NCBI GenBank assembly: GCA_021831685.1
Contig: JAKBMG010000144.1
Span: 1 to 45,991, forward strand
DNA from: Bacteroidota bacterium
GTDB lineage: Bacteria; Bacteroidota; Ignavibacteria; Ignavibacteriales; Ignavibacteriaceae
Length of the DNA stretch: 45,991 bases
Reading direction: 5' to 3'
Of this stretch, positions 1 to 45,991 are shown piece by piece (position 1 is the stretch's first letter; every line of letters starts with the position of its first letter). Below the pieces are notes generated by a model. It was not told the DNA's origin and ran no database searches. It saw only the letters and a program-made list of their open reading frames with translations. Both the position numbers and the translations under genes were made by a program.

Positions 1-772
1 TTTTTAATTCGGAAATCTTTGATTGTATATTGCCGGAACGCATGATAGATTCGCCGACCAAAATTGCGTTTATATTTGAGCTTCGTAAAAAATCAATGTC
101 TTCTTTATTCTGAATTCCACTTTCCGAAACAAGTATTACTCCTTCGGGGATTAATCTGGATAGCCTTGTAGTTACACCTAAATCGACCTTAAAATCTTCC
201 AAATTCCGGTTATTTATTCCAATAATTTCATTTATCCCGAAATCAATTTTATCAAGCTGTTCTTCAGAATGAAGCTCAAGCAAGACCTCCATGCCGCATT
301 CATAAGCAGCCGAAGATAATTCTTTAATCTGCCCATTAGATAAAGCTTCCGCAATTAACAATATGATATCTGCACCATTGGCTTTGGCTTCTATGATTTG
401 AATTTCATCAATAATGAAATCTTTACGGAGAAGAGGAGACCGCTTAATTTTTGCGATGTCATTCAAGTATTGAATATTACCCTGGAAAAATTGCATATCT
501 GTTAAAATGGAAACAGCGTTTACCCCGGCTTCAAAATAAGATTCGGCAATTTGAAAATGATCAAAATCGGATTTGATAATTCCTTTTGATGGGCTTGCCT
601 TTTTTATCTCTGCAACGATCGAAATGTCTTTATTTTGCCTTACTTCATTTTTAAAGCTAAGAGATTTTGAATTAAAAAATTCTGAAGTACGAAACGAATC
701 TATTGAAGATTCTTTCTTCAATTTTCTAACTTCTTCTTTCTTAGTCTTTAATATTGTGTCTAAAAAATTCAA
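1..772 (-). CDS. trpC: Indole-3-glycerol-phosphate synthase, partial (3' end beyond window)
   Basis: This enzyme closes the indole ring from carboxyphenylamino-deoxyribulose phosphate in tryptophan synthesis. The minus-strand reading frame is open from a TTG at 772 to the left window edge, about 257 codons of a usual 260 or so. It shows the typical IGPS landmarks: an N-terminal DTILKTKKEEV segment, the phosphate/active-site strand VAEIKKASPSKG, the LLRKDFIIDEIQI loop, the GINNRNLEDF strand and VSESGI near the C-terminus. The TTG start follows the trpD stop by 14 bp, with a TAGGA ribosome site about 8 bp upstream. It is the last gene of trpEGDC visible here; trpF, trpB and trpA would be expected to the left but are outside the window. 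Confidence 0.95.
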   Translation of the reverse strand, partial: MNFLDTILKTKKEEVRKLKKESSIDSFRTSEFFNSKSLSFKNEVRQNKDISIVAEIKKASPSKGIIKSDFDHFQIAESYFEAGVNAVSILTDMQFFQGNIQYLNDIAKIKRSPLLRKDFIIDEIQIIEAKANGADIILLIAEALSNGQIKELSSAAYECGMEVLLELHSEEQLDKIDFGINEIIGINNRNLEDFKVDLGVTTRLSRLIPEGVILVSESGIQNKEDIDFLRSSNINAILVGESIMRSGNIQSKISELK

Positions 773-786
773 TCCTGCAAATCCTA

Positions 787-1812
787 TTAATTTGAAATTA
801 TTGTACTAAATTTTCTTAATTCATTAAGCTTACCTAATGCGGCTCCGCTTCTTATTGAGTCCTCTGCCGCATACTGGCACTCTTTCAAATCTTTGGAGAA
901 GTCGGCAGAATAAAGAGCCAAAGCAGCGTTGGCTGCCACTGTGTGATACGCTCCGTTCATTTTTTTATTCTCGAAAATATCTAAGATAATCCGGGCATTA
1001 TCCGCCGGAGTACCGCCTTTTATTGAACTAAAATTTATTTTAGGGTAGCCAAATGTCTCGTTAGAAATAAAATATGACTTTATCTCTTCTCCTTGATTGA
1101 ACTCATGAACCTCCGTAATATCACCAAGATAAATTTCATCATACTTTCCACTTCCGCACAAGAAGCAAACTTTTTTTAGGTCAAGATATTTAGCTGCCTC
1201 AGACATGGTCTTTGAAGCTCGAGAATCGAAAACACCAATCATTTGTTTTTTTACACCGGCAGGATTAGTCAAAGGTCCAAGCATGTTAAAAACAGTTTTG
1301 ATTCCTAATTCTTTTCTGACTGGCGCAGCAAATTTCATAGCCGGATGGTAATTCGGGGCAAACAAAAAAGCTATTCCAACTTCCCTTAATGCTTCTTCCG
1401 ACTTTTCTTTTGAGAGATTTATATTTATCTCCAGCTCTTGCAAAACATCGGCGCTGCCGCACTGACTTGAAATAGAACGGTTACCGTGTTTTGCCACTCT
1501 TACCCCGGCTCCAGCAACGGCAAAGGAAGTTGCTGTTGAAATATTAAAACTTCCGGAATTATCACCGCCCGTCCCGCAAACATCTGTAACATTCTCATCA
1601 TCGCAATTAACCTTGATGCTTTTTTCCTTCATGGCTTTAGCAAACCCAGCAATCTCTGTAGGAGATTCACCTTTTGATTTCAGTGCAATCAGAAATCCTG
1701 CAAGATGAGAGTTATTAACTTCTCCGCTCATAATCTCGCCCATTGCGGAATAAGATTCTTCCAATGTCAAATCCTCTTTTTCCATTACTTTTTGTAGATA
1801 TTCTTTTATCAT
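787..1812 (-). CDS. trpD: Anthranilate phosphoribosyltransferase
   Basis: It transfers phosphoribose from PRPP to anthranilate, the second step of the tryptophan branch. The 341-residue length fits the family. Visible motifs are the PRPP/glycine loop VCGTGGDNSGSFNIST near residue 80, the KHGNRSISSQCGSADVLQ segment, and GPLTNPA in the second half. The ATG at 1812 is preferred over a TTG four codons upstream because it overlaps the trpG stop in an ATGA tetranucleotide, which indicates translational coupling. It stands alone here and is not fused to trpG as in enteric bacteria. Confidence 0.96.
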   Translation of the reverse strand: MIKEYLQKVMEKEDLTLEESYSAMGEIMSGEVNNSHLAGFLIALKSKGESPTEIAGFAKAMKEKSIKVNCDDENVTDVCGTGGDNSGSFNISTATSFAVAGAGVRVAKHGNRSISSQCGSADVLQELEININLSKEKSEEALREVGIAFLFAPNYHPAMKFAAPVRKELGIKTVFNMLGPLTNPAGVKKQMIGVFDSRASKTMSEAAKYLDLKKVCFLCGSGKYDEIYLGDITEVHEFNQGEEIKSYFISNETFGYPKINFSSIKGGTPADNARIILDIFENKKMNGAYHTVAANAALALYSADFSKDLKECQYAAEDSIRSGAALGKLNELRKFSTIISN

Positions 1813-2375
1813 AATGCCAACCAATTTTTGATTATGTTACTTCCTTCGTTAGTTAAAAATGATTCCGGATGAAATTGAATACCTTCCACAGGGTACTCTT
1901 TATGCCTTATACCCATAACTATTCCGTCTTCACTCTCTGCTGAAATTTCCAAAGACTGTGGCAAAGATTCTTTGTCGATAATTAGTGAATGATATCGTGT
2001 AGCTTCAAAATTTTGTGAAATATTTTTGAAAATCGTCCTACCATCATGCTTTATACTTGAAGTCTTTCCGTGCATTAACTTTGGAGCCTTTATAACCGAT
2101 CCGCCGTAAATATATCCGATAGCTTGATGCCCTAAACAAACCCCCAGAACAGGTACATTCTTACCGAATTTATATATTGCATTAAGAGACATGTTCGATT
2201 GCTCAGGTCTTCCGGGACCTGGTGAGATTAAAATTTTATCAGGATGAATTTCGGAAATTGCCTCTTCATCGATCTCATCATTTCTTTTAATGACGATTTC
2301 ATTCTTAAATGCTCCGATTAGCTGTACAAGATTGTACGTAAACGAATCATAGTTATCAATCACCAATATTTTCAT
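1809..2375 (-). CDS. trpG: Anthranilate synthase component II (glutamine amidotransferase)
   Basis: It is the class I glutaminase subunit that supplies ammonia to TrpE for anthranilate formation. At 188 residues it is a standard standalone amidotransferase. The oxyanion PGPGRPEQ stretch is visible, as is the nucleophile elbow GVCLGHQAIGY with its cysteine, and the C-terminal catalytic His-Glu in QFHPES. The start overlaps the 3' end of trpE by 20 bp and is preceded by a GGAGG site inside trpE. PabA has the same fold and often serves both pathways. The position between trpE and trpD makes TrpG the main role, although dual use with a distant PabB cannot be excluded. Confidence 0.95.
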   Translation of the reverse strand: MKILVIDNYDSFTYNLVQLIGAFKNEIVIKRNDEIDEEAISEIHPDKILISPGPGRPEQSNMSLNAIYKFGKNVPVLGVCLGHQAIGYIYGGSVIKAPKLMHGKTSSIKHDGRTIFKNISQNFEATRYHSLIIDKESLPQSLEISAESEDGIVMGIRHKEYPVEGIQFHPESFLTNEGSNIIKNWLAL

Positions 2376-3831
2376 CTATAACCTCCGCATATTTAAGAGC
2401 ATTAACCATTGCCGCCGATTTGTTCCTAATCTCTTTTGCTTCAAGTTGCGGAACGCTGTCTGCAACTATTCCGGCGCCAGCCTGCCAGTATATCGTATTC
2501 AATTTTGAATATAGTGTTCTGATAGTAATGCACATATCAAGATTACCTGAAAAATCAAAATAGCCTACGGCACCCGCATAGACATTGCGCTGTTGTTTCT
2601 CATAATTATCAATTAATTGTATTGCTCTGATTTTAGGCGCTCCGGATACTGTACCGGCCGGAAAACAGGACATTAATGCATCTACAGAATCCTTACCCTC
2701 AGCCAAAATTCCTTCTACCTTAGATACCATATGCATTACGTGAGAATACTTTAGAACTTTCATTTTTTCGGTAACCTTAATAGTACCGTATTCGCAAACT
2801 CTACCGAGATCATTTCTACCTAAATCGACAAGCATAGAATGTTCTGCAAGTTCTTTCGGATCATTCAATAAATCATTTTCGAGAATCAAATCCTCTTCAG
2901 CCGACTTACCGCGTTTTCTTGTCCCTGCAATCGGAAGAGTCTGTACTTTTTTATCCTTAACTTTTACCAAATCTTCCGGAGATGTGCCTATAATTGAGAA
3001 ATCACTTTCAAACTCTAAATAATACATGTAAGGCGAAGGATTAATAATTCTTAAAGCCCTGTAGACATTCAATAAGTCGCCGTCAAATTTTGATGAAAAT
3101 CTTTTTGAAAGGACGATCTGGAAAATATCTCCTTCGATGATATCCTTTTTTCCCGATTCCACTTGCTGGTAAAATTCATTTGGGTCAAAGTTTTCGTTAA
3201 TTTCTCCTTGAAGTGTAAAATTTGAGATGTATTCGACAGGTCTTTTTAATTCATTACGAAGCTGCAATAAATTTTGCTTTGCAGTATGATAAGATTTTTC
3301 AATATCTGTTTTATCATCAATTTTAACGTTTGATATTAAGATGATTTGATGTTTATAATGATCGAAAGCGAGAATAGTATTATAAATTCCGAAAATAGAG
3401 TCGGGATTTTCCGAATCGTTGTTGTTGAAATTAATTACTTTTTCAATCAGTGACACATTTTCGTAACCAAGATAACCAACTATGCCTCCAGTAAAATCAG
3501 GCAGTCCATCAATCTTTGGTTGATTATATTTTTTAATTTCTTCTCTGATAAATTCAAAAATTGATTTGTTAGTCTTAGAAACGATACCATCTGACTTCTC
3601 GACGATATTAGCTCCTTTATTCGCAATAATCCTCTCAGGATTTTTACCGATAAAGGAATACCGCGCCATCTTAGTAGAGCCTTCAACAGATTCTAATAGA
3701 AAACTTTGCTTGCCTTTTTCTCTTATTTTTAAATAAGCAAGAACTGGAGTAAGCAAATCAGCCGTAATTACTTCGTAAACCGGTATCAAATTATAAGATT
3801 TAGATAATTCTAAAAATTTTTCATATTTCAT
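2356..3831 (-). CDS. trpE: Anthranilate synthase component I
   Basis: It converts chorismate to anthranilate with ammonia delivered by TrpG and is the feedback-controlled entry enzyme. The protein is 491 residues from the ATG at 3831. The N-terminal lobe has the LLES motif (about residues 45-48) that forms the tryptophan inhibition site. The C-terminal chorismate-binding domain shows the IAGTRKRG, DLGRNDLGRV, CFPAGTVSGAPKIRA and YAGAVGYF landmarks. An in-frame TTG lies six codons upstream at 3849, but it falls in the U-tract of the attenuator, so the ATG is the likelier start. The gene follows the leader peptide and terminator hairpin, so its transcription is probably set by attenuation as well as by allosteric inhibition. 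Confidence 0.96.
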   Translation of the reverse strand: MKYEKFLELSKSYNLIPVYEVITADLLTPVLAYLKIREKGKQSFLLESVEGSTKMARYSFIGKNPERIIANKGANIVEKSDGIVSKTNKSIFEFIREEIKKYNQPKIDGLPDFTGGIVGYLGYENVSLIEKVINFNNNDSENPDSIFGIYNTILAFDHYKHQIILISNVKIDDKTDIEKSYHTAKQNLLQLRNELKRPVEYISNFTLQGEINENFDPNEFYQQVESGKKDIIEGDIFQIVLSKRFSSKFDGDLLNVYRALRIINPSPYMYYLEFESDFSIIGTSPEDLVKVKDKKVQTLPIAGTRKRGKSAEEDLILENDLLNDPKELAEHSMLVDLGRNDLGRVCEYGTIKVTEKMKVLKYSHVMHMVSKVEGILAEGKDSVDALMSCFPAGTVSGAPKIRAIQLIDNYEKQQRNVYAGAVGYFDFSGNLDMCITIRTLYSKLNTIYWQAGAGIVADSVPQLEAKEIRNKSAAMVNALKYAEVIDENIGD

Positions 3832-3844
3832 ATTGCCGCCATAA

Positions 3845-3882
3845 AACAAAAAAACCCTTCCCAGTTGGACTGAGAAGGGTTT
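3845..3882 (-). terminator. trp operon attenuator (intrinsic terminator)
   Basis: Read on the minus strand, a perfectly paired stem of 14 base pairs (one G-U) with a 3-nt CCA loop, arms starting AAACCCTTCTCAGT, is followed at once by a T-rich run. It ends 21 bp before the trpE ATG and starts 26 bp after the leader-peptide stop, where a transcription attenuator should be. The 3' arm contains ACTGGG (3860-3865), complementary to CCCAGT at the end of the leader ORF (3910-3915). This is a possible antiterminator pairing that would open the terminator. Confidence 0.88.
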
Positions 3883-3907
3883 ATAATTATAAATATTTAT
3901 CTCAAAA

Positions 3908-4000
3908 TCACTGGGTCATATTGTTAGGCATATTAAACCACCACCAAAAATTTGGTCTAAAATAAAAATTGCTAAAATATGTGCCAGTGATTTTTTTCAT
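3908..4000 (-). CDS. trpL: trp leader peptide with three tandem Trp codons
   Basis: This is a 30-codon ORF beginning with ATG (minus strand, 4000), rich in aromatic codons, with three consecutive TGG codons at positions 19-21 in the context NFWWWFN, ending TGA at 3908. It lies between the promoter and the terminator that precedes trpE, the arrangement of a ribosome-mediated attenuator. An 11-bp perfect complementarity links its codons 2-6 (3984-3994) to its stop-codon region (3904-3914). This could sequester the antiterminator segment when the leader is not translated. The function is inferred from position and composition. The start codon lies only about 13 bp from the -7 box, so the 5' untranslated stretch is very short. 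Confidence 0.87.
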   Translation of the reverse strand: MKKITGTYFSNFYFRPNFWWWFNMPNNMTQ

Positions 4001-4012
4001 AATTTCTTAACG

Positions 4013-4042
4013 CAAATATACGACACAATTTTTCTTTGTCAA
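4013..4042 (-). promoter_or_regulatory. Promoter of the trp operon
   Basis: On the minus strand TTGACA (4042-4037) is followed after 16 bp by TATATTTG (4020-4013), which fits both the general -35/-10 pattern and the Bacteroidota TAnnTTTG -7 box. It lies immediately upstream of the leader peptide ATG at 4000. The predicted transcript start is around 4005-4008. Confidence 0.75.
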
Positions 4043-4171
4043 GTGAAAAATATCATTTTATTGGAAAAAACTTTCCAAATCACTTCTTTCTAGGATACCG
4101 TACTAAACATTTAATACCCCACTCTGATAAAGTTATCACCATTAAAATTGTCCTCATAGATATGCTTACCA

Positions 4172-4208
4172 GGATTTCTCACCGGCTAAAGCCGGATTCG
4201 AAATGACA
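4172..4208. repeat. Dispersed 37-bp repeat with internal hairpin, copy A
   Basis: This 37-bp stretch recurs without mismatch in inverted orientation at 24707-24743. It contains the hairpin CCGGCTAAAGCCGG (5-bp stem, 4-nt loop) and ends in ATGACA. Both copies lie in long gaps between genes, suggesting a REP-like or miniature mobile element rather than a site tied to one gene. Confidence 0.75.
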
Positions 4209-4257
4209 ATTATTTTCGTGTCATATCGAAGGAGCTTGCGACTGAGATATCCCATGG

Positions 4258-4396
4258 TTACTATAGTATTGCCGTTTAAATCTTTGTTTTCTATGTCAAG
4301 ATATTTTTTATGATAAATTTCATTGCGTTTCATTCAAAATTCATCCGCCGCGGCGGATTCATAATTCAAAATTGCGGCTTGCCGTGCTATGGCATT
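4258..4396. repeat. Dispersed intergenic repeat with embedded palindrome, copy A
   Basis: Two blocks here recur between comF and the VWA gene (9044-9150): a roughly 45-bp block reading TATAGTATTGCCGTTTAA then TATGTCAAGATATTT, and a block ATTGCGGCTTGCCG followed by GCTATG. Between the blocks sits a perfect 16-bp palindrome ATCCGCCGCGGCGGAT (4343-4358), flanked by direct ATTCAAAATT repeats at 4332 and 4364, as if it had been inserted. No coding potential was recognised. Confidence 0.6.
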
Positions 4397-4547
4397 TCTA
4401 TTTCTTTCTTGACTAACATATTACAATTTAATACGTTTGATATATTAAAACATTAGTTCTTTTTCTCTGCATTTTATAACTTTATAGCTGATATGTACTA
4501 ATTCTTCCAAACCGCTCAAAGAAGAGAAAGCAAATCAACACTAAATT

Positions 4548-4591
4548 CTGAATGCACTCTGAATACACTCTGAATACACTCTGAATACACT
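4548..4591. repeat. Tandem repeat, four 11-bp units
   Basis: There are four contiguous units of CTGAATACACT, the first with one mismatch (CTGAATGCACT). They lie in the gene-free stretch between the trp promoter and panD. There are no spacers, so this is not a CRISPR; it looks like a slippage-prone minisatellite. Confidence 0.85.
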
Positions 4592-4716
4592 TCTCATGCC
4601 CTTATCTTGTACTGATCTCTCTATTAACTTCTATTCTTCCCATTCCCAAGCTATAGAAATTTTCTCATAAGAGCTTAAGGAGAGTCAAAAACACCCTTTT
4701 TGCAATAATTCATTCC

Positions 4717-4748
4717 TTGAAACTGTGAGGCGAAACTAAGTATATTTG
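4717..4748 (+). promoter_or_regulatory. Probable panD promoter
   Basis: TTGAAA at 4717 and TATATTTG at 4741 form a -33/-7 pair of the Bacteroidota type, with 24 bp between the first bases of the boxes. It lies 21 bp before the panD ATG, and the same spacing is seen in front of manA. The rest of 4043-4716 contains repeats and no gene that I can support. Confidence 0.6.
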
Positions 4749-4769
4749 TAATAAAAAAATTAGGCAGTA

Positions 4770-5126
4770 ATGACCCGAGAAATGTTCAAATCAAAAATTC
4801 ACCGTGCTACGGTAACGATGGCAGAACTTTATTACGAAGGCAGTATAACAATTGATAAAGATTTGCTTTCAACGGCTGATATATTACAGTTTGAAAAAGT
4901 ACAGGTGGTGAATGTAAATAATGGAAACAGATTCGAGACTTATACACTTGAAGGTCCCGCAGGAAGCGGTATGATATGTCTCAACGGACCTGCTGCAAGG
5001 CTTGGTGCTGTCGGAGATGAAGTAATAATCATTACCTATTCTGAAATGACCCAAGAAGAAGCAAAAAAACATAAACCAAAGATTGTTTTAGTCGATAAAC
5101 AAAATAAGGTTACTAAAATTTTGTAA
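4770..5126 (+). CDS. panD: Aspartate 1-decarboxylase proenzyme
   Basis: It makes beta-alanine from aspartate for pantothenate and coenzyme A. The protein is 118 residues, close to the family norm. The self-processing site is the Gly24-Ser25 bond in YEGSITID, which generates the pyruvoyl cofactor on the new N-terminus of the alpha chain. Other conserved positions are visible: Lys9 and His11 in KSKIHRATV, Arg54 and Tyr58 in NRFETY, and the [15 protein letters not shown] segment. The ATG has an AGG site just upstream. It appears monocistronic; no panB or panC lies nearby. Confidence 0.96.
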
Positions 5127-5217
5127 TCCAAATAACAAGACTCCAATTGAACAAGTATTTTCATTGATTTTATTATATGAATTATTTAAACTTCATAGAA
5201 AATTTTTAGGTATTAAG

Positions 5218-5709
5218 ATGAAAAAGATGTTTTTGATATTATTCGTTGGGTTAACAATGACAGCGTTTGCTCAATTTAAGGACTCAGGGCTTCCGACACC
5301 AGATGTTAGAGAAGGAATGATTAATAATAATAACAATTCTTTATTCGGATTTCTAAATTCTAATGATTTTCAGATGAAACAATCCTATAGCATGTCCTAT
5401 TCTTCATTTGGCGGACAAGGCTTGGCATTAGGTGTATATACAAATAATATGTCATATCAGTTTAATAAAAATTTAAATTTACAGCTTGAGGCAAGTGTAG
5501 TAAATGCTCCATATAGCACTCTGGGAAAAAGTTTTCAGAATAGCATAAACGGGATATATCTTAACAGAGTAGCTTTGAATTATCAACCATGGAAAGATGT
5601 TTCAATCTCGATTCAATATAATCATATTCCTTACGGCTATTATTCACCCTATTCCATGTACGGCGGTTACGGCAATGGCTGGTATAATGATTTTGGCTTT
5701 TCGAGGTAA
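5218..5709 (+). CDS. Exported protein of unknown function
   Basis: I do not recognise a family. From the ATG at 5218 the 163-residue product begins with a clear signal peptide (MKKMFLILFVGLTMTAFAQ, cleavage likely after AFA). The mature part has alternating polar and aromatic strands and a Tyr/Gly-rich end (PYSMYGGYGNGWYNDFG). This would suit a small outer-membrane or periplasmic beta-structured protein. The frame is open 18 codons further upstream, but that extension would bury the signal peptide, so the later start is preferred. It lies 91 bp after panD and 39 bp before the LytR_C gene, perhaps in one transcript. Confidence 0.7.
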   Translation: MKKMFLILFVGLTMTAFAQFKDSGLPTPDVREGMINNNNNSLFGFLNSNDFQMKQSYSMSYSSFGGQGLALGVYTNNMSYQFNKNLNLQLEASVVNAPYSTLGKSFQNSINGIYLNRVALNYQPWKDVSISIQYNHIPYGYYSPYSMYGGYGNGWYNDFGFSR

Positions 5710-5748
5710 GACTTATCTTAAAAGAATATTGCAGGATAATTTTAACAA

Positions 5749-6237
5749 GTGAATGAAAAACACCGACCGGACAAAGCTTCACTTAATTATAAGTTAAAAG
5801 ATTCGACTTCCAACCTGTTTACCAATATTATACTCGTTTTTCTGGGGATTATAATAATATTTCTTGGATATTCATTGTTCCATAAACTTCAAGGGGCAAG
5901 AAGCAATGAGATAGATAAAATAAACTCCCAAAAAACTTCTTCAATTATTCAGGTAGAGGTATTGAACGGATGCGGTGTACCGGGAGCCGCGGATAACTTT
6001 ACCTCATTTCTGCGTAAGAATAACTTTGATGTTGTCCAAATTGGAAATTATATTTCATTTGACGTTGAAAAAACATTAGTAATAGACCGGATGGGCAACA
6101 CGGCAAACGCTATAAAAATAGCCGATGCCCTTGGAATTGACAGGAAAAACATAATACAACAAATAAACAAAAATTATTTTCTCGATGCTTCAATAGTAAT
6201 CGGAAAAGATTTTGACACCTTAAAACCAAATCAATAA
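5749..6237 (+). CDS. LytR C-terminal domain membrane protein
   Basis: The 162-residue protein has a short cytoplasmic N-terminus, one transmembrane segment at about residues 23-45 (FTNIILVFLGIIIIFLGYSL) and an extracytoplasmic domain. That domain matches the LytR_C (LytR/CpsA/Psr C-terminal) pattern, beginning VEVLNGCGVPGAADNF and ending with DASIVIGKDF. Such domains are thought to act at the cell wall or envelope; no enzymatic LCP domain is present. GTG at 5749 is the start. It lies directly before rsfS (11 bp), an order common in this phylum, but the functional link is unclear. Confidence 0.8.
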   Translation: MNEKHRPDKASLNYKLKDSTSNLFTNIILVFLGIIIIFLGYSLFHKLQGARSNEIDKINSQKTSSIIQVEVLNGCGVPGAADNFTSFLRKNNFDVVQIGNYISFDVEKTLVIDRMGNTANAIKIADALGIDRKNIIQQINKNYFLDASIVIGKDFDTLKPNQ

Positions 6238-6248
6238 GGCAAAAAAAA

Positions 6249-6647
6249 TTGAATTCAACACAACTTTCAAAAAAAATCACAAACCTGATCTTCGAAAAAA
6301 AAGGGTATGATGTAAAAATCCTCGATCTCCGGAAATTAACAACCATGACCGATTATTTTGTTATATGCAGCGCTGATTCCGATACCCAGGTTAAAGCTAT
6401 AGCAGATGAAGTCGATAAAAGCTTAAGAGATGAAGGAATAAAAAATTGGCATAAGGAAGGCTATCAGGCTCTGAGCTGGGTATTGATAGATTACGTTGAT
6501 GTAATTGTACACGTATTTAAAAAAGAAGCCAGAGAATTTTATAATTTGGAAAAGCTTTGGGGTGATGCGCCATTAAAAGAAGTAACTGACCCGGCACTTA
6601 AACCACCTGTTAAAAGAAAACCGAGAACGGTTAAAAAACAAGAATAA
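6249..6647 (+). CDS. rsfS: Ribosomal silencing factor RsfS
   Basis: This is an Iojap/RsfS family protein that binds ribosomal protein uL14 and blocks 50S-30S joining when nutrients are low. The 132-residue product carries the family core: LDLRKLTTMTDYFVICSADSDTQVKAIADEV, then WHKEGYQALSWVLIDYVDVIVHVF and the closing FYNLEKLWGDAP. A basic tail (PPVKRKPRTVKKQE) extends past the usual end. The TTG start is preceded by AAGG at 6236-6239. It sits between the LytR_C gene and argS and is probably co-transcribed with them. Confidence 0.93.
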   Translation: MNSTQLSKKITNLIFEKKGYDVKILDLRKLTTMTDYFVICSADSDTQVKAIADEVDKSLRDEGIKNWHKEGYQALSWVLIDYVDVIVHVFKKEAREFYNLEKLWGDAPLKEVTDPALKPPVKRKPRTVKKQE

Positions 6648-6692
6648 CCTTCGACTGCTCCTTATTTCTTAACAATAAAACCGGAAAAAATT

Positions 6693-8321
6693 TTGAAAGA
6701 GTATCTTTTATCTATTTTTGAAGAAGCTGCCAAAAGATTGGTATACCTGCGTGATCTGAACCTTACTTTCGATGTACCGAAAATTGAAAGCCAAGGAGAT
6801 CTCTCTTCAAATGTCGCCATGCTGTTGGTAAAACAATTAAAAAAGAAGCCACGAGAAATAGCCACTGAAATTGTCTCAACTTTAAATGTCGATAAGCAAA
6901 TTATAACAAAAATTGAAATAGCCGGACCGGGCTTCATAAATTTCTTTTTTTCTCCTTCCTTTATATCCCGGATAGTAAATGACATATTGACAGAGGGAGA
7001 AAATTTCGGCAAGTCAAAAAAATATTCCGGTAAAAGGGCAAATGTAGAATTTGTATCTGCAAATCCAACAGGTCCACTTACAGTAGGACACGGAAGGAAT
7101 GCAGTCTTTGGCGATACTGTTTCAAATCTATTGGAATGGATAGGTTATACTGTCGATCGTGAATATTATTTTAATAATGCCGGTAGACAAATGCGGGTAC
7201 TTGGAGATTCGGTAAGACTAAGATATTTGGAATTGCTTGGTCAGCAAGTAGATTTTCCGGAAGATCATTATCAGGGTGAATACATTAAAGACATCGCCAA
7301 AAGCATTTATGATGAGTTTGGTGATCTATATGTCAATGAAAATGCAGAAGGAATTTTTAAGGAGAGAGCTGAAAGTGAAATTTTTACTGATATAAAAAGG
7401 ACACTAGAACGATTGCATATAAAACATAAAATTTTCTTTAATGAAAATTCTCTCTATGAAGAAGGAAAAATTATAGAAGCTTTGAATACATTTAAAGGAA
7501 AAAATCTTTCTTATGAAAAGGACGGTGCAATTTGGCTTAAGCTAACAGAACTTGGCAACGATCAGGATAAAGTTATTGTGAAGTCTACCGGCGAACCAAC
7601 CTACCGTCTTCCGGATATTGCATACCATATAACCAAGTTTGATCGCGGCTATGATTTAATGGTTGATATTTTTGGCTCCGACCATAACGCCACATATCCC
7701 GATGTGCTTGCCGGATTAAAGGCACTTGGCTACAACTCTGAAAAGATTAAAGTGCTTATTCATCAATTTGTAACAATAATGGATAATGGTGTGGCCGTTA
7801 AAATGTCAACTCGTAAAGCAAATTATATTACAATCGACCAGCTTATTGATGAAGTCGGAAGTGATGTTGTTAGATACTTTTTTAACATGCGGAACATTAC
7901 GACACATATGAATTTCGATCTTGCACTTGCAAAAAAACAATCAGATGAAAATCCGGTATTTTATCTACAGTATGCCAACGCACGGATATCTTCGATTCTA
8001 AAAATGATAGAAAATGAAGACTTAAAATCTTCCGTTGAAAATATAGATCTGCTTACTTCAATCGAAGAACAACAGTTGTTAAAAAAGCTATATCAATTTA
8101 AGAATGAAATCTTGTTGAGTGCTGAGTATTTTGAATCCCACCGTATTTGCAGTTACCTTGAAGAGCTTGCAGCAGCATTTCATAGGTTTTATACATTTTG
8201 CAGAATAATTGGCACCGAAAAAAAATTAGCCGAAGCAAGGATTGCATTGGCAATGGCGACTAAGATAGTGATTAAAAATGGTCTGTCTGTTTTAGGCGTA
8301 TCTGCACCGGAAAGAATGTAA
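6693..8321 (+). CDS. argS: Arginyl-tRNA synthetase
   Basis: A class I aminoacyl-tRNA synthetase charging tRNA-Arg. The 542-residue protein has the ArgS-specific N-terminal Add-1 domain (about residues 1-100) and the HIGH-type signature in SANPTGPLTVGHGRN (about 122-136). A KMSKS equivalent appears as KMSTRKANYITIDQL, and the DALR anticodon-binding domain closes the protein. The TTG start at 6693 follows a CCGGA ribosome site. Its 3' end comes within 6 bp of the convergent comF, leaving no room for a separate terminator. Confidence 0.96.
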   Translation: MKEYLLSIFEEAAKRLVYLRDLNLTFDVPKIESQGDLSSNVAMLLVKQLKKKPREIATEIVSTLNVDKQIITKIEIAGPGFINFFFSPSFISRIVNDILTEGENFGKSKKYSGKRANVEFVSANPTGPLTVGHGRNAVFGDTVSNLLEWIGYTVDREYYFNNAGRQMRVLGDSVRLRYLELLGQQVDFPEDHYQGEYIKDIAKSIYDEFGDLYVNENAEGIFKERAESEIFTDIKRTLERLHIKHKIFFNENSLYEEGKIIEALNTFKGKNLSYEKDGAIWLKLTELGNDQDKVIVKSTGEPTYRLPDIAYHITKFDRGYDLMVDIFGSDHNATYPDVLAGLKALGYNSEKIKVLIHQFVTIMDNGVAVKMSTRKANYITIDQLIDEVGSDVVRYFFNMRNITTHMNFDLALAKKQSDENPVFYLQYANARISSILKMIENEDLKSSVENIDLLTSIEEQQLLKKLYQFKNEILLSAEYFESHRICSYLEELAAAFHRFYTFCRIIGTEKKLAEARIALAMATKIVIKNGLSVLGVSAPERM

Positions 8322-8327
8322 CGTATT

Positions 8328-9011
8328 TCAATCTGCTATTGCAACTGCAGCAACAAATATTTTATTCGCTCCGTTATTTAGCAATAATCTACCGCACTCT
8401 CTAACCGTAGCCCCGGTGGTAACGACATCATCAACTAAAAGAATATTTTTCCCCTTTATTTTAGAATCTCTCCTTAATGCGAATGCATCTTTTATGTTTT
8501 GTTCTCTCTCTTTCATGTCCAGATTAGTTTGAGACTGGGTAAATCTTTTTCTTTTTATTATTTTTTGATTAACCGGTATATGTAAAATATTATTTAATCC
8601 TTTTGTTATATAAAAAGATTGATTGTATCCTCTTTCCGCTTTCTTAAGATGATGAAGCGGAACAGGAATAATCACGTCTATTTGCCATGGTTGAATTACT
8701 TCGGAAATTGCTCTTCCCAAATTTTCTCCAAGAAACTTTCCGATTAGAAATTTATTATTGTATTTCAGTTGATGAATTATCCGTTGAACTTCTTTCTCCT
8801 TTTCAAAAAGATAAAGAGCATAGAAATCTGAAATAATTGCAGTCTCCCTAAACTTTCTTAAATATTGAATTGCAATTCTTGATTTGTTTACTCTATTAAG
8901 TTTATTCAGACAAATACTGCAAACCACATCTTCCCTGGTAATAAGTTTAGTGCTGCATGAAGCGCAAAATCTGGGTAGGAAGAAATCGGCTATGTCAGTA
9001 AGAAAATTCAA
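8328..9011 (-). CDS. ComF family phosphoribosyltransferase-like protein
   Basis: The 227-residue product matches the ComF/GntX family linked to DNA uptake and DNA utilisation. A four-cysteine zinc motif is at the N-terminus (Cys16, 19, 31, 34; FCASC and CSIC). A type I phosphoribosyltransferase fold follows, with IPVPLHHLKKAERGYNQS mid-protein and the PRPP loop DDVVTTGAT at about residues 194-202. The start is TTG with no ATG alternative at the N-terminus. The true substrate of ComF proteins is not settled. No other competence gene is adjacent. Confidence 0.9.
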   Translation of the reverse strand: MNFLTDIADFFLPRFCASCSTKLITREDVVCSICLNKLNRVNKSRIAIQYLRKFRETAIISDFYALYLFEKEKEVQRIIHQLKYNNKFLIGKFLGENLGRAISEVIQPWQIDVIIPVPLHHLKKAERGYNQSFYITKGLNNILHIPVNQKIIKRKRFTQSQTNLDMKEREQNIKDAFALRRDSKIKGKNILLVDDVVTTGATVRECGRLLLNNGANKIFVAAVAIAD

Positions 9012-9043
9012 TTTATTTTTCCCTATAATTTATTAATCTCACC

Positions 9044-9150
9044 TATAGTACTGCCGTTTAACTCTATGTTTTTTATGTCAAGATATTTGAAATGATTTTC
9101 CATATTCCATCATACATATTCCATATTCCATTGCGGCTTGCCGCGCTATG
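9044..9150. repeat. Dispersed intergenic repeat, copy B
   Basis: This fills most of the comF-VWA gap. It repeats the two blocks at 4258-4396 (TATAGTACTGCCGTTTAA, then TATGTCAAGATATTT, and later ATTGCGGCTTGCCG with GCTATG) at roughly 85-95 percent identity by eye. A short TTCCATATTCCAT run lies between the blocks; the same low-complexity motif recurs at 21524-21576 and 24680-24890. Confidence 0.65.
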
Positions 9151-9157
9151 AATAGCA

Positions 9158-11308
9158 TTATATCAATCCCCACCGTTTTCTAAAAAACCACTCCATGCCG
9201 AAAAGAATAATTGCAACTACCAGAAGCCACTCATTTGACCATAAATAAATTTCGCTCGTTTCAATTCTTTCTTTTGATGATTCTTTATCAAGATTCCTTA
9301 AAATATCGAATAAGTGTTTATAATCAGAATTATAAAAAAACTTTCCGTTAGATTGGTTTGCGAGTAAGTTTAGAAAGTCATAATTCATCCTCGGGTTTAT
9401 CATTTCAATATCAACTTCGCCTAAATTAAAGTTTCCGCTGTCTTTTCCGATTGATTTTCCGTTAAGTGAGGCATAACCTGAATATTTATAATCTCCGGCG
9501 TTATTTGTTTGAAAAGAACCTTCATATAAACCATTACCGATTGAATTTAATTGGATTTGGGAATTCCCTCCTCCTCCGCTTATATTTATAGTCACCTCAG
9601 AGTTGGAAACAGGATTAAATGTCTGATCATAAACTTGTCCGGTGAATTCAACATTTTCTCCTAAAGAATATACTTTTTTTGTTGTCTTAATTGTTACCTG
9701 TTTATTGTTTCCTTTTGCATTAAGCCATTTAACGCTGCTTAAAATAAAACGATCAAACAAGTCCGAGTTTTTCATTGATGTTCCAAGTTTCCATCGCCAA
9801 ATATCTTTTGCTAAAATAGAGATTGATTTTTTATCTCCAAGCCTTCTTGTTAGGATTAGTGGCTTATTGATTGGAACGTTGTTAATTTTTATTTGCGATA
9901 AAATGTCACTTTCGGGTTTTGCCTTGAAATCAACATTCGGTTGATATACGGGAGGCAAATTGTTCCATGCATCCAAAATATTATTAGAGTTGTTTTGAAG
10001 CAGCGGGTTATTTTCTTCACCGGCAGACACATTTGGCTGAATTTCCAGATAGTCCGGATTAATATTGTTAAACGTAAACCCTAATTCTGATTGAAGTTCT
10101 TTTAACCTTTGGAAATCGATTCCGCTTGAAAGAGTAATAAAAAAGGGTTTATCCTTTTGGGAGATCGCTGCAATAATTCTTTGATATAAATCATCCGGAG
10201 TAGTTTTGGAAGGAAAACCGACAAGAAAAAAAATATTTGTGCTATCGATAATCTTTGGATTAAAATTCTTTTCCAAAAAATGATCTGCAGAAATTTGCGT
10301 GTATGAATTTACTGAAAGATTGCTGTCCGCTCTCAATGTATTTTTGATGAAAGATAAGTCAGAAGAGGGACTTCCAGCTAAAATCAATATTTTCACTTTA
10401 CTACTGAGAACATTCACGTAAAATATTTTTTTATTATTTGCATAAGTGAATTCACCTTTTGTGTTAGACACTACAACAGTAAGCTTCTTTTCGCCACTTG
10501 ACTTTGGAGTATAGGTGAAGTTTACATTCTGAACTCCATCGGCGCTTAATTTAATATTTTGTTGTGCCTCCTGTGTGCCGTCTTCGTAAAGTGTGGCAGT
10601 TACATTTTTATTTGTGAATCCGGTGTTGGATATTATGGCGTCAATTGAAGTCGGGGTCCCGGCATAAATCAAATCATTAGCTAAAACATTCTTTACCCAA
10701 ACATCGCTTCTTGCAGTAGAATCGCCAATGCCAACAGTAAAAACTGGTATTCCGAGTTTTGCCGCAGTATATGTTGGATCACTACCTTCAGTAATTACGC
10801 CGTCACTAACGATGACTATCGAAGCAATATTCTTTCCGTCCCCATTAATTGAAGAGAATATCTTTGCGAAATTAGTACTTCCTTCTGAAAAATTTAACGG
10901 CTGTATACTATCATAGCTAAGTTTAGAAACTTTTGAACCGAAGGTGAATAATTCGGAATTTCCGTTTAAGCCATTTTTCTTAAGATCGTTAATAAAATTC
11001 TTTTCTGTAGTTTCTCTGTTCATACCATCGTTAATTTGGATTGACCTGGAGTTGTCAACAAAAATCATATTAACGGGATTAAGAATCATTTTCCTGGCTA
11101 AAGTAAGAACCGGTTCAAAGAAGACAAATAGCAGAAGTATAAGTGCAAGGGCTCTTAAGGTTGTAAGAAAAATCTTTTTTGATGTAGCAATCTGCGGAAC
11201 GGTATAGCGGTAAACGTAAAAAGAATAACCCGCTAGAAGAATTAGGAACAAGAAAAAATAAACAGGCGGATGAGAGAAATTTATACCAATCTTTTCAAAG
11301 TTGAACAT
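9158..11308 (-). CDS. Membrane-anchored von Willebrand factor A domain protein
   Basis: The 716-residue protein has two N-terminal transmembrane segments (about residues 15-32 and 48-66). A VWA-like domain opens with MIFVDNSRS, whose Asp85-x-Ser87-x-Ser89 forms a MIDAS metal site, and continues through IVIVSDGVITEGSD. A large beta-rich extracytoplasmic region with Ig-like segments follows, and one C-terminal transmembrane helix ends in WFFRKRWGLI. The architecture recalls BatA/B-like and amidotransferase-fused VWA membrane proteins of Bacteroidota, but no MoxR ATPase or Bat gene is adjacent, so the role is open. Its ATG shares one base with the phzF stop (TAATG). Confidence 0.8.
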   Translation of the reverse strand: MFNFEKIGINFSHPPVYFFLFLILLAGYSFYVYRYTVPQIATSKKIFLTTLRALALILLLFVFFEPVLTLARKMILNPVNMIFVDNSRSIQINDGMNRETTEKNFINDLKKNGLNGNSELFTFGSKVSKLSYDSIQPLNFSEGSTNFAKIFSSINGDGKNIASIVIVSDGVITEGSDPTYTAAKLGIPVFTVGIGDSTARSDVWVKNVLANDLIYAGTPTSIDAIISNTGFTNKNVTATLYEDGTQEAQQNIKLSADGVQNVNFTYTPKSSGEKKLTVVVSNTKGEFTYANNKKIFYVNVLSSKVKILILAGSPSSDLSFIKNTLRADSNLSVNSYTQISADHFLEKNFNPKIIDSTNIFFLVGFPSKTTPDDLYQRIIAAISQKDKPFFITLSSGIDFQRLKELQSELGFTFNNINPDYLEIQPNVSAGEENNPLLQNNSNNILDAWNNLPPVYQPNVDFKAKPESDILSQIKINNVPINKPLILTRRLGDKKSISILAKDIWRWKLGTSMKNSDLFDRFILSSVKWLNAKGNNKQVTIKTTKKVYSLGENVEFTGQVYDQTFNPVSNSEVTINISGGGGNSQIQLNSIGNGLYEGSFQTNNAGDYKYSGYASLNGKSIGKDSGNFNLGEVDIEMINPRMNYDFLNLLANQSNGKFFYNSDYKHLFDILRNLDKESSKERIETSEIYLWSNEWLLVVAIILFGMEWFFRKRWGLI

Positions 11309-12189
11309 TAAAAACTCATTTCCCCTTTAATAACTGTAACTGCACTCCCTGAAATAAAAAGTTCATTCTTTGCTTGTGAAAAATTAACGCCTATTCTTCC
11401 TCTTCTATGAATAAAATCACCCTGCTCAAATGACAATGAGATTTCATTTCCCACAGGTTTTATCAAGCCAAGCTCCTTCAAAACCAAAAGTAGAGGTCCA
11501 TTAGCCGATCCTGTAACCGGGTCTTCGTCTATACCATAATAAGGTCCGAAGAACCGAAGGTGAGCGAAATTTTCTTTCTCAATAGTTTCAAGCGTGTAGG
11601 GAACAGCAGCTGTAAAGTATTTCCCATTCTCGGAAATATTTAATAATTCTTTATAGTTTGGTTTAAGCTTCGATAATGCATCAATAGTTTTTAAGTAAAT
11701 ATATAAATAACCGTTTTCTAAAAGGACAAAGGGAAAATTATTGTCAAAGTCCTTATCATCTATACCGAGTGCGTTTTTAACTGAATCAGCGTCGCCTGAA
11801 AACTTTTTGCTTCCATAAATGGGAATCTGCATAAAATATTTTCCAGCTTCCATCTTACATTTTAAAATACCGGAACGAGTTTCAAAATTTATCCAGGAAC
11901 TATTTTTAATAATATTATTCTCGAATAAAAAATGCAGTGAAGCAATTGTGGCATGACCACAGAGATCAACCTCGACAGTAGGGGTAAACCACCTTAAATT
12001 ATAATCAACTCCGTCAGTACTACCGGAAGTTCCGATTGGTTTTGATATAAAGGCAGTTTCCGATAAATTCATTTCCCTTGCTATAGACTGCATTTCATCC
12101 GTCGTTAGTCCGTCGCCAAAAGTAACTCCTGCTGGATTACCTTCGAATGGTTTATCAGTAAAAGCGTCTATCTGAAAAATTTTAATCAT
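11308..12189 (-). CDS. PhzF family isomerase/epimerase
   Basis: The product is about 293 residues with the diaminopimelate-epimerase-like double fold of the PhzF family. It starts IFQIDAFTDKPFEGNPAGV, has SETAFI after the first strand (the family's catalytic Glu region), and carries VDLCGHATIA and DEDPVTGSANGP, the two signature loops. PhzF itself acts in phenazine synthesis; most genomic relatives have unknown substrates, and no phenazine genes are nearby. The ATG at 12189 is chosen because it matches the family N-terminus; an in-frame ATG at 12198 is possible. It overlaps the surE stop, indicating coupling. Confidence 0.88.
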   Translation of the reverse strand: MIKIFQIDAFTDKPFEGNPAGVTFGDGLTTDEMQSIAREMNLSETAFISKPIGTSGSTDGVDYNLRWFTPTVEVDLCGHATIASLHFLFENNIIKNSSWINFETRSGILKCKMEAGKYFMQIPIYGSKKFSGDADSVKNALGIDDKDFDNNFPFVLLENGYLYIYLKTIDALSKLKPNYKELLNISENGKYFTAAVPYTLETIEKENFAHLRFFGPYYGIDEDPVTGSANGPLLLVLKELGLIKPVGNEISLSFEQGDFIHRRGRIGVNFSQAKNELFISGSAVTVIKGEMSF

Positions 12190-12961
12190 TCTTGCCATTC
12201 AGCATTTCCTCTACCTTCCAGCTTTTCATCTTATTAAAGGTATCATAATCGGTAAGGTCAAAATGAATAGGTGAAACAGAAACGTAATTATTTTTAATCG
12301 CGAACTGATCTATATCAATTTCTTTATCGGCTTCAATCAAATTTCCAGTCAGCCAATAATAATTTTTGCCAGCCGGGTCTTTTCTTTCTTCATAAATATC
12401 ATCCCACTTAGACTTTCCCTGTTTTGTTAAAAGAATACCCGAAATACTTTTTTCAGGGATGTCCGGTACATTTACGTTTAATAAAGTTCCGACCGGTAAA
12501 CCTTTTTCTACAATTTTCAATGCAAGCAATTTTGAAACCTTAGCCGCAAAACTAAAATCAACGGCGGAATGATTAGTAACGGAAACCGCCATAGAAGGAA
12601 CATCCATAATTGCGGCTTCGCGTGCGGCTGAAACAGTCCCCGAATAAATAATATTTATTGCAGTGTTTGAACCGTGATTTATACCTGAGACCACTAAGTC
12701 TGGAGTTTTAGCCATAATATTTCTTATCCCAATTTTAACGCAATCCGCGGGAGTCCCATTGACAGCGTATCCGAAAAAATTCCCATTTTTATAATTTTCG
12801 GTAACCCGTAAAGGAATCTGCATTGTTATAGCATGACCGACGGCGCTTTGCTCTTTAAGGGGAGCAACTACCGTAACATCGCCAATTTCTTTTAATGATT
12901 GTACTAAGGCAAAAATCCCTTCTGATTCTATACCGTCATCATTACAAACCAATATTCGCAA
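12182..12961 (-). CDS. surE: 5'-nucleotidase SurE
   Basis: A metal-dependent nucleoside-monophosphate phosphatase of the survival protein E family. The 259-residue protein has the N-terminal metal site ILVCNDDG, the Ser-containing APLKEQSAVGHA loop, GTPADCVKIG and the ligand loop VSGINHGSN, all canonical. The start is TTG at 12961 with GAGG about eight bases upstream. A possible promoter on the minus strand (TTGAGA, 17 bp, TATATT) lies in the divergent gap with pgeF. It heads the surE-phzF-VWA gene string. Confidence 0.94.
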   Translation of the reverse strand: MRILVCNDDGIESEGIFALVQSLKEIGDVTVVAPLKEQSAVGHAITMQIPLRVTENYKNGNFFGYAVNGTPADCVKIGIRNIMAKTPDLVVSGINHGSNTAINIIYSGTVSAAREAAIMDVPSMAVSVTNHSAVDFSFAAKVSKLLALKIVEKGLPVGTLLNVNVPDIPEKSISGILLTKQGKSKWDDIYEERKDPAGKNYYWLTGNLIEADKEIDIDQFAIKNNYVSVSPIHFDLTDYDTFNKMKSWKVEEMLNGKND

Positions 12962-13102
12962 TTTATTAACCTCAAAATTTAGTGAGTCAATATAATATTT
13001 ACCGCGTACAGTCTCAATTGATTAAAAGGGTTGGTGTACAGCTTCACAAATTTTTATTAAATTTGCCGGAACATTTTCGATCAACATTTCTAATTATTTT
13101 TA

Positions 13103-13834
13103 ATGATTATAATAAAATCTCAGATTTTCAATACCAGCCCGGAAATAATTTTCGGATTTAGCACAAAGGTGGGTGCCGGAAGAAATACTCCGTTTTATTT
13201 TAATATGTCGCACTCTGTAGGAGACGACAAAAATATTGTTGAAGAAAACAGGGCGTTATTTTTTCAAGCCTTAGGTTTGAAGAGAGAAAATATTGCTCTT
13301 CAGAAACAAGTGCACGGAGAAGAGATAACTTATGTTAAAGGCGGAGGGATATACGATGACAGCGATGCAATGATTACAGATAAAAAAAATATCGGCTTAG
13401 CGGTAAGTACTGCCGATTGCGCAGCTATATTTCTCTATGACACAAAACATAAGGTAATCGCCGGAATTCATTCGGGATGGCGAGGAACGGAGAAGAAAGT
13501 TTTACTTAAAACTTTAAATAAACTTAAGGATGATTTTAATACTTCCGCACCCGAATTGATTGCTTATATTGCGCCTGCAATATCTCAAATGAATTATGAG
13601 ATTGGTAAGGAAGTAGCGGTTTTATTTGATAATAAGTATTTACTTGAAAACGGAGCAAAATTTTTATTGGATGTTTCACAAATTAATTACGATATTTTAG
13701 TTAATTTTGGATTACCTAAAAATAATATTCAGATTTCAAAGCTTTGCAGTTTTCAGTCGGAAAATTTGCTTCATTCATACCGGAGAGAAGGACTGCATTC
13801 TGGCAGAGCATTAGGTGTAATTGCAATGAAGTAA
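13103..13834 (+). CDS. pgeF: Peptidoglycan editing factor PgeF / multicopper-oxidase-like YfiH family
   Basis: The 243-residue product belongs to the YfiH/LACC1 family (purine nucleoside phosphorylase activity; PgeF keeps L-Ala at position 1 of muropeptides). The family's metal-binding pattern is visible: LQKQVHGEEI, STADCAAIFLYD, HSGWRGTEKKVL and the C-terminal HSYRREGLHSGRALGVIAMK. The ATG at 13103 has no obvious ribosome site. A weak TAAATTTG box lies at 13058-13065. Confidence 0.9.
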   Translation: MIIIKSQIFNTSPEIIFGFSTKVGAGRNTPFYFNMSHSVGDDKNIVEENRALFFQALGLKRENIALQKQVHGEEITYVKGGGIYDDSDAMITDKKNIGLAVSTADCAAIFLYDTKHKVIAGIHSGWRGTEKKVLLKTLNKLKDDFNTSAPELIAYIAPAISQMNYEIGKEVAVLFDNKYLLENGAKFLLDVSQINYDILVNFGLPKNNIQISKLCSFQSENLLHSYRREGLHSGRALGVIAMK

Positions 13835-13916
13835 TGAAAAAGCAAGCGGAAGAATAAAAATTTAAGGTAAAAATTCTTCTATACTCTATATTATGCTACT
13901 TCAGTAAAAGGATAAA

Positions 13917-14288
13917 ATGGAAAATATAATAAGAATAAAAAAAGCAGCGTTTTATGCATACCATGGGGTTTTATCAGAAGAACAAAGTGTCGGAGGTAAG
14001 TTTGAAGCTGATGTGGATGTTTACACAAATTTTTCCGCAGCAGCTCATAAGGACAGCCTGAAAGAAACGGTTAACTACGACAAAGTTTATAAGTTTATGT
14101 ATCAGCTTGCACTTGAGCAGAAATATCACTTGATTGAAACACTTGCAGCTAAAATTGCTGATGAACTTTTGAAAGCGTTTCCTTTAATTGAAAAAGTTGC
14201 TGTACGAATTAGAAAAAACAATCCCCCGCTCGGAGGAGTTGTTGATTGTGTAGAGGTTGAAGTAATTAAACAACGCGATGAATTATAG
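13917..14288 (+). CDS. folB: Dihydroneopterin aldolase
   Basis: It converts dihydroneopterin to hydroxymethyl-dihydropterin and glycolaldehyde in folate synthesis. The 123-residue length is standard. The conserved FYAYHGVLSEEQSVGGKFEADVDV N-terminus is visible, as are the TVNYDKVYKFM and HLIETLAAKIADELL stretches. The IRKNNPPLGG region holds the catalytic lysine. The ATG has AAGG just upstream. It directly precedes folK, which uses its product, so the two form a folate sub-operon. Confidence 0.94.
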   Translation: MENIIRIKKAAFYAYHGVLSEEQSVGGKFEADVDVYTNFSAAAHKDSLKETVNYDKVYKFMYQLALEQKYHLIETLAAKIADELLKAFPLIEKVAVRIRKNNPPLGGVVDCVEVEVIKQRDEL

Positions 14289-14312
14289 TTTTAGAAATAT
14301 TGGAGTTAAAAA

Positions 14313-14813
14313 ATTACAAATATTGCATACATAGCTCTTGGATCTAACAGAGGCGATAAAGTTTCTTTTCTTAAGAAAGCGGTTCAAAAAATAGTAGATG
14401 ATTCAAATTGCGCATTGGAATTGGCCTCTTCGATTTATGAGACCAAACCATACGGGGTAAAAGGACAGGATAATTTCTTAAATGCCGTAATAAAAATATA
14501 CACATCCTTTAATTTATCCCAACTTTTTATTTTCCTTAAAAATATTGAAGACGAGCTTGGAAGGAAGAGCAACACCAAATGGGGACCTCGTGAAATAGAT
14601 CTCGATCTCTTATTCTTCAACGATATTGTTTACTCGGATGAGAAAATTATTATTCCGCACAAAGAGATTGAACTCCGGGATTTTGTATTGACTCCTCTTT
14701 GTGAAATTGCTCCGGACTTGTTTCACCCTGTTTTAAATCAAAAAATTTCTGATATTTGCATAGACGAAAAAAATAAAACTATTATAGCAAAAATTCAGGA
14801 TAAGATTTTATAA
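14313..14813 (+). CDS. folK: HPPK, apparently starting with ATT
   Basis: 2-amino-4-hydroxy-6-hydroxymethyldihydropteridine diphosphokinase, which pyrophosphorylates the FolB product. The conserved core is complete: IAYIALGSNRGDK at the N-terminus, then SSIYETKPYG, and WGPREIDLDLLFF with the magnesium-binding Asp pair. The first usual start codon in frame is TTG at 14417-14415, which would remove the essential GSNRGD strand. The frame is open from a TAA a few codons upstream, and no ATG, GTG or TTG precedes the conserved region. An ATT at 14313 sits exactly where Met is expected, 7 bp after a good GGAG (14302-14305). The product is then 166 residues, close to other HPPKs. Confidence 0.88.
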   Translation: MTNIAYIALGSNRGDKVSFLKKAVQKIVDDSNCALELASSIYETKPYGVKGQDNFLNAVIKIYTSFNLSQLFIFLKNIEDELGRKSNTKWGPREIDLDLLFFNDIVYSDEKIIIPHKEIELRDFVLTPLCEIAPDLFHPVLNQKISDICIDEKNKTIIAKIQDKIL

Positions 14814-14830
14814 ACTTTAAGAGTTGCAAA

Positions 14831-15493
14831 GTGAACGAAAATTCCGAGGTTAAATATATTGCAATCGAAGGCGTCATTGGCGCGGGAAAGACCTCTCTTG
14901 CAAGAAAATTAAAAGAAAGACTTAATGCAGAGCTTGTCTTCGAGCAGTTTGACGCTAATCCATTTCTTGAAAAATTTTATGCCGACAGAAGAAGATATGC
15001 TTTTCAGACGCAAATGTTTTTCTTGATTAATCGATTTACGCAGCAGCAGCAGCTAAATCAAGAAAATCTTTTTACAGATTATATTGTGTGCGATTATATC
15101 TTTGAGAAAGATAAAATCTTTGCATATCTAAATCTAAGCGGTGAAGAGCTTAAACTTTACGAAACTATTTTTCCACTTCTTTCAAGAAACCTGAGAAAGC
15201 CGGACCTTCTTGTTTTTCTTCAATCGAGTGTTGAACGCTTGATGTTTAATATAAAAAAGAGAAACAGAAAAATTGAGAGAAATTTGACCCTTAATTATAT
15301 CGAGGAATTGAGTGAAGCATACACTCACTATTTCTTCAGATATAACACAACACCATTGTTAATTGTAAATAGTACTGATATAGACTTTGTGAACAGTGAC
15401 AATGATTTTGATGAATTATTTAAACAAATATTTAGAGAAGACAGAGGCTTAATAGAATATTTTAAGCCTGAATCAAAAAGGATTACCGGATAA
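14831..15493 (+). CDS. Deoxynucleoside kinase family protein
   Basis: It phosphorylates a deoxynucleoside for nucleotide salvage; the base specificity cannot be read from sequence. The 220-residue product has a P-loop GVIGAGKT at about residues 14-21. It also has an FEQFDANPFLEKFY segment after the first helix, FQTQMFFLINRF, and a lid-like region rich in Arg/Lys (NIKKRNRKIERN). This is the typical dNK/dCK layout of Bacteroidota. The start is GTG at 14831. It is 17 bp after folK, and its stop shares a base with the next gene's ATG (TAATG). Confidence 0.9.
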   Translation: MNENSEVKYIAIEGVIGAGKTSLARKLKERLNAELVFEQFDANPFLEKFYADRRRYAFQTQMFFLINRFTQQQQLNQENLFTDYIVCDYIFEKDKIFAYLNLSGEELKLYETIFPLLSRNLRKPDLLVFLQSSVERLMFNIKKRNRKIERNLTLNYIEELSEAYTHYFFRYNTTPLLIVNSTDIDFVNSDNDFDELFKQIFREDRGLIEYFKPESKRITG

Positions 15494-15702
15494 TGATTGA
15501 GCTTTTATTTTGGGGATTTATAATTTATATCATCTTTAAAGGAGTAGGGCTATTTCTGAGGTTTTTTATTCCGGCGTTAAGAGATCCGTCAAACAAATAC
15601 AATCAATCTAATAAGGAATCAAAAACCACATCAAAATATAAAGATGTACAAGAAGTCGATTACACTGAAATAAAATCAGATTCAGAGAAGAAAAAAGAGT
15701 AA
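15493..15702 (+). CDS. Small single-pass membrane protein, hypothetical
   Basis: This is a 69-residue protein with one hydrophobic helix (LLFWGFIIYIIFKGVGLFL) at the N-terminus and a highly charged tail ending in EKKKE. It resembles the small DUF4834-type membrane proteins of Bacteroidota, but I cannot confirm membership. Overlap of its start with the kinase stop, and only 10 bp to the glycosyltransferase gene, supports a real co-transcribed gene. Confidence 0.65.
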   Translation: MIELLFWGFIIYIIFKGVGLFLRFFIPALRDPSNKYNQSNKESKTTSKYKDVQEVDYTEIKSDSEKKKE

Positions 15703-15712
15703 GCCACTGCAA

Positions 15713-16825
15713 ATGGCAAAAGAGAACATCATTTCAAAATTGGTTTATGGATTTTTCAAAAAAAATCTTAGTATACCGGAAAACCAAAAACTTGAAATAG
15801 GCATTCCTAAAAACATTTTAATAATACGGCAGCATAATCAACTTGGAGATTTGCTTGCCGGCGTGTCTATTTTCAGAGCTATCAAAGAAACATTCCCTCT
15901 AAGTAAGACTACGTTGATAGTCAGCCCTGAAAATTATTTCGGAATAGTGAAAAATAAATTTATCGACAGATACTTTGTCTTCGATAAAAGAAAATTATAT
16001 AATCCATTTTATCTTAAAAAATTTATCAAACTCCTTCGTGAAGATTATGATCTAGTTATAGTACCGGTAACAGTTTCAATTTCATTTACCAGTAATTTGC
16101 TAGCTCGGTTTGCAAACGCAAAAATACGAATCGGACCCAAGTCCCTTGACGGAGTTGAGAACAAGAGCGCTTTTCTTTTTGATCGAAGAGTTTCACTCGA
16201 CTGGCGCCACGCACCCGATTCAAATGTTGCAGATAGAATAGTTGATATTGTAAGACCGTTTGGAATTAATACAAATAATTTTATCTCTGAAATTTCTTTT
16301 GATAAAGAAGATATCGGAATTGCAGAAAATTTTGTTGAAGGTCTAAATCGTCAACCTTACGATTTGCTTGTCGGAATTCATCCCGGCGCAGGTAAAATTC
16401 CAAACAGGTGGTCGTTACTTAAATTTGTCGATCTTATTAAAAAGTTGAATAAAAACTTTGATATCAAATTCTATCTTACCGGGAGCAATGCCGATAATGA
16501 AGAAATTAATTATATAACACAAAACATTCCTTGTAAAATTGGGCTGTATCTAAATAAAAAAATTCCGGAAGTTGCAGCTCTAATTTCGATTTCGGATTTA
16601 TTTATCACAAACGATACGGGAATTATGCACGTTGCCGGCGCCACCGGAACTCCGCAAATATCAATCTTCGGTCCAACTAATCCATACAACTGGGCACCTT
16701 CGGGGAGCAATAAGATTTTTATCAGGAAGTCAGAATTAATTGATGAGATATCGATAGATGAAGTTTATGAATTATGTGTACCGTTCCTAACCCAAAAAGA
16801 TAGGAGGACGCAGAATGCGAAATAA
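15713..16825 (+). CDS. Glycosyltransferase family 9 (heptosyltransferase-like)
   Basis: A GT-B fold glycosyltransferase of the ADP-heptose:LPS type, probably cytoplasmic and membrane-associated, adding a sugar to lipopolysaccharide core or a related glycan. In 370 residues it shows the N-terminal ILIIRQHNQLGDLLAGVSIFRA motif, GIHPGAGKIPNRW in the middle, and FITNDTGIMHVAGATGTPQISIFGPTNPYNW, the nucleotide-sugar site of family 9. Acceptor and donor cannot be deduced. Its 3' end overlaps the following phosphatase gene by 11 bp. Confidence 0.9.
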   Translation: MAKENIISKLVYGFFKKNLSIPENQKLEIGIPKNILIIRQHNQLGDLLAGVSIFRAIKETFPLSKTTLIVSPENYFGIVKNKFIDRYFVFDKRKLYNPFYLKKFIKLLREDYDLVIVPVTVSISFTSNLLARFANAKIRIGPKSLDGVENKSAFLFDRRVSLDWRHAPDSNVADRIVDIVRPFGINTNNFISEISFDKEDIGIAENFVEGLNRQPYDLLVGIHPGAGKIPNRWSLLKFVDLIKKLNKNFDIKFYLTGSNADNEEINYITQNIPCKIGLYLNKKIPEVAALISISDLFITNDTGIMHVAGATGTPQISIFGPTNPYNWAPSGSNKIFIRKSELIDEISIDEVYELCVPFLTQKDRRTQNAK

Positions 16826-17780
16826 ATACTTTGCCGCTATCGATGTAGGAACTAATTCATTCCATATAATTATTGTAAAAATATTAGAGAACGGTTCTTT
16901 TAAGATTATAGATAAAGAGAAAGAGGTAATTAGGCTTGGTTCATTAAACGGAAAGGCATTAAGCATAATATCGGAGGAAGAAATTTCCAGGGCGGTAAAA
17001 ATCCTATCGGGATTTAAGAAGATTGCAAATTTTTATAATGCAGAAATAAAAGCAATAGCAACAAGTGCGGTTAGAGAGGCAAACAATAAAGTTGAGTTTA
17101 TTAAAAGGATATTTGATGAAACCGGTATTTCCATCGAAGTAATCGAAGGAAGCGATGAAGCAAAATTAATTTACCTTGGTATTTCAAAAGCATTATCACT
17201 TGAAAAGAAAAAGTCACTTTGCATTGATATTGGGGGAGGCAGTACAGAGTTTATTTTAGCGGAAGAAGGGAAAATTATATTTGCCGAAAGCGTCAAGATA
17301 GGCGCGGTTAGATTAAGTAAAAAATTCTTTGACGATTTCATTTTGACAGATCAGTCGGTAGGCGATTGTGCGGCTTTTGTAGAACGACAAATCTTATCAA
17401 ATAGTAAAATCATTACTGACGGAAGATTTGAAATAGCTGCTGGTTCATCAGGCACTGTTCAGTCAATTGCCGGTATGATAAAATTTAATGGGAAGGGAAG
17501 TCGGGGTAAGTCGCTAAACAGTTTTTCTTTTACACAAAAAGAATTGCATATAGTTGCCAAAGAAATTCTGAATAATAAAACTACAGCCGAAAGGCTTTTA
17601 ATCAAAGGGATTGAGGAGAAACGCGCAGACATTATTCCGGCGGGAATAATTATTCTTTCAAAAATATTTGATCTTTTTAGGATAAATGAATTAGTAGTTT
17701 CCGATTATGCATTGCGCGAAGGAATAGTCCTGGATTTCATTTCGAAAATCAGCATGTCACCTAAAGATTATTTGTTTTAA
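16815..17780 (+). CDS. Ppx/GppA family phosphatase
   Basis: An actin-like ATPase-fold phosphatase acting on polyphosphate or pppGpp. The 321-residue product has the phosphate-1 motif AAIDVGTNSFHIIIV at the N-terminus, ATSAVREANN, CIDIGGGSTEFILAEEG (phosphate-2), and the closing SDYALREGIVL. It is the short form, lacking the C-terminal HD-like domain of enteric Ppx. The ATG at 16815 has a strong GGAGG (16803-16807) located within the preceding gene. Confidence 0.92.
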   Translation: MRNKYFAAIDVGTNSFHIIIVKILENGSFKIIDKEKEVIRLGSLNGKALSIISEEEISRAVKILSGFKKIANFYNAEIKAIATSAVREANNKVEFIKRIFDETGISIEVIEGSDEAKLIYLGISKALSLEKKKSLCIDIGGGSTEFILAEEGKIIFAESVKIGAVRLSKKFFDDFILTDQSVGDCAAFVERQILSNSKIITDGRFEIAAGSSGTVQSIAGMIKFNGKGSRGKSLNSFSFTQKELHIVAKEILNNKTTAERLLIKGIEEKRADIIPAGIIILSKIFDLFRINELVVSDYALREGIVLDFISKISMSPKDYLF

Positions 17781-17892
17781 ATCAGAAAAAATATTCCCCT
17801 TTAAACAATTCAAAAGAAGATATAAATTTGTACAAATATTAATTGACTCAATAAAATCAATTCATTCGTTAGACGATATTCAAGAGGGTAAA

Positions 17893-18816
17893 ATGGAACG
17901 AAGAGAATTCTTAAAAAAGAGCGCTACGGTAGCATTTGCTATCGGCGCATCAAGTGCCCTGGGAAATTATTCCAATCTGTTTGCATATAATCTTATTTCA
18001 CAAAAAATTCCATACGATCTTGTTGCAGTAAAAGGGGGTGAACCCGATGTTATGTTCGATAGAGCCATTGCCTCTCTCGGAGGTATGCAGCAGTTTGTTA
18101 AGAAGGGTCAGACAGTCGTAGTTAAACCAAATATAGGATGGGATGTTTCCCCGGAAAGAGCAGGAAATACAAATCCAAAACTTGTGGAAAGAATCATTCA
18201 ACATTGCTTTAATGCCGGCGCCAAAAATATTTTTGTTTTTGATCATACCTGCGATAACTGGTCGAGATGCTATTCTGACAGCGGAATAGAGCGTGTAGTA
18301 AAAAGCACAGGAGGGAAAATTGTCTCCGCCGATAGCGAAAGTTATTACCACGATGTTACATTCAAAGGCGGAAGAGTAATGAGTGAAGCAAAAGTTCACG
18401 AGTTAATATTAAGTGCAGATGTATTTATAAACGTACCTGTACTAAAAAATCATAGCTCGTCTAAACTAACAGCCTCAATGAAAAATTTAATGGGGATTGT
18501 ATGGGATCGCGGATACTGGCATCAAAACAACCTTCATCAATGTATTGCGGACTTTTCTTTGTACCGGAAACCCGATTTAAATGTTGTGGATGCCTATCTT
18601 GTTATGAAAAGAAATGGACCCCGTGGCGTTTCAAGAGAAGACTTAGTATTAATGAAGTCTCAAATACTTTCAACTGATATTGTTGCAGCCGATGCTGCAG
18701 CCGCTAAGCTTTTCGGAGTTGAGCCGGCAGATATACCATATATTAAAATAGCAGATGAAATGAAAATCGGTACGATGAACCTCAGCAAATTAAAAATAAA
18801 TAGAATAATAATTTAG
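17893..18816 (+). CDS. Tat-exported DUF362 domain protein
   Basis: The 307-residue product begins with a twin-arginine signal (RREFLKKS, then a hydrophobic stretch to about residue 32). It continues with the DUF362 core: VVKPNIGWDVSPERAGNTNP, IFVFDHTCDNW, VPVLKNHSSSKLTASMKNLMGI and a C-terminal AADAAAAKLFGV. DUF362 proteins are of uncertain function and often accompany iron-sulfur or redox maturation genes. The polyferredoxin gene begins 4 bp downstream, so the pair probably forms one envelope redox unit. The ATG has GAGGG upstream. Confidence 0.86.
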   Translation: MERREFLKKSATVAFAIGASSALGNYSNLFAYNLISQKIPYDLVAVKGGEPDVMFDRAIASLGGMQQFVKKGQTVVVKPNIGWDVSPERAGNTNPKLVERIIQHCFNAGAKNIFVFDHTCDNWSRCYSDSGIERVVKSTGGKIVSADSESYYHDVTFKGGRVMSEAKVHELILSADVFINVPVLKNHSSSKLTASMKNLMGIVWDRGYWHQNNLHQCIADFSLYRKPDLNVVDAYLVMKRNGPRGVSREDLVLMKSQILSTDIVAADAAAAKLFGVEPADIPYIKIADEMKIGTMNLSKLKINRIII

Positions 18817-18820
18817 AATA

Positions 18821-20386
18821 ATGAAACTTGTGTATCTAAAAAAGGTAAGAGTAATTATATCTCTTACCTTTTTTCTTGCTTTGTTGCTTTTATTTTTAGA
18901 TTTCGGAAATATTCTCTCCCCCCGCTATACAAATTATTTTACGTTTCTACAATTCATTCCCTCGGCTATAAAGTTTGCGGGAGCTGTTAGTCTAAGCGCT
19001 GCTGGTTTTATTCTAATCTTGGCTCTTACTTTTCTTTTTGGTAGAGTATATTGTTCAACAATCTGCCCCTTAGGCACCCTACAGGATTTCTTCGCCTTCC
19101 TTTCAAGAAAGATTAAGAAAAAAAAATATTTCAGCAAAACTAAGTCTTATAAAATTCTCCGTTATTCATTTCTTGGGTTGACAATTTTATCTTTGATATT
19201 AGGAAGTATGATTTTTATCAACTTGCTTGATCCTTATAGCAATTTCGGAAGAATAATTACTTTGCTCTTAAAGCCATTTGTAATTTTCGTTAATAATTTT
19301 GCCGCATCTATATTAATTCAGAATAGAATATTTTTCATAAACCCGGTAGGAATATTTTATCCCACAATTTATTTGCTTCTGTTTCCGTTAACGTTTTTTT
19401 CCTTTGTAGCATACCTGTCATTAAAGAAAGGAAGACTCTTCTGCAACACAGTCTGCCCGGTAGGAACATTACTTGGTATTTTGTCAAAGTATTCACTCTT
19501 AAAAATTGATATTGAAAAAGAAAACTGCATCGGTTGTAAACTATGCGAACGTGTCTGCAAAGCCGGATGTATTGACCGCGAAAATAAAGAAGTTGATTTC
19601 GAAAGGTGTGTGAGCTGTTATAACTGTTTCACAGTATGTCCGTCGGAAGGTATAAAATATAAACTGCGGTTTCCGGGTAAAGACAAAAAGGAGATACCGG
19701 AAACGGATTTCGGTAAAAGAAAATTCATAGTAAATACATTTTCTTATTTAATCGCCTTTAGCGGAATTACCTTCGCACAAAAAAAAATTATCAGCAAGCT
19801 GCCTAGTAAAATTAAAATAAATAAAAAATATCCCGTATCGCCTCCCGGATCATTAAGCATAGAACATTTTAAGGACAAATGCACTGCCTGTCATTTATGC
19901 GTATCCTCCTGTCCTTCACAAGTTCTTCAGCCCTCTTTTCTTGAATATGGGTTTTGGGGAATGCTTCAGCCGAGAATGGATTATGAAATTAGCTTTTGTA
20001 ATTATGATTGTATTGTTTGCACCCAGGTTTGTCCAAGCGGTGCAATTATACCGGTCGAATTAAAGTCTAAAAAATTAAGTCAATTAGGAAAAGCAAAATT
20101 CATTAAAGAAAATTGTATCGTTTATACGGAAGGAACAGATTGCGGTGCCTGTTCTGAACATTGTCCGACTAAGGCCGTAAGCATGGTTCCGTTTAAAAAC
20201 AATTTAGTTATTCCACAAGTGACAGACGAATACTGCATCGGATGTGGTGCGTGCGAATTTTCTTGTCCGGTAAAACCTTTCAAGTCAATTTATGTTGATG
20301 GAAATCCGGTACATCTAACGGCAAAGAAAAAGGAACTAAAGAAGATAGAGGAAAAAGTAAATTATAAAGGAGATTTTCCGTTTTAA
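18821..20386 (+). CDS. Membrane-bound polyferredoxin (NapH/NosR-like 4Fe-4S protein)
   Basis: This 521-residue protein has about five transmembrane helices in its N-terminal half. Two NapH/CcoG-type loops are visible (CSTICPLGTLQDF and CNTVCPVGTLLG). They are followed by several 4Fe-4S clusters: CIGCKLCERVCKAGC, CVSCYNCFTVC, CTACHLCVSSC, CIVCTQVC, CGACSEHC and CIGCGACEFSC. It would carry electrons between the membrane quinone pool or cytoplasm and a periplasmic partner. The preceding DUF362 protein is the obvious candidate partner by linkage. The gene ends 5 bp before the convergent oxidoreductase gene. Confidence 0.88.
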   Translation: MKLVYLKKVRVIISLTFFLALLLLFLDFGNILSPRYTNYFTFLQFIPSAIKFAGAVSLSAAGFILILALTFLFGRVYCSTICPLGTLQDFFAFLSRKIKKKKYFSKTKSYKILRYSFLGLTILSLILGSMIFINLLDPYSNFGRIITLLLKPFVIFVNNFAASILIQNRIFFINPVGIFYPTIYLLLFPLTFFSFVAYLSLKKGRLFCNTVCPVGTLLGILSKYSLLKIDIEKENCIGCKLCERVCKAGCIDRENKEVDFERCVSCYNCFTVCPSEGIKYKLRFPGKDKKEIPETDFGKRKFIVNTFSYLIAFSGITFAQKKIISKLPSKIKINKKYPVSPPGSLSIEHFKDKCTACHLCVSSCPSQVLQPSFLEYGFWGMLQPRMDYEISFCNYDCIVCTQVCPSGAIIPVELKSKKLSQLGKAKFIKENCIVYTEGTDCGACSEHCPTKAVSMVPFKNNLVIPQVTDEYCIGCGACEFSCPVKPFKSIYVDGNPVHLTAKKKELKKIEEKVNYKGDFPF

Positions 20387-20391
20387 TAAAA

Positions 20392-21447
20392 TCAGGCAAG
20401 TGAAAAATCAACTACACTTCTTCGTTTGTTGCTTTCAATGGCAAGCTCAATTATTTGCGCTGTTAGCAGAGCTTCTTCCGGTTTGACCGCCAACTCCTTT
20501 TGATCGGCGATTGCTTCATAAATATTTTCAAAATAATTCTGGTAACATCCGGCGACAGTTTCAATCTTCCCTTTAATATCCAGACCATTAATTTTAGTAT
20601 TATAACTTCCCCAATCGCACTCAGGTTCAATTCCCCAATCAGGATTATTTCTAAATTTATAATTCTTAAGAGTAGCTTCCTGGGGGTCTATTCCGTCTTT
20701 AATGAACGATCCTTCTGTCCCAAACAAAGCAAATCTTACAAGCGGTTGCTTGTATAAAAATCCGCTATTGAGTATTACTTTAAGCTTAGAGTAGTTTATT
20801 ACCAATTCGAAATTGTCGATTATTTTGCTCCTCTCCCTCTGTGTTCTTAGGTCGGCATAGACAGACAAAGGCTTTCCAAACAAAACGAGCGCCTGGTCAA
20901 TTAAGTGGGGGCCTAGATCGTATAGCAAACCGGAATCTAACAAATCTTCCTCCTTCCAGGTACCCTGTTTAATTTCATTTCTGAACCGGTCAAAGTGTGA
21001 GCGGTATTCAATCAACTCGCCTAGTAGATTGCTACTAATAATTTTCTTTACGGTTAAAAAGTCGCCGTCCCATCTTCTATTTTGAAAAGGGCCTAATATT
21101 TTGTTTTTACTTGCAGCAAGATCAATCAATTCTTTTGCCGCAGCCGAAGTACGAGTAAAGGGTTTTTCAATTATTACATGCTTGTCAGCTTGCAAAGCCT
21201 CCATTCCTATTTTGTAATGCGTAGAGTTTGGTGTCGTAATTATTACCAAATCAATATCCTTATCGTTAAGGACATCTTCATAGTTTTTAACGACTTGTAC
21301 ATAAGGATAAATTACCTTTGATTTCTCCGACACTCTTTCAACGACTTTAACCAGGTTAAAGTTAGGGTTAGCATCAATAAAAGGGGCATGAAAATATTCC
21401 CCGGACATTCCGAAACCGATGATTGCGGTATTTATTTTTTGACTCAT
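20392..21447 (-). CDS. Gfo/Idh/MocA family NAD(P)-dependent oxidoreductase
   Basis: The product of about 351 residues has an N-terminal Rossmann fold (TAIIGFGMSGEYFHAPF), the family hallmark HVIIEKPF after the nucleotide domain, and the C-terminal GFO_IDH_MocA substrate domain including YDLGPHLIDQAL with the catalytic His. The substrate is probably a sugar or inositol derivative but cannot be specified. The ATG at 21447 matches the family start; a GTG three codons upstream is also in frame. It is separate from neighbouring pathways. Confidence 0.9.
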   Translation of the reverse strand: MSQKINTAIIGFGMSGEYFHAPFIDANPNFNLVKVVERVSEKSKVIYPYVQVVKNYEDVLNDKDIDLVIITTPNSTHYKIGMEALQADKHVIIEKPFTRTSAAAKELIDLAASKNKILGPFQNRRWDGDFLTVKKIISSNLLGELIEYRSHFDRFRNEIKQGTWKEEDLLDSGLLYDLGPHLIDQALVLFGKPLSVYADLRTQRERSKIIDNFELVINYSKLKVILNSGFLYKQPLVRFALFGTEGSFIKDGIDPQEATLKNYKFRNNPDWGIEPECDWGSYNTKINGLDIKGKIETVAGCYQNYFENIYEAIADQKELAVKPEEALLTAQIIELAIESNKRRSVVDFSLA

Positions 21448-21523
21448 TATTTTCACATCTTTAAAGGAAAAAACAAAAATTCTGTTGCCAAATTAAATAA
21501 TATTTTGTTATTATGGAATAAAC

Positions 21524-21576
21524 TTTCCATTAACCATTTTCCATCACTCCATCATTCCACTCCTCCATCACTCCTC
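21524..21576. repeat. Low-complexity TTCCAT/CACTCC repeat
   Basis: This is a run built from TTCCAT, CCATCACTCC and CATTCCACTCC words, directly after the UPF0182 stop codon on its 3' side. The same words dominate 24680-24890 and part of 9098-9131, so it is a recurrent intergenic sequence of this genome. No coding role is supported. Confidence 0.55.
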
Positions 21577-21577
21577 T

Positions 21578-24442
21578 TTACTGTTTTTTCATCTCAGCAT
21601 TGTTAGAGGATTTATTAGAAAGATCTTGAAGCGACTGCTGAAGTTTTTCAAGCTCGTGTGCCGCTTCGGTAAATTTTTTGTCGCCAATAAATTTCAGATA
21701 ATTATTAAAAGCGTCATTTGCGGATTTAATTTGATTCTGAAGAGAAGGAATTGCGGCAGCAGTCGGTTGTCCTATTTGCTGTGTGGTTTTTTGAATGCCG
21801 GTAGTTTTTGCAAAAAGATCATTTAAGGCCTCGTTAAAGCTTTTTGCATAGCTCATATTATCGCCGTGCATAACAACAACAAGTCTTAGTTCAGGATAAG
21901 CAGCGGTTTCTGCTTGCAGATAAATCGGTTCGACATAAAAGAGTGTGTTGTTAACAGGTATGGCTAATACATTTCCTCTAATTACTTTTGATCCGTGCTG
22001 ATCCCACAGTGTCAGCTGACCGGAGAGGAAACTGTCCTGGTCGATTTTAGTTTCCACCTGCTGAGGTCCGAGAACCATTTTATCTTTCGGAAATTGATAC
22101 GCAAGAAATTGTCCGTAATTCTCAGGGTCGCACATACCGGCAATCCATCCGATAAGAACTTGTCTATTTTTCGGAGTAAAAGGCAGCATCAACACGAATT
22201 GCTGTTTATCGGTGCCGGGGAGCTGCCACATAATGTAGTACGGCTCTACAGGCTGAATTTGATTATAATATTGAGCTGTTGCTCTCACCCAAAGATCTTC
22301 TTGATTATAAAAAACCGTGGGATCAGTCATGTGGTATTTTTCGTAGACAATTCCTTGAGTTAAGAGCATATCTATAGGATATCTGATATGAGCTAATAAA
22401 TCTTTCGGCATTTCCTCTTTTGATTTGAAAAGCCCGGGATAAATTTTATCCCATACCCTGATTATAGGATCGTTTTTATCCATAATATAAAAGTTCACCG
22501 AACCGTCATATGCATTGACTACAACTTTTACCGAATTACGGATGTAATTAATTCCGTCTAAGAATTCCCTATGCTGCGTAGTTATCGTATGAGTTGAGGA
22601 ACCTTCTTTTATTTGTATATTTTCTGTTGATGAATACGGCTGGCTATATGGATAATAATCGGAAGTAGTATAAGCATCGATCATCCAGTATAATTTTCCA
22701 TTGGCAAGAACGATATAAGGGTCATTGTCAAAGTGAAGAAAAGGAGCAAGGAGCTTTACACGTTCTTCTATTTGGCGGTGAAACATTATCCTGCTTTGAT
22801 TTGTCGGATAATTTGAAAATAAGAAATTAGTCCCATCATACTTCCAGCCGAATAAAAATTTCCTCCAGAAATTCGAGAGCCTAACACCGCCTTTACCCGC
22901 ATACCTTGTATAAACGTTATCTTCACCGCTTGGGTAATCAAATTCCTTTTCTTTAGTATTAACTACAACCGGGGAATTAGTCATTTCTCCAAAATAGATT
23001 TGCGGCTGCTTTACCTGTAGTGATGAGTCCTCGCTTATCGGCGGAATATCTTTGATTAAAAGATGAGGCAATCCTTGCGGTGTAAATTCATTTACCTCTG
23101 CCATAGTAATACCGTAACCGTGTGTGTATTGAAAACGCTTATTAACAAAAGTCTGGCTTTGCAATGGCAGGTTATCCATGTTTATTTCACGTCCCGATAC
23201 CATTACCTGTCTTTTGTGACCGTTAACGTTATACCTGTCTACATCTACATCAGAAAACTCATAATAAAGCCGGATAGCCTGAAATTGTTTGTAAACAGCA
23301 TCTAACGCCCTCCAATCCCACAGACGAATATTGGTAAAGATGTTAGGAAAAGTATTTTCGGTTTGTTGAGTGAAATCTCCGCTCATCGGATATTCTTTCT
23401 CTTCAACTTTATTCAGCCCGAAACCATAACGGGTAAATTTAATATTGTTTTCAATATAAGGACGCTCATAAGTAATTTCATTAGGTTTTACCATTAACCA
23501 TTCAAATGCACCCGGGATAACGGTGAATGCAACAAACCAAATTAATATTATCAAAATTCCGGAACTAGCTAATACAAAAATATGAGAACTCTCTTTTGCA
23601 ATATTAAATTTGTTAGAATAAAAATTTTGCGCTTTCTGTCTGAAGAAGGGAATGATCAACATTAAACCGATTAAAATCATTAAAAGAATCACGACTGTGA
23701 ATGCAGGGAGAAGAATATGAACATCTGTCCAGCCCGGTCCTGAAACGACACCGGTTGTAGAATACATTAAATGATATCGGCTTAAAAATTTTCCCCAGGC
23801 GAGAATAAAAATCATAACTGCGGAATTGAGGTATAAAGGGAAATAAAATCGTTCGGAATTTATTTCATAATTTTTGGGGAAGTAGAGGACAAATTTATTT
23901 TCGCTGAACCGGATAAACGACGATATAAAAGAAGCAATTAATGCTACAAGAGAAATTAAAAATAGCAGAATAAAAAGAGCGTCATAAAAGGGTAAGGAGA
24001 AGAGATAAAAGCCGACGTCCTTACCTAGGATTGGGTCTTTAAGTCCGGTTGAAACTCTATCCCAAAACTTTAAGATTTCTGTCCAATTTGAAACTCCCCA
24101 AACGCCGCCGATAATTACTCCTAAAAATTTTGTAAACCTGTGAATTGCTTTATGTTCTTTAGGTATAGGAAGAGTAAGCAAGTAGATAGCCAGAAATCCC
24201 ACTAAAGCGCCGGCAACGGCTAAGGCGGCATTTGAATTAATGAACATCCAAAACCTGTTCCCGTACCCAAGATTTGCATACCAAAGAGCTTCACCCCAAA
24301 AATCCATAAACCAGAAAAAGAATAACGTTAGAGCAGCGAGAATCACCCCTAAGAGCATTTTAGCTTTTTGCTGTTTCTTTGACCCGACAAGAAATAAAAA
24401 AGCTGCGATACCGAGCAACAAAATTAATAATGCATTGTACAT
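21578..24442 (-). CDS. UPF0182 family integral membrane protein
   Basis: This is a 954-residue protein with seven or eight transmembrane helices in the first 330 residues, then a very large extracytoplasmic domain containing YVEPIYLQA and PYYIMWQLPGTDKQQFVLMLP, landmarks of the UPF0182/COG1615 family. The C-terminal 70 residues are a Gln/Asn/Lys-rich helical tail, as in other members. The function of the family is unknown. The ATG has a GGAAGG site. It stands alone between two repeat-rich gaps. Confidence 0.88.
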   Translation of the reverse strand: MYNALLILLLGIAAFLFLVGSKKQQKAKMLLGVILAALTLFFFWFMDFWGEALWYANLGYGNRFWMFINSNAALAVAGALVGFLAIYLLTLPIPKEHKAIHRFTKFLGVIIGGVWGVSNWTEILKFWDRVSTGLKDPILGKDVGFYLFSLPFYDALFILLFLISLVALIASFISSFIRFSENKFVLYFPKNYEINSERFYFPLYLNSAVMIFILAWGKFLSRYHLMYSTTGVVSGPGWTDVHILLPAFTVVILLMILIGLMLIIPFFRQKAQNFYSNKFNIAKESSHIFVLASSGILIILIWFVAFTVIPGAFEWLMVKPNEITYERPYIENNIKFTRYGFGLNKVEEKEYPMSGDFTQQTENTFPNIFTNIRLWDWRALDAVYKQFQAIRLYYEFSDVDVDRYNVNGHKRQVMVSGREINMDNLPLQSQTFVNKRFQYTHGYGITMAEVNEFTPQGLPHLLIKDIPPISEDSSLQVKQPQIYFGEMTNSPVVVNTKEKEFDYPSGEDNVYTRYAGKGGVRLSNFWRKFLFGWKYDGTNFLFSNYPTNQSRIMFHRQIEERVKLLAPFLHFDNDPYIVLANGKLYWMIDAYTTSDYYPYSQPYSSTENIQIKEGSSTHTITTQHREFLDGINYIRNSVKVVVNAYDGSVNFYIMDKNDPIIRVWDKIYPGLFKSKEEMPKDLLAHIRYPIDMLLTQGIVYEKYHMTDPTVFYNQEDLWVRATAQYYNQIQPVEPYYIMWQLPGTDKQQFVLMLPFTPKNRQVLIGWIAGMCDPENYGQFLAYQFPKDKMVLGPQQVETKIDQDSFLSGQLTLWDQHGSKVIRGNVLAIPVNNTLFYVEPIYLQAETAAYPELRLVVVMHGDNMSYAKSFNEALNDLFAKTTGIQKTTQQIGQPTAAAIPSLQNQIKSANDAFNNYLKFIGDKKFTEAAHELEKLQQSLQDLSNKSSNNAEMKKQ

Positions 24443-24679
24443 TTGTTTTTCCTTCCGGTTCTTATTGAAATAAAAACGGAAATAATTTGGGAATTTTTAT
24501 TTACTAAAATATGAAATTATAATGTCTCTATTAATTTAATAAAACTATTAGATTAAAATTACATTTGAATTTTGACTCTTGACTCGCTTTTTCTTAAGCC
24601 GTAATTAATCTATTATGCACAAAAACATATTTTTTTTACGAAATAAAACAATAGCAATCAATTATTACAATTTACTTTC

Positions 24680-24900
24680 TCCATATTCCATATTCCTTTT
24701 CCCCCCTGTCATTTCGAATCCGGCTTTAGCCGGTGAGAAATCCCATCCTCAGCCATACAAAAACAATCCCCTGTTAAATCTCCACTATTCCATCACTCCA
24801 ATACTCCATCCACCATATTCCATCCTCCTTCTCCAAACTTCCATTATTCCACTACTCCATAACTCTACTATTCCATATTCCATCCTCCATATTTTTTTTA
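24680..24900. repeat. Repeat-rich intergenic region before the hsd operon
   Basis: The gene-free stretch 24443-25097 contains two kinds of repeat: TTCCATATTCCAT-type low-complexity runs (24680-24697 and 24780-24890) and the inverted copy B of the 37-bp hairpin repeat (24707-24743). A frame across this block encodes only repetitive Ser/Ile/Pro/His text and is not a credible gene. No clear promoter for hsdM was found in 24900-25097, although one must lie there or further upstream. Confidence 0.65.
24707..24743. repeat. Dispersed 37-bp repeat with internal hairpin, copy B
   Basis: This is the exact reverse complement of 4172-4208. It contains the CCGGC/GCCGG hairpin and a TGTCAT terminus. It is embedded in the low-complexity gap between UPF0182 and hsdM. 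Confidence 0.75.
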
Positions 24901-25097
24901 ACCTTCTGTTTTACATTATCCTAAAATTTCTTAATATATGCCCATGAAAATCAGATACTTAGTAAAAATATAGATTATAAGGGGGTTCCATTCTCAAATG
25001 ACTAAAAAAATCCTGCAAGCATTCACACGATCAAAAACAATTATCAACTTCAAATCAAATCAATATTAATCATCATCATTATGGATACTAACTAACC

Positions 25098-26555
25098 ATG
25101 TTCGAACAAACCTTTAAAAACATAGACGACGTCCTTCACAAAGATGCCGGATGCTCAAATGAATTAGACTACGTTGAACAGACCTCCTGGATTCTTTTCC
25201 TAAAATACCTTAATGATTTGGAGATTGAACGCAAAACCAAAGCAGAATTAACCGATAAGGAATACCAATTTATTATTGATAAAAAGTTTTCATGGGATGT
25301 ATGGGCAGCGCCAAAAAATGGTGACGGCAAGATTGATCGGAACAAAGCTCTTACCGGCGATGACCTTAAAGACTTTGTTGATCTAAAGCTTATTCCATAT
25401 CTGAAGAAATTTAAAGCAAACGCTGAATCTGCAAACACAATTGAATATAAAATCGGTGAAATATTCCACGAACTTAAAAACAAAATACAAAGCGGTTACA
25501 CTTTGCGTGGCGTAATCGATCTTGTTGATCAACTACGTTTTCAAAGCAGTGCTGAAAAACATGAGATGAGCCATCTTTATGAAGACAAGATTAAAAACAT
25601 GGGTAATGCCGGGCGTAACGGCGGTGAATATTATACTCCAAGACCGCTTATTAAAACTATCGTAAAAGTTGTTGCTCCGGAATTGGGTAATACTATTTAT
25701 GATGGGGCAGTTGGATCCGCAGGATTTTTATGCGAGTCATTTGAATACTTAAAAGAACAGAACAGGCATCGATCTACCGCCCAGGATAAAGTTCTACAGA
25801 GCAAAACATTTTACGGTAAAGAAAAAAAATCTCTTGCCTATATAATTGGGACAATGAATATGATTCTCCATGGAGTTGAAGCTCCAAATATTGTTCATAC
25901 AAATACCCTGAGTGAAAACCTTGCGGATATTCAGGAGAAAGACCGTTACGATATTGTGCTTGCCAATCCGCCTTTTGGGGGAAAAGAAAGGGCAGAAGTG
26001 CAGCAGAACTTTCCTATTAAAACCGGTGAAACGGCTTCTCTGTTCTTGCAGCATTTTATAAAAATACTTAAAGCAGGTGGCAGAGGAGGTGTAGTAATTA
26101 AGAATACTTTTTTAAGCAACATGGATAACGCTTCCGTAAGTCTTCGGAAACTCTTGATAGAAAGTTGCAACCTGCATACCGTCCTCGATTTACCCGGCGG
26201 AACGTTTCAAGGGGCGGGTGTAAAAACAGTTGTCTTGTTTTTCGAAAAAGGCACCCCAACAAGAAAAATATGGTATTATCAGTTGAACCTTGATAGGAAT
26301 CTTGGCAAGACAAATCCATTAAATGAAAATGATCTAGCAGAGTTTTTAAAATTACAATCAGCCAAAGCAAACAGTGAAAATAGCTGGACAGTTAAGATTG
26401 CCGATGTTAATACAACTTCCTTCGATCTTAGCGTTAAGAACCTGAACAAAAAAGAAAAAACAACACTTCGCGACCCGCAAGAAATTTTGGAAGAAATAAA
26501 ATCTTTGGATGAAGAGAGCTCTGAAATTCTTAATTCGATTAAAGACATAATATGA
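25098..26555 (+). CDS. hsdM: Type I restriction-modification system, methyltransferase subunit
   Basis: N6-adenine methyltransferase subunit of a type I system. The 485-residue protein has an HsdM N-terminal helical domain (residues 1-130), the AdoMet motif I variant IYDGAVGSAGFLCESF, and the catalytic motif NPPFGG in VLANPPFGGKERAE, followed by the GGRGGVVIKNTFL strand. With HsdS it forms the M2S methylase, and with HsdR the restriction complex. The EcoEI-like motif I and the form of hsdR suggest a type IB-like class. The stop overlaps the next ATG in ATGA. Confidence 0.94.
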   Translation: MFEQTFKNIDDVLHKDAGCSNELDYVEQTSWILFLKYLNDLEIERKTKAELTDKEYQFIIDKKFSWDVWAAPKNGDGKIDRNKALTGDDLKDFVDLKLIPYLKKFKANAESANTIEYKIGEIFHELKNKIQSGYTLRGVIDLVDQLRFQSSAEKHEMSHLYEDKIKNMGNAGRNGGEYYTPRPLIKTIVKVVAPELGNTIYDGAVGSAGFLCESFEYLKEQNRHRSTAQDKVLQSKTFYGKEKKSLAYIIGTMNMILHGVEAPNIVHTNTLSENLADIQEKDRYDIVLANPPFGGKERAEVQQNFPIKTGETASLFLQHFIKILKAGGRGGVVIKNTFLSNMDNASVSLRKLLIESCNLHTVLDLPGGTFQGAGVKTVVLFFEKGTPTRKIWYYQLNLDRNLGKTNPLNENDLAEFLKLQSAKANSENSWTVKIADVNTTSFDLSVKNLNKKEKTTLRDPQEILEEIKSLDEESSEILNSIKDII

Positions 26556-26953
26556 TTGGCTGGATGTACATATTGGAATGTTCTGATGGAAGTTATTATA
26601 CGGATAGCACTAATAATTTGGAATTAAGATTGCAGCAGCATCAAAATGGCGAGGGTGCAAATCATACTAAAAAGCATCTGCCTGTAAAATTACTATACTA
26701 TGAAGAATTTCAAAGAATTGATGAAGCTTTTTATAGAGAAAAACAAGTGCAGGGCTGGAGCAGGAAAAAGAAAGAAGCTTTAATAAAGGGACAGTCTGAA
26801 AAACTTCCGGGATTATCAAAAAACTATACGCAATATCCGCCCTCTCCGGTGGTTGAGCCTGTCGAAACCACCGGTGAAGCACACTTGCCTGAGCCTGTCG
26901 AAGGCAACATTACAACCAACCACAATACATCAAGAAACAAGGAGACAAATTGA
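26552..26953 (+). CDS. GIY-YIG nuclease-domain protein inside the hsd operon
   Basis: This 133-residue protein of the UvrC-N/YhbQ-like GIY-YIG type contains MYILECSDGSYYTDSTNNLELRL, then HTKKHLPVKLLYYEEF and EAFYREKQVQGWSRKKKEALI with the conserved Arg and Glu. The usual YxG of the second motif reads YTD, so a conserved glycine is replaced and catalysis may be weakened. After residue 90 the normal domain ends, and about 40 residues are encoded by two palindromic repeats (VVEPVETT, PEPVEG). It overlaps hsdM and hsdS by 4 bp each, so it is a translated member of the operon. Such genes are frequent hitchhikers, and a role in restriction is unproven. Confidence 0.85.
   Translation: MIGWMYILECSDGSYYTDSTNNLELRLQQHQNGEGANHTKKHLPVKLLYYEEFQRIDEAFYREKQVQGWSRKKKEALIKGQSEKLPGLSKNYTQYPPSPVVEPVETTGEAHLPEPVEGNITTNHNTSRNKETN
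26846..26907. repeat. Two REP-like palindromes within the GIY-YIG coding sequence
   Basis: Two adjacent palindromes share the loop GAGCCTGTCGA but have different self-complementary arms. Unit 1 (26846-26874) has CCGGTGGTT/AACCACCGG and unit 2 (26885-26907) has TTGCCT/AGGCAA. The same loop occurs in widespread bacterial REP-type repeats of the TTCGACAGGCTCA form. Both are read in frame as the end of the GIY-YIG protein. Confidence 0.75.
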
Positions 26954-28206
26954 GTTTGAAGCAAGATGATGCTAAAAGTTTACCGGAAGGTTGGAGCATT
27001 AAAAAGTTGGGAGATGTATGTGAAATAATAAATGGAGGTACTCCAGATACAAAAGTAAAAGAATATTGGAATGGTCAAAATCTATGGCTTACACCTAAAG
27101 ACATGGGTAAATTAAAAAGCATTTATGTAAGTGACACAGAAAGAAAGATTACTAATTCTGGGCTCAAAAATTCTTCCGCAAAGATAATACCTATTAATTC
27201 AGTTATACTTTCATCACGTGCACCAATTGGGCATTTATCGATAAATACAAAACCAATATCTACAAATCAAGGTTGTAAAGGAATTATCCCGAAAGATAAT
27301 GTTGAAACTATATTCCTTTTTTATTTTCTGCGAAATTCAGTTAATTACTTGAATGAATTAGGAAGTGGAACTACTTTTAAGGAATTATCTGGAACTAAAT
27401 TGTCTCAGATTCAGATTCCCATCCCTCCTCTCCCCGAACAAAAGCGCATCATAGCTATTTTAGATGAAGCATTTGCCGCAATAGCCAAAGCAAAAGAGAA
27501 TGCTGAAAAGAATTTACAGAATGCAAAAGATCTTTTTGAAAGCTACTTGCAGTCCGTGTTTGTTAATAAAGGAGAGAATTGGGAAGAAAAAAAATTTGGG
27601 GAGGTTTGTAATTTGATGACTGGGGGAACGCCAAGTAAAAGCAAGCCAGAATATTTTAAGAATGGTAAAATAAAATGGTTAGTCTCTGGAGATATTCACC
27701 AAAAAGAAATATTCGATTGTGACGGAAGAATTACTGAAGAAGGTCTTAAAAATTCTAATGCAAAGTATTTGCCAATTGATTCAACTATAATTGCACTTAA
27801 CGGTCAGGGCAAAACACGCGGTTCTGTTGCGCTATTACGTGTTCAAGCCACATGCAATCAATCCTTGGTAAGCATTTACCCAAAAGATAAAAAAGAAATC
27901 CTTTCAGAATATATTTATTTTAATCTTCATTCCAGGTATCAAGAGCTAAGAAAGCTAACTGGTGATGCTGGGAATGAAAGACGTGGATTAAATATGTCAA
28001 TAATTGGCAATATATATTTACCGATTCCACTACTTGAACAACAAAGAATTATTGTAAATCAAGCTTCCTTAATTAATCCAGAGATTATAAAACTACAAAT
28101 TATTTATAAGCAAAAAATAAATAGTATGGAAGACCTTAAAAAAAGCATATTACAAAAAGCATTTACTGGTGAACTTAATACAATAAAAGAAATAGAAGCA
28201 GCATGA
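26950..28206 (+). CDS. hsdS: Type I restriction-modification system, specificity subunit
   Basis: It recognises the two halves of the target site. In 418 residues it has the usual two target-recognition domains, each opening with a W-xx-KK-G motif (WSIKKLGDVCEIINGGTP near residue 16 and WEEKKFGEVCNLMTGGTP near 214). Each is followed by a conserved coiled-coil spacer (PPLPEQKRIIAILDEAF with a long helix, and a second copy with LEQQRII near the C-terminus). The target sequence cannot be predicted here. The TTG start overlaps the GIY-YIG stop, and the stop overlaps the hsdR ATG. Confidence 0.93.
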   Translation: MSLKQDDAKSLPEGWSIKKLGDVCEIINGGTPDTKVKEYWNGQNLWLTPKDMGKLKSIYVSDTERKITNSGLKNSSAKIIPINSVILSSRAPIGHLSINTKPISTNQGCKGIIPKDNVETIFLFYFLRNSVNYLNELGSGTTFKELSGTKLSQIQIPIPPLPEQKRIIAILDEAFAAIAKAKENAEKNLQNAKDLFESYLQSVFVNKGENWEEKKFGEVCNLMTGGTPSKSKPEYFKNGKIKWLVSGDIHQKEIFDCDGRITEEGLKNSNAKYLPIDSTIIALNGQGKTRGSVALLRVQATCNQSLVSIYPKDKKEILSEYIYFNLHSRYQELRKLTGDAGNERRGLNMSIIGNIYLPIPLLEQQRIIVNQASLINPEIIKLQIIYKQKINSMEDLKKSILQKAFTGELNTIKEIEAA

Positions 28207-30596
28207 ACGAAGCCGAAACAAGAGCCGAACTTATTGATCCCAGGCTGAAAGAAAACGGCTGGGATGGTAAAACAAACCCGGAAGTAAAAATACACCGGGA
28301 ATTTCCTATTGCACCGGGTAAAATAAAAACAAGCGGTGGAAGAGAAAAAGCGCTTAAAGCAGATTATGTGCTCACATACAAAACCCGTAAGCTTGCCATA
28401 GTAGAGGCAAAGAGTGATGAGCTTGAAGTTGGCGAAGGAGTAGCTCAAGCAAAAAATTACGCCGAGAAATTAAAGATCGACAATTCATACGCTGCGAATG
28501 GAAAAGAGATTTACTACATAGACATGGAGAATGCTTCTGAGGGATTAGTTAAAGAATTTCACACACCCTACCAATTATGGGATAAAACTTTCCCGGCTTT
28601 AACCGAATGGCAAAATAAGTTTGATGATGTCCCTTTTGAAAATAAAGGCGGCAGCATGGGGGGAAGGTTTTACCAGGAAATTGCAATTGAAAAAGCAATG
28701 GATGCCATTGCAGAAAAGAGAAACAGAATTCTTTTAACATTGGCAACCGGCACAGGCAAAACATTTATAGCATTTCAAATTGCATGGAAGCTATTTAACT
28801 CCCGGTGGAATTTACAATTTGACGGAAAGCGGAGACCAAGGATTTTATTTTTAGCCGATAGGAATATTCTTGCAGACCAGGCATTCAATGTGTTCTCAGC
28901 ATTCCCGGAGGATGCTTTAATACGGATTAAACCAAAGGAAATTCGAAAGAAGGGTTCGGTTCCAACCAACGGCTCAATATTCTTTACAATCTTTCAAACA
29001 TTTATGAGCGGGCCAAATAATACTCCGTACTTTGGCGAATATCCTAAAGATTTCTTTGATCTTATTTTTATTGATGAATGCCATCGCGGCGGAGCTAATG
29101 ACGAAAGCACCTGGCGCAGTATAATGGAATATTTTTCTCCGGCAGTTCAAATTGGATTAACTGCAACGCCTAAAAGAACCGAGAACATTGATACCTATAG
29201 ATACTTTGGCGAGCCGGTATATATTTATCCTCTTAAGGACGGTATTAATGACGGATTCTTAACGCCTTTTAAAGTTAAGCGCATTAAAACTTCTCTTGAT
29301 AAATACACTTACCAGCCCGATGATAAAGTTATTGAAGGAGAAATTGAGGAAGGCAAAACATATACCGAGAGTGACTTTAATAAGATCATACAGATTAAAG
29401 TCCGCGAAGAAAAGCGTGTGAAGATTTTTATGAGCTTGATAGATCAAAACGAAAAGACAATAGTATTTTGCGCTACTCAAGATCATGCAGCGGCAGTTAG
29501 AGATTTAATAAACCAGAATAAGAAAAGCAAAGAACCTAATTATTGCGTGAGAGTAACAGCAAACGACGGCGAATTGGGCGAACAATATTTACGGGAATTT
29601 CAGGACAATGAAAAATCTATCCCGACCATTCTTACCACATCTCAAAAGCTATCTACTGGCGTTGACGCCCGGAATATCCGAAACATAGTATTAATGCGCC
29701 CGATAAATAGTATGGTCGAATTCAAACAGATAATAGGAAGAGGCACCAGGCTATTCGAAGGCAAAAACTATTTCACAATTTATGATTATGTAAACGCAAG
29801 TGAAAAATTCAAAGATCCCGAATGGGATGGAGAACCTGAAGAACCGGAGCTTTGTTCTAAGTGCGGAAAATATCCGTGTGAATGTGAATTTACTCCGCCG
29901 CAGCCTTGCCCGGTATGTGGTCAAATGCCATGTGTATGTGAAAAAGAACCCCCTGAACCATGTCCTAAATGCGGGCAATATCCTTGTATTTGCAAGAAAA
30001 TGGTAAAAGTAAAATTACGTGACGGTAAAGAATATGAAATAGAACATTCGGTCGAATCTACATTTTGGGGCCCGGACGGCGAACAACTAACAGTCCAAGA
30101 ATTTCTTAACATGCTATACGGCAAGCTTCCTGAGCTATTCAAAAGTGAAGATGAACTACGTTTTATATGGGCAAACCCGGCAACGCGAAAAGCATTATTG
30201 GAAAAACTTTCGGATAATGGATTTGGAAAAGACGAACTTATTTCACTTCAAATGCTCATTGATGCAGAGAATAGTGATCTATTTGATGTATTAGAATTCA
30301 TAGCATACTCTATAAAACCAATTTCTAGAGAAAACCGGGTTGCATCTGCACAAACAAATATTTTTGCATTCCTAAATAACGAGCAAAAAGAATTTATAGA
30401 CTTTGTACTTTCAAAATACATTCAAACCGGTGTTGAAGAACTTGACCAGGAAATGTTACCCAACTTGCTTGAGCTAAAATATAACTCCGTAATCGACGCA
30501 GCCGAAAAACTTGGCAGTGTTGGCAACATTAGAGAATTATTTATAGGTTTCCAGAAGCATCTTTACGATTCAAATAATGATTATCCTTCTGAGTAA
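28203..30596 (+). CDS. hsdR: Type I restriction endonuclease subunit with a triple Cys-rich repeat
   Basis: The motor and nuclease subunit, 797 residues. The N-terminal PD-(D/E)xK nuclease signature is visible (Asp54, then Glu68-x-Lys70 in AIVEAK). A superfamily 2 translocase follows with Walker A ATGTGKT (181-187), DECH (291-294), GLTATPKR and the QIIGRGTR motif VI, then an EcoEI-like C-terminal domain. Residues 551-597 hold three tandem CxxCGxxPCxC units with an 18-residue period and Pro/Glu linkers, probably binding zinc, placed between motor and C-terminal domain. The start overlaps hsdS by 4 bp. Confidence 0.93.
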   Translation: MNEAETRAELIDPRLKENGWDGKTNPEVKIHREFPIAPGKIKTSGGREKALKADYVLTYKTRKLAIVEAKSDELEVGEGVAQAKNYAEKLKIDNSYAANGKEIYYIDMENASEGLVKEFHTPYQLWDKTFPALTEWQNKFDDVPFENKGGSMGGRFYQEIAIEKAMDAIAEKRNRILLTLATGTGKTFIAFQIAWKLFNSRWNLQFDGKRRPRILFLADRNILADQAFNVFSAFPEDALIRIKPKEIRKKGSVPTNGSIFFTIFQTFMSGPNNTPYFGEYPKDFFDLIFIDECHRGGANDESTWRSIMEYFSPAVQIGLTATPKRTENIDTYRYFGEPVYIYPLKDGINDGFLTPFKVKRIKTSLDKYTYQPDDKVIEGEIEEGKTYTESDFNKIIQIKVREEKRVKIFMSLIDQNEKTIVFCATQDHAAAVRDLINQNKKSKEPNYCVRVTANDGELGEQYLREFQDNEKSIPTILTTSQKLSTGVDARNIRNIVLMRPINSMVEFKQIIGRGTRLFEGKNYFTIYDYVNASEKFKDPEWDGEPEEPELCSKCGKYPCECEFTPPQPCPVCGQMPCVCEKEPPEPCPKCGQYPCICKKMVKVKLRDGKEYEIEHSVESTFWGPDGEQLTVQEFLNMLYGKLPELFKSEDELRFIWANPATRKALLEKLSDNGFGKDELISLQMLIDAENSDLFDVLEFIAYSIKPISRENRVASAQTNIFAFLNNEQKEFIDFVLSKYIQTGVEELDQEMLPNLLELKYNSVIDAAEKLGSVGNIRELFIGFQKHLYDSNNDYPSE

Positions 30597-30658
30597 TAAT
30601 AAAATGCATCTAAAAATTATTTATTATAAATTTCATTTATATTAATAATAAACTTTGC

Positions 30659-31900
30659 ATGAATAAAACTCTCACATATATTGACTTATTTGCGGGCACA
30701 TCGGCACTGTCTGAAGGATTTCGCCAGGCCGGGTTCCAGCCGGTAGCTCATGTAGAACACGATGAAAACGCATGCCTTACAATTAAAACTAGAATAGCTT
30801 ATCACTATTGTAAAGAAAACAACCTTGATGATTTTTACAAAGACTATTATTATGGAAGGATCAGTAGAGATAATTTTTATTCAACTATTCCATTTGATAA
30901 AACCGATTCTGTTATTAACGATGAAATTTCAGAAGATAATTTTAATCTAATAATTTCTAAAATAACCGCTGCAAAGAAACAAATCGAAGTAAATAAAATA
31001 GATGTTATCATTGGAGGTCCGCCCTGTCAGGCTTATTCGGTAAGGGGAAGGAAAGCTAATGAGCATAAGAAAAAATATGATCAGAGAATTTACTATTATA
31101 AACTTTATGCCCGGTTTTTAAGAGAACTTAAACCGAAGTTATTTGTCTTTGAAAACGTTCCCGGCCTAATTTCATTTGAAGGCGGCTACATCTTTGATGA
31201 TTTGCGCGAAACGCTGGCAAATGAAGGATACATACTTGATTACAAGATATTGAATGCTTCCGATTTCGGGGTATTGCAGGACAGAAAACGTATAATAATT
31301 ATTGGATGGAAAAAGGAATTTCCCTTTTCATATCCTTCATTTGAAAAAATTAATTACGACGCCGTTGTTTACGATTTATTTAACGATCTCCCCGTCCTGA
31401 AACCCGGCTCAAATAATCCGCCTCTTTACTATTCTACTAAATCAACTTCTTATCTGGATGAAAGTGGAATACGGAACGGATACAAGAAAATAAGTCTGCA
31501 TAACACAAGACCTCATAACGCAATTGACCTTGAAATTTATAAACGGGCAATCGATTTATGGAATACAAAACAACAAAGACTTAATTATAGTTTTTTGCCC
31601 AAAAGATTGAGAACACATAAAAACATTGAAGGATTCGTTGATCGCTTTAAAGTTGTAGCCGGCGATTCAAAATATTCCCATACATTAATTGCGCATATTG
31701 CTAAAGATGGTCATTACTATATACATCCGGATATTGACCAATGCCGTTCAATTTCTGTTCGTGAAGCTGCAAGAATTCAATCCTTCCCGGATAATTTTAT
31801 TTTTGAAGGTCCAAGAACTTCCGCTTTCACCCAGATAGGAAACGCCGTTCCGCCTTTAATGGCTAATCAAATTGCTAATATGTTAAAAGAGATTTTATGA
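30659..31900 (+). CDS. DNA (cytosine-5) methyltransferase
   Basis: It produces 5-methylcytosine in a specific sequence. The 413-residue protein contains the family motifs in order: I (YIDLFAGTSALSEGF, a variant of the usual FAGxGG), IV with the nucleophile Cys123 in GGPPCQAYS, VI ENVPGL, VIII QDRKRIIIIG, a target-recognition region at roughly 230-340, then IX REAARIQSFPDNF and X QIGNAVPPLMANQIA. It is separated from hsdR by 62 bp and overlaps the next gene in an ATGA. It therefore belongs to the following cassette and not to the type I system. Confidence 0.93.
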   Translation: MNKTLTYIDLFAGTSALSEGFRQAGFQPVAHVEHDENACLTIKTRIAYHYCKENNLDDFYKDYYYGRISRDNFYSTIPFDKTDSVINDEISEDNFNLIISKITAAKKQIEVNKIDVIIGGPPCQAYSVRGRKANEHKKKYDQRIYYYKLYARFLRELKPKLFVFENVPGLISFEGGYIFDDLRETLANEGYILDYKILNASDFGVLQDRKRIIIIGWKKEFPFSYPSFEKINYDAVVYDLFNDLPVLKPGSNNPPLYYSTKSTSYLDESGIRNGYKKISLHNTRPHNAIDLEIYKRAIDLWNTKQQRLNYSFLPKRLRTHKNIEGFVDRFKVVAGDSKYSHTLIAHIAKDGHYYIHPDIDQCRSISVREAARIQSFPDNFIFEGPRTSAFTQIGNAVPPLMANQIANMLKEIL

Positions 31901-34080
31901 AAAATATCGTCAAGTTTAGACCTAAAGCAAGAATCATGCATACTCTAGGCTCAGAGATAATTAAGGATTCTTTTGCTGCAATAATAGAATTGGTGAAAAA
32001 TTCATATGATGCTGACGCAGAGTATGTCATCATCAAGTTTTCCAAATTAAATAACATAAAAGATGCTCAAATTGTTATAGCTGATGATGGTCATGGAATG
32101 ACCTACGATACTGTCGCCAACGTTTGGATGATACCTGGGACATTAGATAAAATTGAAAGGAAACAAAGCCCAAAGGGTCGACCTTTTCTAGGAGCTAAGG
32201 GGATAGGAAGACTAGCTGCTGGAAGGATTGGCTCATTAGTAACACTCGAAACAACCGATCAAAATAAAGTTACTACTATTCTGACAGTCAATTGGAAAGA
32301 TTTTCTTGCAAATACTTATCTAGATAAGTTAGAATTTGAAATTGAAGTTCAGAATATGCATAAGGAGCCTGGAACAGAAATAATCGTTAATAATATTTCT
32401 GCAGAATGGTTCTCAGAATTTACGATTCAATCTCTAATCAAAGAGCTAAGAAAACTATTATCCCCCGTGTCAACAAAAAAAGAGAAATTTGGAATTTTTA
32501 TAGACATGGAAGACTCGGGAATAGATAATCTAAGTAAATTTCATGGCAATATCGAACCATTTCCTGTATTAGAATATTACGATTATCGTCTATGGGGAAA
32601 AGTAAAAGTTGATGGATCTGTTGAGTTAAAGTTTCAGAATGGAATTTTGAAAAGTTTACCCGCTGAAATAATAATTGATGAAATTAATCCTCATGAATTA
32701 GGTATTTATTTTTCTAATAAAAATTTATCTTTTGGTGAAATCAATGTTGATATAAGGGTTTTTGACAGGGACCCTGATTCAATTGATGAACTAATAAAAA
32801 GATCTAAATTACGCGATGAAAATGAAAAATTTCTTGGTAAACGTGAAGCTAAAAAACTTTTGGATGAGCTCTCTGGCGTTAGCTTATTCCGTGAAGGATT
32901 TAGGATAAGACCATACGGAGACTCAGGCTATGATTGGTTAGAACTTGATAGAGATAGAGTGCAAAATCCAGCTATGAGAATTGGAAGTGATCAAATTGCC
33001 GGTTATATACAAATTGGGAATGAAAAGGAAACCGGTTTAATTGAGAAAAGTAGTCGGGAGGGTTTTTTTGAGAATCAAAGTTATTTCGATTTAGTGAAAG
33101 TTGTTAAAAGGTGTATTTCGTACCTGGAAGAAAAACGATTTGACTTTAGAAAAAGAACTGGGAGAGGACGAGCAGCACGTGATATTGATAATATATTAAA
33201 TGACTTTTTAAGCATTGACAAATTGAAAAATAATATTACTAAAAAGCTTAACGAAGGAAACACATCCAAAAATATTATTTCTGAAGTCGATCAAATTATT
33301 AACAAAGAGTTTATTCAGAAGACTCAGGATTATGAGAAAATTCAAGAGACACTTTCACTTTATGAAGGACAGGTTACTTTAGGAAAAATTGTTGGTGTAT
33401 TAATGCATGAAGGAAGAAAACCCATTAAATACATTGATGAACAAGCTCCGCGTATTTCAAAATGGATTAATTATTTATTAAAACAGAAGATACTTGCCCC
33501 TGAAGATGCAATTTTTTCTAAAGAAGAAATATTAGTACGTCTGGAAGGGCTTAAGAATGAAGCTGGCTTATTAATTGCTTTGTTTAGTAAAGTCGACCCT
33601 TTAGCAGTAAAGAAAAGAAGAATTACTTCCAATATTTCAATCAAAGAACTTTTTGATAGGACAAAAATATTATTCGAATCAGAATTAAAAAAATACGGTA
33701 TAACAACTAAGTTTAATTTCAAAAATAATTTCTTTGTCAGCGGAGCAGAATCAGATATCTACATAATTCTTACTAACCTTTTTGATAACAGCATTTTTTG
33801 GCTTTCATTGTCAAAGAAAAGGGAAAGGATGATTTCTGTTGATTTATTCTATGATGATGAAAATTTAACAATAGATTTTATTGATAACGGTCCAGGAATA
33901 AAAGATGAATTTATTGAATCTATTTTTGAACCTGGCTTTTCAACTAAACCACGTGGAACCGGTTTAGGATTATCGATTGCTGGTGAAGCAGCATCCAGGA
34001 ACAATGGCTCCATTAAACTAATGAATTATAAAAATGGAACATACTTTAGAATCAGTTTGCCAAAAGGAAAAGATGTATGA
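31897..34080 (+). CDS. Dual GHKL ATPase: MORC-like N-terminus joined to a histidine-kinase-like C-terminus
   Basis: This unusual 727-residue protein has two ATP-binding GHKL modules. The first (residues 15-130) is of the MutL/Hsp90/MORC kind: ELVKNSYDADA with Asn35, DDGHGM at 63-68 and GAKGIGRLAAGR at 99-110. A long middle region follows, with SPVSTKK near 190 and helical segments. At about 504 an H-box-like MHEGRKPI (His504, HExRxP) precedes a histidine-kinase ATPase: N-box around 627-631, DNGPGI 663-668, FEPGFSTK, and GTGLG 687-691. No membrane segment is visible, so it is cytoplasmic. Its 4-bp overlaps with the methyltransferase and the receiver gene suggest a phosphorelay complex. Confidence 0.88.
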   Translation: MKNIVKFRPKARIMHTLGSEIIKDSFAAIIELVKNSYDADAEYVIIKFSKLNNIKDAQIVIADDGHGMTYDTVANVWMIPGTLDKIERKQSPKGRPFLGAKGIGRLAAGRIGSLVTLETTDQNKVTTILTVNWKDFLANTYLDKLEFEIEVQNMHKEPGTEIIVNNISAEWFSEFTIQSLIKELRKLLSPVSTKKEKFGIFIDMEDSGIDNLSKFHGNIEPFPVLEYYDYRLWGKVKVDGSVELKFQNGILKSLPAEIIIDEINPHELGIYFSNKNLSFGEINVDIRVFDRDPDSIDELIKRSKLRDENEKFLGKREAKKLLDELSGVSLFREGFRIRPYGDSGYDWLELDRDRVQNPAMRIGSDQIAGYIQIGNEKETGLIEKSSREGFFENQSYFDLVKVVKRCISYLEEKRFDFRKRTGRGRAARDIDNILNDFLSIDKLKNNITKKLNEGNTSKNIISEVDQIINKEFIQKTQDYEKIQETLSLYEGQVTLGKIVGVLMHEGRKPIKYIDEQAPRISKWINYLLKQKILAPEDAIFSKEEILVRLEGLKNEAGLLIALFSKVDPLAVKKRRITSNISIKELFDRTKILFESELKKYGITTKFNFKNNFFVSGAESDIYIILTNLFDNSIFWLSLSKKRERMISVDLFYDDENLTIDFIDNGPGIKDEFIESIFEPGFSTKPRGTGLGLSIAGEAASRNNGSIKLMNYKNGTYFRISLPKGKDV

Positions 34081-35186
34081 AGTTATTGAAACTATTAGTT
34101 GTTGATGACGATGAATCTCAGATTCAATTGTTGCTCGATCAGATTAAAGAAAAGAATAGGGATTTGCTTGTAGATCAGATAGAAATAGTCGCTGAAACTT
34201 GTAACAATAAAGACGACGCAATATTTAAAATAACAAGTATGAATTATAATGTTGCGATTGTCGATTTGAAATTGAGTAATGACAATACAAAAACGGATGG
34301 CAATGATGTGATAAAAGAAATCAAAAATAAAATGAGATTTCCGATTATCGTTCTTTCAAATTTCCCTCAAAGCTTAGACCCGGAATTAGCTGTGGAAACG
34401 GATGTATTCAGAATCAAAGAAAGAACAGCAACAAAATCATCAGCCATAATTGATGAAATTGTTGAACTTTATAAGTCGGGGATCTCTGATTTATTCGGAG
34501 AAGACGGAAGCTTATTGGAGCATATTAATAATTCTTTGAGTGAACTTTTTTGGAAAAGAGTAGCAATAAACTGGAAATACCTTGTCAATCAAATTGCAGA
34601 CCCATCGACACGACTTAAGGTAATTGCAAAACAATTGACTGTTATATTAAAAGAAGAAATGGAGATTGGTGATTTAGGTTCGGACAAATCAGAACCATTC
34701 GAAATGTATTTAATTCCACCTGTTCGTAAACATCATTATACTGGAGACATAATAGTAAAGGATGGGATCGAATATATAATACTCAGCCCCGCATGTGATA
34801 TGGAAATTCGTAGCGAAGGGAAACCTGATATTGAAAATGTTGTTATTGCTAAATTATCTAAAATAAAAGACCATGTTTATACTTCAGCATGTTGGAAGGA
34901 TAACATATTTCAAGATTCCAAAAAAGATAAAATTTTAAATCTTGTAAATTCTAAAAAAGGCGAACTCCACTTATTACCACCCTTCAACAATAAAATGGGT
35001 TTAATAATCGATTTTTCAAATATATTTAGCATTCCCTATGCTGAATTAATAAATTATAAGAGGATCGCTTCTGTAACGGAACCTTATTTAAAGAATATCA
35101 TTTCAAGATTTAGCAATCATTTTAATCGCCTCGGTCAACCTGATTTAGATAGTGATAAAATAATTCAAGAAATTAAATCTTTATAA
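34077..35186 (+). CDS. Response-regulator receiver protein with an unrecognised C-terminal domain
   Basis: The N-terminal 125 residues form a receiver domain with every phosphorylation residue: the acidic cluster Asp10-Asp12 (VVDDDES), the phosphoacceptor Asp63 (VAIVDLKLS), Ser94 (VLSNF) and Lys114 (FRIKER). The remaining 240 residues match no output domain I know. They are not a helix-turn-helix or GGDEF type and include IILSPACDMEIRSEG around residue 240. The gene directly follows the dual GHKL kinase with an ATGA overlap, so it is the likely phosphoryl acceptor. The C-terminal part may be the effector or a link to DNA or to the methyltransferase; this is inference. Confidence 0.85.
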   Translation: MKLLKLLVVDDDESQIQLLLDQIKEKNRDLLVDQIEIVAETCNNKDDAIFKITSMNYNVAIVDLKLSNDNTKTDGNDVIKEIKNKMRFPIIVLSNFPQSLDPELAVETDVFRIKERTATKSSAIIDEIVELYKSGISDLFGEDGSLLEHINNSLSELFWKRVAINWKYLVNQIADPSTRLKVIAKQLTVILKEEMEIGDLGSDKSEPFEMYLIPPVRKHHYTGDIIVKDGIEYIILSPACDMEIRSEGKPDIENVVIAKLSKIKDHVYTSACWKDNIFQDSKKDKILNLVNSKKGELHLLPPFNNKMGLIIDFSNIFSIPYAELINYKRIASVTEPYLKNIISRFSNHFNRLGQPDLDSDKIIQEIKSL

Positions 35187-35208
35187 AATTTTATTAACTT
35201 AGTGTTCA

Positions 35209-35841
35209 ATGGAACTTTCACACTATAGAATATTCATTGGAAAAGATGCACCAAAGAGGACTTTTATATGGCGTTCTAATTCCTCACCATTTAAAATAAT
35301 GGTTGCCGAGTTCATGCTTCAAAGAACAAAAGCAGAACAGGTTGAACCGGTCTATAAAAAATTCCTTCAACAATATCCGGATATTTTATCACTCTCAAAA
35401 GCTAGAATTAATAGTGTTGCAAAATATACTTCTTCCCTTGGTCTTCATAAGCGTGCGCCTGTATTTATTGCAGCATCCAAATATGTTATTAAACATTGTA
35501 AAGGTAATATTCCTAAAACAAGGGAAGAATTATTAAAAATTCCCGGTGTCGGAGATTATGTCGCCGGGGCAATTATGGCAGTTTGTTACAACAATGCTGA
35601 TTATGTTATTGACAGTAATATCGCAAGATTTATTAATAGATTTTATGGACTAAAACTATCCGGAGAAATTAGACGTAAGAAAATAATAATCGAAAGGTCT
35701 AAAGATCTGTTCCGGACAAAGAACCAACAAAAATTTCTGTTTGCACTTTTGGACTTTACAGCTTTGATTTGTAAACCTATACACCCTGGATGTCCAAATT
35801 GTCCCTTAAAAAATAATTGTGGCTTTTATTTATCTTCTTAA
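35209..35841 (+). CDS. HhH-GPD DNA glycosylase, T:G mismatch (Mig/MutY-like) type
   Basis: The 210-residue protein of the endonuclease III/MutY superfamily has a helix-hairpin-helix IPGVGDYVAGAI (111-122), catalytic Asp135 in VIDSNIARF, and a C-terminal iron-sulfur loop with Cys188, 195, 198 and 204 (C-x6-C-x2-C-x5-C). Position 117 is Tyr where bifunctional Nth has Lys, as in the archaeal Mig T:G mismatch glycosylase, and the following RFINRFYG and LLDFTALICKP segments are also Mig-like. Mig is likewise encoded beside a cytosine methyltransferase. The probable job is removing thymine created by deamination of 5-methylcytosine. It starts 22 bp after the receiver gene. Confidence 0.88.
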   Translation: MELSHYRIFIGKDAPKRTFIWRSNSSPFKIMVAEFMLQRTKAEQVEPVYKKFLQQYPDILSLSKARINSVAKYTSSLGLHKRAPVFIAASKYVIKHCKGNIPKTREELLKIPGVGDYVAGAIMAVCYNNADYVIDSNIARFINRFYGLKLSGEIRRKKIIIERSKDLFRTKNQQKFLFALLDFTALICKPIHPGCPNCPLKNNCGFYLSS

Positions 35842-35874
35842 ATTTAATCTTCTAATAAATCACCATTCCCAAAT

Positions 35875-36181
35875 TCTACAGTGCTTCTACCATCCTTTTC
35901 CTATTTCTTTCATCAAAAAAATTCACTATGCAACCACTTAAACATATTTTAATCACTGTAGCACACTTTATCAAACAGTGTCTCTCCGACAACAAAGGCA
36001 ACCCCAGCTCAACCCGAATAATAATGCTAATTATCGTCCTTTGGTTCATCGCAGATTGGCTATTAGAATTCCATTCAAAAGGATTCTACACCCTAACCTG
36101 GGAAAAACTCACACTCCTAACATCCGCATTCGGTCTAAAAGCCATCCAAAAATTCCCCGAATCCTCCGGAAATTATTCTTC
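35875..36181. repeat. Flanking direct repeat, copy 1
   Basis: This segment, from TTCTACAGTGC to GGAAATTATTCTTC, recurs in the same orientation at 38125-38472 with roughly 80-85 percent identity by eye. Copy 2 is longer because of palindromic insertions. The two copies bracket the HicAB-SecB cassette and each encodes the holin-like protein. Confidence 0.8.
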
Positions 36182-36221
36182 AGATAATTCAACTCAGTCA
36201 GACATACTACTCCAACCCTAA
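35928..36221 (+). CDS. Small holin-like membrane protein, copy 1
   Basis: The 97-residue product has SDNKGNPSSTRIIMLII followed by a first hydrophobic helix (IIMLIIVLWFIADWLLEF) and a shorter second one around LTLLTSAFGLKAIQKFPE. The layout of NDKGxPSS, two helices and KAxQKF resembles small phage or prophage holin-like proteins of Bacteroidota. No lysin, tail or integrase gene is nearby, so it may be a prophage remnant. A diverged second copy lies at 38180. No strong ribosome site is seen. Confidence 0.6.
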   Translation: MQPLKHILITVAHFIKQCLSDNKGNPSSTRIIMLIIVLWFIADWLLEFHSKGFYTLTWEKLTLLTSAFGLKAIQKFPESSGNYSSDNSTQSDILLQP

Positions 36222-36260
36222 GGTTCTCATACGCGCCCTTTTGTCAAAGCAGGTAAATAG

Positions 36261-36608
36261 TTAAACATTAAAAGTAGTGGAAAAAGGATTGAAGACTTAA
36301 AGTCCTATTCAAATTATAATAAGGCTTTAGAATATGCAGAAAACTCTTTTTCATGGAAGATTGGTATTTACGCGGCAAAATTTACAGTACATCTTTCAGA
36401 ATTGAATCTATCATTTAGCCATACATTCAAATTTAAGTTATCTAATTTAGACATAAAGGCACTACGTAAAAATCTCGATACAATTAAAATATCTGTTGAA
36501 AATGCCTTCATTACTCAGAATGAAGAATTAATCCCTAAATGGGAATGGGTCTATGCAAAAAGATTATCGCAAACCGAAGAAATTCAAGCCGAAATTCATA
36601 ATTCTTGA
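36261..36608 (+). pseudogene. 5'-truncated gene fragment
   Basis: After a TAG at 36258 the frame stays open for 115 codons to TGA at 36608, but it has no ATG or GTG and no TTG before 36402. The translation (EDLKSYSNYNKALEYAEN, then LRKNLDTIKISVENAFI and a WEWVYAKRL segment) looks like the genuine C-terminal part of a soluble helical protein. I do not recognise the family. Its upstream part is missing at the edge of the direct repeat, suggesting that recombination removed it. Confidence 0.55.
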
Positions 36609-36638
36609 ATTTCTTATATTAGTATAAGAGGGGAAAAA

Positions 36639-36707
36639 ATGCAGAAAAAAGAAATCGCTTTCTTAGCAATCTCAAAGATGATCGTTCATGATGTTCAAAA
36701 ACATTAA
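36639..36707 (+). CDS. Possible 22-residue peptide
   Basis: An ATG with a good GAGGGG ribosome site 6 bp upstream opens a 22-codon frame (KKEIAFLAISKMIVHDVQKH at its end) closing with TAA. It lies between the truncated fragment and the HicA promoter. Its N-terminus could belong to a decayed gene; no function can be assigned. Confidence 0.25.
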   Translation: MQKKEIAFLAISKMIVHDVQKH

Positions 36708-36778
36708 ACAGATGATACATCGACGCATATGTAACATAACTTTTATGAAAAAAGCTTGTGCCTTATAGCAAATAATAC

Positions 36779-36807
36779 TTGACAATTGATACTATATGTA
36801 GTATCAT
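36779..36807 (+). promoter_or_regulatory. hicAB-secB promoter with palindromic operator
   Basis: TTGACA (36779-36784) and TATCAT (36802-36807) are separated by 17 bp, a good sigma-70-type promoter. Between them, and overlapping the -10 box, is the perfect inverted repeat GATACTATATGTAGTATC (36788-36805; 7-bp arms, 4-bp centre). This is where an autorepressing antitoxin would bind, and HicB's ribbon-helix-helix segment makes it the natural candidate. The transcript would start about 6-8 bp further on, shortly before GGAG (36811) and the TTG of hicA. Confidence 0.8.
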
Positions 36808-36820
36808 AACGGAGTAAAAA

Positions 36821-37132
36821 TTGACAAATGATAAGGCTGTTGAAACAGCCAAAAAATGGCTAAAACAAAGACCGATGCCTCAAGAACTTACACCAACCGA
36901 TGTTTGGGATGTCCTTTCTGGCTTAGGTTTTGAATCCAAAGGAAAGAATTCTGATCATACAACTTTTCGATGGCAGCATGTTCATTTATTAAAAGATGAA
37001 CAATATTTTAAATTCGGCATTCTTTCTGTTTCTGTAGGTCATGCTCAAGGGCAAAAAAAAGTCGTTAGAGTTGATAGTATTAAAAAATTAATTCGTGCAT
37101 TAAATATATATTTTGAAAATGAAAACAAATAA
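36821..37132 (+). CDS. hicA: HicA-like mRNA interferase toxin
   Basis: A probable RNA-cleaving toxin of the HicA double-stranded-RNA-binding fold. The 103-residue product is longer than the typical 60-80. It has the order expected for HicA: a DVLSGLGFESKGK strand, the catalytic-type His46 in NSDHTTFRW, then FGILSVSVGHAQ and VDSIKKLIRAL. The N-terminal 25 residues and the insertion around residues 52-63 are extras. The TTG start follows GGAG by 6 bp. It precedes a HicB-type gene with overlap, which is the main support for the call. Confidence 0.78.
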   Translation: MTNDKAVETAKKWLKQRPMPQELTPTDVWDVLSGLGFESKGKNSDHTTFRWQHVHLLKDEQYFKFGILSVSVGHAQGQKKVVRVDSIKKLIRALNIYFENENK

Positions 37133-37709
37133 AAATCTTAAATATTATTTATCTCGGCCCTATAAAATTGAGATTTATTTTGAACATGAAGATAATACTT
37201 GGGTTGCAGTCCATCCTGAATTAGGTAGAGGCACATGCTATGCAATTGCTGAAACACAAGAAGAAGCGCTCAAATTACTTGCTGAAGCTAAAAAGGATAT
37301 TTTAGAAATTGCCATTTCTGAAGGTAAAGAAATCCCGGAGCCAATCTTTGAGAAAGAAGAGTTACCCAGCGGTCAATTCGTTTTAAGAATTCCACGCTCC
37401 CTTCATGCACAGCTTAAATCCCAAGCTGATAAAGAACAAGTAAGCTTAAATCAATATGTACTCACTATCTTATCAGAATATAACGGTGCGAAAAAAATCG
37501 AATTAGCTTATGCTTCTTTATTAAATAAATTGATCAAATCTTTTTTCTCTGGATCTAATCCTTGGTATAATTCTAATATTGAAATTCCTTCAATAGTTAA
37601 AAAGTCTTTTGCAATTGAATTCGATTCAAATATTAATGAAATAAATAATGTCAAAGAAATTGAAGTCAAAGACCCAACCGGTTGGAGAAATTTCTCCAAA
37701 TCGATATAG
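37119..37709 (+). CDS. hicB: HicB-like antitoxin with C-terminal extension
   Basis: The antitoxin, 196 residues from the ATG at 37119. Residues 10-75 form a HicB-like partial RNase-H fold (YKIEIYFEHEDNTWVAVHPELGRGTCYAIAETQEEALKLL in segments). Residues 82-120 are a ribbon-helix-helix DNA-binding unit (SGQFVLRIPRSLHAQLKSQ, then NQYVLTILSEY). About 76 further residues follow that ordinary HicB proteins lack, including aromatic NPWYNSN and GWRNF. In toxin-antitoxin-chaperone systems such a tail is a chaperone-addiction domain, and a SecB-like gene follows here. It overlaps hicA by 14 bp and secB by 62 bp. Confidence 0.82.
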   Translation: MKTNKNLKYYLSRPYKIEIYFEHEDNTWVAVHPELGRGTCYAIAETQEEALKLLAEAKKDILEIAISEGKEIPEPIFEKEELPSGQFVLRIPRSLHAQLKSQADKEQVSLNQYVLTILSEYNGAKKIELAYASLLNKLIKSFFSGSNPWYNSNIEIPSIVKKSFAIEFDSNINEINNVKEIEVKDPTGWRNFSKSI

Positions 37710-38097
37710 GGAGCTGTTAAATAATACTAAGTTACTTGAAATAAGTGTAATCAGCTTTAACTCATTTATTATTAGAGACAAATTTCTTCTTAAGAATAAA
37801 TTATCTATTAAAATTTCTGATAATTATAGTCTCACTTTCTCTAAAAATATTGTTAAAGCAATCGCATCTTTAGAATTAAACGTACCTATTGATAATAGTA
37901 ATGAATCTATTATCCTTATAAAAGTCGATTATGAAGTTAATATAGAAATTAAAGGAGAAATTCCTTCTGAATTTTGGAATATTTACCAGTCAGTTACGTT
38001 ACCGTTACAAATTTGGCCATATTTCCGTGAGTTCGTTCAAAACACTACATCTCGAATGAATATTCCGCCACTTACTTTACCTATTTTATTTAAATAA
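37648..38097 (+). CDS. SecB-like chaperone of a toxin-antitoxin-chaperone system
   Basis: The 149-residue product resembles SecB in length and in its closing signature IWPYFREFVQNTTSRM then IPPLTLPI (residues 122-149), which parallels the LFPYARE and PPLxL motifs of SecB. It also has alternating beta strands before it. Housekeeping SecB does not sit in TA operons. SecB-like chaperones next to HigBA, MqsRA or HicAB stabilise an antitoxin with a special C-terminal tail, and that arrangement is seen here. The start lies 62 bp inside hicB in another frame, implying coupled translation. Confidence 0.8.
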   Translation: MSKKLKSKTQPVGEISPNRYRELLNNTKLLEISVISFNSFIIRDKFLLKNKLSIKISDNYSLTFSKNIVKAIASLELNVPIDNSNESIILIKVDYEVNIEIKGEIPSEFWNIYQSVTLPLQIWPYFREFVQNTTSRMNIPPLTLPILFK

Positions 38098-38124
38098 AAA
38101 ATTATTTAGTTCTCCTTCCTCTCT

Positions 38125-38472
38125 TCTACAGTGCATCCAATCTTCTTTTCTCTTTTCTTTCCCCTCAAAAAATACATTCATGCAAACACTACTAAAAAAC
38201 CTGTCCGTCCTTTGGCGGATATTTTCCTCCGTAGCACAGTCATGTCCCGTTTGCGGGATTATCAAACTGTGCCTCTCCGACAACAAAGGCAACCCCAGCT
38301 CCACCAGGATCATAATGTTAATAATTGTTCTATGGTTCATCGCAGATTGGCTAATGGAATTCCATTCGAAAGGCATTTACACCTTAACCTGGGAAAAACT
38401 CACATTCCTCACATCCGCCTTCGGCTTAAAAGCCATCCAAAAATTCCCCGAATCCTCCGGAAATTATTCTTC
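38125..38472. repeat. Flanking direct repeat, copy 2
   Basis: This is the second copy of 35875-36181, beginning TTCTACAGTGC and ending GGAAATTATTCTTC. It contains about 39 bp more in its coding part, including TCCGTCCTTTGGCGGA-like and TCCCGTTTGCGGGA (38245-38258) hairpins that are absent from copy 1. Confidence 0.8.
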
Positions 38473-38611
38473 CGCAAGAGTGATAAACTGTGAACTATTT
38501 TTTTATACACTGTTGCGTGACTCAGGTAAACAGCCTATTAATAACTTACCCTTTGTTGTGTGTTATCTAACAATTATTCTTATTTCCAAGAGACAAGAAT
38601 TTAAAATTTAG
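38180..38611 (+). CDS. Small holin-like membrane protein, copy 2 (altered ends)
   Basis: This is a paralogue of the product at 35928. The 60-residue core from LSDNKGNPSSTRII to KFPESSGNYSS is nearly identical. The N-terminus is 13 residues longer because of in-frame palindromic insertions (SVLWRIF and QSCPVCGII). After NYSS the two diverge: copy 2 reads on for about 46 unrelated residues, as if its original end had been replaced. It may be functional or decaying; it closes the TAC cassette region. Confidence 0.5.
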   Translation: MQTLLKNLSVLWRIFSSVAQSCPVCGIIKLCLSDNKGNPSSTRIIMLIIVLWFIADWLMEFHSKGIYTLTWEKLTFLTSAFGLKAIQKFPESSGNYSSARVINCELFFYTLLRDSGKQPINNLPFVVCYLTIILISKRQEFKI

Positions 38612-38707
38612 TTTTCTTGGATATAGCAAAAATCTAATTGCACAAAATATCCCGCCTATAAAAAATTTATTAATTGATTAACGTAAAATAATATTGTAAG
38701 TAGTCAA

Positions 38708-38802
38708 TGTCATGCCTTTATACGGGTATCTATTGTTCTAAAACAAACGAAAAAATAGATTCCCAATCCTGTCTGCCGGTATGCCGATCCTTGTGAATGA
38801 CA
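38708..38802. repeat. Degenerate inverted-repeat element
   Basis: The gap 38612-38931 has no gene. Inside it a segment of about 95 bp begins TGTCAT and ends ATGACA, and also carries inner ATCTATT/AATAGAT inverted repeats. This looks like a worn miniature element of the kind that ends in ATGACA at 4208. No promoter for the downstream porin gene stands out. Confidence 0.4.
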
Positions 38803-38931
38803 AATGGAGATCCCCTTTAAGTTAAAATGCATTATTGCGTGACTTCAGTGTGGATAATGGCAAGAAAGTTGATAACCATAATTATCTAAAAATTATTTTA
38901 AAAACTTATAATTAATTCGAGGATCACTTAT

Positions 38932-40203
38932 ATGAAACATAAAGTATATGTTACTACTGCTGCAATTTTTATATTAACTTTATTATTGATAAACGCAGCC
39001 TTCGCTACCGGTGGATATTTTAAGCATGGATACGGAACTAAATACTCTTCATTAGCAGGAGCAGGCGTAGCGCTATCACTAAGTTCCATGGGAGCTGCAA
39101 CAAACCCGGCGGGCTTAGCTTTCTTGGACAAAAGTCAATATGAAATAAACTTAGGTTTATTTAGCCCACTTCGTGATTATACAGTTTCTGGAAATCCTTC
39201 CGGCTACCCCGGCACTTTTGGTTTAACGCCCGGTCAAGTAAAAAGCGAAACTAATTATTTTGTCATTCCTAGTATTGCCGCTACATGGAAGTTAAATGAA
39301 ACCAGCGCTATCGGCGCCATGGCTTATGCAAACGGAGGAATGAACTCAAATTATAATACTAGAACTTTCTACGATCCAACTTCTCCTTCTACAGGTGTTA
39401 GCATAAATCAAATGTTCCTTGGTGTTACTTATGCAAATGAATTTCTCCCCGGTAACGCGCTTGGTATTACCGCACTTTTTGGATATCAAATGTTTTCTGC
39501 TAAGGGCATTTTGTCCTTCGCCGGGTTTTCAAGCGATCCCCAAAATCTTTCAGGCAACAGAAACAGTACCTCTACCGGTTTTGGAGTAAGAGTTGGTTAT
39601 ATGGGAAAAATCCTTCCTTATTTATCTGTTGGAGCTTCTTATCAAACAAAAATGTTGATGACAAAATTTAAAGAGTATGCCGGTTTATTTGCACAGCAAG
39701 GTGATTTTGACGTTCCTGCAAATTGGACTGTTGGCTTGGCTGCTAAAGCAACAGAAGATTTGACCTTTGCTTTAGATGTTCAAGAAATATATTACAGCGG
39801 AGTTCATTCAGTAGGAGATCCTTTCATGCCAAATATTATGATGAGCCAATTAGGCTCGGATAACGGAGCTGGTTTTGGATGGAAAGACGTTACCGTTGTA
39901 AAATTCGGAGTTATGTATAAGACAGCAAATGATTGGACCTGGATGGCTGGCTATTCATATGGGACACAACCTGTACCGGAATCTGAAGTTCTGTTTAATA
40001 TCTTAGCTCCCGCAGTTGTTCAGAATCATATAACAGCAGGCTTTTCAAAGAAATTAAATTCAAGTAATGAATTATCCTTATCACTAATGTTTGCTCCTGC
40101 AGGCAGCGTGACCGGCGCTAATCCTCTTGAAGCTCCGGGGCAGCAAACAATCAAATTGAACATGACCCAATGGCAACTTGAAATCGGGTATTCTTTTATG
40201 TGA
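38932..40203 (+). CDS. FadL/OmpP1-type outer membrane transporter
   Basis: A beta-barrel porin family that takes up long-chain fatty acids, aromatics and other hydrophobic compounds. The 423-residue precursor has a signal peptide cleaved after AFA (about residue 26). The family N-terminus follows with GYGTKYSSLAGAGVALS and ATNPAGLAFL (the NPA hatch motif), then many amphipathic strands and a terminal aromatic-containing strand WQLEIGYSFM. An acyl-CoA dehydrogenase and ETF genes lie just beyond on the other strand, consistent with lipid use. A CGAGG site precedes the ATG. Confidence 0.9.
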   Translation: MKHKVYVTTAAIFILTLLLINAAFATGGYFKHGYGTKYSSLAGAGVALSLSSMGAATNPAGLAFLDKSQYEINLGLFSPLRDYTVSGNPSGYPGTFGLTPGQVKSETNYFVIPSIAATWKLNETSAIGAMAYANGGMNSNYNTRTFYDPTSPSTGVSINQMFLGVTYANEFLPGNALGITALFGYQMFSAKGILSFAGFSSDPQNLSGNRNSTSTGFGVRVGYMGKILPYLSVGASYQTKMLMTKFKEYAGLFAQQGDFDVPANWTVGLAAKATEDLTFALDVQEIYYSGVHSVGDPFMPNIMMSQLGSDNGAGFGWKDVTVVKFGVMYKTANDWTWMAGYSYGTQPVPESEVLFNILAPAVVQNHITAGFSKKLNSSNELSLSLMFAPAGSVTGANPLEAPGQQTIKLNMTQWQLEIGYSFM

Positions 40204-40220
40204 TTTTATTTATAATGATT

Positions 40221-40258
40221 AGTTGTGCAACATTCAATTTAAAGAGTGTTGTGCAACT
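40221..40258 (+). terminator. Hairpin terminator after the porin gene
   Basis: AGTTGTGCAAC and GTTGTGCAACT pair through a stem of about 15 bp (three G-U pairs in RNA) around an AATTTAAA loop, followed by GATTATTTTA. It lies 17 bp after the porin stop. It could also serve the convergent minus-strand gene ending at 40337. Confidence 0.6.
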
Positions 40259-40336
40259 GATTATTTTATAAAAAGAAGGGGCCCCAAAAAATGTATTATC
40301 TGAACTTTATATTTTAATTCTTTTTAATTACAGGAA

Positions 40337-40549
40337 TCAAAAATAAAAATCTTTAAGTATTACTTCTTCAGCAGCCTCATCATGCCTTTTAAGATAAGAA
40401 ACAAAATCTTTGGCTACTACTTTTTCTCTTTTAGCTTTGAATTTTTCTACCAGCGCTTCTAATTCTTTGTGATTTAACGAAGAGAGCACATAATGTTTTT
40501 CCTCGTTATCGTCAAAAAAACGGTAAGCAATTTTTTTTACTTTTTTCAT
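40337..40549 (-). CDS. Small charged protein, hypothetical
   Basis: This is a 70-residue protein rich in Lys, Glu and Asp with predicted strands and helices (KKIAYRFFDDNEEKHYVLSS, then LEALVEKFKAKREKV) and no signal or membrane segment. I do not recognise a family. The ATG follows an AGG site and the gene is 23 bp after the acyl-CoA dehydrogenase stop, so it may be the last gene of that operon. Confidence 0.6.
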   Translation of the reverse strand: MKKVKKIAYRFFDDNEEKHYVLSSLNHKELEALVEKFKAKREKVVAKDFVSYLKRHDEAAEEVILKDFYF

Positions 40550-40572
40550 AATATAACCTATGAATATTTAAA

Positions 40573-42294
40573 TTATAGTAAAATTGTATCTGCATGAAGA
40601 ACATCGGAATAAAGTTCCGATTTAATTGTTTCCTGGTTTTTCATTGCCTTCGCAACAGCATCTAATATAAAACGCCTTGCAGTAAAAATCTTGCGATTAT
40701 CGGAATTTGCTTCCTGTAATAATAAATATCCAATGTAAATACTTCCATAAATTTCTACAATGTCCTTAGCCGCAATGTCCTGAAAGCTTTTATCCTTTTT
40801 GTCTTTAAGGTATTTAAGACAATCATAAAAAATTTGTCTCATATTCTGCAAATGAGATAATAGGTGTGAAAGATTTCCCTTATATTCCTTCTTTTCCCAT
40901 TCATCAAGGTATTCGCAAAGCACATCATTTATAGCCCCACCTGAAGCTGCAACAATCTGCATCTGAGATGTGCCTTCATAAATATTCGTAATCCTCGCAT
41001 CACGGAATAATCTTTCTACGCTAAACTCCTTCATATATCCCGTTCCACCGTGAATTTGAAGTGCATCGTAAGTGATCTTATTTGCCGATTCGGAAAGTAA
41101 ATATTTAGTCAATGGAGTAAGAAATGTAACAACCTTTGTCGCTTCTTTTAATTTGTCGTTTATCTCCGACAATGATTTCTTTTCTGCTTTTAATTTATCA
41201 AGTTGTTCGTCATATTTTTCTTTCCTATCAAGCCATTGACATGTTTGATAGAACAATGTACGGTTTGCTTCAAGCGTAACTCGCATTTCAACTAACATGT
41301 TTGTCACAACCGGCAATTGAGAAATTGGTTTGCCGAATTGTTCTCTTGCTTTTGCATATTTTAATGCCTCTTCGTAAGCAGCTTGAGATATTCCGAGTGA
41401 TTGTGCGCCAATACCAACACGCGCACGGTTCATTAGGTACAGAACATACTTCAAAAGCCCGAATCTTCTTTCACCGACTAATTGTGCCGGCGTATCATTA
41501 AATTGAAGCTCGCAAGTCGGGCTGCCGTGTATTCCAAGCTTATGTTCGATTCTTCTGACTTTTACCGTTTCATCTCCGTAACAAACAAGCATACTAAGAC
41601 CTCGTGCATCTTTAGTCCCGGCTTCCGTTCGCGCAAGCACTAAAAGGGCTTCTCCGTTGCCGTTGGTTATAAATCTTTTAACCCCCCGTAAAAACCATTT
41701 GCCTTTTTCGTCCTGATAAGCAGTCAATTTAACAGCTTGAAGATCAGATCCTGCGTCAGGCTCAGTTAATGCCATTGCACCTGTATAATTGCCTGAAGCG
41801 AAATGGGGAAGATATTCTGATTTTAATTCTTCGTTGGCAAATTGAGCAATTGTTTTCCCAATATCTTGAAGACCGAAAATATTCATTAAAGATGCATCTG
41901 CTCTTGATATTATTTCAACTGCCATCATATAAATTGTTGTAGGAAAATTCAGACCGCCGTATTCGCGAGGCAAAATCATTCCCATTAATTCTGCCTTAGA
42001 AAGAAGGTCCAATGATTCCTTTGTCCCTTTTGCATATTTTACCTTGCCTTCACTAAAAGAAGCACCATCATCATCAACCGAGGCTGCGCGTGGGGCAATG
42101 AAATTACCGGCAATATCTCCAACCACCTCTAAAATTTTCTTATAATTTTCTTTAGCATCTTCGTAATTAACTGGAGCGTAAGTAAAATCTTTGGCTTCGT
42201 TATAATCGTTTTCGGTAAGTCGTACAATTTCATCCAAATCAAGTCTGTTGAATTGATATAACAAATCTGAATTTTCAGTGAAAAAATTTGACAT
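40573..42294 (-). CDS. Acyl-CoA dehydrogenase
   Basis: It catalyses the FAD-dependent alpha-beta oxidation of acyl-CoA in beta-oxidation and passes electrons to ETF. The 573-residue protein has the N-terminal helical domain, GAMALTEPDAGSD then VKRFITNGNGEALLVLART of the middle domain, and HGGTGYMKEFSVERLFRDARITNIYEGTSQMQ at the C-terminus with the catalytic Glu of YEGT. It is about 190 residues longer than a basic 380-residue enzyme; extra helices follow YEGT, as in long AcdB-type members. Its start is 3 bp after the etfA stop. Confidence 0.93.
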   Translation of the reverse strand: MSNFFTENSDLLYQFNRLDLDEIVRLTENDYNEAKDFTYAPVNYEDAKENYKKILEVVGDIAGNFIAPRAASVDDDGASFSEGKVKYAKGTKESLDLLSKAELMGMILPREYGGLNFPTTIYMMAVEIISRADASLMNIFGLQDIGKTIAQFANEELKSEYLPHFASGNYTGAMALTEPDAGSDLQAVKLTAYQDEKGKWFLRGVKRFITNGNGEALLVLARTEAGTKDARGLSMLVCYGDETVKVRRIEHKLGIHGSPTCELQFNDTPAQLVGERRFGLLKYVLYLMNRARVGIGAQSLGISQAAYEEALKYAKAREQFGKPISQLPVVTNMLVEMRVTLEANRTLFYQTCQWLDRKEKYDEQLDKLKAEKKSLSEINDKLKEATKVVTFLTPLTKYLLSESANKITYDALQIHGGTGYMKEFSVERLFRDARITNIYEGTSQMQIVAASGGAINDVLCEYLDEWEKKEYKGNLSHLLSHLQNMRQIFYDCLKYLKDKKDKSFQDIAAKDIVEIYGSIYIGYLLLQEANSDNRKIFTARRFILDAVAKAMKNQETIKSELYSDVLHADTILL

Positions 42295-42297
42295 GGC

Positions 42298-43317
42298 TTA
42301 TCTCAACTTTTGCTTAAAAACATTTATAAATGTAGGTATAATTTGTGCAGCATCGCCTACAATGCCGTAATGAGCAACACCAAATATAGGAGCTTCGGGG
42401 TCACTATTTATGGCAATAATTTTATTTGATTCCTGCATTCCGGCACGATGCTGAATTGCGCCGGAAATCCCGATCGCAATATAAAGCTTAGGGCGTACCG
42501 TAACACCGGTTTGCCCGACCTGGCGATCAGGTGTGATAAACCCGGCGTCTACTGCGGCGCGGCTTCCGGCAACTTCGCCTCCTATTGTTGCAGCCAGTTC
42601 TTGCACAAGTCTAAAATTTTCTTTCGTTCCTAATCCATATCCTCCGGCGACAATTATTGGCGCACCTTTTAAATTAACTTTGCTCTCTTGCCTGTGCTGC
42701 TCAATAATTTTTACAATTGAATCAATTGTCGAAGGTTGATAAGGGACAGATACTATTTTCCCGTCTACCGGCTTGTCCAATGGCTCAAGACGCATTACGC
42801 CTTCACGCACAGTAGCCATTTGCACATCAACTTCGGGCGAAATAATTGTTGCGATAATATTTCCGCCGAAAGCCGGACGAATCTGTAGTAAAAGATTCTT
42901 ATACTCATTACGAAGATATTTAACATCGGAAATTTGCAGATCGGTGCAGTCGGCTGTTAATCCGCTTTTAATAAATGATGCAATTCGTGGAGCTAAATCT
43001 CTTCCTGTAATAGTTGCGCCGAATAGAACTACTCCGGGTCTGTATTTATCAACAAGCTCACTTAAGACCCTGCTGTAAGATAAAGTCCTGTAATTTTCTA
43101 ATTCCGGATGATCTGCCAGCAATGCTTCGGAAGCTCCGTACCGGAACGTTTCTTTCGCAATCGATTCCACATTAAACCCGATTACTACTGCTTTTAAATT
43201 TCCGTTGAGTTGATGGGCGAGTTTTCTACCTTTGGAAAGTAATTCTAAACTTACGTCAGCCGGTTTTCCGCCTCGCTGTTCTATAAAAACCCATACGTCG
43301 TTGTTTCTTGTTATCAT
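42298..43317 (-). CDS. etfA: Electron transfer flavoprotein, alpha subunit
   Basis: It binds FAD and receives electrons from the acyl-CoA dehydrogenase. In 339 residues the C-terminal FAD domain is clear: GGYGLGTKENFRLVQELA, GSRAAVDAGFITPDRQVGQTG, and IGISGAIQHRAGM then INSDPEAPIFGVAHYGIVGDA. The N-terminal ETF domain pairs with EtfB. The gene order etfB-etfA-acd on one transcript, with gaps of 4 and 3 bp, shows a shared function. Confidence 0.95.
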   Translation of the reverse strand: MITRNNDVWVFIEQRGGKPADVSLELLSKGRKLAHQLNGNLKAVVIGFNVESIAKETFRYGASEALLADHPELENYRTLSYSRVLSELVDKYRPGVVLFGATITGRDLAPRIASFIKSGLTADCTDLQISDVKYLRNEYKNLLLQIRPAFGGNIIATIISPEVDVQMATVREGVMRLEPLDKPVDGKIVSVPYQPSTIDSIVKIIEQHRQESKVNLKGAPIIVAGGYGLGTKENFRLVQELAATIGGEVAGSRAAVDAGFITPDRQVGQTGVTVRPKLYIAIGISGAIQHRAGMQESNKIIAINSDPEAPIFGVAHYGIVGDAAQIIPTFINVFKQKLR

Positions 43318-43321
43318 AATT

Positions 43322-44212
43322 TTATCCGAAAATATGATCTTCCATTAATTTATCTATAAGCGTACCAATGCCGGTTTTATTAGGTTCGATGTGTTCGTGT
43401 TTATTGCCCGTGAGAACTACTGACTCAATTTTGTGTACTTTAGTTGGAGAGCCCGCAACGCCGCAACGCTCAACATCCAATTGAAGATCATCCATAGTCA
43501 TCGTGTTGATGTAAAGATGCTTCGCCATGTATTCATACTTTAACTGGTCAATGTAGAGGAGTGAATTTCCTTCGGTAAGCTTTTCTAATTCCATTAAGGT
43601 CTTTGCATTTTTATAAGCCATAACCCGCTTAGCCTTATAGGGACGGGGAAAAACAGAATCCTTTAATACTGTTACAAGAACGGGCAGCGGTGACTCAAGA
43701 ACTTCATATCCCCCTTCAATCTTTCTCTTAATAACAACATGGCTTTCATTAATATTTACTATCTCTTGAGCGTAAGTAATTTGAGGTACTCCTAATTTCT
43801 CGGCAGTTTGCGGTCCAACTTGAGCTGTATCTCCATCAATAGCCTGCCTTCCTGCAAAAATAAAATCGTAGTTTCCAATTTTTTTTATTGCTTCAGAAAG
43901 AACATAAGAAGTTGCAAGAGTATCAGCTCCGGCAAATTTTCTATCACTTATCAAGTAAGCTTCATCTGCGCCCATGAATAAACATTCGCGTAATACATCG
44001 GAAGCGCGCGGAGGTCCCATAGTTATTACGCTGACACTTCCGCCGTAATTATCCTGAACTTGAAGCGCCATTTCAAGCGCAACACGATCTTCATGGTTAA
44101 ATATTGCAGGCAGCAAAGAACGGTTAACTGTCCCGTCTTCTTTCATTACCTGCCCGGAAATATTTGCTGTATCCGGGACCTGCTTTACAAGGACTATACT
44201 CTTATAACCCAT
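43322..44212 (-). CDS. etfB: Electron transfer flavoprotein, beta subunit
   Basis: The AMP-binding partner of EtfA, 296 residues, a little longer than the usual 255-265. Its motifs are VLVKQVPDT at the N-terminus, NHEDRVALEMALQV, ITMGPPRASDVLRECLFMGADEAYLISD, and FAGRQAIDGDTAQVGPQTAEKLG, typical of the family. The last 40 residues (HEHIEPNKTGIGTLIDKL) form an extension. The ATG follows GAGG and opens the operon; no confident promoter was found in the AT-rich stretch upstream. Confidence 0.94.
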   Translation of the reverse strand: MGYKSIVLVKQVPDTANISGQVMKEDGTVNRSLLPAIFNHEDRVALEMALQVQDNYGGSVSVITMGPPRASDVLRECLFMGADEAYLISDRKFAGADTLATSYVLSEAIKKIGNYDFIFAGRQAIDGDTAQVGPQTAEKLGVPQITYAQEIVNINESHVVIKRKIEGGYEVLESPLPVLVTVLKDSVFPRPYKAKRVMAYKNAKTLMELEKLTEGNSLLYIDQLKYEYMAKHLYINTMTMDDLQLDVERCGVAGSPTKVHKIESVVLTGNKHEHIEPNKTGIGTLIDKLMEDHIFG

Positions 44213-44443
44213 ATTCCCTCAAATGATAAGAAAAACATCTAATTATGGCAAAAATTGTGCCTTATGTAACATTCTATTTTCTCTTCGTTTTATAAGAAAA
44301 GATACAGAACCGGAGCGAAAAATTTCAGGATATAATAAAACTTTCTCGTAAATAAGAAATTTTTCATGAATTATTTTTAGTTGTACTGTCTAATAAGATA
44401 TTCCGACTCCTCCTTTACTGGAAGATAGGCAGGTTTGCGGAAT

Positions 44444-44567
44444 GGCATTTTAAGGTCATTCATTTTTATGAAATCTATTGAAATGCCAAAAAGCAGCCCA
44501 CGAATTTTATTCGTGGGGTATGAAATTAAAAGAATACATTTCAACCGATTCATCGGTTTCTCTAATG
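44444..44567. repeat. Cluster of inverted repeats between etfB and manA
   Basis: In the divergent gap 44213-44641 there are three nested or adjacent palindromes: GGCATTT/AAATGCC (44444 and 44481), CCCACGAATTTTATTCGTGGG (44497-44517, 8-bp perfect stem) and ACCGATTCATCGGT (44544-44557). None is followed by a clear T-run, so they look more like a REP-type cluster than terminators. Nothing coding is seen in the rest of the gap. Confidence 0.6.
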
Positions 44568-44587
44568 CCGTTTTTGTAATTGTGAAT

Positions 44588-44619
44588 TTGCGTGAGGTAT
44601 ATTGATGAACTTATATTTG
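44588..44619 (+). promoter_or_regulatory. Probable manA promoter
   Basis: TTG at 44588 and TATATTTG at 44612 form a -33/-7 pair with the same 24-bp offset as the panD promoter. They lie 22 bp before the manA start, and an AAGGA ribosome site follows at 44632. Confidence 0.55.
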
Positions 44620-44641
44620 TTATAGTTAATTAAGGATTAAA

Positions 44642-45874
44642 TTGAAAAAATTCCATGCACAACCTTATAGGTTAATAAATAAAGTTCAACATTATGATTG
44701 GGGTACGAAAGATGAAAATGCTTTTATTCCAAAGTTCTTGGGTGTCGAAGCAAAACCAGGATTGCCTTATGCCGAATTATGGATTGGCGCTCATCCGAAA
44801 TGTCCGTCGGAAATTGTAGTCGACAACGTAAATATCCCTCTTAATAAATTTGTTAAAGATTATCCTGTTGAATGTTTAGGCGATTATGTAGTTCGGAAAT
44901 TCAACGGGCAGTTTCCTTTTTTGCTAAAAGTCCTTTCTTCAGATAAAGCGCTTTCTATCCAAACACATCCAAATAAAATTCAAGCAGAAAAATTGCACGC
45001 ATTGGATCCCCAAAATTATCCCGATGATAATCATAAACCTGAAATAGCTGTTGCTGTCGATTCCCTGGCTGCAATTGCTGGCTTTCGCCCCGTAAAAGAA
45101 ATTGTGCAAAATTTAATTTCTCTGCCTGAACTTAATGATTTTATCGGCGAACACCTTATTGCAAAAGTATTAAACTCTAAAAATGATCAGGAGATTGAGA
45201 AAAATATCCAAGAACTCTATAGCGAAATAATGAAGAGAGCAGATGAATCAGAAAACCTTTCTAAATGTATTCAAAAAATAGCCGAGCGCTTAAAGGGTAA
45301 ATCAATTTTGTTGCCGGAAGAGTTTCAGTTCCTTACACAATATGACTTATTCGGCGTAGATATAGGCCTACTTTCATTTTTCTTTTTCAATATAATAAAT
45401 TTAGAAAAAGGACAGGCTATCTTTACGCAAGCTGGCGTTCCTCACGCATATATAAAAGGAAATATAATTGAGTGTATGGCAAATTCAGATAACGTGGTCC
45501 GTGCCGGTCTAACTAATAAGTTTAAAGATGTGAAGACTTTGTTGGATATAATTAAATATGATTTTGCTAAATATGAAATCATAAATAAAGAACAAAAAGA
45601 AGATGAAGTAACTTACAAAACAATGGCTGAAGAATTTGAAGTTTCACATTACCGGAAAGAAAGCGGATTTGCACAAATGAAAAATTCCAAAGGTAACCTA
45701 GCTGTGTATTTAATTACCGAAGGAACAATTGAAATTATATGGAAGTCCGGCGATATTAAATCATCACTACAATTTTCAAGAGGAGAATCAATTTTTATTC
45801 CTGCAGCATTATCAGAGTATGAAATCTCTACTCTAAGTGCGGCTGAATATTACGTTGTCGAAATTCCGTCTTGA
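44642..45874 (+). CDS. manA: Mannose-6-phosphate isomerase, class I
   Basis: A zinc enzyme interconverting fructose-6-phosphate and mannose-6-phosphate for GDP-sugar and glycan synthesis or mannose use. In 410 residues the N-terminus reads INKVQHYDWGTKDE. The zinc site is complete, with SIQTHPNK (Gln/His) and DDNHKPE (His/Glu), and the active region QAGVPHAYIKGNIIECMANSDNVVRAGLTNKF is intact. The start is TTG with AAGGA upstream, and no ATG occurs nearer than mid-protein. The 3' flank to the window end contains no recognised gene. Confidence 0.94.
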   Translation: MKKFHAQPYRLINKVQHYDWGTKDENAFIPKFLGVEAKPGLPYAELWIGAHPKCPSEIVVDNVNIPLNKFVKDYPVECLGDYVVRKFNGQFPFLLKVLSSDKALSIQTHPNKIQAEKLHALDPQNYPDDNHKPEIAVAVDSLAAIAGFRPVKEIVQNLISLPELNDFIGEHLIAKVLNSKNDQEIEKNIQELYSEIMKRADESENLSKCIQKIAERLKGKSILLPEEFQFLTQYDLFGVDIGLLSFFFFNIINLEKGQAIFTQAGVPHAYIKGNIIECMANSDNVVRAGLTNKFKDVKTLLDIIKYDFAKYEIINKEQKEDEVTYKTMAEEFEVSHYRKESGFAQMKNSKGNLAVYLITEGTIEIIWKSGDIKSSLQFSRGESIFIPAALSEYEISTLSAAEYYVVEIPS

Positions 45875-45991
45875 CAAAATAGACGTCAATTTAACATTTA
45901 TAACATATTTTTGTATAAGCCATTTTAATTTTTATTACTTAAAATTTATTCATCAATTGCCCCGCTACCGGTCAGGCAGGTTTATGGTATT

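Follow-up and report, generated by a model that had tools for sequence, protein, structure and literature searches.

The interval 36779–38097 of the analysed DNA stretch (hereafter the window, 45,991 nucleotides long, i.e., positions 1–45991 of one contig in a 4.5 Mb genome available as 221 contigs) harbors a putative toxin gene, a HicB antitoxin gene and a gene for a SecB-like protein, raising the question of whether the three constitute a HicAB-type toxin–antitoxin–chaperone (TAC) operon. Such an assignment is considered quite probable. The overlapping genes follow each other on the forward strand in the order foreseen by the original prediction: a remotely HicA-like toxin of 103 aa with a TTG start (36821–37132), an antitoxin HicB of 196 aa (37119–37709) and a SecB-like TAC chaperone of 149 aa (37648–38097). 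HicB is composed of an N-terminal domain (residues ~1–83), a ribbon-helix-helix (RHH) unit (84–118) and a tail (120–196). The start codons of all three reading frames are putative assignments; if the ATG at 37648 is indeed the start, 62 nt (37648–37709, forward strand) encode both the end of the HicB tail and the N-terminus of SecB in two frames. A TTG start, as assigned, is also found in the toxins of the related loci L011, L012, L013 and L057, and the remaining compared toxins start with ATG except for that of L027 (GTG). The operon status is suggested by the single row of overlapping genes and by the retention of their order in relatives: when three HicAB-TAC chaperones were used to seed a scan, 26/34 of the loci obtained showed the arrangement toxin–HicB–SecB, a figure that includes two of the seeds (L013 = L006, L022 = L007). 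The HicAB-TAC class has been described and examined experimentally before (Mmet-HicAB, Bordes 2016, PMC5105189), so the window operon is a further member, distinguished by a toxin missed by the family libraries and by an antitoxin end of its own. As far as the literature was searched, the cross-phylum palindrome sequence and the recurrent segment exchange described below are new.

The third protein is not readily named by profile libraries. Its score against the Pfam SecB family (PF02556) was 20.9 bits at a cut-off of 26, and the PADLOC model PD-T4-9_C (CmdC) gave a weak match (20.3 bits). A profile of 28 chaperone sequences, the window included, had as its first match Rv1957, the TAC chaperone of M. 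tuberculosis (E 7.8e-7), the match running through WPYFREFV...PPLTL. The predicted SecB likeness was upheld by the fold: in a search with the AlphaFold2 model (mean pLDDT 89.3), Foldseek placed Rv1957 on top (5mtw, E 1.8e-8), the best 19 matches listed all being SecB, and VIA-align superimposed the model on Rv1957 (Z 14.5, rmsd 2.5, 131 residues) and on E. coli SecB (Z 13.2, rmsd 2.3, 122 residues). The model thus assigns the protein to the SecB fold, nearest to the mycobacterial TAC chaperone. P140, P141 and L142 of the window protein aligned with the PPL of Rv1957, taken as P155–L157 on the assumption of a 3-residue offset in chain numbering; according to PMC6377645, changes at P155–L157 belong to those with the strongest effect on how the TA pair is controlled.

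The antitoxin was predicted to combine an RHH unit with a tail of 76 residues, and this architecture was recovered: PF05534 matched residues 84–118 with 43.2 bits (cut-off 21), leaving a tail of ~77 residues. A profile of 26 HicB proteins matched the solved HicB structures 6u0i, 6hpb and 6g1n; the window HicB alone scored 21.2 bits against PF15919, below the cut-off of 27. A tie between long HicB and SecB emerged from a control covering the order, where 39 of 160 genomes searched with PF05534 had matches and 30 loci were returned, 27 of them with a HicB-profile reading frame (L071, L076 and L086, where no such frame was found, were left out). SecB adjoined all seven HicB of at least 172 aa (six order loci and the window) vs. 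0/21 HicB-type proteins of at most 158 aa, with the limits that eight of these 21 are RHH proteins of 77–81 aa, which may not be HicB, and that six of the seven long ones overlap the chaperone-seeded set or the window, L070 alone being independent. In this bookkeeping, L011 lies within L056 and equals L077, and loci with identical antitoxins were taken as the same (L021/L067, L015/L072, L022/L068, L013/L078). Two order loci, L057 and L058 (longer form L075 and L080), combine toxins of the window subfamily with HicB proteins 157 and 158 aa long, and neither pair was found to have a SecB beside it; judging by their sequences, they are chaperone-free sisters of the window TAC. The C-terminal extension of the window antitoxin goes beyond such two-component homologues, which keep tails of 38–39 residues.

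The very end of the tail deserves separate consideration. TAC antitoxins terminate in two small residues in 21/26 cases (window counted), exactly in -AA in 12; leaving the window aside, the feature occurred in 21/25 TAC HicB vs. 2/21 HicB-type proteins without SecB. The locus L019, whose HicB is truncated at the end of its contig, and L034, with a 104-aa HicB lacking RHH and ending in LAA, were left out of the tail and HicB counts. CmdA is described as ending in LAA like other TAC antitoxins and as being degraded by ClpP (Mets et al., PMC11618068). The window HicB ends in KSI and hence lacks the small-residue (ClpXP-type) C-terminus, which is a common, not a strictly defining, feature. L011 and L013 are also among the five exceptions and L012 ends in -VG, i.e., the small-residue end is missing in the window antitoxin and in two of its three closest TAC kin. 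As to the aromatic anchors predicted in the tail, a putative chaperone-addiction (ChAD) segment at 37476–37709 (forward strand), the motif NPWYNSN occupies HicB residues 147–153 and GWRNF residues 188–192. Tryptophan was present in the tails of 4/4 window-type TACs, in 0/2 two-component sisters and in only 4/22 other TAC tails, giving the anchor proposal partial support. GWRNF is doubtful because it lies in the 62 nt also coding for the SecB N-terminus, and was set aside as an anchor; its partial conservation in L011 may stem from the SecB frame. Binding of the chaperone by the HicB tail is, on the whole, putative.

The toxin is the least recognizable component. It matched no family above the cut-off in Pfam, NCBIfam or PADLOC, and even at E values up to 1 PADLOC yielded nothing, hence no match to the CmdT ADP-ribosyltransferase; scans of viral contigs with the toxin alone or with the chaperone alone found no relatives. 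Window-type toxins are rare, being detected in 2/395 genomes of the phylum and 5/164 of the order (the source genome counted in both). In the alignment of four such sequences, S-x-H is invariant and H46 is kept in 4/4; S44-D45-H46 of the window toxin aligned with the GSH motif of HicA, where the histidine is catalytic. The AlphaFold2 model (pLDDT 86.7) comprises the elements H-H-E-E-h-E-E-H, an order of helices and strands presumably resembling that of HicA. The fold matches listed for it (PLP-enzyme, BamC and AMPK-type domains, Z at most 4.0) were taken as chance, and no credible solved relative emerged by sequence, e.g., a centriole protein was dismissed as another chance match. Between the window and L011, pN of 0.008 and pS of 0.079 point to purifying selection on the toxin, although only seven differences enter the estimate. 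As a separate observation, the GSH histidine is replaced in the TAC toxins of L015, L017, L030, L032 and L033 (GSA, GSQ, GSR, GSM), which still adjoin long-tailed HicB and SecB; such toxins might be inactive or employ another catalytic residue.

Upstream of the toxin gene, a sigma70-like promoter, TTGACA-17-TATCAT, spans 36779–36807 on the forward strand with 11/12 consensus matches (−35 at 36779–36784, −10 at 36802–36807, spacing 17 bp). It is the best of eight in the region, where 9.2 promoter-like sites are expected by chance, and it is identical in L011. The predicted transcript start near 36814 falls on the presumed ribosome site GGAG (36811–36814), and the leader from the −10 element (ending at 36807) to TTG, ~7 nt long, would not hold this site; because of this, either the promoter or the TTG start codon is provisional.

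The promoter harbors a perfect palindrome, TGATACTATATGTAGTATCA, at 36787–36806 (no strand assigned), with the arms TGATACTA-TATG-TAGTATCA located between the −35 and −10 elements, which is regarded as a putative operator and the inferred HicB binding site. The palindrome claimed originally is therefore there, with 8-4-8 instead of 7-4-7 geometry, and the interval 36779–36807 is promoter-like as a whole, the palindrome filling only a part. By itself, the palindrome was set aside as evidence before comparison with relatives: shuffling of the 121 upstream bases gave an inverted repeat as good (arm of at least 8, spacer of at most 10) in 69/2000 rounds, and in 33/2000 with a spacer of at most 4. 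It becomes significant because it recurs in relatives. With the window site as the query, up to five mismatches and 150 bases before the toxin searched, it was found in 21/29 other operons vs. 0.10/29 expected from 200 shuffling rounds; the 29 comprise 27 TACs and the two chaperone-free sisters, and L011, which counts among the 21, hardly differs from the window. The site was missing at this threshold in the remaining eight (L014, L016, L017, L023, L030, L032, L033 and L034). With the consensus TGATACTATATATAGTATCA, the palindrome was present in 24/30 operons, the window counted. The compared loci include Ignavibacteria, Deltaproteobacteria, Fibrobacter, Delongbacteria and Chloroflexota MAGs, and the distance from TTGACA to the palindrome is the same in L011, L013 and L057. 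Hence, the operator-like element predicted for this operon is conserved upstream of most of the related toxin genes compared.

Several controls bear on the specificity of the site, which within the order is almost restricted to this operon type. Across the 160 genomes of the order, up to one mismatch allowed, it was present in six genomes at seven distinct sites, five of them before five window-type toxins. In 7/7 non-HicAB TACs (150 nt before the first gene, placed by eye), the best site had 8–12 mismatches, and in 11 loci of ordinary two-component HicB of the order, scanned at full length, the best site had 6 or 7 mismatches in nine; the other two, L059 and L060, had a site at four mismatches inside the hicB gene. 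Among 2.9 million viral contigs, the exact palindrome occurred in 10 stretches. HicA–HicB pairs adjoined 7/10 of these sites (four distinct protein sets), no HicAB was found within 2.5 kb of the other three, and no SecB was found in the sequence around the viral sites, the L136 stretch ending at the HicB stop. Therefore, the palindrome belongs to the lineage of RHH-HicB, not to TACs as such. The 20-mer occurred in none of the papers listed by a literature search; binding of palindromic operators by HicB in general is in print (PMC10865869). As a short DNA tag, the 20-bp palindrome can pick out RHH-type HicAB operons in different phyla, including those whose toxin is missed by protein models.

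Comparison of the window with L011 (contig JAJYDC010000062.1, from a MAG of the same genus) revealed a mosaic. The two are some 97% identical over ~36690–37475, ~45% identical in the HicB tail, which is exchanged relative to L011, and 60–76% identical in secB codons 1–117 (37648–37998, forward strand), where ~45/72 synonymous sites differ; identity returns to 84–96%, in 50-base steps, in the last 32 secB codons and downstream to 38200. Synonymous differences amounted to 17/138 in the toxin and HicB core, 67/117.5 in the tail and secB 1–117, and 2/21.5 in secB 118–149 (Fisher tests on rounded counts, 1.4e-14 and 6.8e-5, with borders chosen after viewing the alignment). A gene identified by eye as argS shows 82% identity between the two genomes vs. 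~97% for the toxin part, so the sharing of the latter is more recent than that of the genomes overall. A second mosaic pair, L032 and L033, comes from two Prevotellaceae MAGs and is devoid of the palindrome: pS was 0.09 in the toxin, 0.14 in the HicB core, 0.13 in the tail, 0.64 in secB 1–113 and 0.15 in secB 114–145, these borders likewise having been set with the alignment in view. Here, the left break falls within about the last 12 hicB codons, so that the exchange spares the greater part of the tail and affects just its end; the right break is at the WPYFREF codons, and homology stops at the operon end. In both pairs, identity is regained inside the conserved WPYFREFVQ codons of secB. The pairs L035/L038 and L028/L038 were uninformative on exchange, with pS of 0.43–0.85 across the whole operon. 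Thus, in two operon pairs with nearly identical promoter, toxin and antitoxin core, the 5′ four fifths of secB would derive from a diverged source, together with the antitoxin tail as a whole or just its end. The ChAD/SecB unit is described as transferable as an autonomous entity (Bordes et al., PMC5105189), and these alignments suggest that the unit is also swapped in nature, much as it was in the laboratory by Bordes et al.; no report of a natural exchange was found in a thin literature search. As a side observation, a 214-nt direct repeat (89% identical) with a small unnamed reading frame inside brackets the operon (35968–36181 and 38259–38472), is matched in full or in part seven times in the genome, recurs in pieces behind the L011 operon, and is possibly linked with operon movement.

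Several other explanations have to be weighed against the HicAB-TAC reading. The locus could be an ordinary two-component HicAB whose tail does another job, e.g., binds the toxin or DNA, with the SecB-like gene as a passenger or a general export chaperone. HicAB pairs without SecB and with the same palindrome do occur in L057, L058 and the viral contigs, and a Pfam SecB search of the whole genome without a match at E 0.001 makes an export role conceivable, although this search is insensitive because it missed the window's own chaperone too. Against it stand the order loci, where long HicB and SecB always occur together, the three-gene order repeated in the chaperone loci, a set seeded by HicAB-TAC chaperones, the score of the window chaperone against the NCBIfam secB equivalog of export SecB (20.1 bits, far from the cut-off of 102.8) and its nearest profile and fold match, a TAC chaperone; this explanation is regarded as highly improbable. 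In-place fast evolution of the divergent segment, instead of recombination, receives equally little credence. Among the pairs with toxin identity above 50%, the tail was less alike than the HicB core, and the SecB N part less alike than the last 45 residues, in 29/29 cases (the pairs share loci and are not independent), meaning that the region also evolves fast; however, the synonymous sites jump together with the protein (67/117.5 in the window/L011 pair, pS 0.64 in L032/L033), and selection on the protein alone would not shift them.

The toxin leaves somewhat more room for doubt, since it could be some other small toxin sharing the helix-strand layout and not a HicA-type ribonuclease. Besides the silence of the libraries, no HicA was among the 50 matches listed by Foldseek or the 50 listed by VIA-align, the hhalign probability of the window-type profile against canonical HicA was only 21.7, and the GSH histidine is replaced in 4/26 aligned TAC toxins (L015, L017, L030 and L032; L033 was left out of this alignment). 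Against this stands the score of 22.95 over residues 21–50 vs. 27 canonical HicA (27/30 HicA loci, picked by the G[ST]H motif), which 100 column shuffles never brought above 16.04, with H46 facing the HicA histidine. By hhalign, window-type toxins are also linked with the TAC toxins of GSH type (Prob 94.3, E 1e-7), a probability of 90.8 against canonical HicA results when all 26 TAC toxins are combined in one profile, and toxins of other TACs match HicA individually (L013 weakly, E 0.047; L034, E 9.4e-6). The partner, in addition, is a HicB. A toxin of another kind is deemed unlikely. Overall, the HicA likeness claimed at the outset survives as an alignment with the GSH motif scoring above shuffles, not as a family name; the protein is best called remotely HicA-like and not HicA proper.

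If the HicAB-TAC reading is adopted, the following mode of operation can be envisaged. The N-terminal domain of HicB would bind the toxin, and its RHH unit would bind the palindrome, shutting off its own promoter. The tail would prevent HicB from folding or expose it to proteases until the dedicated SecB-like tetramer binds the tail. Once the chaperone is drawn away, HicB would be lost, the free toxin would block growth, probably by cutting mRNA, and the promoter would open. Together with the tail, the chaperone's substrate side would behave as one exchangeable unit replaced by recombination, with the promoter, toxin and antitoxin core staying in place. Autorepression, chaperone addiction, mRNA cleavage, the trigger and the direction of exchange are all inferred here.

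By analogy, the most likely role of the operon would be abortive phage defence, because protection of E. coli from different phages is described for CmdTAC and an MqsRAC system (PMC9519451), a capsid protein is what CmdC senses (PMC11618068), and type I R-M and DrmMII-like methylase genes are neighbors of the operon. It lies at the edge of a restriction island (25098–35841) consisting of type I R-M (25098–30596), a DrmMII-like C5 methylase (30659–31900), a protein with two GHKL-type ATPase domains (31897–34080), a receiver-like protein below the Pfam cut-off (34077–35186) and a MutY-like protein matching a PADLOC nicking-endonuclease model (35209–35841). This neighborhood is no proof of defence. 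A large upstream neighbor matching a restriction or other PADLOC model was found in five of six related loci (none in L013), picked by eye, so the fraction is not a rate. The exchange fits, without proving, a phage-sensing module under an arms race. It is tentatively conceivable, with the odds rather against it, that HicAB TACs are modular phage sensors, in which a conserved operator–toxin–antitoxin chassis spreads between genomes and the tail and SecB substrate side are repeatedly replaced by recombination re-entering at the WPYFREFVQ codons, giving a new trigger per allele, and that the window antitoxin, having abandoned the ssrA-like small-residue end, is removed by another route. The two natural allele pairs, with like toxin and promoter and unlike chaperone and tail (all or part of the latter), represent ready-made trigger experiments, which could show whether the tail/chaperone unit sets the trigger.

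Other TAC types were met along the way. A HEPN protein, a small reading frame ending in ALAA or SLAA and a SecB-like protein stand in one row in L008 (1447–2694), L138 (696–1893) and L139 (622–1845), all on the reverse strand; in L008, the HEPN protein matched PF05168 (E 3.4e-8) and the SecB-like protein PF02556 (E 2.8e-7), and the SecB-like proteins of L138 and L139 were named by eye. The HEPN protein was located at three places in 251 genomes, with the row complete at all of them (3/3), and the row looks like a candidate HEPN-type TAC; in PMC9098466, HEPN occurs in the reference list only. The same SecB-type chaperone also adjoins MqsRA-like pairs (L037, L043) and HigBA-like pairs (L039–L042, L044), the pair types being assigned by eye.

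Among the known systems, Mmet-TAC of Methylomonas methanica (Metme_2813/2812 and SecB-TA; Bordes et al. 2016, PMC5105189) is likewise described as a HicA–HicB–SecB system with an antitoxin C-terminal extension, residues 119–159, and with the chaperone dependence of the antitoxin demonstrated. The window tail has 77 residues vs. 41 in Mmet-TAC, the two being likened by description. The class 4 (RHH) hicAB operons (PMC10865869) likewise encode HicB with a C-terminal RHH unit, which binds palindromic operators there; the words SecB, chaperone and TAC have 0 occurrences each in the main text of that paper. The M. tuberculosis TAC (HigB1–HigA1–Rv1957; PMC6377645) provides the SecB-fold chaperone whose solved structure is closest to that of the window, with the PPL motif of the binding pocket kept in the window and aromatic residues in both antitoxin tails; however, its pair is HigBA, that of the window is HicAB, and the tail sequences differ. 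CmdTAC (PD-T4-9; PMC11618068, PMC9519451) follows the same three-part logic, and the window chaperone weakly matches its PD-T4-9_C component, whereas CmdT is an ADP-ribosyltransferase, for which the window toxin gave no match, and CmdA ends in LAA, unlike the window HicB. Within a limited literature search, CmdTAC is the one TAC with a demonstrated natural trigger: newly made phage capsid protein draws the chaperone away (PMC11618068), and it is this capsid trigger that serves as the model for the function proposed for the window operon.
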